Source of the DNA: Blastococcus sp. CT_GayMR16
GTDB taxonomy: Bacteria > Actinomycetota > Actinomycetes > Mycobacteriales > Geodermatophilaceae
Length of the DNA: 64,000 nt
NCBI RefSeq assembly: GCF_004570875.1
Contig: NZ_SPQK01000004.1
Span: 1-64,000 of the forward strand
Reading direction: 5' to 3'
The notes under the pieces were generated by a model. The model searched no databases and had not been told where the DNA came from. It saw nothing but the letters and a program-made list of their open reading frames with translations. The position numbers and the translations under genes were made by a program. Shown piece after piece: positions 1 to 64,000 of this stretch (position 1 is its first letter; every line of letters begins with the position of its first letter).

Positions 1-203
1 CACAGCCCGCCCGCGGCGGCCGGCCCGACCGCGGCGACCGCCACCACGAGGCCGAGCGCCGTCGCCACGACGGGCGGCAGGCCGGCCAGCGGCCGGGCCA
101 GCGTGTACGCCACGGAGAGCCAGCCGCGCACCAGCGGGCTCTCGGTACCGGTCCCACCGTGCCACCGGGACCAGGCGGCGAGGTACTCCTCCCGGCTCAG
201 CAC
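1..203 (-). CDS. CDP-alcohol phosphatidyltransferase family protein (N-terminal part only)
   Basis: The gene runs off the left edge. The first 67 residues begin VLSREEYLAAWSRWHGG and continue with SPLVRGWLSVAYTLARPL and then a hydrophobic stretch. This N-terminus is typical of actinobacterial membrane enzymes that transfer a phosphoalcohol from a CDP-alcohol in phospholipid synthesis. The family motif (DGxxAR...) would lie outside the window, so the assignment rests on N-terminal resemblance. The GTG at 203 has a GGAGGG ribosome binding site just upstream. The gene is divergent from the lipase gene at 272. Confidence 0.6.
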   Translation of the reverse strand, partial: MLSREEYLAAWSRWHGGTGTESPLVRGWLSVAYTLARPLAGLPPVVATALGLVVAVAAVGPAAAGGL

Positions 204-271
204 GACGCCCTCCGATCCCCCGACTCCACGCCGGCAGTGGCGCACGGGACGACAGCAGGGACAGTAAGGGA

Positions 272-1075
272 GTGTTCGCCGCGCTCTCCCCCGCCCGCCG
301 ACGCGTCGTCCTGGCGTTCCTGGCGCTGGTCGTCCTGGCCGCCGGCGTCCTCGTCGTGGCGCTGATGTCGCGCACCTCGGCACCGGCGGCCGGACCGGTC
401 GCCCAGGAACGGCCCGGACCGGTGCTGCTGGTGCCCGGCTACGGCGGGGGAACTGGGCCGGTCCAGGCGCTGGCCGGCGTGCTGACCGCGGCCGGGCGCG
501 ACGTCACGGTCGTCGACCTGCCCGGCGACGGAACCGGCGACCTGAGCGCCTCCGCGGCGTCGCTCGGCGAGGCGGTGGACGCGGCGCTGGCCCGGACCGG
601 TGCCGACAGCGTCGACGTCGTCGGCTACTCCGCGGGCGGTGTGGTGGCGCGGCTGTGGGTGGCGGACGGGAACGCCGACGTCGTCCGCCGGGTCCTCACC
701 CTGGGGTCGCCGCACCACGGCACGTCCCTCGCCGACCTGGCCGGTGAGCTCGCACCCGGACAGTGCCCGCTCGGCTGCCAGCAGCTCGCGAGCGACAGCG
801 ATCTGCTCGCCGGGCTCAACGACGGGGACGAGACCCCCGAGGGCCCCACCTGGGTCTCCCTGTGGACGACGCAGGACGAGACCGTCACGCCACCGGACTC
901 CGCCCGCCTCGACGGCGCGCTGAACCTGACCGTGCAGTCGGTGTGCGCCGACGCGCGGGTGGGGCACGGTGACCTGCCGCGCAACCCGCTCGTCCAGCAG
1001 ATCGTGCTCGCCGAGCTCGCGGCGGGAGGGCCGGTGGAACTCGGCCCGGTCGACTGCGCTCGCCTGGGCGGCTGA
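272..1075 (+). CDS. Membrane-anchored or secreted alpha/beta-hydrolase (lipase/esterase)
   Basis: This 267-residue protein has a hydrophobic segment at about residues 10-31 (signal peptide or anchor), then a compact alpha/beta-hydrolase fold. VLLVPGYGGG forms the oxyanion-hole strand, GYSAGG carries the nucleophile Ser, and the segment LGSPHHGTSLADL is typical of lipase class 2/PGAP1-like esterases that cleave acyl esters outside the membrane. Several cysteines (CPLGC, SVCAD, VDCARL) suggest disulfide bonds, which fits export. The GTG at 272 follows AAGGGA. It is divergent from the phosphatidyltransferase and convergent with the ABC transporter operon, with only 2 nt between the stops. The substrate is unknown. 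Confidence 0.75.
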   Translation: MFAALSPARRRVVLAFLALVVLAAGVLVVALMSRTSAPAAGPVAQERPGPVLLVPGYGGGTGPVQALAGVLTAAGRDVTVVDLPGDGTGDLSASAASLGEAVDAALARTGADSVDVVGYSAGGVVARLWVADGNADVVRRVLTLGSPHHGTSLADLAGELAPGQCPLGCQQLASDSDLLAGLNDGDETPEGPTWVSLWTTQDETVTPPDSARLDGALNLTVQSVCADARVGHGDLPRNPLVQQIVLAELAAGGPVELGPVDCARLGG

Positions 1076-1077
1076 GC

Positions 1078-1887
1078 TCAGCTGGTGACGTCCTTGGTCG
1101 TGAAGTTGGCCCAGGCCGCCGCGAGCAGCACACCGACGTAGACGCCCTGCAGCGCCAGGCCACGGGTGATGTCGCGCCACTGGATCGGGTCGCGGAACAG
1201 GTCGACGAAGGCCAGCCAGTAGCGCGTCGGCAGGTAGGGCGCGATCGGCGAGGCGGCGTCGAGGGTGAACAGCAGCGACGAGGCGACCAGCACCGCCAGC
1301 GCCCCCATCGTCGCCCCGAGCGGGGAGTCGGTCAGGGTGGAGAAGAACAGCGCGAACGCGGCCACCCCGAGCATCGAGACCGCCACGTAACCGATGGCCA
1401 GCACCGTCCGCCCGGTGAGCTCGGCTGAGGTGAGCGACGTCCCCGACACCGACGTGCCGCCGACCGGCTGGGCGTCGAACAGCGTCGACCCGAGGACGTA
1501 CCCGACCCCGGCCACGACGACGACGGTCACCACCACGAACGCGAGGACGGCGACCAGCTTCGCGACCAGCAGCCGGGTGCGCCCCGCCGGGCGGGCGAGC
1601 AGGTAGCGCAGCGTCCCCGCCTGCGCCTCCCCCGCGATCGAGTCGCCCGCGACCACGGCGACGGCGATCGGCAGGAACAGCGGCAGCACGATGGCCAGCG
1701 CCGCCAGGGGGTACAGCGCCCCGTTGCGGAGGACGGCGGAGAGGAACGGCGGGCCCTCCCCCGCCCGCGGCGCCAGGTCGGTGAGCACCAGGAGCAGCGC
1801 CACCAGGACCGGCAGTGCGTTGAGGACGCCGATCGTCGCCCACGTGCGCGGCCGCCGGAACATCTTCCGGAGCTCGACGACGATCAC
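1078..1887 (-). CDS. ABC transporter permease, ABC-2 type
   Basis: This 269-residue protein begins MIVVELRKMFRRPRTWA, a cytoplasmic elbow helix typical of ABC-2 permeases, followed by about six membrane segments. The loop DSIAGEAQAGTLRYLLARP is the classic coupling region of NatB/YhaP-type permeases of export ABC systems. The GTG start at 1887 overlaps the stop of the ATPase gene as GTGA, which implies translational coupling. It is the last gene of a three-gene operon: LolA-like protein, ATPase, permease. The exported substrate cannot be told from sequence. Confidence 0.85.
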   Translation of the reverse strand: MIVVELRKMFRRPRTWATIGVLNALPVLVALLLVLTDLAPRAGEGPPFLSAVLRNGALYPLAALAIVLPLFLPIAVAVVAGDSIAGEAQAGTLRYLLARPAGRTRLLVAKLVAVLAFVVVTVVVVAGVGYVLGSTLFDAQPVGGTSVSGTSLTSAELTGRTVLAIGYVAVSMLGVAAFALFFSTLTDSPLGATMGALAVLVASSLLFTLDAASPIAPYLPTRYWLAFVDLFRDPIQWRDITRGLALQGVYVGVLLAAAWANFTTKDVTS

Positions 1888-2804
1888 CGGCGGACCTCGA
1901 TCCGGTCGGGGCTGGTGCCCGCAGCCGCCAGCACCACCTCCTCGAGCGTCGGCCGTTCCAGCGCCAGCCCGGTCACCGGGATCCCGGCACCGACGAGCAG
2001 GGCGTTGACCTCGGCGGGGTCGCTGCCGCGGACGATCACGCGCTCGCCCTCGATCGAGGTGACCCGGCCGTCGAGCGTGGCGCGGACCCGGTCCGGAGTC
2101 GGGGTGTGCACCACCGTCGACCCCGTGGGCGCGGTCAGGGTGGCCAGCTCGTCCTGCAGCACCAGCCGGCCCCGGTCGAGCACCCCGACCCGGGAGCACA
2201 GCTGCTCGACCTCGGCCAGCAGATGGCTGGACAGGAAGACCGTCGTCCCGGTGCGGTGTAGGTCCAGCAGCAGGTCCCGGACCTCCGAGATGCCCTGGGG
2301 GTCCAGCCCGTTGGTCGGCTCGTCGAGCACGAGCAACTCGGGACGGCGGAGCAGTGCGCCGGCCAGCCCGAGCCGCTGCCGCATGCCCAGGGAGTAGGCC
2401 TTGACCGGCCTGCGGCCGACGCCGCCCAGCCCGACCTGGTCGAGCGCCTCGTCCACCCGGCGTCCCCGCGTGCGCCACGAACCACCGCGGCCGGAGGCGT
2501 CGAGGAGGGAGAGGTTCTCGCGGCCGGACAAATGCCCGTAGTGGGCGGGTCCCTCGATCAGGGCGCCCACGCGGGGCAGCACCCGTCGTCCGGCGCGGGG
2601 CATCCGCTCACCGAGCAGGTCGATGTCGCCCGCGGTGGGCAGCACCAGACCGAGCAGCATGCGGACGGTCGTGGTCTTGCCCGAGCCGTTGGCGCCCAGG
2701 AAGCCGTAGACGTCGCCGACTTGCACCTCGAGGTCGATGCCGTCGACGGCCCGCACCCGGCCGTACTGCTTGACCAGCCCCCGGGTGCTGATGACGGCGC
2801 TCAC
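1884..2804 (-). CDS. ABC transporter ATP-binding protein
   Basis: The 306-residue protein has a complete ATPase domain: Walker A GANGSGKTT near residue 40, signature YSLGMRQRLG, Walker B LLVLDEPTNGLDPQG and the H-loop FLSSHLL. About 80 C-terminal residues (TLEEVVLAAAG) match the extension of the ABC-2 exporter ATPases (CcmA/NatA type). The start is the GTG at 2804, which overlaps the stop of the upstream gene as GTGA; the same overlap joins it to the permease. It would power the permease encoded directly downstream. Confidence 0.88.
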   Translation of the reverse strand: MSAVISTRGLVKQYGRVRAVDGIDLEVQVGDVYGFLGANGSGKTTTVRMLLGLVLPTAGDIDLLGERMPRAGRRVLPRVGALIEGPAHYGHLSGRENLSLLDASGRGGSWRTRGRRVDEALDQVGLGGVGRRPVKAYSLGMRQRLGLAGALLRRPELLVLDEPTNGLDPQGISEVRDLLLDLHRTGTTVFLSSHLLAEVEQLCSRVGVLDRGRLVLQDELATLTAPTGSTVVHTPTPDRVRATLDGRVTSIEGERVIVRGSDPAEVNALLVGAGIPVTGLALERPTLEEVVLAAAGTSPDRIEVRR

Positions 2805-3910
2805 GGGCCACCCACCAGGTCGGGGAGCTGGGTGGCGGCCGCGGCGAGCGCATCGAGGGTCACGGTGCCGGTCAGCACGTAGGGCCCGCGGTTCGGCGGC
2901 TCCACGACCATCAGCGCCACGGGGCCCGCAGCCACCCGCGTGCCCAGCTCGTCGACGACGGCGTCCGGGCTCTGGGACAGGGCGCTGCGCAGCCCGTTCG
3001 CCAGGCCGTGCGGCACCGGCGCGACGGCCAGCAGGGTCACCCCGCTGCCGTAGAGCCCGATCCCGCTCGGCACCCCGTCCAGCCGGCGGCGCGGCAGCCC
3101 GGCGAGCTCGGCCGGGAGCTCGACCGGCCGGATGCGCCGGCCGGCCTCCAGCACGACCTCGGCCTCGCGTCCCTCGCGGATGCGCGCACTGGGCGGCGGG
3201 GTGAACGCGGTGACCTCCGGCGCCGGGACGGCGAGGTCGAGGTCGAGGAACCGGGTGTCCATCGCCGCGCGTGCGGCGCCCTTCTCGACCACCTCGACCT
3301 GCAGCGGCAGCCCCGTCTCCGCGTCGACCCAGACGTCGACCCGGCTCACCGACGCGGCCTCGGCGGCCGGAGACAGGCGCAGGCCGAGCGCGTCCCGCCC
3401 CGCCACGCGCCGGGCGCCGAGCCGGGACAGCTCGTCCGCACTGGCCTCCGAGAGGAGCCGGCGGCCGAGGGAGCTGGGCAGCAGGTCCGGCGGCGCGGGC
3501 AGTTCCAGCGGGTTGGCCGCGGCGCGGGTGGCCGTCGCCGACTCGTACTCCCAGGTCCAGGTCGCCCCCGAACCGGTGTGCGTGCCGGTCTCTCCGGCAG
3601 GCGTGACGACGTCCACCCGGTTGTCGGTCGCCCCGCGCCACCACACCCGCATCGTCGTGCGGTCGCTGAACAGGTCGGCGACCGAGCTGAGCTGGTCGGT
3701 GATCGGCAGCGCCAGCGAGCCGGCGGAGACCGCGTAGCCGGAGAAGCCGAGGGACTCGCTCGCCAGCGCCCGGGCCCGCAGCTCGGCCGCGGGCACGTCG
3801 GCGTCGGACGCGGGCAACGTGCGGATGACGGCGGGCAGCGCCAGCAGGGCGGCGATCAGGACACCGACGGCCGCCCATCGACGGGCCGCGCCGTGCCCTC
3901 GTGCCCGCAT
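2801..3910 (-). CDS. LolA/RseB-like envelope protein with one membrane anchor
   Basis: The 369-residue protein has one N-terminal hydrophobic helix (about residues 12-30) and then an extracytoplasmic region. Phrases such as RVDVVTPAGETGTHTG, TWTWEYESATATR and RVDVWVDAETGLPLQVEV are typical of the LolA/LppX/RseB fold, a half beta-barrel that holds lipids or hydrophobic ligands. It starts at ATG 3910 and is translationally coupled (GTGA) to an ABC ATPase and permease. It may sense or hand over a lipophilic substrate for that transporter; this role is inferred from the fold and the operon only. Confidence 0.65.
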   Translation of the reverse strand: MRARGHGAARRWAAVGVLIAALLALPAVIRTLPASDADVPAAELRARALASESLGFSGYAVSAGSLALPITDQLSSVADLFSDRTTMRVWWRGATDNRVDVVTPAGETGTHTGSGATWTWEYESATATRAAANPLELPAPPDLLPSSLGRRLLSEASADELSRLGARRVAGRDALGLRLSPAAEAASVSRVDVWVDAETGLPLQVEVVEKGAARAAMDTRFLDLDLAVPAPEVTAFTPPPSARIREGREAEVVLEAGRRIRPVELPAELAGLPRRRLDGVPSGIGLYGSGVTLLAVAPVPHGLANGLRSALSQSPDAVVDELGTRVAAGPVALMVVEPPNRGPYVLTGTVTLDALAAAATQLPDLVGGP

Positions 3911-4008
3911 GCCGGCCCACGGTACGACGCCTTCCTGTGGGTCCCGGCGCGCGAGCGCTGGTCAGAGCAGGGCTTCCGCGGTCCGTACCGCCCGGGCACA
4001 CTCCCGGC

Positions 4009-6987
4009 ATGGCTCGGGCCGACGGGACCTCCTTCGTCGGGCGGACGGGCATCCTGGACACCCTCGCCGGGCCGCTGGCGGACCTCGCGACGGGTGCCGG
4101 CTGGGCCGCCGTGGTCTACGGCGAGGCCGGGATCGGCAAGACCCGCACGCTGGAGGAGGTCGCCCGCCTCGCCCGTGACCGGGGTGTCCTCGTCGCCTGG
4201 GGCCACTGCACCGAACTCGACGGGGTTCCGCCCTACTGGCCGTGGCGGGAGGTCTTCCGGGCGCTGGACGTCACCCCGCCCGCGGAGCCGGACGGCCGCG
4301 CCACCGTCCTCGACAGCCTGGTGACCCGCCTCGACGAGGTCGCGCGCGACCGGCCGGTCCTGCTCTGCATGGAGGATCTGCACTGGGCCGACGCCGACAC
4401 GCGGTGGCTGCTGCGCGGCGTCATGGAGGCCACGGCGGGCCGCGCGGCCGGCGTCCTGGCCACGTGGCGCACCGCCGAGTCCGACGACGGGTTCGCCGGC
4501 CTGCCGCCGCGGATCCGCCGGGTCCCCCTCGCACCGCTGGTGCCCGCGCAGACCGTCGAGCTGGCGCGGGCCCTCGCCGAGGGGGACATGGCGGACGAGG
4601 CCGTGCAGCTCGCGGCCCGGCAGTCCGGCGGCAACCCGTTCTTCGTCGGGGAGCTGGTCCGCATGCACCGACTCGGCGCGACCGGCGGCGAGCGGGTGCC
4701 GCGCGGGGTGCGCGACGTGCTCGCTCGCAGGCTCGCCCGGCTGCCCTCGGCCACGGTCGAGGTGATCACCGCGGCCGCCGTGCTCGGCACCGACGCCGAT
4801 CTCGCCGTCCTCGCGATGACCGTCGGGCAGCCGCCGACCGCCGTCCGCGGGGTCCTCGAGGACGCCGTCCGGGCCGGTCTGCTGGGGCCGCCCGATGACC
4901 GGGGACCGGTCCGGTTCGTCCATGCCGTCGTGCGGGAGGTGCTGCTCGACGAGGCCGGGCCCGGACGTCGGGCCACCCTCCACGACCGGGCGGCGCGCGC
5001 TCTGGAGCGGTGCCGGCCAGACGCCGACGAGGCACTGGCCCTGCACTGGGCGCACGTGCCCGGGCCCCACGCCGACGAACGGACCGTCGCGCATGCGCGG
5101 GCCGCTCGGGACGCCGCGCGCGCGGCGTCCGCCCTGGAGCAGGCGGTCGTCTTCGCCGAGCTGGTCAGCGACCGGGTCGACGACCCGGCGGACCTGCTGG
5201 CGCTGGGCGACCTGCGGGCCAGGTCCGGGAACGTCACCGGTGCCCGGGAGGACCTCCTGCGGGCCGCGTCCCGGGCGCGGGAGGCCGGCCGGGACGACGT
5301 GCTGGCCCGGGCGGCCCTCGCCCTGTCCGGTGGCGAGGGCGGGTTCGAGGTCGCCCTCAACGACGACGCCCAGATCCGGTTGCTCGACGAGGCGGTGCGC
5401 ACCCTCCCGCCGGGCGGGCTGCGGGCCCGCGTCCGGGCGCGTCAGGCAGTGGCCACGTCGGTGACCACGTCGCTGCCCGAGCGGGTCGCGATGGCCCGGG
5501 CGGCGGTCCGGGAGGCCGAGGGAACCACGGACGACGGGGCGCTCCTGCACGCGCTGGCGGCCTATGCCGACACGATCGGTGGACCGAGGCACGTCGCGGA
5601 GCGTCGCGCGGTCGCCGACCGGATGCTGGCGCTGGCCCGCCGGCTCGGGGACGCCAACGGCGAGCTGCTCGCGCGGCGGTTCCGGCTGGTCGCCGTCCTC
5701 GAGGTCGGCGACTTCCCGGCCGCGGACGCCGAGATCGCGGCCTTCGACGCCCTGGCACACCGGACGCAGGAACCGGGCCACCTCTGGTACCCGCCGCTGT
5801 GGCGCGGGATGCGGGCGCTGCTGGCCGGGCGGGAGGCCGAGGCCGAGGGCTACGCCGACCAGGTCGACGCCGTCGGCGACCGCGCCCAGAGCATGAACGC
5901 CCGCATGCTGGCCACGACACTGCGCTGCGCCGTCCGCTGGGGCCGCGCCGACGAGCTCCTCGACCTCGTGGCCGGCGTCGAGGAGTACGCGGCGGACGTC
6001 CCGCCCGACATCCCCCAGCTCCTGGTCGCGATGGCGTCGATGTACGCCGGGCTCCGGGATGCGGAGAAGACGGCCCGCTACTACCGCCCGCTCGCCGACG
6101 TCGGCTTCCGCACGCTCCCGGAGGACGCCGAATTCCTCAGCGGACTGCTCGGCGCGGTGGAGGCGGCGACGCTGCTGGGCGACCGGACCGGCGCGGCGGT
6201 GCTGTTCGACCTGCTGGAGCCCTACGCCGCCCTGTGGATCGTCGACGGCATCGGGGCGGCCTGCTGGGGGCTGGCCGCGGAGTGGCTGGCCCGGCTGGCG
6301 GAGCTGCTCGGCCGCAGCCATGACGCGGAGCGGTTCCGGAGGCAGGCGTCGGCGGCCTACCGGGCAGCGGGTGCCGCGGGACCGTTGCGCCGCCTGGACG
6401 GCGACGCCGACCGGCCCACGGGCAGGCACGGGCAGCTGCGGCGCGAGGCCGGCGGGTGGGTCGTCGGCTGGGGAGACGAGCAGGCCGTCCTCCCCGACCT
6501 CAAGGGGCTGCACGACCTGGCGGAGCTGCTCCCCCGGCCGGGAATCCCGGTGCCCGCCGTCCGCCTGCTGGCCGCGGGTGCGGGGGTCGAGCTCGGGCCC
6601 TCGACGGGTGCCGACGAGGTCCTGGACGAGCGGGCGCGGTCGGCCTACCGGACCCGGCTCCGGGAGCTCGAGGACTACATCGCCGAGGCGAGGGGCGACA
6701 CCGACGAGGAGCGCGCCGGGCGCCTGGAGGACGAGCGGGAGTTCCTGCTCCGCGAGCTGTCCGCCGCGCTCGGGCTGGGCGGCCGGCCGCGTCGGCTGGG
6801 CGACGACGCCGACCGGGCGCGCAAGGCGGTCACGATGCGGCTCCGGGACGTCATCGCCCGCCTCGAACAGCCGCTTCCCGCTCTCGCGCGCCACCTGCGC
6901 GCCGCGGTGCGGACCGGCCGGGCGTGCTCCTACGAGCCGGAGGAACCGGTCAGCTGGCGCGTCAGGAGCCGGCCGCCGACCTCCTGA
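4009..6987 (+). CDS. Large STAND-type AAA ATPase with helical repeat region
   Basis: The 992-residue protein opens with TSFVGRTGILDTLAGPLADL, then Walker A GEAGIGKT (about residue 45) and Walker B LLCMEDLHWAD, the hallmark of MalT/LuxR-family signal ATPases (AAA_16). A long alpha-helical TPR-like middle follows. The last about 150 residues contain a charged region (ELEDYIAEARGDTDEERAG) seen in predicted ATPases of this class, but no LuxR-type helix-turn-helix is visible, so DNA binding is not evident. The ATG at 4009 was chosen because the conserved FVGR motif starts 8 residues later. Likely a signalling or scaffold ATPase; its partner is unknown. The next gene is a methyltransferase 57 nt downstream. 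Confidence 0.7.
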   Translation: MARADGTSFVGRTGILDTLAGPLADLATGAGWAAVVYGEAGIGKTRTLEEVARLARDRGVLVAWGHCTELDGVPPYWPWREVFRALDVTPPAEPDGRATVLDSLVTRLDEVARDRPVLLCMEDLHWADADTRWLLRGVMEATAGRAAGVLATWRTAESDDGFAGLPPRIRRVPLAPLVPAQTVELARALAEGDMADEAVQLAARQSGGNPFFVGELVRMHRLGATGGERVPRGVRDVLARRLARLPSATVEVITAAAVLGTDADLAVLAMTVGQPPTAVRGVLEDAVRAGLLGPPDDRGPVRFVHAVVREVLLDEAGPGRRATLHDRAARALERCRPDADEALALHWAHVPGPHADERTVAHARAARDAARAASALEQAVVFAELVSDRVDDPADLLALGDLRARSGNVTGAREDLLRAASRAREAGRDDVLARAALALSGGEGGFEVALNDDAQIRLLDEAVRTLPPGGLRARVRARQAVATSVTTSLPERVAMARAAVREAEGTTDDGALLHALAAYADTIGGPRHVAERRAVADRMLALARRLGDANGELLARRFRLVAVLEVGDFPAADAEIAAFDALAHRTQEPGHLWYPPLWRGMRALLAGREAEAEGYADQVDAVGDRAQSMNARMLATTLRCAVRWGRADELLDLVAGVEEYAADVPPDIPQLLVAMASMYAGLRDAEKTARYYRPLADVGFRTLPEDAEFLSGLLGAVEAATLLGDRTGAAVLFDLLEPYAALWIVDGIGAACWGLAAEWLARLAELLGRSHDAERFRRQASAAYRAAGAAGPLRRLDGDADRPTGRHGQLRREAGGWVVGWGDEQAVLPDLKGLHDLAELLPRPGIPVPAVRLLAAGAGVELGPSTGADEVLDERARSAYRTRLRELEDYIAEARGDTDEERAGRLEDEREFLLRELSAALGLGGRPRRLGDDADRARKAVTMRLRDVIARLEQPLPALARHLRAAVRTGRACSYEPEEPVSWRVRSRPPTS

Positions 6988-7044
6988 CACCGTCAGCCGC
7001 GACCTGACGCCTCAGGGGTGACCGACCCCACTGAGGAGGAAGCC

Positions 7045-8166
7045 ATGAGCACCGACACCCCCACCATCGACGCGCCCACCATCGACGCCCCCACCATCGA
7101 CGACGGAGCCGCCACCGACGCCTTCGTCGGCCGGCTGTTCGAGTCCGCGCTCGGGGCGATGGACCTGTTCACCATCGGCCTGGGTTCGCGGCTCGGCCTG
7201 TACGCCGCGCTGCAGGAGCACGGCCCGCAGACGAGCACCGAACTGGCCGCACACGCCGGGGTGGCGGAGCGCTACGCCCGTGAGTGGCTGGAGCAGCAAG
7301 CGGTGACAGGCATCCTCGAGGTCGGCCCGGGGTCGGCGGCCGAGCGCCGCTACACGCTGCCGGAGGCCGTCGTCCCGGTGCTGCTGGAGCCCACGCATCC
7401 CGCGTACCTGGCCCCTCTCGCGGCCCTCGTGCCGCCCCTGGGAACCCTGTTCGAGCGGCTGGTCGAGGTCTACCGGACCGGGGAGGGCGTGAGCTGGTCG
7501 GAGTTCCCGGCCGAGGCCGTCGAGGCGCAGGCGGCCCTCAACCGGCCGGCCTTCACCCACGAGCTCGGCGGCTGGCTGGCCGCGGTCCCGGAGATCGACG
7601 AGCGGTTGAGCGCCGGGCCCTCACGGATCGCCGACCTGGGCTGCGGTGGCGGCTGGTCCACGCAGGCGCTTGCCCGCCGCTACCCCGAGGCCGTCGTGCA
7701 CGGCTTCGACATCGACGACGCCTCGATCGCCATGGCGCGACGGAGCGTCGCCGGTTCCGAGGTCGAGGAACGCGTCGCGTTCGAGGTGTGCGACCTCGCG
7801 GGACCGGCGGACATCGCCTACGACGCCGCGACGATGTTCGAGGCACTGCACGACCTCAGCCACCCCGTCCAGGTCCTCACCTCGATCCGCAGGTCCCTGG
7901 TGCCTGGTGGGATCCTCCTGGTGGCGGACGAGCGGGCCGCCGACACGTTCACCGCGCCGGGGGATCCCTTCGAGCGGCTGTTCTACGCCTCCTCGGTGCT
8001 GGTGTGCCTGCCCGGTTCACTCGCCGACGGCGGGGTCGGGACCGGCGCGGCGATCCGCCCGTCGACCGTGCGGTCGTATGCGGAGCAGGCCGGGTTCGCC
8101 TCCTGCGAGGTCGCCCCGATCGACTCCCCGATGTTCCGCTTCTACCTCCTGCGGGCGCCGGCCTGA
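7045..8166 (+). CDS. Class I SAM-dependent methyltransferase with N-terminal winged helix (Rv2258c-like)
   Basis: The 373-residue protein has a low-complexity N-terminus with PTID repeated three times, then a winged-helix dimerisation domain (LGLYAALQEHGPQTSTELAAHAG, YAREWLEQQAVTGIL) and a Rossmann methyltransferase domain with SAM motif I IADLGCGGGWST. This architecture matches the Rv2258c-type family of small-molecule methyltransferases whose substrates are mostly unknown. The ATG at 7045 was preferred over a GTG nine codons upstream because GAGGAGG lies just before it. It may be co-transcribed with the ATPase gene upstream. Confidence 0.8.
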   Translation: MSTDTPTIDAPTIDAPTIDDGAATDAFVGRLFESALGAMDLFTIGLGSRLGLYAALQEHGPQTSTELAAHAGVAERYAREWLEQQAVTGILEVGPGSAAERRYTLPEAVVPVLLEPTHPAYLAPLAALVPPLGTLFERLVEVYRTGEGVSWSEFPAEAVEAQAALNRPAFTHELGGWLAAVPEIDERLSAGPSRIADLGCGGGWSTQALARRYPEAVVHGFDIDDASIAMARRSVAGSEVEERVAFEVCDLAGPADIAYDAATMFEALHDLSHPVQVLTSIRRSLVPGGILLVADERAADTFTAPGDPFERLFYASSVLVCLPGSLADGGVGTGAAIRPSTVRSYAEQAGFASCEVAPIDSPMFRFYLLRAPA

Positions 8167-8169
8167 GGG

Positions 8170-8547
8170 CTAGCCGAGGGCCAGGAGGAGACAGGCGCCG
8201 GCCAGGAGCACGACGACCGGGGTCATGGTCAGCCGTTCTGCCCGGCTCCGGGAGATCGCGTTCATCCCGATCCCGAGCACGAAGTAGCCGGCGAGCACCC
8301 AGATCGCCACGTCGGCGAACCCGGCCGGCAGCGGCGAGATCAGGCCGGCCGCCTGCAGGATCAGGACGGCGAAGGCCGCGTAGAGCGCGATCGACAGGGC
8401 GCTGCCGACGCGGAGGCCGACCGGGAGCACGTCCTGCTGGCCGCCCCACGCGAACCGGCCCAGCGGGCGCCCGGCGACGAGCAACCCCTGGAACACGGCG
8501 AGGGCGGCCAGCAGGGCGAGCGCGACGACGGCCGCGGTCATGATCAC
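8170..8547 (-). CDS. Small four-helix membrane protein, function unknown
   Basis: This 125-residue protein consists of about four hydrophobic helices (AAVVALALLAALAVFQGLL, ALSIALYAAFAVLILQAA, VAIWVLAGYFVLGIGMNA, VVVLLAGACLLLA) with short polar loops. I do not recognise the family. The GTG at 8547 was chosen because TACCGT (8555-8560, read on the minus strand) lies exactly 7 nt upstream, fitting a leaderless transcript; a GTG at 8556 and an ATG at 8541 are alternatives. It is convergent with the methyltransferase, with 3 nt between stops. Confidence 0.6.
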   Translation of the reverse strand: MIMTAAVVALALLAALAVFQGLLVAGRPLGRFAWGGQQDVLPVGLRVGSALSIALYAAFAVLILQAAGLISPLPAGFADVAIWVLAGYFVLGIGMNAISRSRAERLTMTPVVVLLAGACLLLALG

Positions 8548-8620
8548 GACGGGCACGGTAGCCGGACGGCTCCCGGCACCGTTGCGTTGATCTTCGCGAG
8601 AAGCTGGGCATGACTCCCCC

Positions 8621-9247
8621 ATGGCTGCTCCTCTCAGCGATGCCGTCGTGGTCGACGTCCTCCGCCGCGTCGACCGGATGCTCACCCCCCTCGCCGGCCG
8701 GCTGGGCCGTCCGCCGGCGGTCCCACAGGCCGAGCGGGACCGGTGGTGGGCCGACCAGGTCTCCCGGATGGCGGCCGGGCTCGCTGCCGCACCGCGATTC
8801 CTCGGCAAGCTGGCCGACCTGCTCCCGCTGCAGAACACCGTCGGGACGGCGGTGCAGTCGGTCGTCGTCCTGGGCGTGGCCGGGGAGCACGGCGTCAAGG
8901 ACCCCGCCGAACGGGTGTCGCTGCTGGCCCGGGTCCTGCTCGACCGCGACCTGCCCGTCGACCGCGTCGAGCCCCTGCTCGTGCGGGCGAAGGGCACGTA
9001 CCGGGAGGACGCGTTCGGCATCGGCGGGAACCGTGCCGGCGTCGTGCGCACCCTGTGGCGCACGTCCCGGCTGCTCGCCCGCATCGATGACGCCCTCGAC
9101 GCCCGCCCCAAGGGCAAGCTGCGGCACCGGGCGCTGTCGAATCTCCCCGTGGTCGGCGTCCTGGGTGGCTACGCCGCCGAGCGGGAGGGGCTCCGCCGCG
9201 CTGCGGCCCGCACCACCGCCGTCCTCGCCGGCCCCGTCAGCGGGTAG
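8621..9247 (+). CDS. Conserved-looking hypothetical protein
   Basis: This 208-residue protein begins [20 protein letters not shown]. It is alpha-helical and basic towards the end, with no signal peptide and no motif I can name. Weakly hydrophobic stretches ([17 protein letters not shown] and [11 protein letters not shown]) might lie against a membrane. The ATG at 8621 is the only plausible start. Its 3' end overlaps the end of metF on the other strand by 11 bp, so the two share their terminal bases. Confidence 0.6.
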
Positions 9248-10142
9248 GGGCGGCCTCGGGGGCGAGGTTCGCGTACACCTCACGCGTGGCCGTCGAGCGG
9301 TTCATCGTGATGAAGTGGATGCCGGGCACGCCCTCGGCCAGCAGGGTCCGGCACAGCTCGGTGGCGACCTCGACCCCGAACGCGCGGACGGCGGCCTTCT
9401 CCTCGGCGGATTCGCCGTCGAGCTCGACGAAGCGCTCGGCGAGGTCGGCCGGGAATGCCTGACCCGACAGCTGCACGATCCGGGTGATCTGCTTGGCGTT
9501 GGTCACCGGCATGACCCCGGCGATGATCGGCACGTCGCACGCCTGGGCCGCGACCCGGTCGCGCATCCGCAGGTAGTCCTCGGCCCGGAAGAACATCTGG
9601 GTGATCGCGAAGTCCGCGCCGGCCCGGCACTTCCGCACGAACATCTCGACGTCGCTGTCGAAGTCGGGAGAACGCGGGTGCCGCTCGGGGAAGGCGGCGA
9701 CGCCGACGCAGAAATCGCCCATCGACTTGATGAGCTCGACCAGCTCGGCGGCGTAGTTGAGCCCTTGGGGATGCGCGAGCCACTCCGCCTGGGGGTCGGC
9801 GCCCGGCGGGTCCCCGCGCAGCGCCAGCAGGTTGCGCACACCCGCCGCGGCCAGCCGGCTGACGACGTGCCGCAGCTCGGTCACGCTGTGGTCCACCGCG
9901 GTCAGGTGGGCCAGCGGCGTCATCGTGGTCTCGGTCGCGATCCGCTCGGTGACCGAGACGGTGCCCTCACGGGTGGAGCCGCCGGCGCCGTAGGTCACCG
10001 ACACGAACGACGGCTGCAGCCGCTCGAGCTCCCGCAGCGCCGTCCACAGCTGCGCCGCGCCGTCCGGTGTCTTCGGCGGGAAGAACTCGAACGACCACGT
10101 CGGACGGTCGGAGGCCAGAAGCTCACGCACGGTCCCGTTCAC
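9237..10142 (-). CDS. metF: Methylenetetrahydrofolate reductase
   Basis: The 301-residue flavoenzyme reduces 5,10-methylene-THF to 5-methyl-THF, the methyl donor for methionine synthesis. It has the family landmarks [10 protein letters not shown] near the N-terminus, [32 protein letters not shown] and GIHFITMN near the end; length matches the usual 290-310. The GTG at 10142 was chosen because TACCCT (10151-10156, minus strand) sits 8 nt upstream, suggesting a leaderless mRNA. It is divergent from the carotenoid operon. A MetF-like gene next to a polyprenyl synthase also occurs in mycobacteria (Rv2172c/Rv2173, from memory). Confidence 0.93.
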
Positions 10143-10348
10143 GGGTACCGAGGGTACGGGCGTCGCCGGCGCCGGCCACGCCGACGGGCCCGGAGATCCC
10201 CCGCGGGTGGTGCATCCGACAACGGCACGGCAGCGGAAGTCCCAGCACGACGGCACGCCGACGCTGGAGATGCAGAACGATGAACGGAACCCCCATGCAG
10301 GCCCTGCTCGAGCGTTCGACCTCCGCGGGGCTGGGCAATACTGACGCC

Positions 10349-11473
10349 GTGACCGCCGGGACCCAGGAGCGAGAGCCAGCCCCCGGTCAGCCGGTCCCGC
10401 CGCTGGCCTCGGCCGAGCTCGATCGGCTCCGCGCCGCCGTGTCCGCGGCGCTGGCGGAGTTCCTCGCCGGCCAGCGGGAGACCCTCGCCGCGATGGACAC
10501 CAGCCTCGTCGCGGTCGTCGACGAGGTGTCCGCCGTCGCCGAGGGTGGCAAGCGGCTGCGCCCGGCCTTCGCCTACTGGGGGTGGCGCGGCGCCTCCGGC
10601 GGGAGCGGCGAGGACGAGGCCGCCGTCCTGCGCGCCGTGGCCGCGCTGGAGTTCGTGCACGCCAGTGCCCTGGTCCACGACGACGTCATGGACGGCGCCC
10701 AGACCCGCCGCGGACGCCCGGCCACCCACATCGGGTTCGCCGACCGCCACGGCGGCCAGGACCTCAATGGGGACGGCGAGCTGTTCGGCACCGGCGCCGC
10801 CATCCTCGTCGGCGACCTCGCGCTGGTCTGGTCCGACGAGCTGCTCGGCGGCTCCGGGCTCTCCCCGGCCGCGCTCGCACGGGCCCGCGCGGTCTGGAAC
10901 ACGATGCGCACCGAGGTCACCGCCGGCCAGTACCTCGACCTGCTGCGCGCCGCGGGCGGGCTGCCCGGACCGCAGGGCGCGCTGACCGTCGCCCGCTACA
11001 AGAGCGCCGGCTACACCGTGCAGCGCCCGTTGCAGCTGGGCGCGGCGATCGCCGGCGCGGGCGCCGAGGTGCTCGAGGCATGCACCGCCATCGGGCTCCC
11101 CCTGGGAGAGGCGTTCCAGCTGCGCGACGACGTCCTCGGGGTGTTCGGGGACCCGGCTGTCACGGGGAAATCCGCCGACGACGACCTGCGCGAGGGCAAG
11201 CAGACCCTGCTCATCGCCCTGGCCGAGGAGCGCACCGACGACGCCGGCCGCAGGCTGCTGGGCGACCTGCTCGGCAACGCCGACGCCGGGCCGGAGGACT
11301 TCGACGCCCTGCGCCGGCTCCTGGAGACCACCGGCGCCCGCGCCCGCGTCGAGGAGCGGATCACCGAGCGGACGGCGCTGGCCCGCGCGGCCATCGCGTC
11401 GGCTCCGCTCGCCGCGGATGCGCGCGCCGCCCTCGACGCGCTCGCCGTCGCGGCCACCTCGCGCACGGCCTGA
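10349..11473 (+). CDS. idsA: Geranylgeranyl-type polyprenyl diphosphate synthase
   Basis: This 374-residue trans-isoprenyl diphosphate synthase condenses IPP with allylic diphosphates. The first Asp-rich motif is DDVMD (within [11 protein letters not shown]) and the second is DDVLG ([13 protein letters not shown]); GGKRLRP marks the IPP site. As the first gene before crtI and crtB it should supply GGPP for phytoene, so crtE is an equally apt name. The GTG at 10349 has AATACT 6 nt upstream, favouring a leaderless start; in-frame ATGs at 10280 and 10295 would add 23 or 18 residues outside the conserved fold. Confidence 0.85.
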
Positions 11474-11475
11474 CC

Positions 11476-12984
11476 GTGCGCACGGTCCCCGGTCGCACCG
11501 ACCGCGTCGTCGTCGTCGGCGCCGGTCTGGCCGGCCTGGCGGCGGCGCTGCGGCTCCGCGGCGCAGGCCGCGAGGTGACCGTGGTCGAGCGCGGCTCCGG
11601 CCCGGGCGGTCGCGCCGGACGAGTGCAGCGCGGCGGCTACACCCTCGACACCGGCCCCTCGGTGTTCACCGCCCCCGAGATCGTCGCCGACACCCTGGCC
11701 GCGGTCGGCGAGAAGCTCGAGGAGCGGCTCACCCTGCTCCCGCTGGAGACGACCTACCGGGCGCAGTTCGGCGACGGCTCGCACCTGGACGTGCACGCCG
11801 ACCCCGATGCCTTCGCCGCCGAGGTCGCCGCCCTCTGCGGTCCGGCCGAGGCCGACGCGCTGCATCGGTACCTCGCCGACCTCGCCGAGCTGTACCGGCT
11901 CCAGCTCACGACCTTCATCGACCGCAACCTCGACTCGCCCCTGGACCTGCTCGGCCCCGAGCTGGTCTCCCTGGCCCGGCGCGGTGGGTTCGGCACGCTC
12001 TCCCGCCACGTGGGGAAGTTCTTCGCCGACGACCGGCTGCGCCGGCTGTTCAGCTTCCAGGCGCTCTACGCAGGCGTCTCGCCGTTCCGTGCGATCGCGG
12101 CCTACGCCGTCATCGCCCAGCTCGACATCGGGGCCGGCGTCTGGCACCCGGTGGGCGGCATCGGCGCGGTCCCGGACGCGCTGGCCGCCGCCGCGGCCGA
12201 CGCGGGGGTCACCTTCCGCTACGACGCGACCGTCGCGGAGCTGGCGACGTCTGGACGCCGGGTCGACGGCGTCCGGCTGGCCGACGGCGAGCGCCTGCCC
12301 GCGGACGTCGTCGTCGTCACCACCGATCAGCCGCACACGCTGGTGCCGGGCCTGCGCGGTCCCCGCCGGCCGGTCTACTCACCGTCGTGCGTGGCGCTGC
12401 ACCTCGGCGTCCGGCACGAGTTGCCCGGGCAGGCGCACCACACGATCAGCTTCGGCGACTCCTGGCGCGGGGTCTTCGACGAGCTCACCCGCGAGGGACG
12501 CCCGATGACCGACCCGAGCCTGCTCGTCAGCATGCCGTCGCGCACCGACCGCAGCCTCGCGCCGGACTCCGCGGACGGGCGACACTGCCAGGTGCTGAGC
12601 ATCGTGGCCCCCACCCCGAACCTCGACCGGCGCAGCGGCGGCAACCCCGACATCGACTGGGCGAGGCTCGGCCCGCGCTACCGCGACGAGGTGCTCGCCA
12701 CCCTGGAGGCCCGCGGCTGGACCGGGCTCACCGGCGCCGTCGAGGTCGAGGAGATGGCGACGCCGCGCGACTGGGCCGCCCAGGGGATGGCCGCGGGCAC
12801 GCCGTTCGCGCTCGCCCACACCTTCGGCCAGACCGGGCCGTTCCGGCCCTCGACCCTTCCCCGCTCCGGACCGGAGAACGTCGTCCTCGCCGGTTCCTCC
12901 GTCCAGCCCGGGGTCGGCGTGCCGATGGTGCTGATCAGCGGGCGCCTGGCCGCCGAACGGATCACCGGGCCGGGAGCCTCATGA
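11476..12984 (+). CDS. crtI: Phytoene desaturase
   Basis: The 502-residue FAD enzyme introduces double bonds into phytoene to give lycopene. The N-terminal dinucleotide fold VVVVGAGLAGLAAALRLRGAG and the CrtI pattern GGRAGRVQRGGYTLDTGPSVF are clear. The C-terminal FAD segment NVVLAGSSVQPGVGVPMVL matches the CrtI signature, and the length is usual. The GTG at 11476 lies 2 nt after the GGPP synthase stop, and its TGA overlaps the crtB ATG as ATGA, so idsA-crtI-crtB form one operon. Confidence 0.93.
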   Translation: MRTVPGRTDRVVVVGAGLAGLAAALRLRGAGREVTVVERGSGPGGRAGRVQRGGYTLDTGPSVFTAPEIVADTLAAVGEKLEERLTLLPLETTYRAQFGDGSHLDVHADPDAFAAEVAALCGPAEADALHRYLADLAELYRLQLTTFIDRNLDSPLDLLGPELVSLARRGGFGTLSRHVGKFFADDRLRRLFSFQALYAGVSPFRAIAAYAVIAQLDIGAGVWHPVGGIGAVPDALAAAAADAGVTFRYDATVAELATSGRRVDGVRLADGERLPADVVVVTTDQPHTLVPGLRGPRRPVYSPSCVALHLGVRHELPGQAHHTISFGDSWRGVFDELTREGRPMTDPSLLVSMPSRTDRSLAPDSADGRHCQVLSIVAPTPNLDRRSGGNPDIDWARLGPRYRDEVLATLEARGWTGLTGAVEVEEMATPRDWAAQGMAAGTPFALAHTFGQTGPFRPSTLPRSGPENVVLAGSSVQPGVGVPMVLISGRLAAERITGPGAS

Positions 12985-13916
12985 CCGCCGTGGCCGGCCG
13001 TCAGCAGCAACTCGATGCCGCGTACCGGCACTGCGCCGCCATCGCCGCGAGGTACGGCAAGAGCTACCACCTGGCCACGCGGCTGCTGACCGCCGACCGC
13101 CGTCCGGCCGTGCACGCCCTGTACGCCGCCGCGCGCACCGCCGACGACCTGGTCGACCTGCCCGGCGCGGACCCCGCCGGCGACCTCGCCGCATGGTCGG
13201 CCGCCGCGTTGACCGAGCTGGCGGCCGGGTGGTCCGACGATCCCGTCCGGCTGGCGCTGGTCGACACCTACCGCCGCCACGATATCCCGGTCGAGCACCT
13301 GGTGGACTTCCTCGCCGCCATGACCAGCGACCTCGAGGTCACCGGGTACGCGACGATGGACGCCCTGGACCGCTACATGTGGGGCTCGGCGGCGGTGATC
13401 GGACTGCAGGTGCTGCCGGTTCTCGGCACCGCTCCCGGTGTTGCCCGCACGGACGCCGAGCCGTACGCGATCGCGCTGGGCGAGGCGTTCCAGCTGACCA
13501 ACTTCCTCCGGGACGTCGCGGAGGACATCGACCGCGGCCGGGTCTACCTGCCCGCCGACCTCATGGCCGCCCACGGGGTGACCCGCGAGCAGGTGGCGGA
13601 GAAGCGCCACGACGACCGCTTCGCCGCGCTGATGCGCGAGATGGTCGCCGTCGTCCGCCGCCGGTACGACGACGCGGTCCCCGGCACCGCCCTGCTCGCG
13701 CCGGAGTCCCGGGACTGCGTGCGGGCGGCCACCGCGCTGTACGGCGGCATCCTCACGGAGATCGAGCGGGCCGACTACCGGGTGCTCGAGCGGCGGGTGT
13801 CGGTGTCGAAGCCACGCCGTCTCGCGGTGTTCGCCCGCCGGTTGACCGCAGCCCAGCTGGCCAGGGTCAGGGTGACCATCGCGAAGCCGAACAGCAGGTC
13901 CTCGACCGGCGCGTAG
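12981..13916 (+). CDS. crtB: Phytoene synthase
   Basis: This 311-residue squalene/phytoene synthase joins two GGPP molecules head to head. The substrate-binding motifs are AARTADDLVD (first Asp-rich motif) and LTNFLRDVAEDIDRGRVYLP (second). Translation is coupled to crtI by an ATGA overlap. The conserved part ends near ERRVSVSKPRRLAVFARRL; the last roughly 25 residues (ARVRVTIAKPNSRSSTGA) look unlike the family because they are read antisense through the lycopene cyclase gene. The stop therefore lies 142 bp inside that gene. Confidence 0.9.
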   Translation: MTAVAGRQQQLDAAYRHCAAIAARYGKSYHLATRLLTADRRPAVHALYAAARTADDLVDLPGADPAGDLAAWSAAALTELAAGWSDDPVRLALVDTYRRHDIPVEHLVDFLAAMTSDLEVTGYATMDALDRYMWGSAAVIGLQVLPVLGTAPGVARTDAEPYAIALGEAFQLTNFLRDVAEDIDRGRVYLPADLMAAHGVTREQVAEKRHDDRFAALMREMVAVVRRRYDDAVPGTALLAPESRDCVRAATALYGGILTEIERADYRVLERRVSVSKPRRLAVFARRLTAAQLARVRVTIAKPNSRSSTGA

Positions 13917-14122
13917 GCGATGCGCGGGCCCCAGATCGTCGCCGGGTCGTACGTGACGACGTCCAGCCCGGTGAGGACGCCGTTCATCAGCAGCTGGAAG
14001 ACCACCACGATCGCGTACGTCGCCCAGAAGATCGGCCGGGTGACCAGCCGGGTGCGGTAGACGACCAGGTCGACGACGAGGACGGCGACGACGGCGGTCA
14101 CCGCCAGGGCCGAGTAGCTCAT
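13775..14122 (-). CDS. Lycopene cyclase domain protein, second subunit (CrtYd/LbtB-like)
   Basis: This 115-residue membrane protein has three hydrophobic helices and the lycopene cyclase domain pattern IFWATYAIVVVFQLLMNGVL, WGPRIAYAPVEDLLFGFAMV. In actinobacteria such halves act as heterodimers that cyclise the ends of lycopene (or of C50 carotenoids) in the membrane. The ATG at 14122 overlaps the stop of the first subunit as ATGA. The basic tail RANTARRRGFDTDTRRSSTR lies beyond the usual end of the domain and is read antisense to conserved crtB codons. No lycopene elongase gene is visible here, so a beta- or gamma-carotene-type product is more likely than a C50 pigment; that is inference. 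Confidence 0.8.
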   Translation of the reverse strand: MSYSALAVTAVVAVLVVDLVVYRTRLVTRPIFWATYAIVVVFQLLMNGVLTGLDVVTYDPATIWGPRIAYAPVEDLLFGFAMVTLTLASWAAVNRRANTARRRGFDTDTRRSSTR

Positions 14123-14463
14123 GTCTCGGCCTCCTCGGCGGGATAGCCGGGGTCCCAGCCGGTCACCCGGCGCACCGCCTCGAACGCCAGCACCGCGCAC
14201 AGCGGGACGACGAGGAAGAACAGCACCTCCTCGAGCGGGATCCCCCCGGGGAGACGAACGCCGAGGATGCGGTCGCCGTCGTAGTCCCAGTGCCCCTGCG
14301 CGATGGCGTAGAGCACCCACACCACGAAGACGACGAACTCGGGCAGCACCGCGAGCAGGAACCGCCGCCAGCGGGCGTAGACGCGCACCCGCAGCACCAG
14401 CTCCAGCGGCGCGGTCACGACCAGGCACCCGGCCAGCAGACCGAGATAGGTCAGGTGCCCCAT
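14119..14463 (-). CDS. Lycopene cyclase domain protein, first subunit (CrtYc/LbtA-like)
   Basis: The 114-residue membrane protein begins [22 protein letters not shown] and carries the cyclase motif [27 protein letters not shown], in which the paired Glu residues (LEEVLFF) are characteristic. It is coupled by ATGA to the second subunit. Together the two small proteins replace a single CrtY enzyme. The pair is convergent with crtI-crtB and probably transcribed together; the nearest upstream gene on this strand, the Rv2175c-like gene, ends 10 nt before this start. Confidence 0.85.
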
Positions 14464-14473
14464 CGCCGGCCGG

Positions 14474-14797
14474 CTAGAACGCCGCGGCCTGGGCCCGGCG
14501 GGTGACCTCGGTGTGCCGGTCGTCGCGCAGCGCCTGCACCGGCGTGCCGGGCAGCGACTCGTCGTCCCGGAACAGCCAGTCGAAGGCCTCCTGCTCGCTG
14601 AAGCCGCCGTCGGCCAGGACGGTCAGCAGCCCGGGCAGGTGCTTCAGGATGACGCCGTCCTGCACGAAGTCGGCCGGGATCTTGCCGTTACCGCTGCCGG
14701 GTACCGCCATGAGCTTGCGGTCGCGCAGCAGCTGCCGAACCCGGTTCGGCGAGGTGCCCAGGAGCTGGGCGACCTCCGTGGGAGTGAGCGTGTCCAT
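14474..14797 (-). CDS. Rv2175c-like DNA-binding protein
   Basis: The 107-residue protein starts [32 protein letters not shown], a winged helix-turn-helix, followed by a C-terminal half ([18 protein letters not shown]) typical of the Rv2175c family. In M. tuberculosis this protein binds DNA and is phosphorylated by the PknL kinase encoded beside it; a PknL-like kinase lies about 3 kb away here, so the pairing seems preserved. The ATG at 14797 has TAGGCT 8 nt upstream on the minus strand and thus a probable leaderless start inside the two-way promoter at 14795-14813. Confidence 0.85.
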
Positions 14798-14813
14798 AGG
14801 GTGCGAGCCTATG
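14795..14813. promoter_or_regulatory. Symmetric two-way leaderless promoter
   Basis: A 6-bp perfect inverted repeat (CATAGG, 7-bp spacer, CCTATG) contains both divergent start codons. On the plus strand TAGGGT (14797-14802) is followed after 8 nt by ATG 14811; on the minus strand TAGGCT (14811-14806) is followed after 8 nt by ATG 14797. Each gene's -10 hexamer therefore overlaps the other gene's start codon. The geometry is seen directly; promoter function is inferred from the -10-like hexamers. Confidence 0.55.
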
Positions 14814-15944
14814 GCGCCCGCCGATCCTCCACCCAGGGTGCCCGGCCAGCGGCCGGGCGGCACCGGTGCGCCGGGGCTGCACGCGCGCTCCGCGGCGGCG
14901 CCCGACGACCCCGCCCTGCTCGACCTGGCCGCGTTGGAGGAGCGGGCACGGGGGCTCCTTCCGCCCGCCGTCGTCGACTACTACGCCGGAGGTGCCGAGG
15001 GCGAGATCACGCTCGCGGAGGCCACCGGGGCGTGGCGGGCATGGCGGCTACGGCCACGGGTGCTCCGCGGCGGCCCGCCGGTCCAGCTGTCCACACGCCT
15101 GCTCGGCAGCGACGTGCGCACCCCGATCGGCATCGCCCCCTGGGCCTACCAGTCCTTGGCACACCCCGACGGCGAGCGTGGCTCCGCTCGGGGCGCGGCC
15201 GCCGTCGGGGCGCTGATGACGGTGTCGACCTCGGCCAGCGCGGCCCTGGCGGAGGTCGCGGCGGCCGAACCGCACGCCCCGAAGTGGTTCCAGCTCTACC
15301 GGAGGCACTCCCCCGCCTATACCGACGACCTCGCCCGCCGGGCCGGGCAGGCCGGCTACCGGGCGCTCGTGCTCACCGTCGACCTCCCGGTCCTCGGACT
15401 CCGACTGCGCGATGTGGCGAACCGGATGGCGCTGCCCACCGGCTTTCCGCTGGGCAATGCGCCGCCGCCCGGCACCCCGGCCGCCCCCACGCCGGAATGG
15501 ACCTTCGACGACATCAGCCGGTTCGCCGGGCTGTCCGGGCTCCCGGTGGTCGTGAAGGGCGTCCTGCGTGGGGACGACGCCGCGCGCTGCGTGCAGGCGG
15601 GGGCGGCGGCGGTATGGGTCTCCACCCACGGCGGCCGGCAGGCCGACCCGGTCGTCTCCAGCGCCGCCGCCCTCCCCGAGATCGCCGACGCCGTCGGGGA
15701 CGAGGTGGAGGTCTACGCCGACGGCGGCATCCGCTCCGGCTCCGATGCGCTCACCGCCCTCGCGCTCGGCGCCACGGCGGTCTTCGTGGCCCGCCCGGTC
15801 ATCTGGGGCCTGGCGACCGGCGGGGCCGAGGGCGTGGCCGACGTCCTCGGCGGACTGTCCGCCCAGCTCGCGCACACCATGGCGCTGTGCGGCCTGTCCG
15901 ACGTCCGCTCCGTGCCACGGGACACCGTCGCCTCCGCCCGCTAA
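14811..15944 (+). CDS. FMN-dependent alpha-hydroxyacid oxidase/dehydrogenase (LldD-like)
   Basis: This 377-residue TIM-barrel flavoenzyme would oxidise an L-2-hydroxyacid such as lactate or glycolate. Seen: [15 protein letters not shown] (conserved Tyr and Gly-rich start), [34 protein letters not shown] (Lys), the catalytic His segment [11 protein letters not shown] and the phosphate-binding [18 protein letters not shown]. The usual SNHGGRQLD has Thr instead of Asn beside the His and AD instead of LD, which may change substrate. The ATG at 14811 fits the two-way promoter; a GTG at 14838 is an alternative. A ZTP riboswitch follows its stop directly. Confidence 0.82.
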
Positions 15945-15949
15945 CCTGT

Positions 15950-16030
15950 CCGCGGGGCCGTGACTGGCGCATCGAGGTGGACCACCACCGGGGAGCGGCC
16001 TGCCGGACTCCCGCCGTGCGCCTGGGCACC
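15950..16030 (+). promoter_or_regulatory. ZTP (pfl) riboswitch upstream of glyA
   Basis: The leader carries the conserved blocks of the ZTP/pfl aptamer in order: GGGCCGTGACTGGCG (about 15955-15969), a short helix closed by GGTGG and CCACC, ACCGGGGAGCGG (about 15986-15998), and CGCCTGGGCA (16019-16028). ZTP, the triphosphate form of AICAR, signals 10-formyl-THF shortage, and the family controls glyA, folD and purH. Here it sits 31 nt before glyA, which fits exactly. The last part may form the expression platform near the glyA start; no poly-T terminator is visible. Confidence 0.9.
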
Positions 16031-16060
16031 TCTCCGACCATCTCGCGCAGGAGCCCAGAC

Positions 16061-17524
16061 ATGACCGGATCAGTGCCGACCCACAGCTTCGACGCCGCCA
16101 CCGCATCGGCGGCCTACCGCAACGCCCTGCAGGTCATCGGCGCCGTCGAGCCCCGGATCGCCGACGCGATCGGCGCCGAGCTGGCCGACCAGCGGGCCTC
16201 GCTCAAGCTCATCGCCAGCGAGAACTACGCGAGCCCCGCCGTCCTGCTGACCATGGGGAACTGGCTCAGCGACAAGTACGCCGAGGGCACCGTCGGCCAC
16301 CGCTTCTACGCGGGCTGCCAGAACGTCGACACCGTCGAGGCGCTCGCCGCCGAGCACGCGCGGGCCCTGTTCGGTGCGCCGTACGCCTACGTCCAGCCGC
16401 ACTCCGGGATCGACGCCAACCTGGTCGCCTTCTGGGCGGTGCTGGCCCAGCGCGTGGAACTGCCGGCGCTGCAGAAGGCCGGGGCCAAGCACGTCAACGA
16501 CCTCACCGACGCCGACTGGATGACGCTGCGCCGCGCACTCGGCGACCAGCGGATGCTCGGCATGTCCCTCGACGCCGGCGGCCACCTGACCCACGGCTTC
16601 CGCCCGAACATCAGCGGCAAGATGTTCGAGCAGTCCTCCTACGGCACCGACCCGACGACGGGGCTCCTCGACTACGCCGCCGTCCGTGCCCGGGCCAAGG
16701 AGTTCCGTCCGCTGATCCTGATGGCCGGCTACTCCGCCTACCCGCGCCGGGTGGACTTCGCCGCGATGCGCGAGATCGCCGACGAGGTGGGCGCCACGCT
16801 CGTCGTCGACATGGCCCATTTCGCCGGCCTGGTCGCCGGCAAGGTGCTCACCGGCGACTTCGACCCGGTGCCGCACGCCCACGTCGTCACCAGCACCAGC
16901 CACAAGTCGCTGCGCGGACCGCGCGGCGGGTTCGTGCTGGCCCAGCCGGAGTTCGCCGACGCCGTCGACCGCGGCTGCCCGATGGTCCTGGGCGGTCCGC
17001 TGCCCCAGGTGATGGCGGCCAAGGCCGTCGCCTTCGCCGAGGCCCGGCAGCCCTCCTTCGCCGGGTACGCCCAGGCGGTGGTGGACAACGCCGTCACGCT
17101 CGCCGAGGGGCTGACCCGCCGCGGCGTCCGGCTCGTCACCGGCGGCACCGACAACCACCTGGTGCTGCTCGACGTCAGCGGCTTCGGGCTGACCGGCCGG
17201 CAGGCGGAGTCCGCGCTGCTCGACGCCGGCATCGTGACCAACCGCAACGCCGTCCCGGCCGATCCGCAGGGTGCCTGGTACACCTCCGGCGTCCGGATCG
17301 GCACGCCGGCGCTGACCACCCGTGGCTTCGGCGCCGCCGAGTTCGACCGGGTGGCGGAGCTCATCGCCGACGTGCTCGCGGCCACCAGCCCGGCCACGAC
17401 CGCCTCCGGCGAGCCGTCCCGGGCGAAGTACACGACCGCCGACGGGCTGGCCGACCGCACCCAGGACGCGGCTGCGGAGCTGCTCGCCGGTCACCCGCTG
17501 TACCCGGGACTGGACCTCGGCTGA
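16061..17524 (+). CDS. glyA: Serine hydroxymethyltransferase, long form
   Basis: The 487-residue PLP enzyme interconverts serine and glycine and charges THF with a one-carbon unit. Clear marks: [42 protein letters not shown] and the PLP-lysine segment [14 protein letters not shown]. It is about 70 residues longer than the E. coli enzyme; the extra part includes [19 protein letters not shown] between residues about 130 and 200, a long form known in actinobacteria. Expression is probably controlled by the ZTP riboswitch in its leader. A palindromic repeat begins 2 nt after the stop. Confidence 0.95.
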
Positions 17525-17526
17525 AC

Positions 17527-17589
17527 GGCCGCCCTGCAGGGGCCCGCCGCGAGCGTGCGAGTGGTGGGGGGCAGGGGGGTCCTTGCTCA
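17527..17589 (+). repeat. Stop-adjacent palindromic repeat, copy 1 (after glyA)
   Basis: It begins 2 nt after the glyA TGA with GGCCGCCCTGC and ends with GCAGGGGGGTCCTTGCTCA. The ends pair with each other and the centre (CGCCGCGAGCGTGCGAGTGG) can extend the hairpin. It shares its ends and central GCGAGTGGTG with the copies at 22334, 23748, 28581 and 63852. It probably acts as a terminator; no T-run follows. Confidence 0.65.
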
Positions 17590-17669
17590 TTTCGTCCCAT
17601 GTGCAACGGCGGCCACCCGTACCGCGTGGTTCGACGATCCCGGCCGAACTCCTACCTACACTCGTTCGA

Positions 17670-19649
17670 GTGGACACAGCCGTGACCGACCCCGTGATGG
17701 GACTGGTCCTCGAGGGGCGCTACCGCCTCGAGGAGCGGCTCGCGCGCGGCGGCATGTCGACCGTCTACGCCGCCACCGATCTGCGGCTGCACAAGACCGT
17801 CGCGGTCAAGGTCATGGCCGAGCACCTCGCCCACGACCCGACCTTCGTCGACCGGTTCACCCGCGAGGCCCGCGCGGCGGCGATGCTCAGCCACCCCAAC
17901 GTCGTCGGCGTGAGCGACCAGGGCAGCGACCAGGGCCTGGTCTTCCTGGTCATGGAGCTCGTCCGCGGGCGCACGCTGCGCGATCTGCTCACCGCGCGCG
18001 GCCGGCTCACCGTCGCCGAGGCGTTCGCGGTCCTGGAGCCGGTGCTGGCCGGGCTCACCGCCGCCCACCGGGCCGGCATCGTGCACCGCGACATCAAGCC
18101 CGAGAACGTCCTGATCGGCCTCGACGGCATCGTCAAGGTGGCCGACTTCGGGCTGGCCCGGGCCGTCGTCGGCACCGGCCAGACCAGCCAGACCGGCGGC
18201 GTGCTCATCGGCACGGTCGCCTATCTCTCGCCCGAGCAGCTCGAGCGCGGCCGCGCGGACGCGCGCAGCGACATCTATGCCGCCGGCATCGTGCTGTACG
18301 AGATGCTCACCGGCCACCCGCCCTTCGGCGGCGACACCCCGCTGGCCGTCGCCTACCAGCACGTCCACCACGACGTCCCCGCCCCGTCGGCGGAGGTGCC
18401 GGGCCTGCCCTGGCCCGTCGACGAGCTGGTCGCGCGGACGACGCGCCGCGACCCGGCCGGCCGGCCGCTGGACGCCGGCGCCTTCCTCGCCGAGATGAAC
18501 CACGTGCGCAAGGACCTCGGCCTCGAGCCGGTCCCGGTGCCCACCGGCCGCAGCACCGCCGGCCCGGACACGCTGCGCCCCACCAACCGCCCGACCCGCC
18601 CGCGCCACCCGAGCGACCCGATGACCGAGGTCCTGGGCCGCCAGATCGAGCGGAACGGGCGCACCGGCGTCCTCCCGGGCATGGGCGCCGGCCCGACGAT
18701 GAACGTGAACGGCCGCCGTCCGGCGGTCGAGCGTGCCCGCCCCGGTGTGCCGCAGCACATCCGTCGGCGCCGGGCCCGGTTCGCCGTCGCGCTGATCCTG
18801 CTGCTGGCGATCACCATCGGGGCCATCGGCTGGTGGCTCGGATCGGGCCGGTGGACGCAGATCCCCGAGCTGATCGGCCAGGAGCAGAGCGCGGCCATCG
18901 ACCTGCTGCAGGGCGCGGGCCTGGACCCCGACTGCTGCGACGAGCAGTGGAGCGAGGAGTTCCCCGCGGGCGCGGTCATGTCCACCGAGCCCAAGGCCGG
19001 CGAGGCGATCCGCGGCACCGACGTGCGGCTCGTGGTGTCCAAGGGCCCGGAGCGCTTCCGGGTCGACACCGCACTGGTGAGCAAGCCGTGGGCCGAGGTC
19101 GAGCCGCTGCTGCAGGAGAGCCTGCCCGAGATCCAGTTCACGACCGCCGAGCAGTACGACGACGGCGTCCCGGCCGGCGCGGTGATCGGTTTCGACCCGC
19201 CCGCCGGCACCGACCTCCCGCGCGACTCGGTCGTGACGGTCCTGGTGAGCCAGGGACACGAGCCGGTCGCCGTCCCGGATGTCACCGGGCAGAGCCCGGA
19301 GCAGGCCGTGGCCAACCTGGAGGCGCTCGGCTTCGAGGTGCAGAAGGGCGAGGACGGGCGCAGCGCGGCCGTCGACGTGGGCGAGGTCATGGCGGTCTCA
19401 CCGGGCCCGGCGGACGGGCCCGTCGAGTTCGGCAGCGTCGTGACGATCACCGTGTCGGTCGGCGTGCCCCTGGTGACCGTGCCCGACGTGACCGGCAAGA
19501 AGGCCGACGAGGCGCGCTCGATCCTCGAAGCCGCCGGCCTGAAGGTCGACGCCACGTCGTTCTTCGGCAACAAGGTCCGCCAGCAGGTCCCCGCGGCCGG
19601 CGAGACCGTCGAGCAGGGCACCGTCGTCAAGATCCTGGTGGCCTTCTAG
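17670..19649 (+). CDS. pknL: Transmembrane serine/threonine kinase with four PASTA domains (PknL-like)
   Basis: The 659-residue protein has a eukaryotic-type kinase domain (about residues 12-270): ARGGMSTVYAA, VAVKVM (Lys), HRDIKPENVL, ADFGLARAV, and an activation loop rich in Thr/Ser (TGQTSQTGGVLIGT). A linker, one membrane helix (about 368-390) and four extracellular PASTA repeats follow, which sense peptidoglycan fragments. PknL in mycobacteria has fewer PASTA repeats as I recall, so this sensor looks extended. The GTG at 17670 has TACACT 7 nt upstream (leaderless). The likely substrate is the Rv2175c-like protein encoded at 14474. Confidence 0.9.
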   Translation: MDTAVTDPVMGLVLEGRYRLEERLARGGMSTVYAATDLRLHKTVAVKVMAEHLAHDPTFVDRFTREARAAAMLSHPNVVGVSDQGSDQGLVFLVMELVRGRTLRDLLTARGRLTVAEAFAVLEPVLAGLTAAHRAGIVHRDIKPENVLIGLDGIVKVADFGLARAVVGTGQTSQTGGVLIGTVAYLSPEQLERGRADARSDIYAAGIVLYEMLTGHPPFGGDTPLAVAYQHVHHDVPAPSAEVPGLPWPVDELVARTTRRDPAGRPLDAGAFLAEMNHVRKDLGLEPVPVPTGRSTAGPDTLRPTNRPTRPRHPSDPMTEVLGRQIERNGRTGVLPGMGAGPTMNVNGRRPAVERARPGVPQHIRRRRARFAVALILLLAITIGAIGWWLGSGRWTQIPELIGQEQSAAIDLLQGAGLDPDCCDEQWSEEFPAGAVMSTEPKAGEAIRGTDVRLVVSKGPERFRVDTALVSKPWAEVEPLLQESLPEIQFTTAEQYDDGVPAGAVIGFDPPAGTDLPRDSVVTVLVSQGHEPVAVPDVTGQSPEQAVANLEALGFEVQKGEDGRSAAVDVGEVMAVSPGPADGPVEFGSVVTITVSVGVPLVTVPDVTGKKADEARSILEAAGLKVDATSFFGNKVRQQVPAAGETVEQGTVVKILVAF

Positions 19650-19651
19650 CG

Positions 19652-20527
19652 GTGATCGGCGCGCACATCCAGGTCAAGGGCGGTCTCGCCCGGGGCGGCC
19701 TGGCCTACACCGACGCCGTCGCTGCCGGCGCCGTGCAGGTCTTCGTCGGCAACCCCCGTGGCTGGAAGCTCACCGCCGGGGACCCGGAGCAGGACGCGCT
19801 GTTCGTCGAGGGGTGCGCCGAACGGGGTGTGCCCTCCTTCATCCACACGCCGTTCCTGGTCAACGTCGGCTCCCCGACCGAGGCCACCGTCGAGCAGTCG
19901 ATCGCCTCCATCACCCACAGCCTGGCGCGCGGCACGCAGCTGGGCTGCCGGGGCGTGGTCGTGCACGCCGGGTCGGCCGTCGGGGAGGACCGCTACGACG
20001 CCGCGCTGGCCCAGCTGCACGAGCGGCTGCTGCCGGTGCTCGACGCCGTCGGCGACTCCGCGCCCCGGCTGCTGATCGAGCCGACCGCCGGCGGCGGCAA
20101 GTCCCTGGCCGCGACCGTCAAGGACCTCGGCCCCTACCTCGCGGCGCTGGAGAACCACCCGCTGGTCGGCGTCTGCTTCGACACCTGCCACGCGTGGGCG
20201 GCGGGGCACGACCTCGCCGTCCCCGGCGGGATGACCGCGACGCTCGACGCCCTCGAGGCCGCCGTCGGCCCGGGCCGGCTCGGGCTGGTGCACGCCAACG
20301 ACTCCCTCGACGAGTGCGGCTCCAAGCGCGACCGGCACACGACGATCGGCGAGGGCTCGATCGGGGTGGCTCCGTTCGCCGAGCTGCTGGCCCACCCCTC
20401 CATGGACGGCGTCCCGCTGGTGGTCGAGACGCCCAGCGAGCTCGACGGCTCACCCTCGGCGGGCCACGCCCGCGACATCGCCCTGCTGTGCTCCCTGCTG
20501 CCCGCCCGCGCGTCCGTCGCCGCCTGA
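19652..20527 (+). CDS. nfo: Deoxyribonuclease IV (AP endonuclease)
   Basis: The 291-residue TIM-barrel metalloenzyme incises DNA at abasic sites. The family metal ligands are visible in IGAHIQVKGGL (His), FIHTPFLVNVGSP, CRGVVVHAGS (His), RLLIEPTAGGG (Glu), VCFDTCHAWAAGHDL (Asp, His), GLVHANDSLDECGSKRDRH and PLVVETPSE. The GTG at 19652 lies 2 nt after the kinase stop, so the two genes are probably co-transcribed. Length is close to the usual 280-290. Confidence 0.93.
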   Translation: MIGAHIQVKGGLARGGLAYTDAVAAGAVQVFVGNPRGWKLTAGDPEQDALFVEGCAERGVPSFIHTPFLVNVGSPTEATVEQSIASITHSLARGTQLGCRGVVVHAGSAVGEDRYDAALAQLHERLLPVLDAVGDSAPRLLIEPTAGGGKSLAATVKDLGPYLAALENHPLVGVCFDTCHAWAAGHDLAVPGGMTATLDALEAAVGPGRLGLVHANDSLDECGSKRDRHTTIGEGSIGVAPFAELLAHPSMDGVPLVVETPSELDGSPSAGHARDIALLCSLLPARASVAA

Positions 20528-20564
20528 GGACGGGGATCAACCCGCACTCATCACCGGTCGTGGG

Positions 20565-21209
20565 TCACTTGCGCCAGAACAGGTGGTGCGTCACGCCGCT
20601 CGAGCTGGGCACGACATCGAGGTGGAAGCGGTCGAGCAGCTCCTCGGGTGACGTCCAGAGCCGTGCCCCGGATCCGAGCTCCACCCGGGTGACCACCACG
20701 TGCATGGTGTCGACGAGGTCGGCGTCGAGGAACTGCCGGATGGTGGTGGCGCCGCCACCGAGTCGGACGTCCTTGCCCTGGGCCGCCTCCCGCGCCTGTC
20801 CGAGGACCGCGGCAGGGTCGCCGTCGACGAAGTGGAACGTGGTGTCGGAGAGCGTGAACGACGGACGCGTGTGGTGGGTCAGGACGAACACCGGGGTGCG
20901 GAACGGAGGCTCGGCACCCCACCAGCCCTGCCACTCGTAGTCCTGCCACGGGCCCCGCTGGGGACCGAATTTGTTGCGCCCCATGATCTCGGCGCCGATG
21001 TTCCGGTCGTAGTCACGCGTGAAGTAGTCGTCGAGACCGCGGCTTCCCCCGGGCTCGGTGCGCATGGACCAGCTGGCCGTGGCACCGGCCCACGTGAACA
21101 TCTCGCCGGGGTCGGCGTGGCCGAAGGGTCTCTCGAGAGTCTGGTTCTCGCCCGCACCGAACCCGTCGCTCGAGACGGTGAAGTTCTGGACTCTCAGCAG
21201 CTGGTTCAC
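20565..21209 (-). CDS. Dihydrofolate reductase family protein (RibD C-terminal domain)
   Basis: This 214-residue protein starts VNQLLRVQNFTVSSDGFGAG and has the RibD_C features NIGAEIMGRNKFGPQRG, TPVFVLTHHTRP, VRLGGGATTIRQFLDADLVDTM and a final GVTHHLFWRK. Such proteins bind NADPH; most stand-alone members have no assigned substrate. The GTG at 21209 has GAGGAGAG upstream. A related but decayed copy lies at 39570-39972. It is convergent with nfo. Confidence 0.8.
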   Translation of the reverse strand: MNQLLRVQNFTVSSDGFGAGENQTLERPFGHADPGEMFTWAGATASWSMRTEPGGSRGLDDYFTRDYDRNIGAEIMGRNKFGPQRGPWQDYEWQGWWGAEPPFRTPVFVLTHHTRPSFTLSDTTFHFVDGDPAAVLGQAREAAQGKDVRLGGGATTIRQFLDADLVDTMHVVVTRVELGSGARLWTSPEELLDRFHLDVVPSSSGVTHHLFWRK

Positions 21210-21286
21210 GTGGCTCTCCTCGGTGGTGGTCGACAGTTCGACTGCCGAGATCCGGCAGACTCATCGCCCGCACGGCGTGCCTGTTC

Positions 21287-22318
21287 TCAGCGGTCGAGGA
21301 GCACGCTCAGGACGTCCGCGGCCCGGTCGACGGCGGTGCGGTCGACGTCCAGGTGCAGGACGAGCCGGATCCGGCGGGCGCTCACCTGGCTGACCAGCAC
21401 GCCCTGCGCCTTCGCGGCCTCGGCGATCACCGGCGCGGCGACGTCGTCCAGCACGACCATGTTCGTCTCGACGGACGACGGGTCGACGCCGAGCCGCTTC
21501 GCCAGCAGCTGCGCGTGCTCGTGGTCCTCGCCCAGCCGGGGCAGGTGGTGGTCGAGCGCGTACAGTCCCGCCGCGGCCAGCACGCCGGCCTGGCGCATCC
21601 CGCCGCCGAGCCGCTTGCGCCACAGCCGCGCGGTCGCGATCCGCTCCGCCGACGCGACGAGCACCGAACCGACCGGCGCGCCCAGGCCCTTCGACAGGCA
21701 GACGGACGCCGTGTCGGCGAGCCGGCCGTAGGTCGACAGCTCGGTGCCCGAGGCGACGGCGGCGTTCCAGATGCGGGCGCCGTCCAGGTGAACGGCGACA
21801 CCGGCGCCGCGGGACCAGTCCCAGAGCGTGCGCAGCTCACCGAGCGGCTGCACCAGCCCGCCGCCGCGGTTGTGCGAGTTCTCCACGGCGATCGCGGCCG
21901 TCGCGGTCAGGTGCCAGTCGGTCTTCGGCCGCACCTGCGCGATCAGCTGGGCGGCGTCGAGCCGGCCCTGTCCTCGCCCCGGCGCGCCGGAGACGACCGT
22001 GCGGGTCGAGATGCCGAAGATCGCGGCCGCGGCGCCCATCTCGTAGGTGACGACGTGCGCGTCGGCGTCGCAGAGCACCTCCTGGCCGGGCTCGCAGACC
22101 AGCCGCATGCCGATCTGGTTGCCCATCGTCCCGGAGGGGACGAACAGCGCCGCCTCGTGGCCGAACATCCCGGCCACCCGCTCCTCGAGCGCGGTGATCG
22201 TCGGGTCCTCGCCGTAGACGTCGTCCCCGACCTCGGCCTCGGCCATCGCCCGGCGCATCCCGGCGGTCGGCTTCGTGACCGTGTCGGAGCGCAGGTCGAC
22301 CAGGGAAGAGGGGGTCAT
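21287..22318 (-). CDS. ltaE: Low-specificity L-threonine aldolase
   Basis: The 343-residue PLP enzyme splits L-threonine or allo-threonine to glycine and acetaldehyde. It starts [17 protein letters not shown], the family signature, followed by [34 protein letters not shown] (Asp binding the PLP nitrogen) and the PLP lysine in [13 protein letters not shown]. With glyA about 4 kb away, the region holds two routes of glycine supply. Start ATG 22318; it follows aroG on the same strand, separated by a palindromic repeat. Confidence 0.9.
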
Positions 22319-22333
22319 TCCGCTACGCCTTTC

Positions 22334-22387
22334 GGCCGCGTCCAGAGGCTCGTCCCGATCCTGCGAGGGAGGACGAGGACGGGGACC

Positions 22388-22390
<3 letters not shown>
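22334..22390 (-). repeat. Stop-adjacent palindromic repeat, copy 2 (aroG end)
   Basis: Read along aroG, the element begins with the stop codon itself (TGA at 22390-22388), continues GGTCCCCGTCCTCG and CTCGCAGGATCGGGACGAG, and ends GGACGCGGCC. It is the most diverged full copy. The outer arms GGTCCCCGTCC and GGACGCGGCC pair imperfectly. Confidence 0.6.
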
Positions 22391-24831
<2,441 letters not shown>

Positions 24832-24917
24832 GGAGTTCCTCCGGGAAGGAGTCGGGGCCGGACGAGGTTGGACGGCGTCATGATGCCGCAGGTCACGACC
24901 ACACATGCAGGTTCGTC

Positions 24918-25793
24918 ATGATCGCCGTCACCGGAGCCACCGGAGCACTCGGCCGGCGGGTCGTGGCGCGACTGGCCGCCGCGGACGTCGTCCCCCTCCG
25001 GCTGGTGGTGCGCGACGCCGCTCGCGCCCCCGACGTGCCGGGCGCCGAGGTCGTGGCGAATCCCGGCGGCTACGCCGACCCCGAGGGGTTCCGGGCCGTG
25101 CTGGACGGCGTCGACACCCTCTACCTGGTCTCCGCCGCGGAGGCAGAGGACCGCCTCCAGCAGCACGTCGACGCCGTCGATGCGGCGGTGGCGGCCGGCG
25201 TGCGGCGGATCGTCTACACCTCGTTCCTCGGCGCGACGCACGATGCGGTGTTCACGCTGGTCCGCCAGCACGCCGCGACGGAGGACCGCATCCGGGAGAG
25301 CGGCGTCCGCCACACCTTCCTCCGGCACAGCCTGTACGCCGACTTCGTGCCGTTCTTCGCCACGCGGGAGGACGGCCGTGCCGTGATCGCCGCCCCGGCC
25401 GGCGAGGGCCGGACCAGCTTCGTCTCCCGCGACGACCTGGCCGACGTCGGCGCCGCCGTCCTCCTCGACGACTCCGGTCGATTCGACGGCCAGGCCCTCG
25501 AGGTCACCGGGCCGGAGGCGCTGTCGATGGCCGACGCGGCTCGCGTGCTCTCCGAGGTCACCGGGGTCCCCACCGAGTACCGCGCGCAGACGGTCGAGGA
25601 GGCGTGGGCGACCCGTCGTCCGTCCGGGCACCCGGACTGGGAGATCGAGGGCTGGGTGACGAGCTACCTGGCGATCGCCGCCGGCGAGCTGGCAGCCGTC
25701 ACCGATGTGGTCCCTAGCGTGACGGGGCACCCGGCCCGCACGGTGGCCGAGCACCTGCACGCCCATCCGGAGGACTGGGCGAACCTGCGCTAG
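24918..25793 (+). CDS. NAD(P)-binding NmrA/SDR-a5-like oxidoreductase
   Basis: The 291-residue protein has an N-terminal Rossmann motif IAVTGATGALGRRVVARL and then the NmrA/QorB-like course VVANPGGYADPEGFRAVLDGVDTLYLVSA, YTSFLGATHDAVFTLVRQHAATEDRI and HSLYADF. Such proteins reduce quinones or act as NADP-sensing regulators. The closest style is the QOR2-like group. Start ATG 24918. Its TAG overlaps the stop of the DinB-like gene on the other strand. Confidence 0.8.
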   Translation: MIAVTGATGALGRRVVARLAAADVVPLRLVVRDAARAPDVPGAEVVANPGGYADPEGFRAVLDGVDTLYLVSAAEAEDRLQQHVDAVDAAVAAGVRRIVYTSFLGATHDAVFTLVRQHAATEDRIRESGVRHTFLRHSLYADFVPFFATREDGRAVIAAPAGEGRTSFVSRDDLADVGAAVLLDDSGRFDGQALEVTGPEALSMADAARVLSEVTGVPTEYRAQTVEEAWATRRPSGHPDWEIEGWVTSYLAIAAGELAAVTDVVPSVTGHPARTVAEHLHAHPEDWANLR

Positions 25794-26296
25794 ACCCCGA
25801 CGGTTCCGTCGATCCCCTCGCGCAGGAGGTCGGCGTGCCCGTTGTGCCGGGCGTACTCCTGGATCACGTGCAGCATCACCAGGCGCAGCGAGTACACGTC
25901 ACCCGATCTCCGGTCGACGCCGGTCACGTCGAGGGACGGCGCCGCGCGCTCGATCCGGCGGGCGTGCTCCACCTCCGCCTCCCAGGCCGCGAACGCCTCG
26001 TCGCGACTCGCGCCCGACGCGTCGTAGGCCACCTGGAAGTCACCGTCCGGTGACCAGACGAGCGGGATGTCCTGTCCGTCGATCACGCGGCGGAACCAGG
26101 ATCGCTCGACCTCGGCCAGGTGCCGCACCAGGCCGAGGAGGGAGAGCGTCGACGGCGGCATGGAGCGACGACGGAGGTCCTCGTCGGCCAGTCCGTCGCA
26201 CTTGGTCGCCAGCGTCGCCCGGTGCCAGTCGAGGCAGGCGCGCACCGTCTCGCGCTCGCCGCCGACGAGGGGTGGCTCGATCCGCCTGGTGGTCAT
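25790..26296 (-). CDS. DinB-family four-helix protein
   Basis: The 168-residue protein has the DinB/YfiT (DUF664) pattern: [40 protein letters not shown] and [22 protein letters not shown]. The three metal-ligand histidines ([22 protein letters not shown]) are present. Many members are thiol-dependent enzymes (mycothiol in actinobacteria), so a bacillithiol/mycothiol transferase role is possible but unproven. Start ATG 26296. Confidence 0.82.
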
Positions 26297-26432
26297 GGGG
26301 CCATCCTCCCGGGCGGGTGATGTCGGTCCGGTCACGGTCGGGGCCGGGACGTACCGGCATGCGGTCCGCCTGCCGAGTAACGGAACGACAGCAGGATCCA
26401 CTGAGCTGCCGACGAGACCGGGGAACCGCACC

Positions 26433-28583
26433 GTGCGTTCGACAACCTTGCCCGACTGGGCCGTGCCCGCCCACTGGGGTATCCGCAGCAAGGTGGTGGC
26501 GCTGGCGCTGGTCAGTGTCGTCGTCACCGGGACCGCCATGGCCGGTGTCAGCGCCTGGCAGAGCGGCCGGTTCGCCGACGTCGCGCGGACCGACGTGAGT
26601 GCGCTCGTCGAGGAGGACATCTCCCGGACCGCGGCCGGTGTCTACGACGTCGTGGCCACCCAGGGCGCCTCGACCGCGGCGAAGGTGGACGCCGACCTCG
26701 CCGTCGCCCAGTACGTGCTCGCCGAGGCCGGCGGGTTCGGCGTCGACGACGACCCCGAGAACATCGTCACGTGGGACGCCAAGAATCAGTTGTCCGGCGA
26801 GGTGACGCCGATCGAGCTCCCCCGCGTCCTGATCGGCGAGGAGGGGCTGGCCAGGAACAGCGACGTCGCCGTCCCGACCCCGGTCGTCGACACGGTCAAG
26901 TCGATGGTCGGCGGGACCGCGACGATCTTCCAGAAGACCCCGGCCGGTGACTTCCTCCGGGTCGCCACCAACGTCCAGGCCGCCTCCGGCGCGCGGGCCA
27001 TCGGCACGTTCATCCCGGCCGTCAACCCGGACGGCAAGCCCAACCCGGTCGTCGCCACGGTGACCAGCGGCCAGACCTACCGGGGCAACGCCTTCGTCGT
27101 CGACTCCTGGTACGTCTCGGCCTACACGCCGCTGGTGGGCCCTGCCGGCGACGTCGTCGGCATGCTCTACGTCGGCCAGAAGCAGGAGAACCTGCCCGCT
27201 CTGCGGGAGAGCCTGAACGCGACCTCCGTCGGCGAGAACGGCCACGTCGAGGTGTACGGCGGCACCGGCGACCGCGCCGGCACCGTGCTGATCAGCCCGG
27301 ACGGCGCCCTCGACGGCGAGAACCTGCTCGACGCCGTCGACGCCGACGGAGCCCCGTACGTGCAGCAGCTGGTCGAGGCCGCCGTGGCGCTCCCGGCCGG
27401 CGAGCTGGCCACGATCCGCTACGTCGACCCGGAGGCCGGCGCGACCACCGTGCGCCTGACCTACTACGCCCCCTGGGACTGGGTCATCGCGACCGTCGCC
27501 CGGGACAGCGACTTCTCCGGCCCGGTCGAGTCGATGGAGAGCGGCCGCAGCTCGATGCTCACGGCCCTGCTCGTCGCCGTCCTGGTCATCGCCGCCATCG
27601 GCGGCGCCGTCTCGTACTGGATCGGCCGCCGGCTGACCGCCCCGCTGGTGGATCTCCGCGACCGGATGGCCGAGATCGCCGACGGGGAGGGCGACCTGAC
27701 CCAGCGCATGGACGACTCGCGCTCGGACGAGGTCGGCCAGCTCTCCGGCGCCTTCAACCGCTTCGTCGACAAGGTGGCCGGCACCGTGCGCGACATCGGC
27801 TCCTGCGCCCGCGAGGTCGCCACGTCCGCTGCGGGGGTCTCCGGCGTCGCCGACGGCCTCGCCGTGCGGGCCGCCCGTAGCCGCGACCAGGCCCAGGGCG
27901 CCCACCAGGTCGCCGCCGAGATCAGCTCGAGTGTGTCCGCGGCGGCGTCCGGGGCGTCGGAGATGGGCACGTCGATCTCCGAGATCGCCCGCAGCGCCGC
28001 CGACGCCGCGGAGGTGGGCCGGCAGGCGGCCGACCTCGCGCAGCGGACCGAGGCGACCATCGCCGCCCTGGGCGCGAGCTCCGCCGAGATCGGCGACGTC
28101 GTCAAGGTGATCTCCGGCGTCGCCGGGCAGACCAACCTGCTCGCGCTCAATGCCACGATCGAGGCCGCCCGCGCCGGCGACGCCGGCAAGGGCTTCGCCG
28201 TCGTCGCCAACGAGGTCAAGGAGCTGGCCCAGGAGGCCGGCCGGGCCAGCGAGGAGATCGCCCAGCGCGTGCAGGGCATCCAGGCCGAGACGACGGCGGC
28301 CGTGCGGGCCATCGCCCAGATCGCCGAGGTCGTGGCAACCATGAACGACCACCAGACGACGATCGCCAGCGCCGTCGAGGAGCAGACCGCGACGACCGGA
28401 GAGCTGACCCGGAGCGTCGCCGCGGCCGCCGAGGGAGCGGGCACGGTCACCACGACGCTGACCTCGGTCAGTCAGGACGCCGAGGACAGCGCCCAGGACG
28501 TCGACCGGGCACGGACCGCCGCCCGCGAGCTGGACGCCCTGTCGGCCGAGCTCAACCGGCTCCTCGGAGCGTTCACCGTCTGA
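26433..28583 (+). CDS. Methyl-accepting chemotaxis-type receptor with Cache sensor
   Basis: The 716-residue receptor has a membrane helix at about 18-40, a roughly 330-residue extracytoplasmic double-Cache-like sensor ([45 protein letters not shown]), a second helix near 370-395, a HAMP domain ([23 protein letters not shown]) and a full signalling domain whose tip [20 protein letters not shown] is intact. It would talk to CheA/CheW, but no other chemotaxis gene is in the window. The GTG at 26433 leaves a short cytoplasmic N-terminus. The stop codon is the first codon of a palindromic repeat. Confidence 0.88.
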
Positions 28584-28622
28584 AGAAGGACCCCCTCCCC
28601 GAGCCCTTCGCAGGCTCAGGGG
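28581..28622 (+). repeat. Stop-adjacent palindromic repeat, copy 4 (chemoreceptor end)
   Basis: It begins at the stop codon: TGAAGAAGGACCCCCTCC, then CCCGAGCCCTTCGCAGGCTCAGGGG, a hairpin of CCC(C)GAGCC with GGCTCAGGGG. The first 14 bases match the copies at 23748 and 63852; the distal arm is shortened or rearranged. Confidence 0.6.
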
Positions 28623-28705
28623 CACGCCCGGAGGGAGCCATCGCGGGGTCACGGGAGGGCCTACATCCTCGCCTTGTGTGTGCTCGGCCGGATCGGTAGA
28701 CCCCG

Positions 28706-29101
28706 GTGGTGGACACCGACGAGCTGCTCGCGACCATGCCCTTCGCCGTCGCCACCGGGGTGCGGCTCGACCGTGCCCGGCCGGACGAGGTGACCGGCCA
28801 CCTGCCCTGGGCGCCGGAGCGGTGCACGGCCGGCGGCGTGCTGCACGGCGGTGCGTTGATGACGCTGGCGGACTCGGTCGGCGCCGTCTGCGCCTTCCTC
28901 AACCTGCCGGCCGGCGCGTCGACGGCGACGGTGTCGTCGTCCACGTCGCTGATGCGGGCGGTGCGGAGCGGCAGCGCGCGTGCCGTTGCCCGACCGCTCC
29001 ACGCCGGCCGGTCGTTCGTCGTGGTCTCGGTCGACCTCAGCGACGACGACGGACGGCGGGTCGCGCAGGTGACCCAGACCCAGGCGGTCCTGACGGCCTG
29101 A
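28706..29101 (+). CDS. PaaI-family hotdog thioesterase
   Basis: The 131-residue hotdog-fold protein has GHLPWAPERCTAGGVLHGGALMTLADSVG, the PaaI signature in which HGG and the following acidic residue in the long helix form the active site, and SSTSLMRAVRSGSARAVAR. It would hydrolyse acyl-CoA thioesters. Starts at GTG 28706 or 28709; TAGACC lies 3-6 nt upstream. It is convergent with the RNase gene, 5 nt apart. Confidence 0.85.
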   Translation: MVDTDELLATMPFAVATGVRLDRARPDEVTGHLPWAPERCTAGGVLHGGALMTLADSVGAVCAFLNLPAGASTATVSSSTSLMRAVRSGSARAVARPLHAGRSFVVVSVDLSDDDGRRVAQVTQTQAVLTA

Positions 29102-29106
29102 GCCGG

Positions 29107-29601
29107 TCAGCCGGCCGCGGCGTCCATCGCGTTCCACCGGAGGAGGTTGTAGCGGGCGTCGACGAGGGCGTCGTGCGTGCCGGGTGGCTTGGGCGGGAGC
29201 GCGGGCTGTCCCAGGTCGTCCCAGCGCTGGCGCAGCTCACGGGTGAACCGCGGGATCGGCCGCGGCAGGGCCGGCATCGCGCCCCACAGCTGGCAGAGGG
29301 CGACGTGGTCGTACGCGCCGAACCAGGCCCAGAGCTCGATCTCCTCGCCCGGCGCGGTGAGGAACGACAGCAGCTCGTCGCGGATCCGCTGCCTGCTGCG
29401 CCAGGCCTTGTCCGCCGGGGAGGGCAGCTGGTCGAGCACGTTGCGCCGCACCCACGGGATGGCCTTGTCGGGGTCGAACTCGGTGCTGACCGCGTAGAAC
29501 TCGCGGCCGGTCTCGTCGACGACGCCGATCGAAACCAGGTCGATCGTGGTGCCGTCCTCGATGAACTCGGTGTCGTAGAAGAAGCGCCGCACGTGGGTCA
29601 C
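29107..29601 (-). CDS. 3'-5' exoribonuclease of the Rv2179c family
   Basis: The 164-residue DEDD-type nuclease begins MTHVRRFFYDTEFIEDGTTIDL, with catalytic Asp and Glu in DTEF, Asp in FGAYDHVALCQLWG, and His/Asp in THDALVDARYNL. The Rv2179c protein of M. tuberculosis removes 3' single-stranded RNA, and the same neighbour order supports orthology. The GTG at 29601 (or 29592) was preferred over an upstream in-frame GTG at 29643, which would lie inside glpK on the other strand. Confidence 0.88.
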   Translation of the reverse strand: MTHVRRFFYDTEFIEDGTTIDLVSIGVVDETGREFYAVSTEFDPDKAIPWVRRNVLDQLPSPADKAWRSRQRIRDELLSFLTAPGEEIELWAWFGAYDHVALCQLWGAMPALPRPIPRFTRELRQRWDDLGQPALPPKPPGTHDALVDARYNLLRWNAMDAAAG

Positions 29602-29613
29602 GGTAGGCGGCGC

Positions 29614-29626
29614 TAGTTTCACGCCC
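29614..29626 (+). promoter_or_regulatory. Leaderless promoter of glpK
   Basis: TAGTTT at 29614-29619 lies 7 nt before the glpK ATG, the distance expected when transcription begins at the start codon. On the other strand the RNase gene begins only 26 bp away, so both genes probably share this small divergent promoter region. Confidence 0.5.
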
Positions 29627-31096
29627 ATGCCCGTACTCGCCATCGACGCAGGAACGACCGGGGTGACCGCGCTGGTCGTGGGCGAGCAGGGCGACGTCCT
29701 GTCCCGCGGCTACCGCGAGTTCGCGCAGCTGTTCCCCCGCCCCGGGTGGGTCGAGCACGAGCCCGACGACATCTGGACGGCGACGGTCGCCGCGTGCCGC
29801 GAGGCGATGGCGGGTGCCGACGAGCGCCCGACCTGCATCGGCATCACCGACCAGCGCGAGACCGCGGTCGTGTGGGACCGGCGCACGCTGCACTCGCCCC
29901 GCCCGGCCATCGTCTGGCAGGACCGGCGCACCACCGCCATCTGCGACCGGCTCCGGCCCGACGAGGAGCGTGTCTCCGAGCTCACGGGTCTCCGGCTGGA
30001 CCCGTACTTCACCGGCACCAAATACGCCTGGCTGGCCGAGCACGAGCCGCAGCTGTGGGCCGGTGTACGGGACGGCTCGCTGGCGCTCGGGACGGTCGAC
30101 TCCTACGTGATCGCCCGCCTCACCGGCGGCGCCGCGCACGTCACCGACCCGAGCAACGCCAGCCGGACGCTGCTCTACGACATCGGCAAGGGCGCCTGGT
30201 CCGACGAGTTGTGCGACCTGTTCGACGTCCCGGCGTCCGCGCTGCCAGAGGTCGTGCCGAGCTCCGGCGTCGTCGGAACCACCGACCCCGACGCCTTCCT
30301 GGGGCTCTCGCTGCCGATCGCCGGGATCGCCGGCGACCAGCAGGCGGCCCTGTTCGGGCAGGCCTGCTACTCCCCCGGGATGAGCAAGTGCACCTACGGC
30401 ACGGGCTCCTTCGTGCTCACGAACACCGGCTCCACACCGGTGCGCTCCGACGCCGGGCTGCTGACGACCGTCGCGTGGGATCTCGGCGCCGGCCTGGTCT
30501 ACGCCCTCGAAGGCGCGATCTTCGTGACCGGCGCTGCCGTGCAGTGGCTGCGCGACGGCCTGGGGCTGATCGACTCCGCCGCCGAGATCGAGGGACTGGC
30601 CCGCACCGTCCCCGACTCCGGCGACGTCGTCTTCGTGCCCGCGCTCACCGGCATGGGCGCCCCGCACTGGGACCCGCACGCCCGCGGCGCGATCGTCGGA
30701 ATCACCCGCGGCACCACGCGCGCCCACCTCGCGCGGGCAACCCTGGAGGCGATCGCCTTCGAGGTCCGCGACGTGGTCGACGTGATGGTCACCGAGGCCG
30801 GGCTCGAGGTGCCGGAGCTGTCGGCCGACGGCGGGGCCAGCGCGAACGACCTGCTCCTGCAGCTGCAGGCCGATCAGCTCGGCGTCCCGGTCCGCCGTCC
30901 GAAGGTCACCGAGACGACCGCCCTCGGGGCGGCGTTCCTGGCCGGACTGGGTACCGGGGTGTGGGGCAGCACCGACGAGCTGGCGCAGACCTGGGCCCTG
31001 GACCGCCGGTTCGAGCCCGAAGAGGGACGACGGGACGACGGCCGGCACGACCGCTGGCGCGACGCCCTCCCCCGCGCCGGGAAGTGGACCTCCTGA
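29627..31096 (+). CDS. glpK: Glycerol kinase
   Basis: The 489-residue FGGY kinase phosphorylates glycerol to glycerol-3-phosphate. It shows LAIDAGTTGVTALVV, CIGITDQRETAVVWDR, IVWQDRRTT (substrate loop), GIAGDQQAALFGQACY, KCTYGTGSFVLTNTG and LSADGGASANDLLLQLQAD. The family usually reads GDQQAALFGQ exactly as here. Length is usual. No glycerol facilitator or GlpD lies beside it; the phospholipid acyltransferase PlsC is about 5 kb away. The 3' end overlaps the acetyltransferase gene by 13 bp. Confidence 0.93.
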   Translation: MPVLAIDAGTTGVTALVVGEQGDVLSRGYREFAQLFPRPGWVEHEPDDIWTATVAACREAMAGADERPTCIGITDQRETAVVWDRRTLHSPRPAIVWQDRRTTAICDRLRPDEERVSELTGLRLDPYFTGTKYAWLAEHEPQLWAGVRDGSLALGTVDSYVIARLTGGAAHVTDPSNASRTLLYDIGKGAWSDELCDLFDVPASALPEVVPSSGVVGTTDPDAFLGLSLPIAGIAGDQQAALFGQACYSPGMSKCTYGTGSFVLTNTGSTPVRSDAGLLTTVAWDLGAGLVYALEGAIFVTGAAVQWLRDGLGLIDSAAEIEGLARTVPDSGDVVFVPALTGMGAPHWDPHARGAIVGITRGTTRAHLARATLEAIAFEVRDVVDVMVTEAGLEVPELSADGGASANDLLLQLQADQLGVPVRRPKVTETTALGAAFLAGLGTGVWGSTDELAQTWALDRRFEPEEGRRDDGRHDRWRDALPRAGKWTS

Positions 31097-31602
31097 CCCC
31101 GCCGGTGCTCACCGGCCGACTCGTCCTGCCGGTGGTCACCGCCGCACACGTCGCCGCGGTCACGTCGGGACGGCGGCTGCCCGCATGGGCGCCGGACTTC
31201 CCGTCCGAGGGCGACCGCGTGATCGCCGGGATGCTCGACCGCGAAGGGGTGCCGGCCGGCGCGGACGCGCACTTCGGCCAGCGACTGGTGGTCGAGCGCG
31301 AGACAGGGCTCACCGTGGGCGGGGTCGGGCTGTTCGGTCCGCCGAAGGACGGGCGGGTCGAGCTCGGCTACGGGATCGTCGAGTCGCGCCGCGGCCGCGG
31401 GTACGCGACGGAGGCGGCGCGCGCGATGGTCGAGCTGGCCCTCGGTCTTCCGGGGGTCACGGAGGTCGTCGCGGGCGTCGACCCCACCAACGGCGCATCC
31501 GTCCGCGTGCTGGAGAAGGCCGGGCTGACCTTCCGTTCGGACGACGGCGACGAGTCGCGTTACTCGATCGTCAGCGGTCGTCGTTCTCCGTCAGCGGGAT
31601 GA
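31084..31602 (+). CDS. GNAT-family N-acetyltransferase (RimJ/RimL type)
   Basis: The 172-residue protein begins VDLLTPPVLTGRLVLPVVT, the usual opening of RimJ-like acetyltransferases, and has the acetyl-CoA motif ELGYGIVESRRGRGYATEAARAMVE followed by GVDPTNGASVRVLEKAGL. The substrate is unknown. The GTG at 31084 overlaps glpK; a GTG at 31105 is an alternative that would not overlap. Confidence 0.82.
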   Translation: MDLLTPPVLTGRLVLPVVTAAHVAAVTSGRRLPAWAPDFPSEGDRVIAGMLDREGVPAGADAHFGQRLVVERETGLTVGGVGLFGPPKDGRVELGYGIVESRRGRGYATEAARAMVELALGLPGVTEVVAGVDPTNGASVRVLEKAGLTFRSDDGDESRYSIVSGRRSPSAG

Positions 31603-31641
31603 CCCAGGGACGCCGTTCGGCGATCAGGCCGTCGCAGGCCC

Positions 31642-32547
31642 TTACGCGGCGGGTGAGTTCTTCGCCTGGGCTCCGATCGAGTTCTTCCCGAACTCCTGCC
31701 CGTTCAACGCGGCGATGTCGCGCTCCAGCTGCGGGACCCGCTTCGCCGACACCGCCATCGCGACCTTCTCCGCGAGCACGCCGGTCACCATCTGCCGCAG
31801 CGCCGAGACCACCGCGACCGAGCCGGGCACGAACACCCGCCGGCGCCGGGTCTCCAAGTTCTCCGCCAGCGCCTGGGCGCAGACCTCGACGGACGTGAAG
31901 GCGCCCAGCGGGCCGGGGAGCTGCTTGCGGGTGGCCTTGAACGTGGGCAGCGCCTCCTCGGTGTCGCGCACGAGGTCGGTGTCGATCCAGGTCGGGTGGG
32001 CGCTGGCGACGGTCACCCCGCGGTGGGCGACCTCCAGCCGCAGCGCGTCGCCGAACCGCTCGAGACCCGCCTTGGCCGCGCAGTAGGCGCTCATGCCGGG
32101 GAGCACCGTGAAGGCCGCCGCCGAGCTGATCAGCAGGATGTGGCCCTTGCGCTTCGCGATCTCGGGGAGCGCCGCGTGCGCGGTGAGCATCGACCCGATC
32201 AGGTTGACCTCGATGGTGCGGGCCAGCGAGTGCGCCGATGCGGTGTAGACCGTCGTCAGCGGCGCGATGCCGGCATTGGCGACGGCGATGTCGAGGCCGC
32301 CGAACGTCTCGACCGTCCGCTGCACCGCGGCCTTCAGCGCCTCGGGGTCGGTGACGTCGGCCTCGACCCACAGGTGCTCCGGCCCGAGCTCGTCGGCGAC
32401 CGCGGCCAGCCGCTCCGGCTCCAGCCCGACGAGAGCCACGCGCGCGCCCCGTGCGGCCGCCTTGCGGGCCAGCGCGGCACCGATGCCGCGGGCGGCCCCG
32501 GTGATCAGCACCGACTTTCCGACCAGGGAGGTACGGGAACGCGCCAT
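31642..32547 (-). CDS. Short-chain dehydrogenase/reductase
   Basis: This 301-residue classical SDR has the cofactor motif LITGAARGIGAALAR, NAGIAP and the catalytic SSAAAFTVLPGMSAYCAAKAG (Ser, Tyr, Lys). The C-terminal part (RRRRVFVPGSVAVVSALRQM) resembles the SadH/Rv3085-like dehydrogenases that accompany MymA-type monooxygenases. It is divergent from such a monooxygenase and shares its operator region. ATG 32547 has GAGGAGC upstream. Confidence 0.88.
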   Translation of the reverse strand: MARSRTSLVGKSVLITGAARGIGAALARKAAARGARVALVGLEPERLAAVADELGPEHLWVEADVTDPEALKAAVQRTVETFGGLDIAVANAGIAPLTTVYTASAHSLARTIEVNLIGSMLTAHAALPEIAKRKGHILLISSAAAFTVLPGMSAYCAAKAGLERFGDALRLEVAHRGVTVASAHPTWIDTDLVRDTEEALPTFKATRKQLPGPLGAFTSVEVCAQALAENLETRRRRVFVPGSVAVVSALRQMVTGVLAEKVAMAVSAKRVPQLERDIAALNGQEFGKNSIGAQAKNSPAA

Positions 32548-32573
32548 CGATTGCTCCTCGGGGTCGAGCGCTC

Positions 32574-32626
32574 GAATTGAGCACTGCTCGCAGGCCGTTG
32601 TAGCTTGTTGAGCGTTGCTCAGCAAG
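32574..32626. promoter_or_regulatory. Operator-like palindromes between SDR and monooxygenase genes
   Basis: At 32604-32626 the arms CTTGTTGAGC and GCTCAGCAAG (9 of 10 pairs) flank a 3-bp centre. At about 32576-32590 a second site repeats the core TTGAGC-n3-GCTC. This size and spacing are typical of TetR-family operators, and a TetR gene ends the monooxygenase operon (35161-35745). The sites are seen directly; the regulator assignment is inference. Further upstream GAGCGCTC forms another small palindrome. Confidence 0.65.
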
Positions 32627-32639
32627 CCGGAGGAGTCCA

Positions 32640-34187
32640 GTGACCAGCACGCTCGAGACCCAGCCCGCCGCCGCGCCCGGGCCGGCCGCCGCCGCCGTCC
32701 GTGAGGTCCGCGTCGCGATCATCGGGTCCGGCTTCGCCGGCCTCGGCATGGCCATCGCACTCCGGCGGCGGGGCGAGCACGACTTCGTCGTCCTCGAGCG
32801 GGCTGACGACGTCGGCGGCACCTGGCGGGACAACACCTATCCCGGCGCGGCCTGCGACGTGCAGTCCAACCTGTACTCGTTCTCCTTCGCCCCGAACCCG
32901 GACTGGCCGCGCTCCTACTCCGAGCAGCCGGAGATCCAGGCCTACCTGCAGGCGACCGCCGACCGCTTCGGCGTCCGCGAGCACTGCGTCTTCGGCGCCG
33001 ACGTCACCTCGGCCCGGTGGGACGACGCGTCCCGGCGCTGGCAGGTCCGGACGACGGCCGGCGAGTTCCGCGCCCAGGTGCTCGTCTCCGCCGCGGGTGC
33101 GCTGGCCGACCCGACCTATCCCGACATCCCGGGTCTCGACGGCTTTGCCGGCACGGTCATGCACTCCGCCCGCTGGGACGACTCGCACGACCTCACCAGC
33201 GAGAAGGTCGCCGTGATCGGCACCGGCGCCTCGGCCATCCAGGTGGTGCCGGCCATCCAGCCGATCGTCGACAGCGTCGCGGTCTACCAGCGGACGCCGG
33301 CCTGGGTGGTCCCCCGCACCGACCACCCCGTGAAGCCGCTGATGCGCACGCTCTACCGGTTCGTCCCGGGGCTGCAGCGCGCCGTCCGTTCCGCGTTGTA
33401 CCTCTTCCGCGAGTTCCTCGTCATCGGCATGGCCAAGCAGCGCCGCTTCCTCAAGCCGGTGGCCAAGCTGGCCCGCACCCACCTGCACCGCCAGGTCCGC
33501 GACCCCAAGCTGCGCGCGGCGCTGACCCCGGACTACACGATCGGCTGCAAGCGTATCTTGATCAGCAACGACTACTTCCCCGCCGTCGCGGCACCCAACG
33601 CCGAACTGGTCACGGCCGGGATCGCCGAGGTGCGCGAGCACTCGATCGTCGACCGGGACGGCATCGAGCGCCCGACCGACACGATCGTGCTGGCCACCGG
33701 CTTCCACGTCACCGACCTGCCGATCGCCGAGAAGATCTGCGGTCGCGGCGGGACGTCGCTCGCCGAGGTGTGGTCCGACGGCATGGTGAGCAACCGGAGC
33801 AGCACCGTGGCCGGCTTCCCCAACCTGTTCCTGCTGGTCGGGCCCAATGTCGGCGTCGGCCACACGTCGATGGTCTACATGATCGAGTCGCAGGTCGCCT
33901 ACGTCGACGACGCCCTGCAGACCATGGACGCCGAAGGCCTCGAGGTGCTGGAGACGACGGAGCAGGCGCAGCAGGCCTACCGCGACCTGATCGCCGAGAA
34001 GTCGAAGGGCACCGTGTGGCTCGCCGGGGGCTGCGCCAGCTGGTACCTCGACAAGCACGGGCACAACACCACGCTCTGGCCCGATTTCACGTTCCGGTTC
34101 CGCAGACTCACCCGCACGCTCGACCGGGAGAACTACGTCGGCACCCCCGCCGCCGCGCCGGCCGGCACCCCGGAGGTGGCCGCGTGA
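32640..34187 (+). CDS. Flavin monooxygenase, type I Baeyer-Villiger type
   Basis: The 515-residue FAD/NADPH protein has VAIIGSGFAGLGMAIALRRRG (FAD fold), DDVGGTWRDNTYPGAACDV, the Baeyer-Villiger fingerprint FAGTVMHSARWD (FxGxxxHxxxW[PD]), the NADPH fold VAVIGTGASAIQVVPAI and ATGFHV. It inserts oxygen into a ketone or oxidises a soft heteroatom; MymA (Rv3083) of mycobacteria is similar. The GTG at 32640 has GGAGGAG upstream. Coupled by GTGA overlap to a hydrolase, it could produce an ester that the hydrolase then cleaves. Confidence 0.88.
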   Translation: MTSTLETQPAAAPGPAAAAVREVRVAIIGSGFAGLGMAIALRRRGEHDFVVLERADDVGGTWRDNTYPGAACDVQSNLYSFSFAPNPDWPRSYSEQPEIQAYLQATADRFGVREHCVFGADVTSARWDDASRRWQVRTTAGEFRAQVLVSAAGALADPTYPDIPGLDGFAGTVMHSARWDDSHDLTSEKVAVIGTGASAIQVVPAIQPIVDSVAVYQRTPAWVVPRTDHPVKPLMRTLYRFVPGLQRAVRSALYLFREFLVIGMAKQRRFLKPVAKLARTHLHRQVRDPKLRAALTPDYTIGCKRILISNDYFPAVAAPNAELVTAGIAEVREHSIVDRDGIERPTDTIVLATGFHVTDLPIAEKICGRGGTSLAEVWSDGMVSNRSSTVAGFPNLFLLVGPNVGVGHTSMVYMIESQVAYVDDALQTMDAEGLEVLETTEQAQQAYRDLIAEKSKGTVWLAGGCASWYLDKHGHNTTLWPDFTFRFRRLTRTLDRENYVGTPAAAPAGTPEVAA

Positions 34188-35164
34188 CCGCCGCAGCGCC
34201 CACGACGGCGACCGCGTCGACGGTGTGGCGGCGCGTCGCCGCCGTCCGCACTCCCGACGGTGCCCAGCTGCACGCCACGGTCGACGGCTCCGACGACGCC
34301 CCGGTCACCCTCGTCCTGGCCCACGGCTGGACGCTGGCCCAGGCGGCCTGGGACGACGTCGCCGACCTGCTCGCTCCCCGCATCGCCGCCGGGGACCTCC
34401 GGCTCGTCCGGTACGACCAGCGAGGGCACGGGCGCTCCACCTGGGGCAGTGCTCCCGATGTAGCCCCCATCTCGATCGACCAGCTCGGACAGGACCTCGG
34501 CGAGGTGCTCGAGCAGCTGGCCCCCGACGGGCCGGTCGTGCTGGGCGGGCACTCCATGGGCGGCATGACGATCATGGCCCTGGCCGCCGCGCGCCCCGAG
34601 CTGTTCGGCGACCGGGTCCGCGGCGTGGCCCTCGTGTCGACGTCCGCCGGCGATCTGTCCTCGGACCCGCGCAGCGCCGCCGGGCGGATGGCCCGGCTGA
34701 AGCCCGGAATGCTGAACGCGCTCCTCGGGGGTGCCCGCGTCCTGGAGCGGCTGCGCCAGCTCCTGCCGCCCGATCACCCGCGGCACCAGAAGATGGTCCG
34801 CGGCCTGCTCTACGGCGCCGACGCCACCGACGAGATGGTCGCCACCGGGGCGCGGATCATGCACGCGTCGACCGTCCGCTCGTTCATCGCCTTCATGCCG
34901 GCCCTCGACGACCACGACAAGCGCGAGGAACTCACCGCCCTCACCCAGGTGCCGGTCGAGATCTTCGTCGGCGACAGCGACCAGCTCACGCCCGGGCGGC
35001 ACAGCCGACAGCTCGCGGAGGCCCTTCCCGACGCCCAGCTGCACGTGGTCGAGCGGACCGGGCACATGCTGACCCAGGAGCGCCCGCAGCTCGTCGTCGA
35101 CGCGATCGAGCGGCTGCTGACTGCGGCCACCGCCGAGCGGGCGGTGAGCAGGATGGGCCGGTGA
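34184..35164 (+). CDS. Alpha/beta-hydrolase of the monooxygenase operon
   Basis: The 326-residue hydrolase has LVLAHGWTLAQAAWDD (oxyanion loop), YDQRGHGRSTW, the nucleophile elbow GGHSMGGMTIMALA, the acidic residue in VGDSDQLTPG and the final His in RTGHMLTQERP, so the triad is complete. Its start and stop both overlap neighbours as GTGA (34184 and 35161). In the operon it would plausibly hydrolyse the ester formed by the Baeyer-Villiger enzyme; substrate unknown. Confidence 0.87.
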   Translation: MTAAAPTTATASTVWRRVAAVRTPDGAQLHATVDGSDDAPVTLVLAHGWTLAQAAWDDVADLLAPRIAAGDLRLVRYDQRGHGRSTWGSAPDVAPISIDQLGQDLGEVLEQLAPDGPVVLGGHSMGGMTIMALAAARPELFGDRVRGVALVSTSAGDLSSDPRSAAGRMARLKPGMLNALLGGARVLERLRQLLPPDHPRHQKMVRGLLYGADATDEMVATGARIMHASTVRSFIAFMPALDDHDKREELTALTQVPVEIFVGDSDQLTPGRHSRQLAEALPDAQLHVVERTGHMLTQERPQLVVDAIERLLTAATAERAVSRMGR

Positions 35165-35745
35165 CGGCCTCCCCCGCTCCTGAGCCGATCCGCCTGCGGC
35201 GTTCGGCCGGGGACCGGCGGGCACAGCTGGTGCAGATCGGCCTCGAGCTGCTGCCGACGACGCCGGTCCAGGAGCTCACGATCGACGAGGTTGCCCGGCG
35301 TGCCGGGATCAGCCGCAGCCTGCTGTTCCACTACTTCGCCACCAAGCGGGAGTACTACACCGCGGTCACCCGTGCGGCCGCCGACCTGCTGTGGGAGCAC
35401 CTGCTCCCCCGGCCCGGGACGCCGCGGGACGAGCTGGTCCCCGGGATGCTGGACCGCTACGTCGGCTGGGTCGAGACCTTCCGGGACACGCACCTCGCCT
35501 TCGTGCGCGGCGCGGCCGGCGGCGATCCGTGGGTGTCGGAGGTCTACGAGGAGACCCGCGCCCGACTGGTGGACGTCGCCCTGGAGGCCCTGGACCTCCC
35601 GGACGACGCCCGCCGTCGGCAGGTGGTGCTCGCCTGGTTCGCCTTCACCGAGGACCTGGTCGGGCAGTGGACCCGCGAGCCGACGATGTCGCGGGCCGAG
35701 CTGCTGACCCTGCTCCGCGACGTCCTGGACCGCCTCACCACGTAA
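35161..35745 (+). CDS. TetR-family transcriptional regulator
   Basis: The 194-residue protein has an N-terminal TetR helix-turn-helix, LTIDEVARRAGISRSLLFHYFATKREYYTAV, and a helical ligand domain. It is the last gene of the monooxygenase-hydrolase operon (GTGA overlap). It is the natural candidate to bind the palindromes at 32574-32626 and to control both the operon and the divergent SDR gene. A strong hairpin terminator starts in its stop codon. Confidence 0.9.
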   Translation: MTASPAPEPIRLRRSAGDRRAQLVQIGLELLPTTPVQELTIDEVARRAGISRSLLFHYFATKREYYTAVTRAAADLLWEHLLPRPGTPRDELVPGMLDRYVGWVETFRDTHLAFVRGAAGGDPWVSEVYEETRARLVDVALEALDLPDDARRRQVVLAWFAFTEDLVGQWTREPTMSRAELLTLLRDVLDRLTT

Positions 35746-35770
35746 GGAGCTCTCGGTACCGAGAGCTCCT
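35745..35770. terminator. Two-way hairpin terminator
   Basis: A perfect 26-bp palindrome with arms AGGAGCTCTCGGT and its exact complement starts in the last base of the tetR stop codon and ends 5 bp before the plsC stop. With no loop bases of its own, it would form a 10-11 bp stem with a small loop on both strands. No T-run follows. Confidence 0.75.
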
Positions 35771-35775
35771 CGGAT

Positions 35776-36537
35776 TCAGCCCGCGAGGGACGTCGGTGCG
35801 CGGTCGGCGGACTCCTCCGGCGGCGGCTGCAACTGGGCGACCACCTCGGGAGCGCTCGACCCGGTGGCGTCCATCGACTTCTTCACCGTTGCGCCGTAGA
35901 CGTCGACGTACTCCTGGCCCGACAGCGTCATGATCTCGTACATGATCTCGTCGGTGATGGAGCGCTCGACGAAGCGGTCACCCGACAGGCCCTCGTAGCG
36001 GGAGAAGTCCAGCGGCTTGCCGAAGCGCACCTCGACCCGGGGCATCTTCTTCCCGAACGGCAGCGGGCGGCTGGTGTAGATCATCGCGACGGGGATCACC
36101 GGGGCGCCGGTCTCCAGCGTCATGCGGGCGACGCCGGTCTTGCCGCGGAAGAGCCGGCCGTCCGGCGACCGGGTGCCCTCCGGGTAGATGCCGAGCACCT
36201 TGCCCTCCCGCAGGATGCGCAGACCGGTCAGGATCGCGTCCTCCGCGGCCGAGGCGCTGGACCGGTCGATCGGCACCTGCCCGGCGCCGGAGAAGAACGC
36301 CCGCTGGAGCCTGCCCTTGACCCCGGTGCCCGTGAAGTACTCGGCCTTGGCGAGGAAGGTCACCCGGCGCTTGAGCAACAGCGGCATGTGGATCCAGTCG
36401 GCGGCGGACAGGTGATTGCTCGCCAGGATCGCCGCGCCCGTCTCCGGCACGTGCTCCGTGCCGTCGGCGCGCGGACGGAAGACGGCGTGGACCACCGGGC
36501 CGATCGCGATGAACTTGAGGAACCAGTAGAACAACAC
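35776..36537 (-). CDS. plsC: 1-acyl-sn-glycerol-3-phosphate acyltransferase
   Basis: The 253-residue acyltransferase has the NHxxxxD motif in ASNHLSAADWIH, the glycerol-phosphate motif YPEGTRSPDGRLFRGKTG and the later VIPVAMIYTSRP. It acylates lysophosphatidic acid at the membrane in phospholipid synthesis. An N-terminal hydrophobic segment (VLFYWFLKFIAIGPVVHAVF) anchors it. The GTG at 36537 has GGGAGG upstream. The syntenic mycobacterial gene is Rv2182c. Confidence 0.9.
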   Translation of the reverse strand: MLFYWFLKFIAIGPVVHAVFRPRADGTEHVPETGAAILASNHLSAADWIHMPLLLKRRVTFLAKAEYFTGTGVKGRLQRAFFSGAGQVPIDRSSASAAEDAILTGLRILREGKVLGIYPEGTRSPDGRLFRGKTGVARMTLETGAPVIPVAMIYTSRPLPFGKKMPRVEVRFGKPLDFSRYEGLSGDRFVERSITDEIMYEIMTLSGQEYVDVYGATVKKSMDATGSSAPEVVAQLQPPPEESADRAPTSLAG

Positions 36538-36556
36538 GCCTCCCTCGTGAGCTGCC

Positions 36557-36586
36557 AGACTAAGGAGCCTGACCGCCGAATCACAA
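36557..36586 (-). promoter_or_regulatory. Sigma-70-type promoter of plsC
   Basis: Read on the minus strand, TTGTGA (36586-36581) is followed after 18 nt by TAGTCT (36562-36557), about 20 nt upstream of the plsC GTG. Both hexamers match the housekeeping consensus in four to five positions. Confidence 0.5.
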
Positions 36587-36664
36587 TCGGCTGCACCGAG
36601 TGAGCTACCCGCGCACCAGCCCCAGCCGGTCGGCACCGCCGCCGGAGGCCGAGGAGGACCCCCG

Positions 36665-37486
36665 TTGTCTGGACCGACCGTGCCCACCGACGTCATGCCC
36701 GGCGCCGAGCCGTTCGCCTTCCCCGGAGGCGACGGTCCCGACGGGCGCACCGGCGTGCTGCTGGTCCACGGGTTCACCGGCACCCCCATGAGCATGCGGC
36801 CGTGGGGTGAGCACCTCGCGGCCGAGGGCTTCGCCGTCAGCTGTCCGTTGCTGCCCGGCCACGGCACCCGGTGGCAGGACTGCAACACCAGCACCCACGA
36901 CCAGTGGACGACGGCCGTTAGCGTGGCCTACGACGCCCTCGCCGCCGAGTGCGACCGCGTCTTCGTCGCCGGCCTGTCGATGGGCGGCACGCTGGCCACC
37001 CGGCTGGCCCAGGTGCGGCCGGACGACGTCGCCGGGCTGATCCTGGTGAACCCGGCGCTGCTGACCCAGCGCCTGGACGCCAAGCTGCTGCCGATGATCG
37101 CCAAGCTCACGGGCAGCTGGGCCCCCATCGCCAGCGACATCAAGAAGCCCGGCATCACCGAGCTGGCCTATCCCAAGCTGCCGACCCGGGCGATGATGCA
37201 GCTCCGCACGCTGTGGGCCGCCACCCGCGGCGACCTCGCGAAGGTCACCGCCCCGGTGATCGTCTTCCACAGCGCCGAGGACCACGTCGTCGAGCCGATC
37301 AACAGCCAGGTGCTCCTGGACGGGATCTCCAGCACCGACACCACCGAGGTCGTCCTGCGGGACAGCTACCACGTGGCGACCCTGGACAACGACGCCCCGG
37401 CGATCTTCGAAGGCTCGGTCGACTGGATCCGAGCCCACGTCCCCTCGGTGCCCCCCGCGGAGAGTCCCGCGGCGGAGACCCGGTGA
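36665..37486 (+). CDS. Carboxylesterase/monoacylglycerol-lipase-like hydrolase
   Basis: This 273-residue alpha/beta-hydrolase has GVLLVHGFTGTPMSMRPWGE (oxyanion loop), CPLLPGHGTRWQD, the nucleophile elbow AGLSMGGTLATRLA, an acidic residue in HSAEDHVVEP and His in DSYHVATLDND: the Est30/YvaK pattern. The start is a TTG at 36665 with GAGGAGG 8 nt upstream; a GTG at 36680 lacks such a site. It is coupled by GTGA to the next gene and sits divergent from plsC, which hints at lipid turnover. Confidence 0.85.
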   Translation: MSGPTVPTDVMPGAEPFAFPGGDGPDGRTGVLLVHGFTGTPMSMRPWGEHLAAEGFAVSCPLLPGHGTRWQDCNTSTHDQWTTAVSVAYDALAAECDRVFVAGLSMGGTLATRLAQVRPDDVAGLILVNPALLTQRLDAKLLPMIAKLTGSWAPIASDIKKPGITELAYPKLPTRAMMQLRTLWAATRGDLAKVTAPVIVFHSAEDHVVEPINSQVLLDGISSTDTTEVVLRDSYHVATLDNDAPAIFEGSVDWIRAHVPSVPPAESPAAETR

Positions 37487-38202
37487 ACGCGCGCCGGGGG
37501 CGGCGGGACAACGGGCTGGACGCCCCGCTCTGGAGCCCGTTGCGCGACGTCGACCCCCGGATCGGCGAGCACCTGCTCGACCTGTTGCACGCCGTCGGCA
37601 TCGCCGCGTACCTGGAGCCCTCCGCGGACGTCGAGCCCTACACGCGGTCGGTGAGCCTGCCCAGCCCGCCGTCGGACCGGCTCTTCGTCGACCGTGCCCG
37701 GCGCGCCGAGGCCCGCACCGTCGTCGACGAGCACGTGCCGGCCGCCGCCGAGACCCCGGAGTCGACCGGACCGAAGGACGCGCGGACGGAGCCCGTCCGT
37801 GGGCCCGAGCGGGCCGTCGTCCGCCGGAACGTGGACGAGGAGGCCGAGTGGGCGGGCATCGTCGCCGCCTTCGAGGCCGAGCACGGCCGCAACACGGTCG
37901 CGGAGCCGCCGTCGGAGGCGCCGCCGCCGACCCCGCACGAGGTGCCGATCCTCGACCGCCCCGACGAGCACTACGAGCCCCCGCCACCCCCGCCGCTGCC
38001 GGCCCCCTCCCCCGCCTCGCTGTACGCCGTGCTGCTCGTGGCGCTCGGGGTGCTGCTCCTCGGCGCGCCCGGGGTGCTGCACCTGTCCGCCGACCTCGGC
38101 CTGGTCCTGGGCGTGGCCTCGATCGCCGGCGGCGCGGCGATGCTCGTGTCCCGGATGCGGGACAGGTCCGACGACGACGGCGACGACGGCGCGGTGGTGT
38201 AG
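37483..38202 (+). CDS. Proline-rich protein with C-terminal membrane hairpin, function unknown
   Basis: The 239-residue protein has an N-terminal region seen in actinobacterial hypotheticals (APLWSPLRDVDPRIGEHLLDLLHAVGIAAYLEPS), a charged and then proline-rich middle (PPPPPPLPAPSP), and two C-terminal hydrophobic helices (ASLYAVLLVALGVLLLGAP; LGLVLGVASIAGGAAMLV) with an acidic tail. The opening suggests a small folded domain before the linker. Coupled by GTGA to the hydrolase gene. I cannot assign a function. Confidence 0.75.
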   Translation: MNARRGRRDNGLDAPLWSPLRDVDPRIGEHLLDLLHAVGIAAYLEPSADVEPYTRSVSLPSPPSDRLFVDRARRAEARTVVDEHVPAAAETPESTGPKDARTEPVRGPERAVVRRNVDEEAEWAGIVAAFEAEHGRNTVAEPPSEAPPPTPHEVPILDRPDEHYEPPPPPPLPAPSPASLYAVLLVALGVLLLGAPGVLHLSADLGLVLGVASIAGGAAMLVSRMRDRSDDDGDDGAVV

Positions 38203-38278
38203 CCGCGCCGAGCCCCTCAGTCGCTCGTCGGGAGACCCTCCGGGCACCCACTGCTCACGACGGCTAGGTTCCGGACCT

Positions 38279-39526
38279 GTGAACTCTCCAGCCGCTGCGC
38301 ACTCCGCGACCGTCACCGTGACCGGCCATCTGATGGACACCGGCATCCTCGCCCGCATCATGGACGACGTCCTGGAGTACGGGGGCGACTACCGGATCGA
38401 GCGCCTGGACCTGGGCCGCCAGCACGAGGACGAGTCCCGGGCGCTGGTGGAGATCAGTGCCGACGAGTCCGAGCTGCTGGACCGGATCCTCATGCGGGTC
38501 CAGGTGCACGGCGCCAACGCCGTCGACCCCGGCACCGCGACCACCCGGTCCGCCCCGGCCGACGGCGTCTTCCCCGACGACTTCTACTCGACGACCAACC
38601 TGGAGACCCTCGTCCGGCTCGACCGGGAGTGGTTGCGGGTGCGCCAGCCGGAGATGGACTGCGGCCTCGTCGTCACCGAGGAGGACGGGCGGCCGGTGGT
38701 CGACACCGTGCCGGTCAGCGACGTGCGAGCCGGTGACACGGTCGTGTGCGGCGCCCACGGCGTGCGGGTCGAGCTGCCCCCGGTTGCGCCCCGCGGCGAG
38801 GAGGACGACTTCGGCTTCATGTCCTCGGCGGTGTCCAGCGAGAAGCCGCAGGCGCTGCTCGTCCGGCAGATCGCGGAGCGCATGCGCGAGGTCAAGGCGG
38901 CCGGGCAGAAGGTGCTGTGGGTCGGCGGCCCGGCCGTCGTCCACACGGGCGCGTCCCCGGCGATGGTCCGGCTGGTGCGCGCCGGCTACGTCGACGTCCT
39001 GTTCGCCGGCAACGCACTGGCCACGCACGACATCGAGTCGTCGCTGTTCGGCACGTCGCTCGGCGTCGACCTGGCCAAGGGCTCGGGCGTGCCGCACGGC
39101 CACGAGCACCACATCCGGGCGATCAACACGATCCGCCGGGAGGGCTCGATCGCGGCGGCGGTGACGTCCGGCGTCCTCACCGGGGGGGTGATGCACGCGA
39201 TGGTGCAGGCCGGCAAGCCGTTCGTGCTGGTCGGCTCGGTCCGGGACGACGGCCCGCTGCCCGACGTCTACACCGACGTGATCGAGGGCCAGCGGGCGAT
39301 GCGCGCGGAGCTGCCCAACGTGGGCTTCGCGATCATGGTCGCCACGATGCTGCACTCGATCGCGACCGGGAACATCCTGCCGGCGTCGATCCCCCTGGTG
39401 TCGGTGGACATCAACCCGGCCACGGTGACCAAGCTGGCCGACCGTGGCAGCGCGCAGGCGATGGGCATCATCACCGACATCGGCCTCTTCCTGGAGCAGC
39501 TGGCCCGCGAGCTCGCCCCGGAGTGA
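38279..39526 (+). CDS. LOR/SDH-domain protein of the TIGR00300 family (ornithine cyclodeaminase-like)
   Basis: The 415-residue protein has TVTVTGHLMDTGILARIMDDVLEYGGDY, GVFPDDFYSTTNLET and a C-terminal NAD-binding part QKVLWVGGPAVVHTGASPAMV, LFAGNALATHDIE, LVSVDINPATVTKLADRGS. This is the domain found at the C-terminus of cyanobacterial ArgZ/AgrE and alone in archaea, where it converts ornithine to proline and ammonia. That activity is likely but not certain here. TAGGTT (38265-38270) lies 8 nt before GTG 38279, giving a leaderless start. Confidence 0.82.
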   Translation: MNSPAAAHSATVTVTGHLMDTGILARIMDDVLEYGGDYRIERLDLGRQHEDESRALVEISADESELLDRILMRVQVHGANAVDPGTATTRSAPADGVFPDDFYSTTNLETLVRLDREWLRVRQPEMDCGLVVTEEDGRPVVDTVPVSDVRAGDTVVCGAHGVRVELPPVAPRGEEDDFGFMSSAVSSEKPQALLVRQIAERMREVKAAGQKVLWVGGPAVVHTGASPAMVRLVRAGYVDVLFAGNALATHDIESSLFGTSLGVDLAKGSGVPHGHEHHIRAINTIRREGSIAAAVTSGVLTGGVMHAMVQAGKPFVLVGSVRDDGPLPDVYTDVIEGQRAMRAELPNVGFAIMVATMLHSIATGNILPASIPLVSVDINPATVTKLADRGSAQAMGIITDIGLFLEQLARELAPE

Positions 39527-39569
39527 GACGCCTGAAGCGGCATCCTCTCGCGCAACACCAGTACTCGAC

Positions 39570-39972
39570 ATGTCGATGTCTCTCGACGGGTACATCGCCG
39601 ACTCCACGGATTTCCTCGGCGGCGAGAACGGTGAGCGGCTGCACGAGTGGGCGGCGGCCGGCGCAACGGGTCGGGACTTGGCACGTCCGAGGCCTTGAGC
39701 ACGAGTCGACGGAAGCCGGTGCCGTCCTCGCCGGACGCGGACCGCGGAGCTGATGGACCACCGGGGCGGGAGCCACGACGGGCGCCCGATCGTCGTCCCC
39801 AGCCACCGTCCCCCGGACCCCGCCGCGCGGTGGAGCTATCCGCTGGTCACGTACGTGACCTGGCGGTGGCCGACGGCTGTTCGAGGTGTTGCCGTCACTC
39901 GTCGAGCTGGACATCGTGCGCGTGCTCGACACACCGATGGCCACCCACATCCGCTACCGCGTCCGTCGCTGA
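39570..39972 (+). pseudogene. Decayed dihydrofolate reductase/RibD-like gene
   Basis: The start MSMSLDGYIADSTDFLGGEN (ATG 39570) and the end LFEVLPSLVELDIVRVLDTP...THIRYRVRR (stop 39972) are the two ends of a RibD_C-type reductase of about 190-200 residues, but they lie in different frames and only about 400 bp apart. Fragments between (EHESTEAGAVLAGR; a DHRGGSHDGRPIVVPSHRPPD piece) sit in other frames. Thus it carries an internal deletion and more than one frameshift. A possibly intact relative is at 20565-21209. Confidence 0.75.
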
Positions 39973-39979
39973 GCCCGGG

Positions 39980-40969
39980 TTATGCCTCGCCCTCGCTGAC
40001 GGCGAGGCGGACGAGGTCGGCGGCACCGACGATCCCGGCCTGCGGACCCAGCTCGGCGACGACCACCCGCGGCCCGGGGCGGAACCCGCGGCCGGGCAGT
40101 GCCCGCTCCAGCCTCGCCCGGGCGGGGCCCAGCACCATCTCGCCGAGCTTGCTCACCCCGCCACCGATGACCACGACCTCCGGGTCGAGGACGGCCGCCA
40201 GGTCGGCGATGCCCTGGCCCAGCCAGATCCCGACCTCGGTGACCAGCTCCAGGGACAGCGGGTCGCCGTCCGCGGCGGCACGGGCGACGTCCTCGCCGGT
40301 GAGCCGGTCGGGCTCGCAGTCCACCCGCTCCAGCAGCCGGGCCGCCGCCGCCGGTGACGTGCGGGCGACCTCCCGGGCGGTCTGCCCGAGCGCCGTGCCG
40401 CTGGCGTACTGCTCCCAGCAGCCACGGTTGCCGCAGGCGCACAGGCGGCCGTCGGGAACGACGCGCATGTGCCCCCACTCCCCCGCCACCCCGTGGGAGC
40501 CGCGGCGCAGCCGGCCGTCGAGGACGATGCCGCCCCCGATGCCGGTGCCGAGCGTGATCATCAGCGCCAGATCGGCGCCACGGGCTGCCCCGTAGCGGTA
40601 CTCGGCCCAGGCGGCGGCGTCGGCGTCGTTGCCCACCCACAGGGGCCGCTGCAGCCGGGCGGCGAGGTCCTTGCGCAGCGTGGAGTTGCGCCAGGCGAGG
40701 TGGGGACTGAAGAGCACGGTGTCGCCGGTCCGGTCGAACCAGCCCGCAGCCCCGACCCCGACGCCCACCAGTTCGCCGTCGTGCCCGGCCGCGAGCTCCT
40801 CGACGACGGCGGCGATCGCGTCCTCGGTGTCGGTGACCGAGGCACCCGGGGTCGCCCGGCGTGCGGTCGCCAGGATCGTGCCGTCGGGAGCGACGATCCC
40901 GCCGGCCACCTTCGTGCCGCCGATGTCGATGCCGAGTGCGGCCAGCTCCGCCGGCTCCGCGGAGGTCAC
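39980..40969 (-). CDS. glkA: ROK-family glucokinase
   Basis: The 329-residue ROK kinase phosphorylates glucose. It has the phosphate loop LGIDIGGTKVAGGIV, NDADAAAWAEYRYG (catalytic Asp), TLGTGIGGGIV, GEWGHMRV and the zinc site CACGNRGCWEQYASG. It lacks an N-terminal helix-turn-helix, so it is an enzyme, not a repressor. GTG 40969 is coupled (GTGA) to the upstream gene in a four-gene operon SRPBCC-ArsA-hypothetical-glkA. A similar order around a glucokinase is known in Streptomyces (from memory). Confidence 0.9.
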   Translation of the reverse strand: MTSAEPAELAALGIDIGGTKVAGGIVAPDGTILATARRATPGASVTDTEDAIAAVVEELAAGHDGELVGVGVGAAGWFDRTGDTVLFSPHLAWRNSTLRKDLAARLQRPLWVGNDADAAAWAEYRYGAARGADLALMITLGTGIGGGIVLDGRLRRGSHGVAGEWGHMRVVPDGRLCACGNRGCWEQYASGTALGQTAREVARTSPAAAARLLERVDCEPDRLTGEDVARAAADGDPLSLELVTEVGIWLGQGIADLAAVLDPEVVVIGGGVSKLGEMVLGPARARLERALPGRGFRPGPRVVVAELGPQAGIVGAADLVRLAVSEGEA

Positions 40970-41304
40970 GCGATGTCGATCTTCTGGACGGCGGGCGGGT
41001 CGCCGTCGTCTGTGTCGGCGGTCTCCGCCGGGGCGTCCGGTGCGCTCGCGCCGGCCGCAGCGAAGGTCCGCAGCGCGGTCGCCGTCGCGGTCAGGACGTC
41101 GGCGAGGGCCGCGGTCACCTCCGGGCGCTCGCCACGGACCACCGCCGCGACCTGGCAGACGGGGCACCAGAGGCAGTCGGAGGCGTGCTCCGGGGCGGCG
41201 GAACCGTCGGCGGGGACGGCGTCGGCGACGCCGGCGCGCAGGGTCTCCAGGAGCCGTCGGCCCTGCTCGATCCAGTCGGTGCCGGGGTTCGTACCGGGGT
41301 TCAT
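40966..41304 (-). CDS. Small hypothetical protein with CxxC-type motif
   Basis: The 112-residue protein has a helical N-terminus (TDWIEQGRRLLETLRAGVADAV), the segment HASDCLWCPVCQVAAVVRG with three cysteines and an upstream His that could bind zinc, and an acidic, disordered tail. It lies between ArsA-like ATPase and glucokinase genes with ATGA and GTGA overlaps, so it is translated with both. The role is unknown; a metal- or redox-linked partner of the ATPase is conceivable. Confidence 0.75.
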   Translation of the reverse strand: MNPGTNPGTDWIEQGRRLLETLRAGVADAVPADGSAAPEHASDCLWCPVCQVAAVVRGERPEVTAALADVLTATATALRTFAAAGASAPDAPAETADTDDGDPPAVQKIDIA

Positions 41305-42464
41305 GATGTCCTTTCCTCTGCGGCGAGGAGGTCGGCGGGCCAGAGCTGCGGGTCGGGCCGGAATCCGACCACGAGGCGGGCGAGCGGCGTGCCCGGGTCG
41401 ACCAGCCGGCCGCCGGTCACCTCGCAGCGGCGCAGCAGGGCATCGAGCCGGATCGACCGCCGGGCATCCCCGACGCTGACCACCAGGTCGTCGACCCAAC
41501 GGGTCAGCCGGACCGCCGACCGCTCGGCGAACGGCAGGGGCACGGTCAGCTGCCAGGCCCCGTCGTGCCGCTCCGCGGCGGGTGCCTCGGGCGCGGCCGC
41601 CGCCGGGAGCTCGAAGCCGTCGAGCAGGCCGGCGAGGCCGTCGACGTCCTCGGGACCGACGGCGTGCTCCGCGATCCGGTGCAGCGGCGCCACCTCGGCG
41701 AGCTCGCGCAGGACGGCGTCCTGCTCGGCCGCCCGTCGGGCGGACCACTCCCCCTGGTCGCCGAGCGGCAGCACGCGGCTGAGCACCGCGCCGGTCGCCA
41801 GCCCATGGAGGGCCAGCGTGGTGACCGCCCCCCGGAGGCTCGCGACGTTCGCGCGCCGGGGCTCGGCGACCAGGCAGACGGTGGTCGGGTCGGCCAGTCG
41901 ATCGCTGTTCAGCAGCTTCTCCACGACGGGCACGGCAGCGAGGGCGGCGTCGACCGGCCCCCGCTTCGCCGCGCCGGCGGCCACGGCAGCCGTCCGGACG
42001 GCGCCCAGCGCCCGCATCCCGGGCGGCATCGCCTGGTCCAGCCACCAGCGCAGCGACGACGGCAGCGACACCAGCGCGGCCATCGCCTCGAGCGGACCCG
42101 CGTCGAGCACGACGAGATCGGCCTCGGCCCGCGCGAGCTCGGCGAACAGCGCGAGGTCAGCAGTGCCCGGGATCGGGACCACGGAGCTGTCCGGCGGCAG
42201 GGTCAGGTGCGGGACGACGGCCCCCACGGCGCCGGCCGTGCCGCCCCAGAGTCGTTCGAAGGAGGCCTGCGCGTCGACGCGGAGGACGTCCAGGCCCTCG
42301 ACGTCGTCCAGACCCGGAACCCGCGCAGCCTGCCGGGTGAGCAACAGGGTCCGCCGCCCGGCACGGGCGGAGCGGACCGCCGCGGCCGCGGCCAGCGTCG
42401 AGGTGCCGGCCCCACCCGGGCCGGTCAGAAGAAGCGTGCGCACCGATGGCCGCCTGTCGACCAC
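41301..42464 (-). CDS. ArsA-family ATPase-like protein with altered P-loop
   Basis: The 387-residue protein has the ArsA/MinD course: RTLLLTGPGGAGTSTLAAAAAVRSA, LVVLDAGPLEAMAAL, VCLVAEPRRANVASLRGAV and a C-terminal beta domain (DGAWQLTVPLPF, DDLVVSVGDARRSIRL). The P-loop reads GPGGAGTST where ArsA has GKGGVGKTT: both lysines, including the Walker A Lys, are gone, so ATP hydrolysis is doubtful. GTG 42464 directly follows the SRPBCC stop. Syntenic with Rv2184c. Confidence 0.82.
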   Translation of the reverse strand: MVDRRPSVRTLLLTGPGGAGTSTLAAAAAVRSARAGRRTLLLTRQAARVPGLDDVEGLDVLRVDAQASFERLWGGTAGAVGAVVPHLTLPPDSSVVPIPGTADLALFAELARAEADLVVLDAGPLEAMAALVSLPSSLRWWLDQAMPPGMRALGAVRTAAVAAGAAKRGPVDAALAAVPVVEKLLNSDRLADPTTVCLVAEPRRANVASLRGAVTTLALHGLATGAVLSRVLPLGDQGEWSARRAAEQDAVLRELAEVAPLHRIAEHAVGPEDVDGLAGLLDGFELPAAAAPEAPAAERHDGAWQLTVPLPFAERSAVRLTRWVDDLVVSVGDARRSIRLDALLRRCEVTGGRLVDPGTPLARLVVGFRPDPQLWPADLLAAEERTS

Positions 42465-42896
42465 TCAGCCCTCGACGCGCTTCTTGAGCTCCTTGAGAGC
42501 AGTGTCGAGGATGACCTTCTCCGCTCGGCGCTTCATCATCCCGATCATCGGGATCTTGATGTCGATGCTGATCGTGTAGGTGACCTCGGTGCGACCGCCG
42601 GTCTCCTCGAGGGTGTACGAGCCCTCCTGCCGCTTCATCAGCTGGCTCGTGACGAGCGTCCAGGACACCGCGCGGTCGCCGTCCCACTCGTAGGCCAGCT
42701 CGTACTCGTCCGAGAAGATCCCCGCGTCGAGCACGAAGTGGACGCGGCTGGCGCGCCCGTCGTCGCCGGTCTCGACGACCTCGACCTTCTTCGCGGCCGA
42801 CACCCACTGGGGATAGGAGGGGAAGTCGGCGATGACAGCCATGACGTCGGCGGCAGGCGCATCGACGGTGATCGACTGGGTGGACTGGTCTGCCAT
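42465..42896 (-). CDS. SRPBCC (START-like) domain protein
   Basis: The 143-residue protein has the polyketide cyclase/START-like pattern SITVDAPAADVMAVIADFPSYPQW, RVHFVLDAGIFSDEYELAYEW, and TEVTYTISIDIKIPMIGMMKRRAEK. Such folds bind a lipophilic ligand in a deep cavity. The Rv2185c counterpart sits in the same place beside the ArsA-like gene and divergent from fadD15. Start ATG 42896. Its stop abuts the next start without a gap. Confidence 0.87.
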   Translation of the reverse strand: MADQSTQSITVDAPAADVMAVIADFPSYPQWVSAAKKVEVVETGDDGRASRVHFVLDAGIFSDEYELAYEWDGDRAVSWTLVTSQLMKRQEGSYTLEETGGRTEVTYTISIDIKIPMIGMMKRRAEKVILDTALKELKKRVEG

Positions 42897-42976
42897 GGGC
42901 AGCAGGCTATCCGTTCCCGGTTGTTCAGCGAGGCGACAGCTGGACACTCTGCTACTCACGGGTAGGTAGTTGCGGC

Positions 42977-42982
42977 TAGATT
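42977..42982 (+). promoter_or_regulatory. -10 hexamer of fadD
   Basis: TAGATT lies about 70 nt before the fadD GTG in the divergent gap. A convincing -35 is not visible. The leader that would follow carries the ribosome binding site GAGAGGA. Confidence 0.35.
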
Positions 42983-43053
42983 TGCCCGAACGACCCCGAC
43001 CGGGGCCGCGGGCGACGGTGCTCTCGGACGGACGGGGACAGAGAGGACCAGGC

Positions 43054-44847
43054 GTGCGCGAGTTCAGCGTTCCCGCGACCACCGAGGTCGGCCCCGACGA
43101 GGCGCTCCCCGACCTGCTGGCCAAGAACGTGGCCGAGGTCGGCGACCAGACCGGGTTCCGCGTGCAGCGGAACGGCCAGTGGCAGGACGTCACCTGGAAG
43201 GAGTTCGGCGACCAGGTCGCCGGGGTCGCCAAGGGACTGATCGCCTCCGGTGTCGCCGCAGGCGACCGCGTCGCCCTGCAGGCCAAGACCCGCTTCGAGT
43301 GGGCGGTCATCGACTTCGCGATCTGGACCGTCGGCGCTGCCACGGTGCCGATCTACGAGACCTCCAGCGCCGACCAGGTCGCCTGGATCCTGTCCGACTC
43401 CGGGGCGACGGCGGTCATCGTCGAGCGGGACGAGCACGCCTCGGCCGTCGAATCCGTGCGCGACCAGGCGCCCGACCTCAAGTCGGTCTACGTCATCGAC
43501 GACGGCGCCGTCGACCAGCTCATCGAGGCCGGCAAGGGTGTGCCCGACAGCGAGCTCGAGGCTCGCCGCGCCACCCTGAACGCCGACAGCCTGGCCACCC
43601 TGATCTACACGAGTGGGACGACGGGCCGGCCCAAGGGCTGCGAGCTGACCCACGGCAACTTCCTGTTCGAGATCGGCAACGGGATGAGCCTGCTGGGCCG
43701 GTTCCTCAACGTCGAGGGCTCGCTCCTGCTCTTCATCCCGCTGGCGCACGTGCTCGCGCGGGTCATCCACGTCGGCGCGGTGAAGACCCGCACCGTGGTG
43801 GGCCACACCCCGGACGTGAAGAACCTCGTCGAGGACCTGGGCGAGTTCAAGCCCACGTTCGTCCTCGCCGTCCCACGGGTCTTCGAGAAGGTCTTCAACT
43901 CCGCGAAGGGCAAGGCCGAGGGCGACGGCAAGGGCAAGATCTTCGACAAGGCCGCCCAGGTCGCGATCGACTGGTCGCGCGCTCAGGACAAGGGCGGCGC
44001 CGGCCTCGCTCTCAAGGCGCAGCACACGCTGTTCGACAAGCTGGTCTACGGCAAGCTCCGCGCCGCACTCGGCGGCCGTTGCCTCGGCGCCATCTCCGGC
44101 GGCGCCCCGCTGGGTGACCGGCTCGGTCACTTCTTCCGCGGCATCGGCGTCACCGTCTACGAGGGCTACGGCCTCACCGAGACCACCGCCGCCGCCTCGG
44201 TGAACCACGACGAGGGGCTGCGCATCGGCACCGTCGGCCGTCCCCTGCCCGGTGTGGACTTCCGCATCGGCGAGGACGGCGAGGTGCTCATCCGCGGCGG
44301 CATCGTGATGCGTGGCTACTGGAAGAACGAGGAAGCCACGAAGGAGGCGATCGACTCCGAGGGCTTCTTCCACACCGGTGACCTCGGTGAGCTCGACAGC
44401 GACGGATTCCTGAAGATCACCGGCCGCAAGAAGGAGATCCTGGTGACGGCGGGCGGCAAGAACGTCGCCCCCGCGGTGCTCGAGGACCGCCTCCGCGCCC
44501 ACCGCCTGGTCAGCCAGTGCATCGTCGTCGGCGATCAGCGGCCGTTCATCGCGGCGCTGATCACCCTCGACGAGGAGGCGCTGCCGCAGTGGCTGGAGTC
44601 CAAGGGCAAGCCCAAGGACCAGACCGCCGAGCAGGTCCGGGAGGACCCGGAGCTCTACGCCGAGATCGAGTCGGCGGTGAAGGACGCCAACAAGGCGGTG
44701 TCCCAGGCCGAGGCGATCAAGAAGTTCACCATCCTCGGCACGGACTTCACCGAGGACAACGGGATGCTGACGCCGAGCCTGAAGCTCAAGCGCTCCGTCG
44801 TCATGAAGGAGTTCGACGCCGACGTCGAGAAGCTCTACGCCCGCTAG
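43054..44847 (+). CDS. fadD: Long-chain fatty acid-CoA ligase (FadD15-like)
   Basis: The 597-residue adenylating enzyme activates fatty acids with ATP and CoA. It has the AMP-binding motif LIYTSGTTGRPKGCELTHGN, the A5 motif YEGYGLTETTAA, the A7 segment FHTGDLGELDSDGFLKITGRKKEILVTAGGKNV and the late Lys in EAIKKFTILG...LTPSLKLKR. Length and C-terminus match the FACL group that includes Rv2187 FadD15. The GTG at 43054 has GAGAGGA upstream. A hairpin terminator follows. Confidence 0.93.
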   Translation: MREFSVPATTEVGPDEALPDLLAKNVAEVGDQTGFRVQRNGQWQDVTWKEFGDQVAGVAKGLIASGVAAGDRVALQAKTRFEWAVIDFAIWTVGAATVPIYETSSADQVAWILSDSGATAVIVERDEHASAVESVRDQAPDLKSVYVIDDGAVDQLIEAGKGVPDSELEARRATLNADSLATLIYTSGTTGRPKGCELTHGNFLFEIGNGMSLLGRFLNVEGSLLLFIPLAHVLARVIHVGAVKTRTVVGHTPDVKNLVEDLGEFKPTFVLAVPRVFEKVFNSAKGKAEGDGKGKIFDKAAQVAIDWSRAQDKGGAGLALKAQHTLFDKLVYGKLRAALGGRCLGAISGGAPLGDRLGHFFRGIGVTVYEGYGLTETTAAASVNHDEGLRIGTVGRPLPGVDFRIGEDGEVLIRGGIVMRGYWKNEEATKEAIDSEGFFHTGDLGELDSDGFLKITGRKKEILVTAGGKNVAPAVLEDRLRAHRLVSQCIVVGDQRPFIAALITLDEEALPQWLESKGKPKDQTAEQVREDPELYAEIESAVKDANKAVSQAEAIKKFTILGTDFTEDNGMLTPSLKLKRSVVMKEFDADVEKLYAR

Positions 44848-44856
44848 CTCCATCCG

Positions 44857-44893
44857 CTGAGCCCCGTCGCGCACGCCGCGCGGCGGGGCTCAG
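44857..44893. terminator. Two-way terminator between fadD and pimB
   Basis: CTGAGCCCCGTCGCG and its near-exact complement CGCGCGGCGGGGCTCAG form a long hairpin with a small loop. It overlaps the pimB stop and lies 9 nt after the fadD stop, so it can serve both converging genes. Confidence 0.8.
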
Positions 44894-46026
44894 TGCTGGG
44901 CGGCCTCGGGATCCAGCAGCTCGTCGAACGTGGCGGCGATCGTCGTCCAGGACCAGCGCTGCTCCACCCAGCTCCTGCCCGCGGCGCCCATCGCGCGGGC
45001 GCGCACCGGGTCGGCCAGCAGTCCGACGATCGCGGCGGCCACGTCCTGGGGCGACCGCGGGTCGACGACGTGCCCGGTGACTCCCTCCTGCACGGCCTCC
45101 GGAGCCCCGCCGGAGGTTCCGGCCACGACGGGCCGACCGCAGGCGGCCGCCTCGAGGAAGACCATCCCGAGACCTTCGACGTCGAGGCCGGCGCGACGGG
45201 TGCGGCAGGGCATCGCGAACACGTCGCCCGCCGCGTAGTGCGCGGGCAGCTGCTCCCCCGCCACCGGACCGGTGAGGACGACGGACCGCTCCAGGCCCAG
45301 TCGCGCCACCGCCCGGCGCAGCGACGTCTCCGCCGGGCCGCCCCCCACGAGGAGCAGCCGGGCGCCGGGATGTGCCTCGAGGACCCGCGGCCATCCCGCG
45401 ACCAGGACGTCCTGCCCCTTGCGGGCGACCAGCCGGGACACGCACACGACGACCGGCGCGTCCCCGAGGCCGTACCGCTCGCGGACGCCTCCCCCGTCGG
45501 CGTCCGGGATGAACCGGTCGACGTCCACCCCGGGCGAGAGCTGGGCCAGCCGGGTGCGGCGGCCCAGAGCAGGCTCGAGCCGGCCGCGGGTGTAGTCGCT
45601 GATGTAGGTGAGTACGTCCAGGTCGCCGGCGATCCGCTGCAGCAGCTGCCGGGAGCCGGGCAGGGCCACCCACCCCGTCTCGTGCCCGTGCGTCGCGCCC
45701 ACCAGGTGCCCGACGCCGGCGACGCGCAGGGCGGGTGCGATCAGCCCCAGCGGTGCCGCGGCTCCGAAGAAGGCGCTGTCGCAGCCGTGCCGTCGGGCGA
45801 GATCGATGGCGGCGCGGGCGGTGGCCCACGTCGGCAGCAACATGCCGGTGGGCCGCCGGACGACCGGATACTCCAGCGCGGCGTCGTACTCGGCCGAGCC
45901 CGGGGAGTCCGAGGCGAGCACGACGACCGAGTCCGGCGGCCGGCGGGCCAGGAGCGCCGCCACGAAGGTCTGGATCCCGCCCTGTCGCGGAGGGAAGTCG
46001 TTCGTGACGACCAGGGTCCGGGTCAT
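44890..46026 (-). CDS. pimB: GT4 mannosyltransferase, PimB-like
   Basis: The 378-residue GT-B glycosyltransferase begins RTLVVTNDFPPRQGGIQTFVAAL and has VGATHGHETGW, SPGVDVDRFIPD, VCVSRLVARKGQDVLV (nucleotide-sugar site) and the E-x7-E motif EGLGMVFLEAAACGRPVVAG. In mycobacteria PimB (Rv2188c) adds the second mannose to phosphatidyl-myo-inositol at the membrane; same neighbour order supports this. ATG 46026 overlaps the protease stop as ATGA. Confidence 0.85.
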   Translation of the reverse strand: MTRTLVVTNDFPPRQGGIQTFVAALLARRPPDSVVVLASDSPGSAEYDAALEYPVVRRPTGMLLPTWATARAAIDLARRHGCDSAFFGAAAPLGLIAPALRVAGVGHLVGATHGHETGWVALPGSRQLLQRIAGDLDVLTYISDYTRGRLEPALGRRTRLAQLSPGVDVDRFIPDADGGGVRERYGLGDAPVVVCVSRLVARKGQDVLVAGWPRVLEAHPGARLLLVGGGPAETSLRRAVARLGLERSVVLTGPVAGEQLPAHYAAGDVFAMPCRTRRAGLDVEGLGMVFLEAAACGRPVVAGTSGGAPEAVQEGVTGHVVDPRSPQDVAAAIVGLLADPVRARAMGAAGRSWVEQRWSWTTIAATFDELLDPEAAQH

Positions 46027-47291
46027 GGCCGGTCCAGCCGTTCCCAGTCCCGTGCGAGCACGACCCGCTGCGCCGTCGTCGGGTGCGACCCGAAGAACCA
46101 CTGCCAGGCCGCTGGCGGGTCGGGATCGGAGAGGTTGGTCGTGGCCAGGAGGCGTTGCATCTCGACGAAGGCGTCAGGGTCCGCGGTCAGATCGAGGGCA
46201 TGCACGTCGGCGCGGGCCTCGATGTGCCGGGACACCAGGTTCTGGACGGGGGTCGAGACGAGCGTGCCGACGGCCATCAGGAACAGCACGAGCGGAACGA
46301 TCCTGGGGTCGCCCAGCGACTCCGCCCCCGACCGTCGCCGCAGCGGGCCGATGGACACGAGCCAGCCGAGCGCGGCCACTCCCGCCCCGGCGCCGAGGGC
46401 GCCCATCAGCGTCCCGGTCAGGACGTCGTCGGCGGCGACGTGGCCCAGCTCGTGCGCCACGATCGACTCGATCTGGTCGTCGGGCAGCCGGTCGAGCACC
46501 GTGTCGTAGACGACGATCCGCCGGGTCGAGCCGAATCCGGAGACGTAGGCGTTGAGCGCCGTCGTCCGTCGGCTCGCATCGGACACCAGCACGTCCTGCA
46601 CCGGAGTGCCGTTCTCCTCCGCGAGCTCCAGCAGGTCGCTGCGCAGCTGCCCGGGAGGCATCGACTCGAACCGGTTGAAGGCCGGCTCGATCACGACCGG
46701 CCACAGGAAGGACCCGACGACGACCAGCGCGGCCGCTCCGACGCCCCCCCACGCCCACCACGTGCGCGGCGCCCGGCGGGCCAGCCAGACCAGGGCCAGC
46801 AGCCCGACGGCGGTGAGGGCGGCGTTGATGGCCGTGGAGACGGCGACGTCCCGGAGCCACAGGCCCCAGCCCCGGGTGGAGAGCCCGTAGCGGTGCCGGA
46901 CCACCTCGCCGTACGCCGCCAGCGGCAGGGTGACCAGCCGGCCGATCACGGCCAGGGACAGCACGCCGAGCAGCACCTGCCAGGCCCATCCCCCACCGAG
47001 CGGGGCCGCCACGGCCCGCACCAGCCGGCTCCCGAGGCGGGTGAGCCCGAAGACGGCCGCCACCGCGAGCCCGAGGGCGAGGGAGAACAGCGACGTCGGA
47101 CGGAGCAGCGCCGCGAAGGATTCGGCCCGGTCCACCTGGTCGGCGGACAGTCCCGCGGTCGGATCGAGGGGGGTGTGGCCCCCGGATGGCACCGGGAGCA
47201 CCGTCCACGGCGTCCGGACGGCGATGACGACGGCGAGCGCGACGCCGAGGACGAGCGCGGTGACCAGCGCGGCGCGACGGGCTCTGTTCAT
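46023..47291 (-). CDS. M48-family membrane metallopeptidase (Ste24/CAAX protease-like)
   Basis: The 422-residue protein has an N-terminal signal-like helix, several membrane helices (SLFSLALGLAVAAVFGLTRL; WAWQVLLGVLSLAVIGRLV) and the zinc motif ESIVAHELGHVAADD (HExxH) with the distal Glu in HIEARADVHALDLT. Before it, TTALNAYVSGFGSTRRIVVYD is the typical M48 pattern. It cleaves proteins at the membrane. Coupled to pimB by ATGA; the start ATG 47291 lies just downstream of the terminator of the next operon. Confidence 0.88.
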   Translation of the reverse strand: MNRARRAALVTALVLGVALAVVIAVRTPWTVLPVPSGGHTPLDPTAGLSADQVDRAESFAALLRPTSLFSLALGLAVAAVFGLTRLGSRLVRAVAAPLGGGWAWQVLLGVLSLAVIGRLVTLPLAAYGEVVRHRYGLSTRGWGLWLRDVAVSTAINAALTAVGLLALVWLARRAPRTWWAWGGVGAAALVVVGSFLWPVVIEPAFNRFESMPPGQLRSDLLELAEENGTPVQDVLVSDASRRTTALNAYVSGFGSTRRIVVYDTVLDRLPDDQIESIVAHELGHVAADDVLTGTLMGALGAGAGVAALGWLVSIGPLRRRSGAESLGDPRIVPLVLFLMAVGTLVSTPVQNLVSRHIEARADVHALDLTADPDAFVEMQRLLATTNLSDPDPPAAWQWFFGSHPTTAQRVVLARDWERLDRP

Positions 47292-47314
47292 CGGTGCGCT
47301 CGATCCTAGGTAAC

Positions 47315-47356
47315 GGCGAGGGCCGGTGACCCCGGATGGGGTCACCGGCCCTCGCC
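47315..47356 (-). terminator. Terminator after the riboswitch-controlled NlpC/P60 gene
   Basis: A perfect 19-bp stem (GGCGAGGGCCGGTGACCCC and its complement) with a 4-nt loop lies 18 nt after the stop at 47374. No T-run, as usual for actinobacterial terminators. Confidence 0.82.
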
Positions 47357-47373
47357 GGACGTGCGGGTGCGGA

Positions 47374-48450
47374 TCAGCCGGCGATGCGCCGGGCACTGTT
47401 GTAGCTGCCCATCGAGTCGAGGCTGGCGACCTTGACCGGCTGGCCCGAGGTCGAGGCGTGGACCATCTGGCCGTTGCCGATGTACATGCCGACGTGGCTG
47501 ACCGGGCTGTAGAAGAACACCAGGTCACCGGGCTGCAGCTCGCTGCGGGAGACCGCCATCCCCATCTGCGACTGGCTGCTGCTCGAGTGCGGGAGGCTCA
47601 CCCCCGCCGCGGAGTACGCGTACTGCGTGAGCCCGGAGCAGTCGAACGCGTTCGGTCCGCCGGCGCCCCAGACGTAGGGGTCACCGACCTGGGCCAGCGC
47701 GGTGTCGACCGCCTGCTGAGCGGCGGCACTCGGGGCGATGACCCCGCTGGGCACTGCCTGGGTGTCACCGCCGTGGGCAGCGAGCACCTGCTGCTGCTGC
47801 GGGGCGGACAGCGCCGCGTACTGGCGCTGGTAGTCGGCGATCTTCGCCTCGAGGGCCGTCTGCTGCGCGGCGATGTCGTCGTAGGACTTCTGCGCCGCGG
47901 CCTGGGCGGCCGAGGAAGCCTCCTCCGCCTGCTCCGCCTGGTCGGCGGCGGCCGCGATCTCGACCACCTGCGCGTTCGTGTGGTCGGCGATGGCGTCGAG
48001 CGTGCCCAGCTGGTGGACGAACTCATCAGCGGAGGAGCTGGTGAGCATCACGTCCAGGCGGGAGAACCCGTCGCTGGTGTAGGCCGAGCGCGCCAGCTGA
48101 CGGATCTGGCCGTCGAGGGAGTCGAGCCGCTTCTGGGCTTCGTCCGCGGCCTGGTCGGCACTCGCGACCGCCGCCTGCTGCTTCTCGAGCTGGACCTTCG
48201 CCTCGTTGAGCTGCTCGGTGACGACCTCCAGCTGGTGGTTGGCGTCGGCGACCTGCGAGGCCACGTCGGCGGCGTCGCCCGGAGCCGCCGCTGCGGACCC
48301 GGGAAGGGCCGTGAGGGTCAGGGCTGCGGCAGCCCCGATCAGCAGACCGGAGCGGACCCGGCCGACGCGACGGGACAGGCGGAGACCGGCTGGAAGATCG
48401 GCGGGAGACTGTTCAAGGGCATGCTTCAGTAGGGCGTGCGGGGTCGCCAC
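47374..48450 (-). CDS. Secreted NlpC/P60 peptidoglycan endopeptidase with coiled coil
   Basis: The 358-residue protein has an N-terminal signal sequence (RSGLLIGAAAALTLTALPGSAAAA), a long coiled-coil region (about residues 60-210, e.g. LEVVTEQLNEAKVQLEKQQAAV) and a C-terminal NlpC/P60 domain: FDCSGLTQYAY (catalytic Cys), SHVGMYIGNGQMVHA (His). It cuts stem peptides of the wall, like RipA/Rv2190c-type enzymes. GTG 48450 was chosen because a TTG at 48480 lies in the riboswitch edge. Expression is probably under c-di-AMP. Confidence 0.9.
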   Translation of the reverse strand: MATPHALLKHALEQSPADLPAGLRLSRRVGRVRSGLLIGAAAALTLTALPGSAAAAPGDAADVASQVADANHQLEVVTEQLNEAKVQLEKQQAAVASADQAADEAQKRLDSLDGQIRQLARSAYTSDGFSRLDVMLTSSSADEFVHQLGTLDAIADHTNAQVVEIAAAADQAEQAEEASSAAQAAAQKSYDDIAAQQTALEAKIADYQRQYAALSAPQQQQVLAAHGGDTQAVPSGVIAPSAAAQQAVDTALAQVGDPYVWGAGGPNAFDCSGLTQYAYSAAGVSLPHSSSSQSQMGMAVSRSELQPGDLVFFYSPVSHVGMYIGNGQMVHASTSGQPVKVASLDSMGSYNSARRIAG

Positions 48451-48479
48451 GAGCGGCGGCTCTCCATTCTTCCTCTGCA

Positions 48480-48640
48480 ACCGCCTACCGAGTTAGCTGA
48501 CGGGTTCGGGCTGGGAAGACTGGCCCTATCCCCTGCGCACCGGCGAGCCGGCCCTACAGGGAAACTCACCCCAGGACTGCGGTGGGTCCCCGGTTCGCCG
48601 TCGGACGCCACGAAGGCGCCGTCGGGCAATTCGGCGGTGC
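48480..48640 (-). promoter_or_regulatory. c-di-AMP riboswitch (ydaO/yuaA)
   Basis: On the minus strand the aptamer blocks occur in order: ACCGCCGAATTGCCCG (near 48637), GGCGAACCGGGGACCCACCG (near 48598), GGGGTGAGTTTCCCTGTAGGG (split block near 48570-48550) and CCCGAACCCGTCAGCTAACT followed by CGGTAGGCGG (48510-48480). These match the ydaO/yuaA consensus, and the first and last blocks pair as P1. In actinobacteria this riboswitch usually controls cell-wall hydrolases and resuscitation factors; here it precedes an NlpC/P60 gene. c-di-AMP normally switches expression off. Confidence 0.9.
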
Positions 48641-48690
48641 TCGGCCGAGGCCACCCTTCAACGGGCGACGACCACTCGGTCGAGCGGCAC

Positions 48691-48719
48691 GACCCTACGA
48701 CCGTGATGCTGCTGTGACA
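48691..48719 (-). promoter_or_regulatory. Promoter of the c-di-AMP riboswitch transcript
   Basis: Minus strand TTGTCA (48719-48714), a 17-nt spacer and TAGGGT (48696-48691) form a good housekeeping promoter about 45-50 nt before the aptamer. The remaining gap 48720-48834 shows direct hits of GTCACA/GGTGAC type but nothing I can assign. Confidence 0.7.
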
Positions 48720-48834
48720 AACGGAGGGCCGTGGGACGGGTGTGACCGGCGCCGCTTTGGCCGTCGTCCCTGCTGGTCAGCGGCCCGCCGTCACCCGGCT
48801 GTGACCCGGTGCGGACTGGTCCGTCCGCCCGTTC

Positions 48835-49173
48835 CTAGCCCGTCTGCCGGCCACTTCCCGAGCCCTCCCCGGAGGCACCGCGGTGCCGGAGCGGGGGCAC
48901 GAGACCGACGTCGGCGAGGGCCCGCACGGCCCGGCGCTCGATCTCGTCGAACTCCACCACGACGCCCGGCGGCGGGACGACGACGTCCTCCGCGGCGGTC
49001 TCGGCGTGCGTGTGGACGTCGTCCTCCGGGAAGCCGGTGCGCGCCCGCCCCGCCATCGGGACGACGACCGGGTCGATGCTCTGCCAGCCCGGCGGCGCGC
49101 CGAGCAGGACGGTAACGACGCAGTCGGCGCAGCCGGTGCCCCGCGCGGTGCAGGTGTCGCAGTCGATCAGCAT
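48835..49173 (-). CDS. Small cysteine-rich hypothetical protein
   Basis: The 112-residue protein begins MLIDCDTCTARGTGCADCVVTVLLG, a Cys-rich knuckle (four Cys in 14 residues) typical of a small zinc- or iron-binding unit that recurs in actinobacterial hypotheticals next to cell-wall genes. The rest is acidic and ends Gly/Ser-rich. The ATG at 49173 has GGAGGAGAG upstream. It lies between two peptidoglycan hydrolase genes on the same strand. Function unknown. Confidence 0.75.
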   Translation of the reverse strand: MLIDCDTCTARGTGCADCVVTVLLGAPPGWQSIDPVVVPMAGRARTGFPEDDVHTHAETAAEDVVVPPPGVVVEFDEIERRAVRALADVGLVPPLRHRGASGEGSGSGRQTG

Positions 49174-49240
49174 GGGATCTCTCCTCCGTGAGTTGTCCGC
49201 ACGGTAGGAGCGGCCACCGACAATTCCGGGGCCGTCGGGC

Positions 49241-50974
49241 TCAGGTCCCCGCGTACTCCCAGTGCCACGGCTCCTCGCGCCCGTTGCCGGGCTCGGCCCA
49301 GTCGGGATGGAGGAAGCCGAACCGGCCGGCGTTGACCTTCATCCAGTTGTAGGGCGCGGTGTCGTAGTTCTCGATGCCTCCGCAGAGGTCGACCGCCAGC
49401 CCCCAGCCGTGGTTGCTGGTGCCGGGCACCGCCGCGAGCGCCGGCTTCTGGCCGTACAACCGGACCTGGCTGGCGTAGGTGCGGTAGGAGTCGGTGATGC
49501 AGATCGGCGAGCCGAACGCCGCCGCGAAGGCTCCCGACATGGCCCGGTAGGCCGCCGCGGCATCGCACCGGAGCGAGTGGCCGGCGACGCCGAGGGGGCA
49601 CATCGCGCTCGGCGGGATGAGCCCGTTGGGATAGCCACCCCACGAGCGGGCGCCGTCGTAGCTCGGCGGGTAGACGGTGTTGCCGCACTCCATGCGGAGG
49701 GCGCCGCCGCTCGGGCCCTGCGCCGGGACGGGAGCGCGCTGGTCCAGGCTGGGGCGGCCGATGCCCAGCACCTGGTCGCCGGGGAGGGTGCGCACGACCA
49801 CCGCACCCGCCCGCGCGTCGGCGGCCAGCATCGTCTTGGGGTCCAGCGCGATGCCGACGTGCCCGAGACCGGCCTCGCCGTTGCCCAGGAAGACGAGGTC
49901 GCCCGGGAGGACGTCGGCCGCGTCGACCGGCGTGGTGACGGCGAAGAGGTCGGCCTGGGTCGCCGGCAGGGAGATGCCCGCGGCACCGTAGACCGACTGC
50001 ACCAGCGATCCGCAGTCCCAGGACTCCGGGCCGGCCGTCCCGGGCGCGTACGGCTTGCCGAGGGCGTTCATCGCCGCACTCACCGCGGCCAGAGTCTCGG
50101 CGGGCAGGACGAGCAGGGACATGGGCTGGCGCGGGAGCTGGGCCGCTCCCCGCTGCGCTCCGCCGGTGGCAGACGCGACCGGGACCATGCCCGCGGGGAT
50201 CCCGGCGGGCGCGTCCTTCAGCTCGGCCGCCGGCGGAGGAACGACCCCGGCCGCGGTCAGCTGGTCGACGTAGCCCTTCCAGTTGGCCGCCGTCCGCGTG
50301 TTCACGTCGACCTGCTCCTGCTGCAGCTGGGCCAGTTGCCGGTCGACGTCGCCCAGGGCCGCGTCGAGCTCGTCGGTGACCGCGTCGGCCGCCGCCTCGA
50401 GCTCGGCGACCCGGGCCGCGACCTCGTCCTTCTGCGCGCGCGCCTGGTCCAGGGCCGCACTGGCCCGCTGCTGCTGCTCCAGCGCCGCCTGCCGCATGGC
50501 CTCGGCCGCGCCGATGACGTCGGCGGCGTGGGCGTCGACGACGTCCAGGAAGCTCATGGCCGACAGGACGTCGCCCGGGTCGCCGCCGGAGAGCAGCAGG
50601 GTCAGCGGCGTCAGCGAGCCGCCGTCCCGGTAGAGCGCCGACGCGTAGCTCGCCACCACCTTCTGGTAGCCCGCGAGCTCCCCCTGGGCGTCGTCGAAGA
50701 CCTGCTGCGCGTCCGCGACCAGCTGCTCGGCCCGTATCAGGGCGTCGCGGGCCGCGACGACCTCGCCCTGCTGGGCCTGCAGCCCGCTCTGCACCTCGGC
50801 GGCGCGCTGCTGGAGCTCGTCCAGCGCCCGGCTGTCGAGCACGCCGGAGGTGCCGCCGGGCTGGTCGCTGGGTGCGGCCGCGGCGGGACCGGCGCCGGCC
50901 AGCACGAGCGCGACGACCGCCGCGGCGACCACACGCGCCGTCCCTGGGGTGCGCCACGGGGAGCGCGGGAACAT
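49241..50974 (-). CDS. Secreted fusion of NlpC/P60 and VanY-type D,D-carboxypeptidase domains
   Basis: The 577-residue protein has a signal peptide, a coiled-coil region (about 45-240), an NlpC/P60 domain (about 290-420; ESWDCGSLVQSVYGAAG with catalytic Cys, LGHVGIAL with His) and a C-terminal M15 domain (about 430-577; SYRTYASQV, GTSNHGWGLAVDL with metal-binding His and Asp, PWHWEY). One chain would thus combine an endopeptidase and a D-Ala-D-Ala carboxypeptidase. The catalytic core reads DCGSL where the family has DCSGL. ATG 50974. Confidence 0.85.
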   Translation of the reverse strand: MFPRSPWRTPGTARVVAAAVVALVLAGAGPAAAAPSDQPGGTSGVLDSRALDELQQRAAEVQSGLQAQQGEVVAARDALIRAEQLVADAQQVFDDAQGELAGYQKVVASYASALYRDGGSLTPLTLLLSGGDPGDVLSAMSFLDVVDAHAADVIGAAEAMRQAALEQQQRASAALDQARAQKDEVAARVAELEAAADAVTDELDAALGDVDRQLAQLQQEQVDVNTRTAANWKGYVDQLTAAGVVPPPAAELKDAPAGIPAGMVPVASATGGAQRGAAQLPRQPMSLLVLPAETLAAVSAAMNALGKPYAPGTAGPESWDCGSLVQSVYGAAGISLPATQADLFAVTTPVDAADVLPGDLVFLGNGEAGLGHVGIALDPKTMLAADARAGAVVVRTLPGDQVLGIGRPSLDQRAPVPAQGPSGGALRMECGNTVYPPSYDGARSWGGYPNGLIPPSAMCPLGVAGHSLRCDAAAAYRAMSGAFAAAFGSPICITDSYRTYASQVRLYGQKPALAAVPGTSNHGWGLAVDLCGGIENYDTAPYNWMKVNAGRFGFLHPDWAEPGNGREEPWHWEYAGT

Positions 50975-51169
50975 CGGACCACCTCTGCGTTCGGGGCGCC
51001 CCCTCGACAAGGGCGACCCACCGGCACAGATGGTGTCCTGATCGCCGACGAACCGCCAGGTGAGCGGCGCTGATCCCCCGCCCGGGCGACGACGTGCACC
51101 CGTCCGTGCGGCACCGGGCAGCGGCGCGGCATCACAAGAGTGTCATTAGCCCGACCTACCGTCCGATCC

Positions 51170-52987
51170 GTGCCCCGGCCAACCGCACTCGACCGCTACC
51201 AGCAGGTGTCGATCGAGGAGCTCGGCACCCGCCTGGCGGACGTGACGTTCGTCGTGGTCGACCTCGAGACCACCGGCGGATCGCCGAAGGACAGCGCGAT
51301 CACCGAGATCGGGGCGGTGAAGGTCCGCGGTGGCCAGGTGCTCGGCGAGTTCCAGACCCTGATCGACCCGGGACGGGAGATCCCGCCCTACATCAGCGTG
51401 CTGACCGGTATCACCTCGATGATGGTGGCCGCCGCGCCACGCATCGGCACCGTGCTGCCGTCCTTCCTCGAGTTCGCCCGTGGCACGGTGCTGGTCGCCC
51501 ACAACGCCCCGTTCGACCTCGGCTTCCTCAAGGCCGCCTGCGCGGAGAACGGGCTCGCGTGGCCGCCCACGGCGTCCGTCGACACCGCCGTCCTGGCGCG
51601 GCGGCTACTGACCCGCGACGAGGTGCCCAACTGCAAGCTGGCCACCCTCGCGCCCTTCTTCTCCGCCACAACCTCCCCCACCCACCGCGCGCTGGACGAC
51701 GCCCGCGCGACGGTCGACGTCCTGCACGGCCTGTTCGAGCGGCTGGGGCCGCTGGGCATCACCACGCTGGAGGAGCTGACCTCGCTCACCCGGCAGGTCG
51801 ACCCCGAGCGCCTGCGCAAGCGGCACCTCGCCGACACCGTCCCGCGCGGCCCCGGGGTCTATCTCTTCCGCGGGCCGCGCGACGAGCCGCTCTACGTCGG
51901 GACGTCGAACGACCTGCGCAGCCGGGTGCGCAGCTACTTCTCCGCCGGTGAGCAGCGCAGCCGCATCACCGAGATGGTCGCGCTGTCCCAGCGGGTGGAT
52001 GCCATCCCCTGCGCGCACGACCTCGAGGCCGCCGTCCGGGAGCTCCGGCTGATCGCCGAGCACAAGCCGCGCTACAACCGCCGCTCCCGCTTCCCCGAGC
52101 GCGCGCTGTGGGTGCGCCTGACCGAGGAGCCCTTCCCGCGGTTGTCGGTCGTCCGCCGGGTGCGGCCTGGCACCGGGGTGTTCCTCGGTCCGTTCCCCGA
52201 CCGCCGGGCCGCCGACGCCGCGATGGCCGCCGTCCACGAGTCCCTGCCCCTGCGCCAGTGCACGACCCGGATCTCCCCGCGGGTGCCGACCTCGGCCTGC
52301 GCGCTGGCCGGCATGGGCCGGTGCGGGGCGCCGTGCACCGGCGCGCAGTCGGTCGACGAGTACGCGACGGTCGCCGCCGTGTTCCGGGCGGCGGTCGACC
52401 ACGACCCCTCCGCGCTCGTGGCGCCGCTCCTCGCCCGCGTGGACCGGCTGGCCGGCGAGGAGCGGTACGAGGACGCCGCGATGCTCCGCGACCGGGTCGC
52501 CGTCCTGGTGCGCGCGGTCCGGCGCCGGCAGCGCCTCGCGTCGCTGGCCGCCGTCCCCGAGCTGGCCATCGCGCGCTCCGACGGCGACGGCGGGTGGCAC
52601 CTGTCCGTCGTCCGCCGGGGCCGGCTGGTCGCCGCAGGCTGCGCTCCGCAGGCCACCTCGGTGCGCTCCACCATCGCGGGGCTGCTGCTGACGGCTGAGA
52701 CACCGACCGGTCCGGACGACGAACTGGCCGCCTCGGTCGATGAGACCGAACTGATCCTGCGCTGGATGGAGAAGCCGGGGACGCGGCTGGTGGAGGTGAC
52801 CGGCACGCTGGCCAGCCCCGCACCGGGCACCGGCGCGTTCAGCGCCTTCCTGGCCCGGGTCGAGGCGGGCCGCAGCGGCCGCGACCCGTTCGCCGACGGG
52901 CGGTCGCTGGGCACGCGGGCGCGGCCCGAGCGGGTGACGGCCGGAGCGGGTGTTCCGGCGCGCACCCGGCTAGGCTCGCCCGCGTGA
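51170..52987 (+). CDS. DEDD exonuclease fused to UvrC-like GIY-YIG domain (Rv2191-like)
   Basis: The 605-residue protein has an epsilon-type proofreading exonuclease domain (about 20-190: VVVDLETTGGSPKDSAITEIGAV, LVAHNAPFDLGFL, HRALDDARATVDVL) followed by a UvrC N-terminal-like GIY-YIG domain (GPGVYLFRGPRDEPLYVGTSNDLRSRVRSYF) and a UvrB-binding-like part (AGEERYEDAAMLRDRVAVL). It is probably a Cho/UvrC-type repair nuclease; substrate unproven. GTG 51170 has TACCGT 7 nt upstream (leaderless), preferred over GTG 51140. Confidence 0.88.
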   Translation: MPRPTALDRYQQVSIEELGTRLADVTFVVVDLETTGGSPKDSAITEIGAVKVRGGQVLGEFQTLIDPGREIPPYISVLTGITSMMVAAAPRIGTVLPSFLEFARGTVLVAHNAPFDLGFLKAACAENGLAWPPTASVDTAVLARRLLTRDEVPNCKLATLAPFFSATTSPTHRALDDARATVDVLHGLFERLGPLGITTLEELTSLTRQVDPERLRKRHLADTVPRGPGVYLFRGPRDEPLYVGTSNDLRSRVRSYFSAGEQRSRITEMVALSQRVDAIPCAHDLEAAVRELRLIAEHKPRYNRRSRFPERALWVRLTEEPFPRLSVVRRVRPGTGVFLGPFPDRRAADAAMAAVHESLPLRQCTTRISPRVPTSACALAGMGRCGAPCTGAQSVDEYATVAAVFRAAVDHDPSALVAPLLARVDRLAGEERYEDAAMLRDRVAVLVRAVRRRQRLASLAAVPELAIARSDGDGGWHLSVVRRGRLVAAGCAPQATSVRSTIAGLLLTAETPTGPDDELAASVDETELILRWMEKPGTRLVEVTGTLASPAPGTGAFSAFLARVEAGRSGRDPFADGRSLGTRARPERVTAGAGVPARTRLGSPA

Positions 52988-53271
52988 TCACCGCCATCGT
53001 GATGATCGATGCCGCCACCGACTCGATCCCCGAGGTCGCGGCCGCCATCGCCGACCTCGACGGGGTCAGCGAGGTCTACTCCACCGCCGGTGAGGTCGAT
53101 CTGATCGCCATCGTGCGGGTGCGCGAGTTCGAGCAGGTCGCCGACGTCATCGCCGGCCGCATCAACAAGGTGCCGGGCGTCCTCGAGACCGAGACCCACA
53201 TCGCCTTCCGCGCCTACTCCCAGCACGACCTGGAAGCGGCCTTCGCGATCGGCTTCGAGACCGCCGACTAG
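52984..53271 (+). CDS. Stand-alone Lrp/AsnC ligand-binding (RAM) domain protein
   Basis: The 95-residue protein starts ITAIVMIDAATDSIPEVAAAIADLDGVSEVYS and consists only of the amino-acid-sensing half of Lrp/AsnC regulators, with no helix-turn-helix. Such proteins form oligomers and bind small ligands. GTG 52984 overlaps the upstream stop (GTGA) but TAGGCT (52971-52976) lies 7 nt before it, so it may also have its own leaderless promoter inside the nuclease gene. It neighbours trpD, which might suggest an amino-acid ligand. Confidence 0.85.
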   Translation: MITAIVMIDAATDSIPEVAAAIADLDGVSEVYSTAGEVDLIAIVRVREFEQVADVIAGRINKVPGVLETETHIAFRAYSQHDLEAAFAIGFETAD

Positions 53272-53278
53272 TAGGACG

Positions 53279-54328
53279 TCAGCGGGCGGACTGGCTGACC
53301 TGCACCCAGCGCTCCAGGAGTGCCACGGCCCGGCCGTCGTCGACGGCGGCCGCGGCCCGCGCCATCCCCGCGCCGACCGCGTCGTGCAGCCGGGCCGACC
53401 GCTCGTCGAAGGCAGCCAGCGCCGCCCCCGCGTTCAGCAGTACGGCATCGCGGACCGGGCCCTTCTCACCGGCCAGCACCCGCCGGAACACGTCGGCGTT
53501 GAAGGCCGGAGAACCACCCCGCAGGTCATCGGGCACCGACGCCGGGATGCCGAGCGCCGCCGGGTCCAGCCGGTCCGGGGTGACCTCGCCGTCGCGGACC
53601 ACCCACACCGACGAGGTCGTGGCGGTGGTCAGCTCGTCGAGGCCGTCGTCCCCACGGAAGACGAGGGCACGGCCGCCGCGTGCCGCCAGCACGCCGGCCA
53701 TGACCGGCGCCATCCGGCGGTCGGCGCAGCCGATCGCCGCGGCCACCGGCCGCGCCGGGTTGGTCAGCGGGCCCAGGAAGTTGAAGACGGTGGGGATGCC
53801 CATCTCCCGCCGCGGCCCGCCCGCGAAGCGCATGCCCGGGTGGAAGACCGGCGCGAAGAAAAAGCCGATGCCGGCCTCCTGCACGCAGCGGGCGACGCCG
53901 GGTGCCGGGAGGTCGATCGCGACGCCCAGTTCCTCGAGCACGTCGGCCGACCCCGAGGACGACGACGCGGCGCGCCCGCCGTGCTTGGCGACCGGCACCC
54001 CCGCCGCCGCGGCCACCACCGCCGCCATGGAGGAGATGTTCACGGTGTGCGCGCCGTCGCCGCCGGTGCCGACGATGTCGACGCAGTCCAGCGGGATGTC
54101 CACGGGGGTGGCCTGGGCGAGCATCTCCGTCGCCATGCCGGCGACCTCCTCGGCGGACTCCCCCTTCGCGCGGAGGGCGACGGCGAAGGCGGCGACCTGC
54201 ACCGGCGTGGCCTCGCCGGTCATGACCTCACGCATCGCCCACGAGGTGTCGGCCGAGGTGAGGTCCTGACCGCCGAGCAGCCGGTTGAGCAGGCCCGGCC
54301 AGGTCGGGCGGCCTCCGGGCGAGCTCAC
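53279..54328 (-). CDS. trpD: Anthranilate phosphoribosyltransferase
   Basis: The 349-residue enzyme joins anthranilate and PRPP in tryptophan synthesis. It has [28 protein letters not shown], the PRPP loop [44 protein letters not shown] and [18 protein letters not shown] has Ala-His where GGDGxxTFN is usual, a small variation. GTG 54328 is coupled (GTGA) to a response-regulator-like gene. No other trp gene lies nearby, as in mycobacteria. Confidence 0.94.
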
Positions 54329-54753
54329 CGACGGACGACGGGGCGCCGCGCGTGTGCGCGCAGCAGGTCCGCCACCACGGCGGGCGCGGTGAGCGGGTCG
54401 ATCGGCAGTGGCAGGGTGCCCTCGGCCCGCGACCAGTGCGCCAGCCAGCGGTCGGGCTGGCGGGCGATGAGCACGCACACGGCCGGGCGGTCGGCGACCT
54501 CCTCCTCCAGTTGGCGCGCGAGCGCGAGCCCACCGACGGGCTGCGCCTCGCCGTCGAGGATGCACAGATCGATGCCGCCGCGATCCACGGCGGCGATGAC
54601 CTCGTCGCCGGTTCCGCACTCGATCCAGGTGACCGGGCCGACGTCGGAGGCGGGACGGCGACCCACCGCCGTCCGCACGGCGTCGCGGGTCTGGGACCGG
54701 TGGCTGTAGACCAGCACGCTGGCCGGAACGGCGGTGTCGGCGGCGGAGATCAC
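54325..54753 (-). CDS. Response-regulator-like receiver protein without output domain
   Basis: The 142-residue protein ([20 protein letters not shown]... [23 protein letters not shown]...) has the alternating strand-helix pattern of a receiver domain with Asp in CILDGE at the phospho-acceptor position, but the acidic pair and conserved Lys of true receivers are weak or absent (YSHRSQT; PLPIDPL). So it may be a pseudo-receiver. GTG 54753 has TAGGCT 7 nt upstream (leaderless). It is divergent from ctaE. Confidence 0.72.
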
Positions 54754-54886
54754 GCGGCGGAGCCTAGTGGCTGCCCGTCCGGATTCCGCGGTAGGCGGCG
54801 GTCACGGTAAAGAGCTGATCACTTTGCCGCCACGCCCATCGCACCCGCGGTCGTCGCGACCCCCCGCCGATGCCATGATGACCCTC

Positions 54887-55524
54887 GTGACAACGGCCCC
54901 CGTCGCGAGCAGCACCTTCGACACATCGCGGGTGCACTCCTTGACCCGACCGAACATGGTCAGCGTCGGCACGATCATCTGGCTCTCCAGCGAGCTGATG
55001 TTCTTCGCCGGCCTGTTCGCCATGTACTTCACCGCGCGAGCGCGGGCCACCGAAGGGTGGCCGCCGGAGCCGACCGAGCTGAACATCCCGTACGCGGTCG
55101 TCTTCACGCTGATCCTGATCGCCTCGTCCGTGACCTGCCAGTTCGGCGTCTTCGCAGCGGAACAGGGCAACGTCTACGGACTGCGGCGCTGGTTCACGAT
55201 CACCTTCGTGATGGGCCTGGCCTTCGTCCTCGGCCAGGCGAAGCCTTCGTCCTCGGCCAGGCGAACGAGTACCGCGTCCTCGTCACCGAGCACGGCACGA
55301 CGATCTCGTCGTCGACCTACGGCTCGGTCTTCTACCTGACCACCGGGTTCCACGCGCTGCACGTGATCGGCGGCCTCGTCGCCTTCGTCTACCTGCTCAT
55401 CAGATCCACGATGGGCCGGTTCACACCGGCCCAGGCAACCTCGGCCATCGTGGTCTCCTACTACTGGCACTTCGTCGACGTCGTGTGGGTCGGGCTCTTC
55501 GCCACGATCTACCTGATCCGCTAG
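54887..55524 (+). pseudogene. ctaE: Cytochrome c oxidase subunit III, frameshifted by a 23-bp tandem duplication
   Basis: Codons from GTG 54887 give a subunit III start ([39 protein letters not shown]) to GLAFVLGQA, then shift out of frame at 55220-55265; the correct sequence resumes in another frame as [21 protein letters not shown] and ends [27 protein letters not shown] at 55524. The cause is a perfect 23-bp tandem duplication. Removing one copy restores a complete 204-residue protein. As read, the product ends at 55339 (about 150 residues) and lacks the last membrane helices. Subunit III normally is needed for a stable aa3 oxidase. Confidence 0.85.
55220..55265 (+). repeat. Perfect 23-bp tandem duplication in ctaE
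   Basis: The unit at 55220-55242 (GCCTTCGTCC...AGGCGAA) is repeated exactly at 55243-55265. 23 is not a multiple of 3, so the frame is lost. Both flanks differ directly outside, so the copies are exactly two. Confidence 0.95.
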
Positions 55525-55531
55525 GGAACCG

Positions 55532-56383
55532 GTGTCCACCACGAACCCGCAGTCCGAGGCCACCCCCGACGAGGGTGGCTCCATCGCCGGTGCCCCGGCG
55601 CGCCGGGCCCGCGTCCGCCGCCGGTCCAAGCACCGCCGTCGCCTCGCGAACGTCGCCGGCCTCATGACCGCTCTCGTGCTGACCGGCGCCCTGTACTCGG
55701 TGTTCGCACCGGCACAGGCCGCCGACGACACCACGGAGTCCGCCGCCGAGGCCGCCGGCCGCGAGCTGTACCAGCGCAGCTGCATCACCTGCCACGGGGC
55801 CAACCTCGAGGGCGTGCCCAACCGCGGCCCGTCGCTGATCGGCGTCGGCGAGGCATCGGTCTACTTCCAGGTGCACACCGGCCGCATGCCGCTGGTCCGC
55901 CAGGAGGCCGACGCGCAGCGCAAGCCCGCCGTCTTCTCCGACGAGGAGATCGACCAGCTGATGGCCTACGTGCAGGCCAACGGCGGCGGTCCGACGCTCC
56001 CCTCCGGCGACCTGCGGGACGGCGACCTGGCCGAGGGCGGCGAGCTGTTCCGCCTCAACTGCGCGTCCTGCCACAACTTCGTCGGCGAGGGCGGCGCGCT
56101 GAGCTCCGGCAAGGCCGCACCGAGCCTGCAGGACGCCAACGACCTCGAGATCTACACCGCGATGCTCACGGGCCCGGAGAACATGCCGGTCTTCGGTGAC
56201 AACCAGCTCACCACCGACGAGAAGCGCGCGATCATCAACTACGTCCAGACCATCAAGCAGCAGGCGGACCCGGGCGGTGCCGGGATCGGCCGCATCGGCC
56301 CGGTGAGCGAGGGTCTGGTCATCTGGGTCGTCGGCATCGGCGCCCTGCTGTTCGGCATCTTCTGGATGGGGAGCAAGGCGTGA
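55532..56383 (+). CDS. qcrC: Cytochrome bc1 complex diheme cytochrome c subunit
   Basis: The 283-residue protein has an N-terminal membrane helix (LMTALVLTGALYSVFAPAQAA), two c-type heme motifs CITCH (near residue 86) and CASCH (near 177) with their Met ligand segments (GRMPLV; ENMPVF), and a C-terminal membrane anchor (GLVIWVVGIGALLFGIFWM). The diheme subunit replaces a soluble cytochrome c in the actinobacterial bc1-aa3 supercomplex. GTG 55532; 7 nt after ctaE. Confidence 0.95.
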   Translation: MSTTNPQSEATPDEGGSIAGAPARRARVRRRSKHRRRLANVAGLMTALVLTGALYSVFAPAQAADDTTESAAEAAGRELYQRSCITCHGANLEGVPNRGPSLIGVGEASVYFQVHTGRMPLVRQEADAQRKPAVFSDEEIDQLMAYVQANGGGPTLPSGDLRDGDLAEGGELFRLNCASCHNFVGEGGALSSGKAAPSLQDANDLEIYTAMLTGPENMPVFGDNQLTTDEKRAIINYVQTIKQQADPGGAGIGRIGPVSEGLVIWVVGIGALLFGIFWMGSKA

Positions 56384-56404
56384 GCGAGCTTGCGAGTTCA
56401 CGAG
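56381..56404 (+). repeat. Short element related to the palindromic repeats (qcrC end)
   Basis: Directly at the qcrC stop, TGAGCGAGCTTGCGAGTTCA forms a small hairpin and shares the core CGAGCTTGCGAG with the copy at 63852. It lacks the GGACCCC arms of the full copies. Confidence 0.45.
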
Positions 56405-56456
56405 AGGACACAGCAGTTGTGCGCACGCTGACGACGAGCGCCAGCGAGGAGGAAGC

Positions 56457-57569
56457 GTGAGTACGCGCGACACCCGCCCTGGCTCGACCGGCGGCGCGGA
56501 CGTCCCCGGTCCGCTCTACGGCGGCCCGGACGACGACTACACCCCCGAGCAGCTGGCGGCGATGAGCCGCGAGGACCTCGACCGGCTGGGTGCCCACTAC
56601 GACGGCGTGGAGATCCTGCACGTCGACCCGGGCCCCGCTCCTGGCTCGACGATGGAGAAGCGGGCGGTCCGCCAGGTCGGCCTCGTCTTCGCCCTCGCCG
56701 GCGTCTTCGCGTTCCTCTTCGTGGTCGTCTACGTCGGCTCGGGCTGGTTCCTCCCCGACTGGCACTGGCAGATCACCGAGAACGGGTGGAGTGCCCTCTT
56801 CACCCCGCTGCTGGGTCTGACCATGGGTCTCGCGATGGGCCTGGTCGGTATCGGGCTGGTGCTCTTCACGAAGAAGCTGCTGCCCCACGAGACCGCGGTG
56901 CAGGACAAGCACGACGGCTCGCACTTCGACCGGGTCACGGCCGGCGCGACGCTGGTCGGCGGCTTCCACAACAGTGGGCTGGCCCGCCGCAAGCTGATCA
57001 CCCGGTCCCTCGGCTTCATGGCCGCCGGGCTCGGGCTGATGCTGATCATGCCGCTCGGTGGCCTGATCAAGAACCCGAACAAGGGCAACCCGCTGGGCAC
57101 GACCGAATGGGCCAAGGGCGTGCGCCTCGTCCGCAACGACGGCACCCCGATCCGCCCCGGTGACCAGCAGCCCGGCTCGCTGGAGACCGTCTTCCCGGCG
57201 GTCCCCGGCGGCAACCGGCAGGCCGACGCCGCCACGATGCTCATCCGGCTGCGCCCGGAGCAAGTCGAGTCGCTGACGCCGCGTCAGGGCCAGGCCGACT
57301 TCGCGTTCGGCGAGTACGTGGCCTACTCCAAGATCTGCACCCACGCCGGCTGCCCGGTGTCGCTGTACGAGCAGGAGACCAGCCGCATCCTGTGCCCCTG
57401 CCACCAGTCGCAGTTCGACGTCACACAGGGCGCCAAGCCGGTCTTCGGCCCGGCCACACGGCCGCTCCCGCAGCTGCCTCTCGAACTCGACGACGAGGGC
57501 TACTTCGTCGCCAGCAGTGACTACATTGAGGCCGTAGGCCCTACCTATTGGAACCGGGAGCGCATCTGA
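56457..57569 (+). CDS. qcrA: Cytochrome bc1 complex Rieske iron-sulfur subunit
   Basis: The 370-residue protein has a cytoplasmic N-terminus, three membrane helices ([68 protein letters not shown]) and the 2Fe-2S domain with CTHAGC (CTHxGC) and CPCHQS. Three helices instead of one are usual for actinobacteria. GTG 56457 has GGAGGAAGC upstream. Its TGA overlaps the qcrB ATG (TGATG). Confidence 0.95.
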
Positions 57570-59236
57570 TGGCCGCTCGGACCGCCACCGCACCGGGAAC
57601 CCCGACCACCAAGCTGGGCAAGACCGCCTACGAGCTCGACGACCGGATCATCGTCGCTCCGTGGCTCCGCCGGACGCTGAACAAGGTCTACCCCGACCAC
57701 TGGTCGTTCCTGCTCGGGGAGATCGCGCTCTACTCGTTCATCATCCTGCTGCTGTCGGGCACCTACCTGACCTTCTTCTTCGACGCGTCGATGCGCGAGG
57801 TCGTCTACAACGGCTCGTACGCACCGCTGCGCGGGGTCGAGATGTCGGCCGCGTACGACTCGGCGCTGGCGCTGTCCTTCGACGTCCGCGGCGGCCTCTT
57901 CATGCGGCAGCTGCACCACTGGGCCGCGCTGCTGTTCGTCGCGTCGATCGTCGTGCACCTGCTGCGCATCTTCTTCACCGGCGCCTTCCGCCGCCCGCGG
58001 GAGACCAACTGGATCATCGGCGTCGTCATGCTGGTCCTCGCCCTGCTCATGGGCGTCACCGGCTACTCGCTGCCGGACGACCTGCTGTCGGGCACGGGCC
58101 TGCGCATCATCAGCGCGATCCTGCTGTCGGTCCCGGTGATCGGGACGTGGGCGCACTTCGCCGTCTTCAACGGTGACTTCGTCGGCGAGCAGATCATCGG
58201 GCGCTTCTACATCGTCCACGTCCTGCTGATCCCGGCGATCCTGCTGGCGCTGATCGGGCTGCACCTGCTGATCCTGGTGAAGCAGAAGCACACCCAGTTC
58301 CCGGGCGCCGGCCGCACCGAGCACAACGTCGTCGGCAACCGGCTCTTCCCGACCTTCGCTGCCAAGGCCACGGGCCTGGTCTTCGTGGTCTTCGGGGTGT
58401 GTGCGCTGCTCGGTGGCCTCGTGCAGATCAACCCGATCTGGCTGTGGGGTCCGTACAACCCGGCGCAGGTGTCCTCGGCGTCCCAGCCGGACTGGTACAT
58501 CGGGTTCCTCGACGGCTCGACCCGTCTGTTCCCGCCGTGGGACATCAACCTGCCCGGCGACTACACGATCCCGGCGCTCTTCTGGCCGACGGTCGTCATC
58601 GCCGGCGCCATGTTCACGGTCCTGGCGCTCTACCCGATCATCGAGCGCAAGCTCACCGGCGACACCGCCTCGCACCACCTGCTGCAGCGTCCCCGGGACG
58701 TCCCGGTCCGGACGTCGCTCGGTGCGATGGCCCTGGCGTTCTACGTGTGGCTGTGGATGTCGGGCGGCAACGACGTCATCGCCGACAAGTTCGACATCAG
58801 CCTGAACGCGATGACGTGGGTGGGCCGCATCGGCATCGTCGTGGTGCCGCCGGTCGTGTACCTGCTCACCTACCGCATCTGCCTGGGTCTGCAGCAGCAC
58901 GACCGCGAGGTGCTCGAGCACGGCATCGAGACCGGCGTCATCCGGCGGCTCCCGAGCGGTGAGTTCATCGAGGTCCACCAGCCCCTGGGCCCGGTCGACT
59001 CGCACGGTCATGGCACGCTCGCCTACGGCGGTGCGCCGGTGCCCAAGCGGATGAACCACATCGGCGGTGCCCGTCGGGCCATCCGCGGGTTCTTCAAGCC
59101 GGTCGAGGAGCCCTCGCAGGTCGAGATCGAGCAGCGCGGCGAGGGCCGTGGTCTGGCGCCCGGCGAGAGCGACCGCGAGCTCACGTCGTCCGGACGTCCG
59201 GTCGACGGTGGCCGGCCGCAGGAGCCGCGCGACTGA
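57569..59236 (+). CDS. qcrB: Cytochrome bc1 complex cytochrome b subunit
   Basis: The 555-residue protein has about nine membrane helices. Heme b ligands are the His pairs in [25 protein letters not shown] and [12 protein letters not shown]...[10 protein letters not shown]...LIGLHLL. QEDWY-like [11 protein letters not shown] (the Qo motif PEWY counterpart is PDWY) is present. The long C-terminal tail is polar. It is the quinol-oxidising subunit of the complex and the known target of drugs such as Q203 in mycobacteria. ATG 57569. An 18-bp-stem terminator follows. Confidence 0.95.
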
Positions 59237-59253
59237 CCGAGCACGACAGCACG

Positions 59254-59292
59254 GCAGCAGGGCCCCGGTGGATTCCACCGGGGCCCTGCTGC
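59254..59292 (+). terminator. Terminator of the ctaE-qcrCAB operon
   Basis: An 18-bp perfect stem (GCAGCAGGGCCCCGGTGG with its complement) and a 3-nt loop begin 17 nt after the qcrB stop. No T-run. Confidence 0.85.
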
Positions 59293-59469
59293 ACGTCGGG
59301 GGTGCCCCCCTGCCGGTGGTCCGCACAGTCCGCACAGTCGGCCACCCGCTCCTGGCCGCGCTACCGGGGCGTGTCGGACGCGCTCCCGGGGTCCTGCCGG
59401 AGTCCACCAGCGACGAGGAACACCCCAGGAGCCTCGTACGGGCCGAACGGCCGGGACCCCCACCCAACG
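59293..59469. other. Gap between two terminators with a possible second repeat type
   Basis: No gene is apparent. It holds a direct repeat GTCCGCACA (twice, about 59319-59338) and near 59435-59460 the self-complementary CGTACGGGCCGAACGGCCGGGACC, whose central part CGGGCCGAACGGCCGGG can fold. It is framed by terminators of the genes on both sides. Nothing else is assigned. Confidence 0.4.
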
Positions 59470-59509
59470 CCAGAGGGCCCCGTCCGCGTTGGCGGACGGG
59501 GCCCTCTGG
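59470..59509 (-). terminator. Terminator of ctaF/ctaC
   Basis: An 18-bp perfect stem (CCAGAGGGCCCCGTCCGC with its complement) and a 4-nt loop lie 15 nt after the ctaF stop. Confidence 0.85.
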
Positions 59510-59524
59510 ACCGAGGTGAGGAGC

Positions 59525-59929
59525 TCAGCTCTGGGTGGCGTTCTGCCCCACGTAGTACTCGAAGAGCAGGCCGCCGATCGTGATGAGCAGCGCGACACCG
59601 GCGATGACGATGAACCACGAGTACCAGAACGCGAGCGCGAGGCCCATCATCGCGGCGGAGAGCGCCAGGGCGAAGGGCCAGTAGCTGCCGGGGCTGAAGA
59701 AGCCCAGCTCGCCGGCGCCGTCGGCGATCTCGGCGTCCTTCCGGTCCTCGGGGCGCGCGTCGATGCGCCGGGAGACGAACCAGAAGAAGCCGCCGATCAG
59801 GCCGGTGAGGCCGGCGGAGAGCACCAGGGCCGTCGTCCCGACGGGCTCGCGGGCCCACAGGCCGTAGACAACGGCGGCCGCAACGCAGAAGACCGCGATG
59901 ATGCCGAAAATGAGCGACTCGACCTTCAC
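59525..59929 (-). CDS. ctaF: Cytochrome c oxidase subunit 4, actinobacterial type
   Basis: The 134-residue protein has four helices in two pairs (SLIFGIIAVFCVAAAVVYGLW; TTALVLSAGLTGLIGGFFWFV; WPFALALSAAMMGLALAFWYSWFIVIAGVALLITIGGLL) and the family stretch FFSPGSYWPFALALSAA. It belongs to the aa3 oxidase found only in actinobacteria. GTG 59929 has AGGAGGCG upstream. Lies 51 nt after ctaC on the same strand (Rv2199c-Rv2200c order). Confidence 0.92.
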   Translation of the reverse strand: MKVESLIFGIIAVFCVAAAVVYGLWAREPVGTTALVLSAGLTGLIGGFFWFVSRRIDARPEDRKDAEIADGAGELGFFSPGSYWPFALALSAAMMGLALAFWYSWFIVIAGVALLITIGGLLFEYYVGQNATQS

Positions 59930-59980
59930 GGTCGCGCCTCCTCGTACGTCGGAACGATCAGGTACTGGACGGTGCGCAGC

Positions 59981-60865
59981 TCAGCCACCGCTGGACTGCT
60001 GGTCGACGTTGCCGTTCTGCAGCGACTCGAACGGCGTGGTCGCCGTCGACTGCCCGGGCTGGCCGATCTCCTCGAGCGCCTCGGACGTGGACATCCCCGA
60101 CTGGCGGGCGTCCAGGTAGGCGTCGTAGTCGTCGCCGGACACCGCGCGGACCTCGAAGTTCATGAACGCGTGGTAGGTGCCGCACAGCTCGGCGCAGCGG
60201 CCGACGTAGGCGCCCTCCTCCTGGACGGTCACCTCGAACACGTTGTTGCGGCCGTTCTCGTTGCCCGGGATGACGTCGAGCTTGAAGAGGAACTCCGGCA
60301 CCCAGAACGAGTGGATGACGTCGGCGGAGGCGACCTCGAACCGGATCGTCCGGTCGGTGGGCAGGACCAGGATCGGGATCTCGGAGCTGTTGCCGATGGT
60401 GCTGACCGGCTCGCCGTCCTCACCGGTGGTCTCCGGGTAGACGAACTGCCAGTTCCACTTGAAGGCGTTGACCGCGATCGTCTCGTCGGGCTCGTCGCTG
60501 AGCTTCTGCACCCGGTCCTGGACCACGACGGTGAAGAAGAACAGGCCGGCGATGATCAGGAACGGCACGATCGTGTAGACGATCTCGAGCGGCAGGTTGT
60601 ACGCCGTCTGCTTGGGCAGCTCGTCCGAGCGCTTCCGGTGGCGGACCACCGACCAGAGGATCAGACCCCAGACGCCGACACCGACGATGAGCGCGGCGAT
60701 GACCGATCCGGTCCACAGCTCGCGCATGTCCTGGGACTGCTCGGTGATGCCGTCCGGCCAGCCGAACCGCCAGAATTCGTTGTTCGGCATGTCGCATCCG
60801 GTGAGGGTCAGAACCCCCAGGAGACCGAGCGCGGCCAGCCGCGCGAGCCTGCTGCCTCGAGCCAC
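59981..60865 (-). CDS. ctaC: Cytochrome c oxidase subunit II
   Basis: The 294-residue lipoprotein starts VARGSRLARLAALGLLGVLTLTGC, where TLTGC is a lipobox, so Cys is acylated. Two membrane helices follow (SVIAALIVGVGVWGLILWSVV; IVYTIVPFLIIAGLFFFTVVV) and then the CuA domain with HSFWVPEF and CAELCGTYHAFM (two Cys, His, Met). It takes electrons from the bc1 diheme subunit. GTG 60865 has GAGGAGG upstream. Subunit I (ctaD) is not in the window. Confidence 0.95.
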   Translation of the reverse strand: MARGSRLARLAALGLLGVLTLTGCDMPNNEFWRFGWPDGITEQSQDMRELWTGSVIAALIVGVGVWGLILWSVVRHRKRSDELPKQTAYNLPLEIVYTIVPFLIIAGLFFFTVVVQDRVQKLSDEPDETIAVNAFKWNWQFVYPETTGEDGEPVSTIGNSSEIPILVLPTDRTIRFEVASADVIHSFWVPEFLFKLDVIPGNENGRNNVFEVTVQEEGAYVGRCAELCGTYHAFMNFEVRAVSGDDYDAYLDARQSGMSTSEALEEIGQPGQSTATTPFESLQNGNVDQQSSGG

Positions 60866-61119
60866 TGCTCGCTGCCTCCTCGTCCTCCGTCCGGAGCTCC
60901 GGACGGTCCTCCCAGCGGGTCGTCCACCGGTCCCCGGCGGACGGCATTCCCGCCGATTCCAGTGTGGGGCGAGACTAGCCGACTCCGCTCGGCGGCTGAC
61001 CACCGGAGACGCCGCACCGGCGGGTCGCGTGCAGGCCCAGGCCTCGCGGCGGCCGGACCGCCCGGACGCGGGCCCCACACGCGGCCGGGCGCCGTCGTCC
61101 GGCGGTTAGAGTCCAGTGC

Positions 61120-61488
61120 GTGTTCTCCCGGCTGCTGACCCCGAAGTGGCTGCTGTTGCACGTACTCGTGGCGGCCCTCTTCGTGGCGACCTTCTTCCTG
61201 GGCTACTGGCAGCTGACCAAGGCCGAGGCCGGCGGCGGCGCCGTCAACTGGAGCTACGCGCTGCAGTGGCCGCTGTACGGCTTCATGGGGCTGTGGTTCT
61301 ACCTGCGCATGGTCCGGATCGAACTGCACCGGGATCCGGACGACGGCGCACCGGGACGGGACGTCGTCCTCTACCAGCGCCCGCGCATCGACACGACAGG
61401 AGACCCCGAGCTGGCCGCGTACAACGCCTACCTCGCCGAACTCAACGAGCGCGCGCTCGGCCAGCGGAGCAGCCCCCATGGCCGCTGA
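61120..61488 (+). CDS. Small membrane protein, unknown function
   Basis: This 122-residue protein has two N-terminal membrane helices (WLLLHVLVAALFVATFFLGYWQL; ALQWPLYGFMGLWFYLRMV) and then a soluble tail with YQRPRIDTTGDPELAAYNAYLAELNER. The pattern is common in actinobacteria beside the DUF3817 and oxidase genes. GTG 61120 has TAGAGT 7 nt upstream (leaderless). It overlaps the next gene by 11 bp. A role in oxidase assembly could be imagined from the place, but nothing in the sequence shows it. Confidence 0.78.
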   Translation: MFSRLLTPKWLLLHVLVAALFVATFFLGYWQLTKAEAGGGAVNWSYALQWPLYGFMGLWFYLRMVRIELHRDPDDGAPGRDVVLYQRPRIDTTGDPELAAYNAYLAELNERALGQRSSPHGR

Positions 61489-61828
61489 CCGGACGACGTC
61501 CGCGCGTGATTCCGAGCAGGCGATCGCGGCGGCACTCCAGCGCTACCGCGTGATGGCCAACGTCGTCGGCGTCCTGTTGATCCTGCTGATCTGCGTCGCC
61601 GTCCCGATGAAGTACCTGGCCGACATCCGCGAGCCGGTCGTCGTCCTCGGCACGGCCCACGGCTGGCTGTACGCCCTCTTCTTCCTGTCCGCCGTCGACC
61701 TGGCGCTGCGGGCGAAGTGGAGCCTGAGGGGAGCGGCGCTCACCATCCTGGCCGGCACCGTGCCCTTCCTGTCCTTCTACGCCGAGCGCAACGCCACGCG
61801 GAAGACCCGCGCCGGCGAGCCCGTCTGA
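61478..61828 (+). CDS. DUF3817 membrane protein
   Basis: The 116-residue protein has three helices (MANVVGVLLILLICVAVPMKYLAD; VLGTAHGWLYALFFLSAVDLAL; GAALTILAGTVPFLSFYAER) and the DUF3817 pattern VLGTAHGWLYALFFLSAVDL...FLSFYAER. Function unknown. ATG 61478 overlaps the end of the preceding gene by 11 bp, so the two are co-translated. Confidence 0.87.
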   Translation: MAADRTTSARDSEQAIAAALQRYRVMANVVGVLLILLICVAVPMKYLADIREPVVVLGTAHGWLYALFFLSAVDLALRAKWSLRGAALTILAGTVPFLSFYAERNATRKTRAGEPV

Positions 61829-61856
61829 CCTCCCCCACCCCGAGGACCTGCGCCTG

Positions 61857-63800
61857 ATGTGTGGCCTGCTCGCCTATTTCTCCACCGACGCCGACCGGGT
61901 CGACGACGCCACGGTCTCGGGGGTGCGGGAAGCCCAGCACTGCATGCGTCACCGCGGCCCGGACGAGAACGAGGCCTGGTCGGACGACCGGGCGGTGTTC
62001 GGGTTCAACCGGCTGTCCTTCATCGACATCGAGCACAGCCACCAGCCGATGCCGTACGCGGACGGCCGGTACCGGATCGTCTTCAACGGCGAGATCTACA
62101 ACTACCTGGAGCTGCGGGCCGAGCTCGCCGCCGCGGGTGCCACCTTCGCGACCGAGGGCGACACCGAGGCGATCGTCGCCGGCTACCACTTCTGGGGCGA
62201 GGACGTCGTCCCCAGGCTGCGCGGCATGTTCGCGTTCGTCATCTGGGACACCCAGGACCACACGGTGTTCGGCGCCCGTGACCCCTTCGGGATCAAGCCG
62301 CTGTTCACCACGCGACTGGCCGACGGCGGGATCGTCTTCGGCTCGGAGAAGAAGGCGCTGCTCGAACTGCTCGGCGGCAGTAAGGCAGCGGGCGAGGTCG
62401 ATCCGGCGTCACTGCAGCACTACCTGACGCTCCAGTACGTCCCCGAGCCCGCGACCCTGCACCGGGGGATCCGCCGGATCGAGAGCGGCACGAGCTTCAC
62501 GGTCGTGGACGGCGAGCTGCGGACGAAGCGCTACTTCCACCCGACGTTCCCGATCCGGCCGGTCGCGAAGGACGAGGAGCAGGCCCTGTACGACCGGATC
62601 GCCGGCGTCCTCGACGAGTCGGTGCGCATGCACATGCGCGCCGACGTCACGGTCGGCTCGTTCCTGTCCAGTGGCATCGACTCGACCGCCATCGCCTCGC
62701 TCGCGCACCGCTACAACACCGACCTGATGACCTTCACGGTCGGATTCGAGCGGCAGGCGCAGTCGGAGATCGAGATTGCCGCCGAGTCCGCCGCGATCCT
62801 CGGAGTGCGGCACGTGCCGGTCGAGGTGACCGCCCAGGAGTTCGCCGACGCCATTCCCCTCGTGGTCTGGTACCTCGACGACCCGGTCGCCGATCCGGCG
62901 CTGGTACCGCTCTACTTCGTCGCCCGTGAGGCGCGCAAGCACGTCAAGGTGGTGCTCTCCGGCGAGGGAGCCGACGAGCTCTTCGGCGGGTACACGGTCT
63001 ACCGGGAGCCGATCAGCCTGGCGTGGGCGACGAAGCTCCCCCCGCAGGGACGCCGCGCCCTCGGTGCGCTGTCCCGGCTCGTGCCCGAGGGGGTGCGCGG
63101 ACGGGACCTGCTGCGCCGCGCGTCCACCCCGTTGGAGCAGCGCTACTACGGCAACTCCCGCAACATGGGGGACGCCGAACTGGCCGCCCTGCTGCCCGCG
63201 CACGATCCGGACCTGTCCCACGTGCAGGTCACCGAGGACCTGTACCGCCGCACCCGCGAGGCCGGCTACGACGACGTGACCGCGATGCAGTACGTCGACC
63301 TGTTCACCTGGCTGCGCGGGGACATCCTGGTCAAGGCCGACAAGATGACGATGGCCAACTCGCTCGAGCTGCGGGTGCCGTTCCTCGACACCGAGGTGTT
63401 CGCGCTGGCCAGCACGCTGCCGCTGGAGATGCGGGTCCCTCGCGGCAGCGACGCCACCAAGTACGCGCTGCGTCGCGCCATGGCCCAGATCGTGCCCCCG
63501 AAGATCATGAACCGCCGCAAGCTCGGGTTCCCGGTACCGACCGCGGAGTTCCTCGGTGGTCAGCTGCACGAGTGGGCGCAGCAGATCATCACCGACAGCC
63601 AGACCGACGAGTGGCTGGACCGGGATGTGCTCCGCGGCCTGCTCGCCAAGCTCCCGGGTGCGGACCCCACGACCGTCGCCGCCAAGCGCACCGCGCGTCA
63701 GGTGTGGACGGTGCTGGTGTTCATGATCTGGCACGGCATCTTCGTGGAGGAGCGGATCAAGCCCGAGATCCCCGAGACGGTCTACCCCGTCCGCCTCTGA
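61857..63800 (+). CDS. asnB: Asparagine synthase (glutamine-hydrolysing)
   Basis: The 647-residue enzyme starts MCGLLAYFSTDADRVDD, so Cys2 becomes the N-terminal nucleophile of the glutaminase domain (RHRGPDENE, FNRLSFIDIEHSHQPM, FNGEIYNYLELR). The synthetase domain has VGSFLSSGIDSTAIASLAHRY (PP-loop), LSGEGADELFGGY and MTMANSLELRVPFLDTEV. The length is about 647 as in actinobacterial AsnB/Rv2201. It follows DUF3817 by 28 nt. A strong terminator lies 8 nt after the stop. Confidence 0.95.
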   Translation: MCGLLAYFSTDADRVDDATVSGVREAQHCMRHRGPDENEAWSDDRAVFGFNRLSFIDIEHSHQPMPYADGRYRIVFNGEIYNYLELRAELAAAGATFATEGDTEAIVAGYHFWGEDVVPRLRGMFAFVIWDTQDHTVFGARDPFGIKPLFTTRLADGGIVFGSEKKALLELLGGSKAAGEVDPASLQHYLTLQYVPEPATLHRGIRRIESGTSFTVVDGELRTKRYFHPTFPIRPVAKDEEQALYDRIAGVLDESVRMHMRADVTVGSFLSSGIDSTAIASLAHRYNTDLMTFTVGFERQAQSEIEIAAESAAILGVRHVPVEVTAQEFADAIPLVVWYLDDPVADPALVPLYFVAREARKHVKVVLSGEGADELFGGYTVYREPISLAWATKLPPQGRRALGALSRLVPEGVRGRDLLRRASTPLEQRYYGNSRNMGDAELAALLPAHDPDLSHVQVTEDLYRRTREAGYDDVTAMQYVDLFTWLRGDILVKADKMTMANSLELRVPFLDTEVFALASTLPLEMRVPRGSDATKYALRRAMAQIVPPKIMNRRKLGFPVPTAEFLGGQLHEWAQQIITDSQTDEWLDRDVLRGLLAKLPGADPTTVAAKRTARQVWTVLVFMIWHGIFVEERIKPEIPETVYPVRL

Positions 63801-63807
63801 GCGTTGA

Positions 63808-63850
63808 ACCACTGAGGCCCGGAATCGATGTGATTCCGGGCCTCAGTGGT
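63808..63850 (+). terminator. Terminator of asnB
   Basis: A 19-bp perfect stem (ACCACTGAGGCCCGGAATC with its complement) with a 5-nt loop starts 8 nt after the asnB stop. It directly abuts the palindromic repeat. Confidence 0.87.
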
Positions 63851-63851
63851 C

Positions 63852-63912
63852 GGCCCCGTTCAGAGGCTCGCCACGAGCTTGCGAGTGGTGAGGAGAACGG
63901 GGTCCTTTCTCA
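63852..63912 (-). repeat. Stop-adjacent palindromic repeat, copy 5 (erpA-like end)
   Basis: Read along the erpA-like gene, it starts at the TGA stop: TGAGAAAGGACCCCGTTC, then CTCCTCACCACTCGCAAGCT, then CGTGGCGAGCCTCTGAACGG and GGCC. Outer arms GGACCCCGTTC and GAACGGGGCC and inner arms CTCACCAC and GTGGCGAG form a near-continuous stem of about 25 bp. Confidence 0.7.
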
Positions 63913-64000
63913 GTGGAACGAGTCGCCGCAGGCGCAGGAGCCGCCGGCGTTCGGGTTGTCGATCGTGAAGCCCTGCTTCTCGATGGTGTCGACGAAGTCG
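63910..64000 (-). CDS. ErpA/HesB-type iron-sulfur cluster insertion protein (C-terminal part)
   Basis: Only the last 29 residues are in the window: DFVDTIEKQGFTIDNPNAGGSCACGDSFH. The ending GGSCACGDSFH with the CxC motif is the hallmark of A-type carrier proteins that insert Fe-S clusters; the conserved third Cys lies upstream outside the window. Position after asnB matches Rv2204c. The QcrA Rieske protein is one possible client. Confidence 0.85.
   Translation of the reverse strand, partial: DFVDTIEKQGFTIDNPNAGGSCACGDSFH

Follow-up and report, generated by a model that had tools for sequence, protein, structure and literature searches.

CtaE belongs to the actinobacterial bcc-aa3 supercomplex, of which structures have been deposited (PDB 6adq, 6hwh, 7q21). 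In Mycobacterium smegmatis the equivalent of oxidase subunit III is formed by CtaE and CtaF together, and these mediate the contact with complex III, as described in one report (PMC8361435); the same report states that many oxidases lose activity during turnover when subunit III is missing. Deletion mutants of M. tuberculosis lacking ctaE-qcrCAB are viable and grow more slowly, and silencing of ctaE-qcrCAB halts growth once cytochrome bd has been deleted (PMC6823465). Tandem duplications that disrupt a gene are described for the capsule genes of pneumococci. Sequence duplications within these genes are reported to cause phase variation (Waite 2001, 2003), and acapsular serotype 8 strains are said to have lost the capsule via a tandem duplication within wchA (PMC4022640).

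Here we describe an exact tandem duplication of 23 bp in the ctaE gene of an environmental actinobacterium. The likeness to the pneumococcal capsule genes (type 3 locus, cap8E/wchA and tts) lies in the inactivation of an open reading frame by a short tandem duplication; the capsule genes are reported to vary in phase, whereas ctaE is a respiratory gene for which one state was seen, and seen once. The likeness to the viable M. tuberculosis mutants lies in the loss of ctaE with cydAB present, a situation in which growth via cytochrome bd is to be expected (PMC6823465). Those mutants are laboratory deletions of ctaE together with qcrCAB, whereas here ctaE is the one gene affected, by a frameshift that arose spontaneously. 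We consider it likely that ctaE was inactivated by a real frameshifting tandem duplication that occurred very recently, either in the strain that was sequenced or in its immediate lineage, and that the cell respires through cytochrome bd.

The ctaE gene and its surroundings

The assembly (4.52 Mb in 47 contigs) is 99.99% complete and 0.44% contaminated, and the closest named relatives belong to the Geodermatophilaceae. The window, that is, the whole stretch of DNA analysed, comprises the first 64 kb of contig 42; the features discussed are collected in Table 1. The full extent of ctaE is from a GTG at 54887 to the natural stop at 55522–55524. Inside the gene the 23-bp unit GCCTTCGTCCTCGGCCAGGCGAA occurs twice in tandem, with zero differences between the copies. 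The frame from the start codon yields a product of 150 residues, of which residues 17–109 match COX3 (PF00510, profile 68–177), and the remaining match to this profile (170–255) is in a different frame, so that no single open frame spans the COX3 region and the last 86 residues of CtaE are out of frame. Both pieces exceed the Pfam cut-off, and with qcrC, qcrA and qcrB downstream the gene is identified as subunit III by homology and by position. It is otherwise intact, and each half aligned at 91–94% with the frames of two relatives.

Table 1. Positions in the window of the ctaE duplication and of the neighbouring respiratory genes
Feature	Position	Strand	Remarks
Broken ctaE, from GTG start	54887..55339	+	118 native and 32 foreign residues; stop at 55337-55339
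8-bp perfect inverted repeat, 9-nt spacer	55215..55239	+	spans left edge of the unit; possible duplication helper
First copy of 23-bp unit	55220..55242	+	identical to second copy; 23-nt gap in 40/40 aligned relatives
Second copy of 23-bp unit	55243..55265	+	identical to first copy; from tandem-repeat listing and alignment of relatives
Out-of-frame ctaE remainder	55246..55524	+	two hydrophobic segments, natural stop; COX3 profile 170-255, E 4e-16
qcrC (cytochrome c)	55532..56383	+	cytochrome c domains, two stretches
qcrA (Rieske)	56457..57569	+	QcrA_N and Rieske matches
qcrB (cytochrome b)	57548..59236	+	cytochrome b matches
ctaF (oxidase subunit IV)	59525..59929	-	PF12270, E 3.2e-51
ctaC (oxidase subunit II)	59981..61078	-	COX2 and COX2_TM matches

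The CtaE protein of an intact relative from the same genus (L006), which matches chain G of 6adq over its full length (E 1e-93), has five hydrophobic regions. The break maps to residue 119, past the third of these, and this is where the frame departs from that of CtaE in the bcc-aa3 supercomplex. The five neighbouring genes qcrC, qcrA, qcrB, ctaF and ctaC are all open, each with a family match. The start of qcrC lies 7 nt beyond the natural stop of ctaE and 192 nt beyond the premature one. Further along the window, a frame of 122 aa at 61120–61488 (+ strand), between ctaC and a DUF3817 gene, had no Pfam match at E 0.001.

Comparison with relatives

The ctaE loci of relatives were compared at 109 places, 29 taken from relatives and the best 80 among the matches listed; judged by length, five contigs occur in both sets, so that at most 104 loci are distinct. 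All 109 carried one copy of the unit and one frame. The gap between the two query pieces was 26 nt in the window versus 3 nt in each of these loci, which corresponds to 23 additional nucleotides in the window. Counted from the position aligned with the start in the window, CtaE of the relatives is 199–206 aa long (203 in 67 and 204 in 33 of the 109). In an alignment of 40 relatives (L004–L024 and L033–L051, three being duplicates), every sequence had a gap of 23 nt opposite the duplication, and the bases of the unit varied from relative to relative. The preliminary description of this DNA had given an exact duplication at these positions as the cause of a broken ctaE, an ordinary length of 204 residues with one copy removed, and intact qcrCAB, ctaC and ctaF. 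The duplication, the break and the open neighbouring genes were borne out, and the length of 204 residues fits that of the relatives. It had also proposed a comparison with the ctaE of relatives, in which shared copies with a working frame would have spoken against a break, and none of the relatives shared both copies. Two records, titled Bacillus sp. AZ43 (unverified) (L034) and Bifidobacterium breve MAG (L078), have a first part of ctaE that is 94% and 72% identical, respectively; these titles look wrong, or the bins are mixed.

A COX3 match was found in 103 of 112 Geodermatophilaceae genomes, a set with one genome per species. Among these 103, the genome studied here was alone in having the COX3 match at ctaE divided between two frames; the best match of every other genome, 102 in all, spans profile positions 68–78 to 255 without a stop, and some genomes hold additional partial or diverged matches. 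A duplication that is a trait of the genus or the family was rejected on these counts (single copy in 109/109 loci, one split in 103 genomes), and ctaE showed no recurrence of the split in the 103 matching genomes out of the 112 searched. Eight of the nine genomes lacking a match are 67–82% complete. The ninth (G094) is 98% complete and holds no COX3 match at all; the aa3 branch may have been lost naturally there, or the assembly may have a gap.

The gene would still work if the ribosome shifted frame at the duplication, or if a separately made C-terminal half assembled with the rest. The two frames overlap free of stops from 55057 to 55336, and the subunit III equivalent of M. smegmatis already consists of two proteins (PMC8361435), both of which agree with such a gene. 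Against it, the overlap lacks a strict −1 slippery heptamer; between 55057 and 55330 the C-terminal frame offers a single ATG, GTG or TTG, the GTG at 55057, which precedes the first copy by 163 nt; and the split arrangement was present in none of the 109 related loci. Programmed −1 frameshifting and internal restart were rejected for want of a strict slippery heptamer and of a suitable start codon, and we regard a gene that still functions as scarcely credible.

The tandem array and its possible origin

The array in ctaE has the highest Tandem Repeats Finder score in the window (92, with 100% match), the next of the 91 rows scoring 86. Exact arrays with periods of 10–300 were sought in the window, in 248 kb elsewhere in the genome, in 260 kb of two genomes of the same genus and in 117 kb of named loci. 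This yielded 23 rows, some of them overlapping, and the array in ctaE was the only one with a period of at least 13 that is not divisible by three. Forty first-order Markov windows (periods 10–100) contained 23 exact arrays with periods of 10–12 and none above 12. A similar duplication was not seen elsewhere in the 312 kb of the 4.52-Mb genome covered by the exact-array scan, and a general excess of tandem duplications in the assembly was rejected within that same portion. Exact arrays with units that are a multiple of three (12, 15 and 30 bp) occur in the same genome at L121:10039–10088, L125:16811–16879, L131:17362–17430 and L132:1551–1603.

At the edges of the unit, base 55219 does not match the unit's final base, nor does base 55266 match its initial one, and the junction therefore has no microhomology. 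The same mismatches led us to reject slippage between perfect repeats on either side; the closest imperfect copy has a spacing of 18. As the origin, a template switch at a small hairpin formed by the 8-bp inverted repeat would fit. The DNA fold of 55195–55285 is modestly stabler than that of shuffled sequences (z = −2.0; 7 of 200 were as good). Three other perfect inverted repeats of 8–9 bp lie within the same 651 bases, and for that reason little weight is put on the hairpin as the cause. A staggered break, filled in and joined by Ku, would fit as well; a Ku gene is present in the genome.

Assembly artefact or mutation

The second copy could have been introduced into the consensus by the assembly or the library, the genome itself having one copy. 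The other genes of the aa3 branch are open, as would be seen in that case, and each species is represented in the set by one genome. The whole array of 46 bp is short relative to ordinary read lengths, and this argues against such an error, as do the absence of similar duplications from 312 kb of the genome and the figures for completeness and contamination given above.

Further frameshifts were sought by comparing 906 open frames from two genomes of the same genus, namely all stop-to-stop frames of at least 150 codons, with the window and sampled stretches. Hits of at least 100 residues and at least 65% identity were obtained for 297 query-target pairs, 219 in the window and 78 in the three neighbouring stretches L121–L123. 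There were 24 split rows, and the only two that were coding-like on both pieces were at ctaE, the second having the same coordinates as the first. Coding-like here means that the G+C content is highest at the third codon position and lowest at the second, a rough filter, and 22 of the 24 rows were sorted together. Most split rows are shadow frames, because the queries were all stop-to-stop open frames. The split row of L143_57, a near twin of L138_40, was tested separately, and its first piece was not coding-like. No further frameshift was seen in the part compared (the window and L121–L123, a small share of the genome), which also counts against an artefact. We infer that the duplication is a real mutation and not an assembly error, and judge an artefact unlikely.

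Age and possible reversibility of the break

In a frameshifted gene the part after the break would be the first to decay. Comparison of the window with ten of the 40 relatives gave dN/dS values of 0.03–0.16 after the break (84 codons) and 0.02–0.22 before it (111 codons), each a weak test. In four control pairs of intact relatives the values were 0.00–0.13 before and 0.11–0.30 after the position of the break. The upper range of the part upstream of the break was somewhat above that of the four control pairs, and the downstream part was constrained no less than in intact genes, the 84 codons being few. With low dN/dS in both halves, the break looks young. An old pseudogene was rejected, relaxed selection after the break being absent at 0.03–0.16 over 84 codons; if ctaE is a pseudogene, it is a very young one.

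The preliminary description had offered three options: a very recent mutation, a slippage switch that turns the aa3 branch on and off, and an assembly or library artefact. Judged from the sequence, the first is best supported, since the gene shows no decay after the break and the split is unique among the genomes compared; the switch lost ground, as the break does not recur and the unit is not conserved. A switch would mean that the duplication is often gained and lost, with the aa3 branch going off and on in the population much as in the capsule genes of pneumococci. A perfect tandem repeat that breaks the frame of a gene in an otherwise preserved operon would suit it, as would the phase variation reported for those genes (Waite 2001, 2003). 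The array has just two copies and the relatives have no such tract, the other 102 genomes of the family with a COX3 match are each unbroken, and the unit's bases show no conservation among the 40 aligned relatives; taken with this, a switch is improbable.

In the capsule genes the extra copy is reportedly lost again. Copies can be lost from perfect tandem repeats, and in ctaE such a loss could in principle undo the mutation. There is no positive support for an evolved switch beyond this general property of perfect tandem repeats. More improbable still is the specific case of a reversible bcc-aa3 switch that happened to be off in the strain sequenced, in which the 23-bp duplication comes and goes at an appreciable rate and some cells live on bd alone, perhaps as a hedge against desiccation or low oxygen. 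The break is most likely an ordinary knock-out mutation in one strain.

Proposed consequences for respiration

For an ordinary knock-out mutation the following course is proposed. The 23-bp duplication shifts the frame, which then encodes the protein of 150 residues. As this product stops short of everything beyond the third hydrophobic segment, subunit III would lose its CtaE part, and the aa3 enzyme, if it behaves like other oxidases, may be unstable, inactive or short-lived. Termination 192 nt ahead of qcrC may, by polarity, also lower the expression of qcrCAB. With aa3 inactive or short-lived, respiration would be carried by cytochrome bd, whose assembly requires cydD and cydC, as the comparison with the mycobacterial mutants suggests. 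A ctaE mutation of this kind was unreported in the titles and abstract openings searched, the subscription literature being mostly outside their scope. If real, the break amounts to a naturally occurring null mutation of an aa3 oxidase subunit, in an actinobacterium from the environment, with which it could be tested how far cytochrome bd carries such a cell. It would also caution that the genome deposited for a strain may be that of a respiratory mutant.

The preliminary description had named cytochrome bd or a second ctaE as the oxidase to fall back on. A profile search of the genome did not find a second COX3 gene in the assembly, and such a gene was dropped as a possible substitute. The prediction for bd held: cydA and cydB are both full length, with the whole profiles covered, and they overlap each other on contig 45, cydB lying near the contig end. 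The interpretation given in that description is, overall, partly supported. Two full-length COX1 matches are also present in the genome. A cydA-like gene in another genome of the same genus (G008:C55:55539–56797, − strand) matches PF01654 in two abutting pieces (2–157 and 157–415) with differing open-frame lengths. It looks like another frameshifted gene for a terminal oxidase; the same genome also has a full-length PF01654 match.
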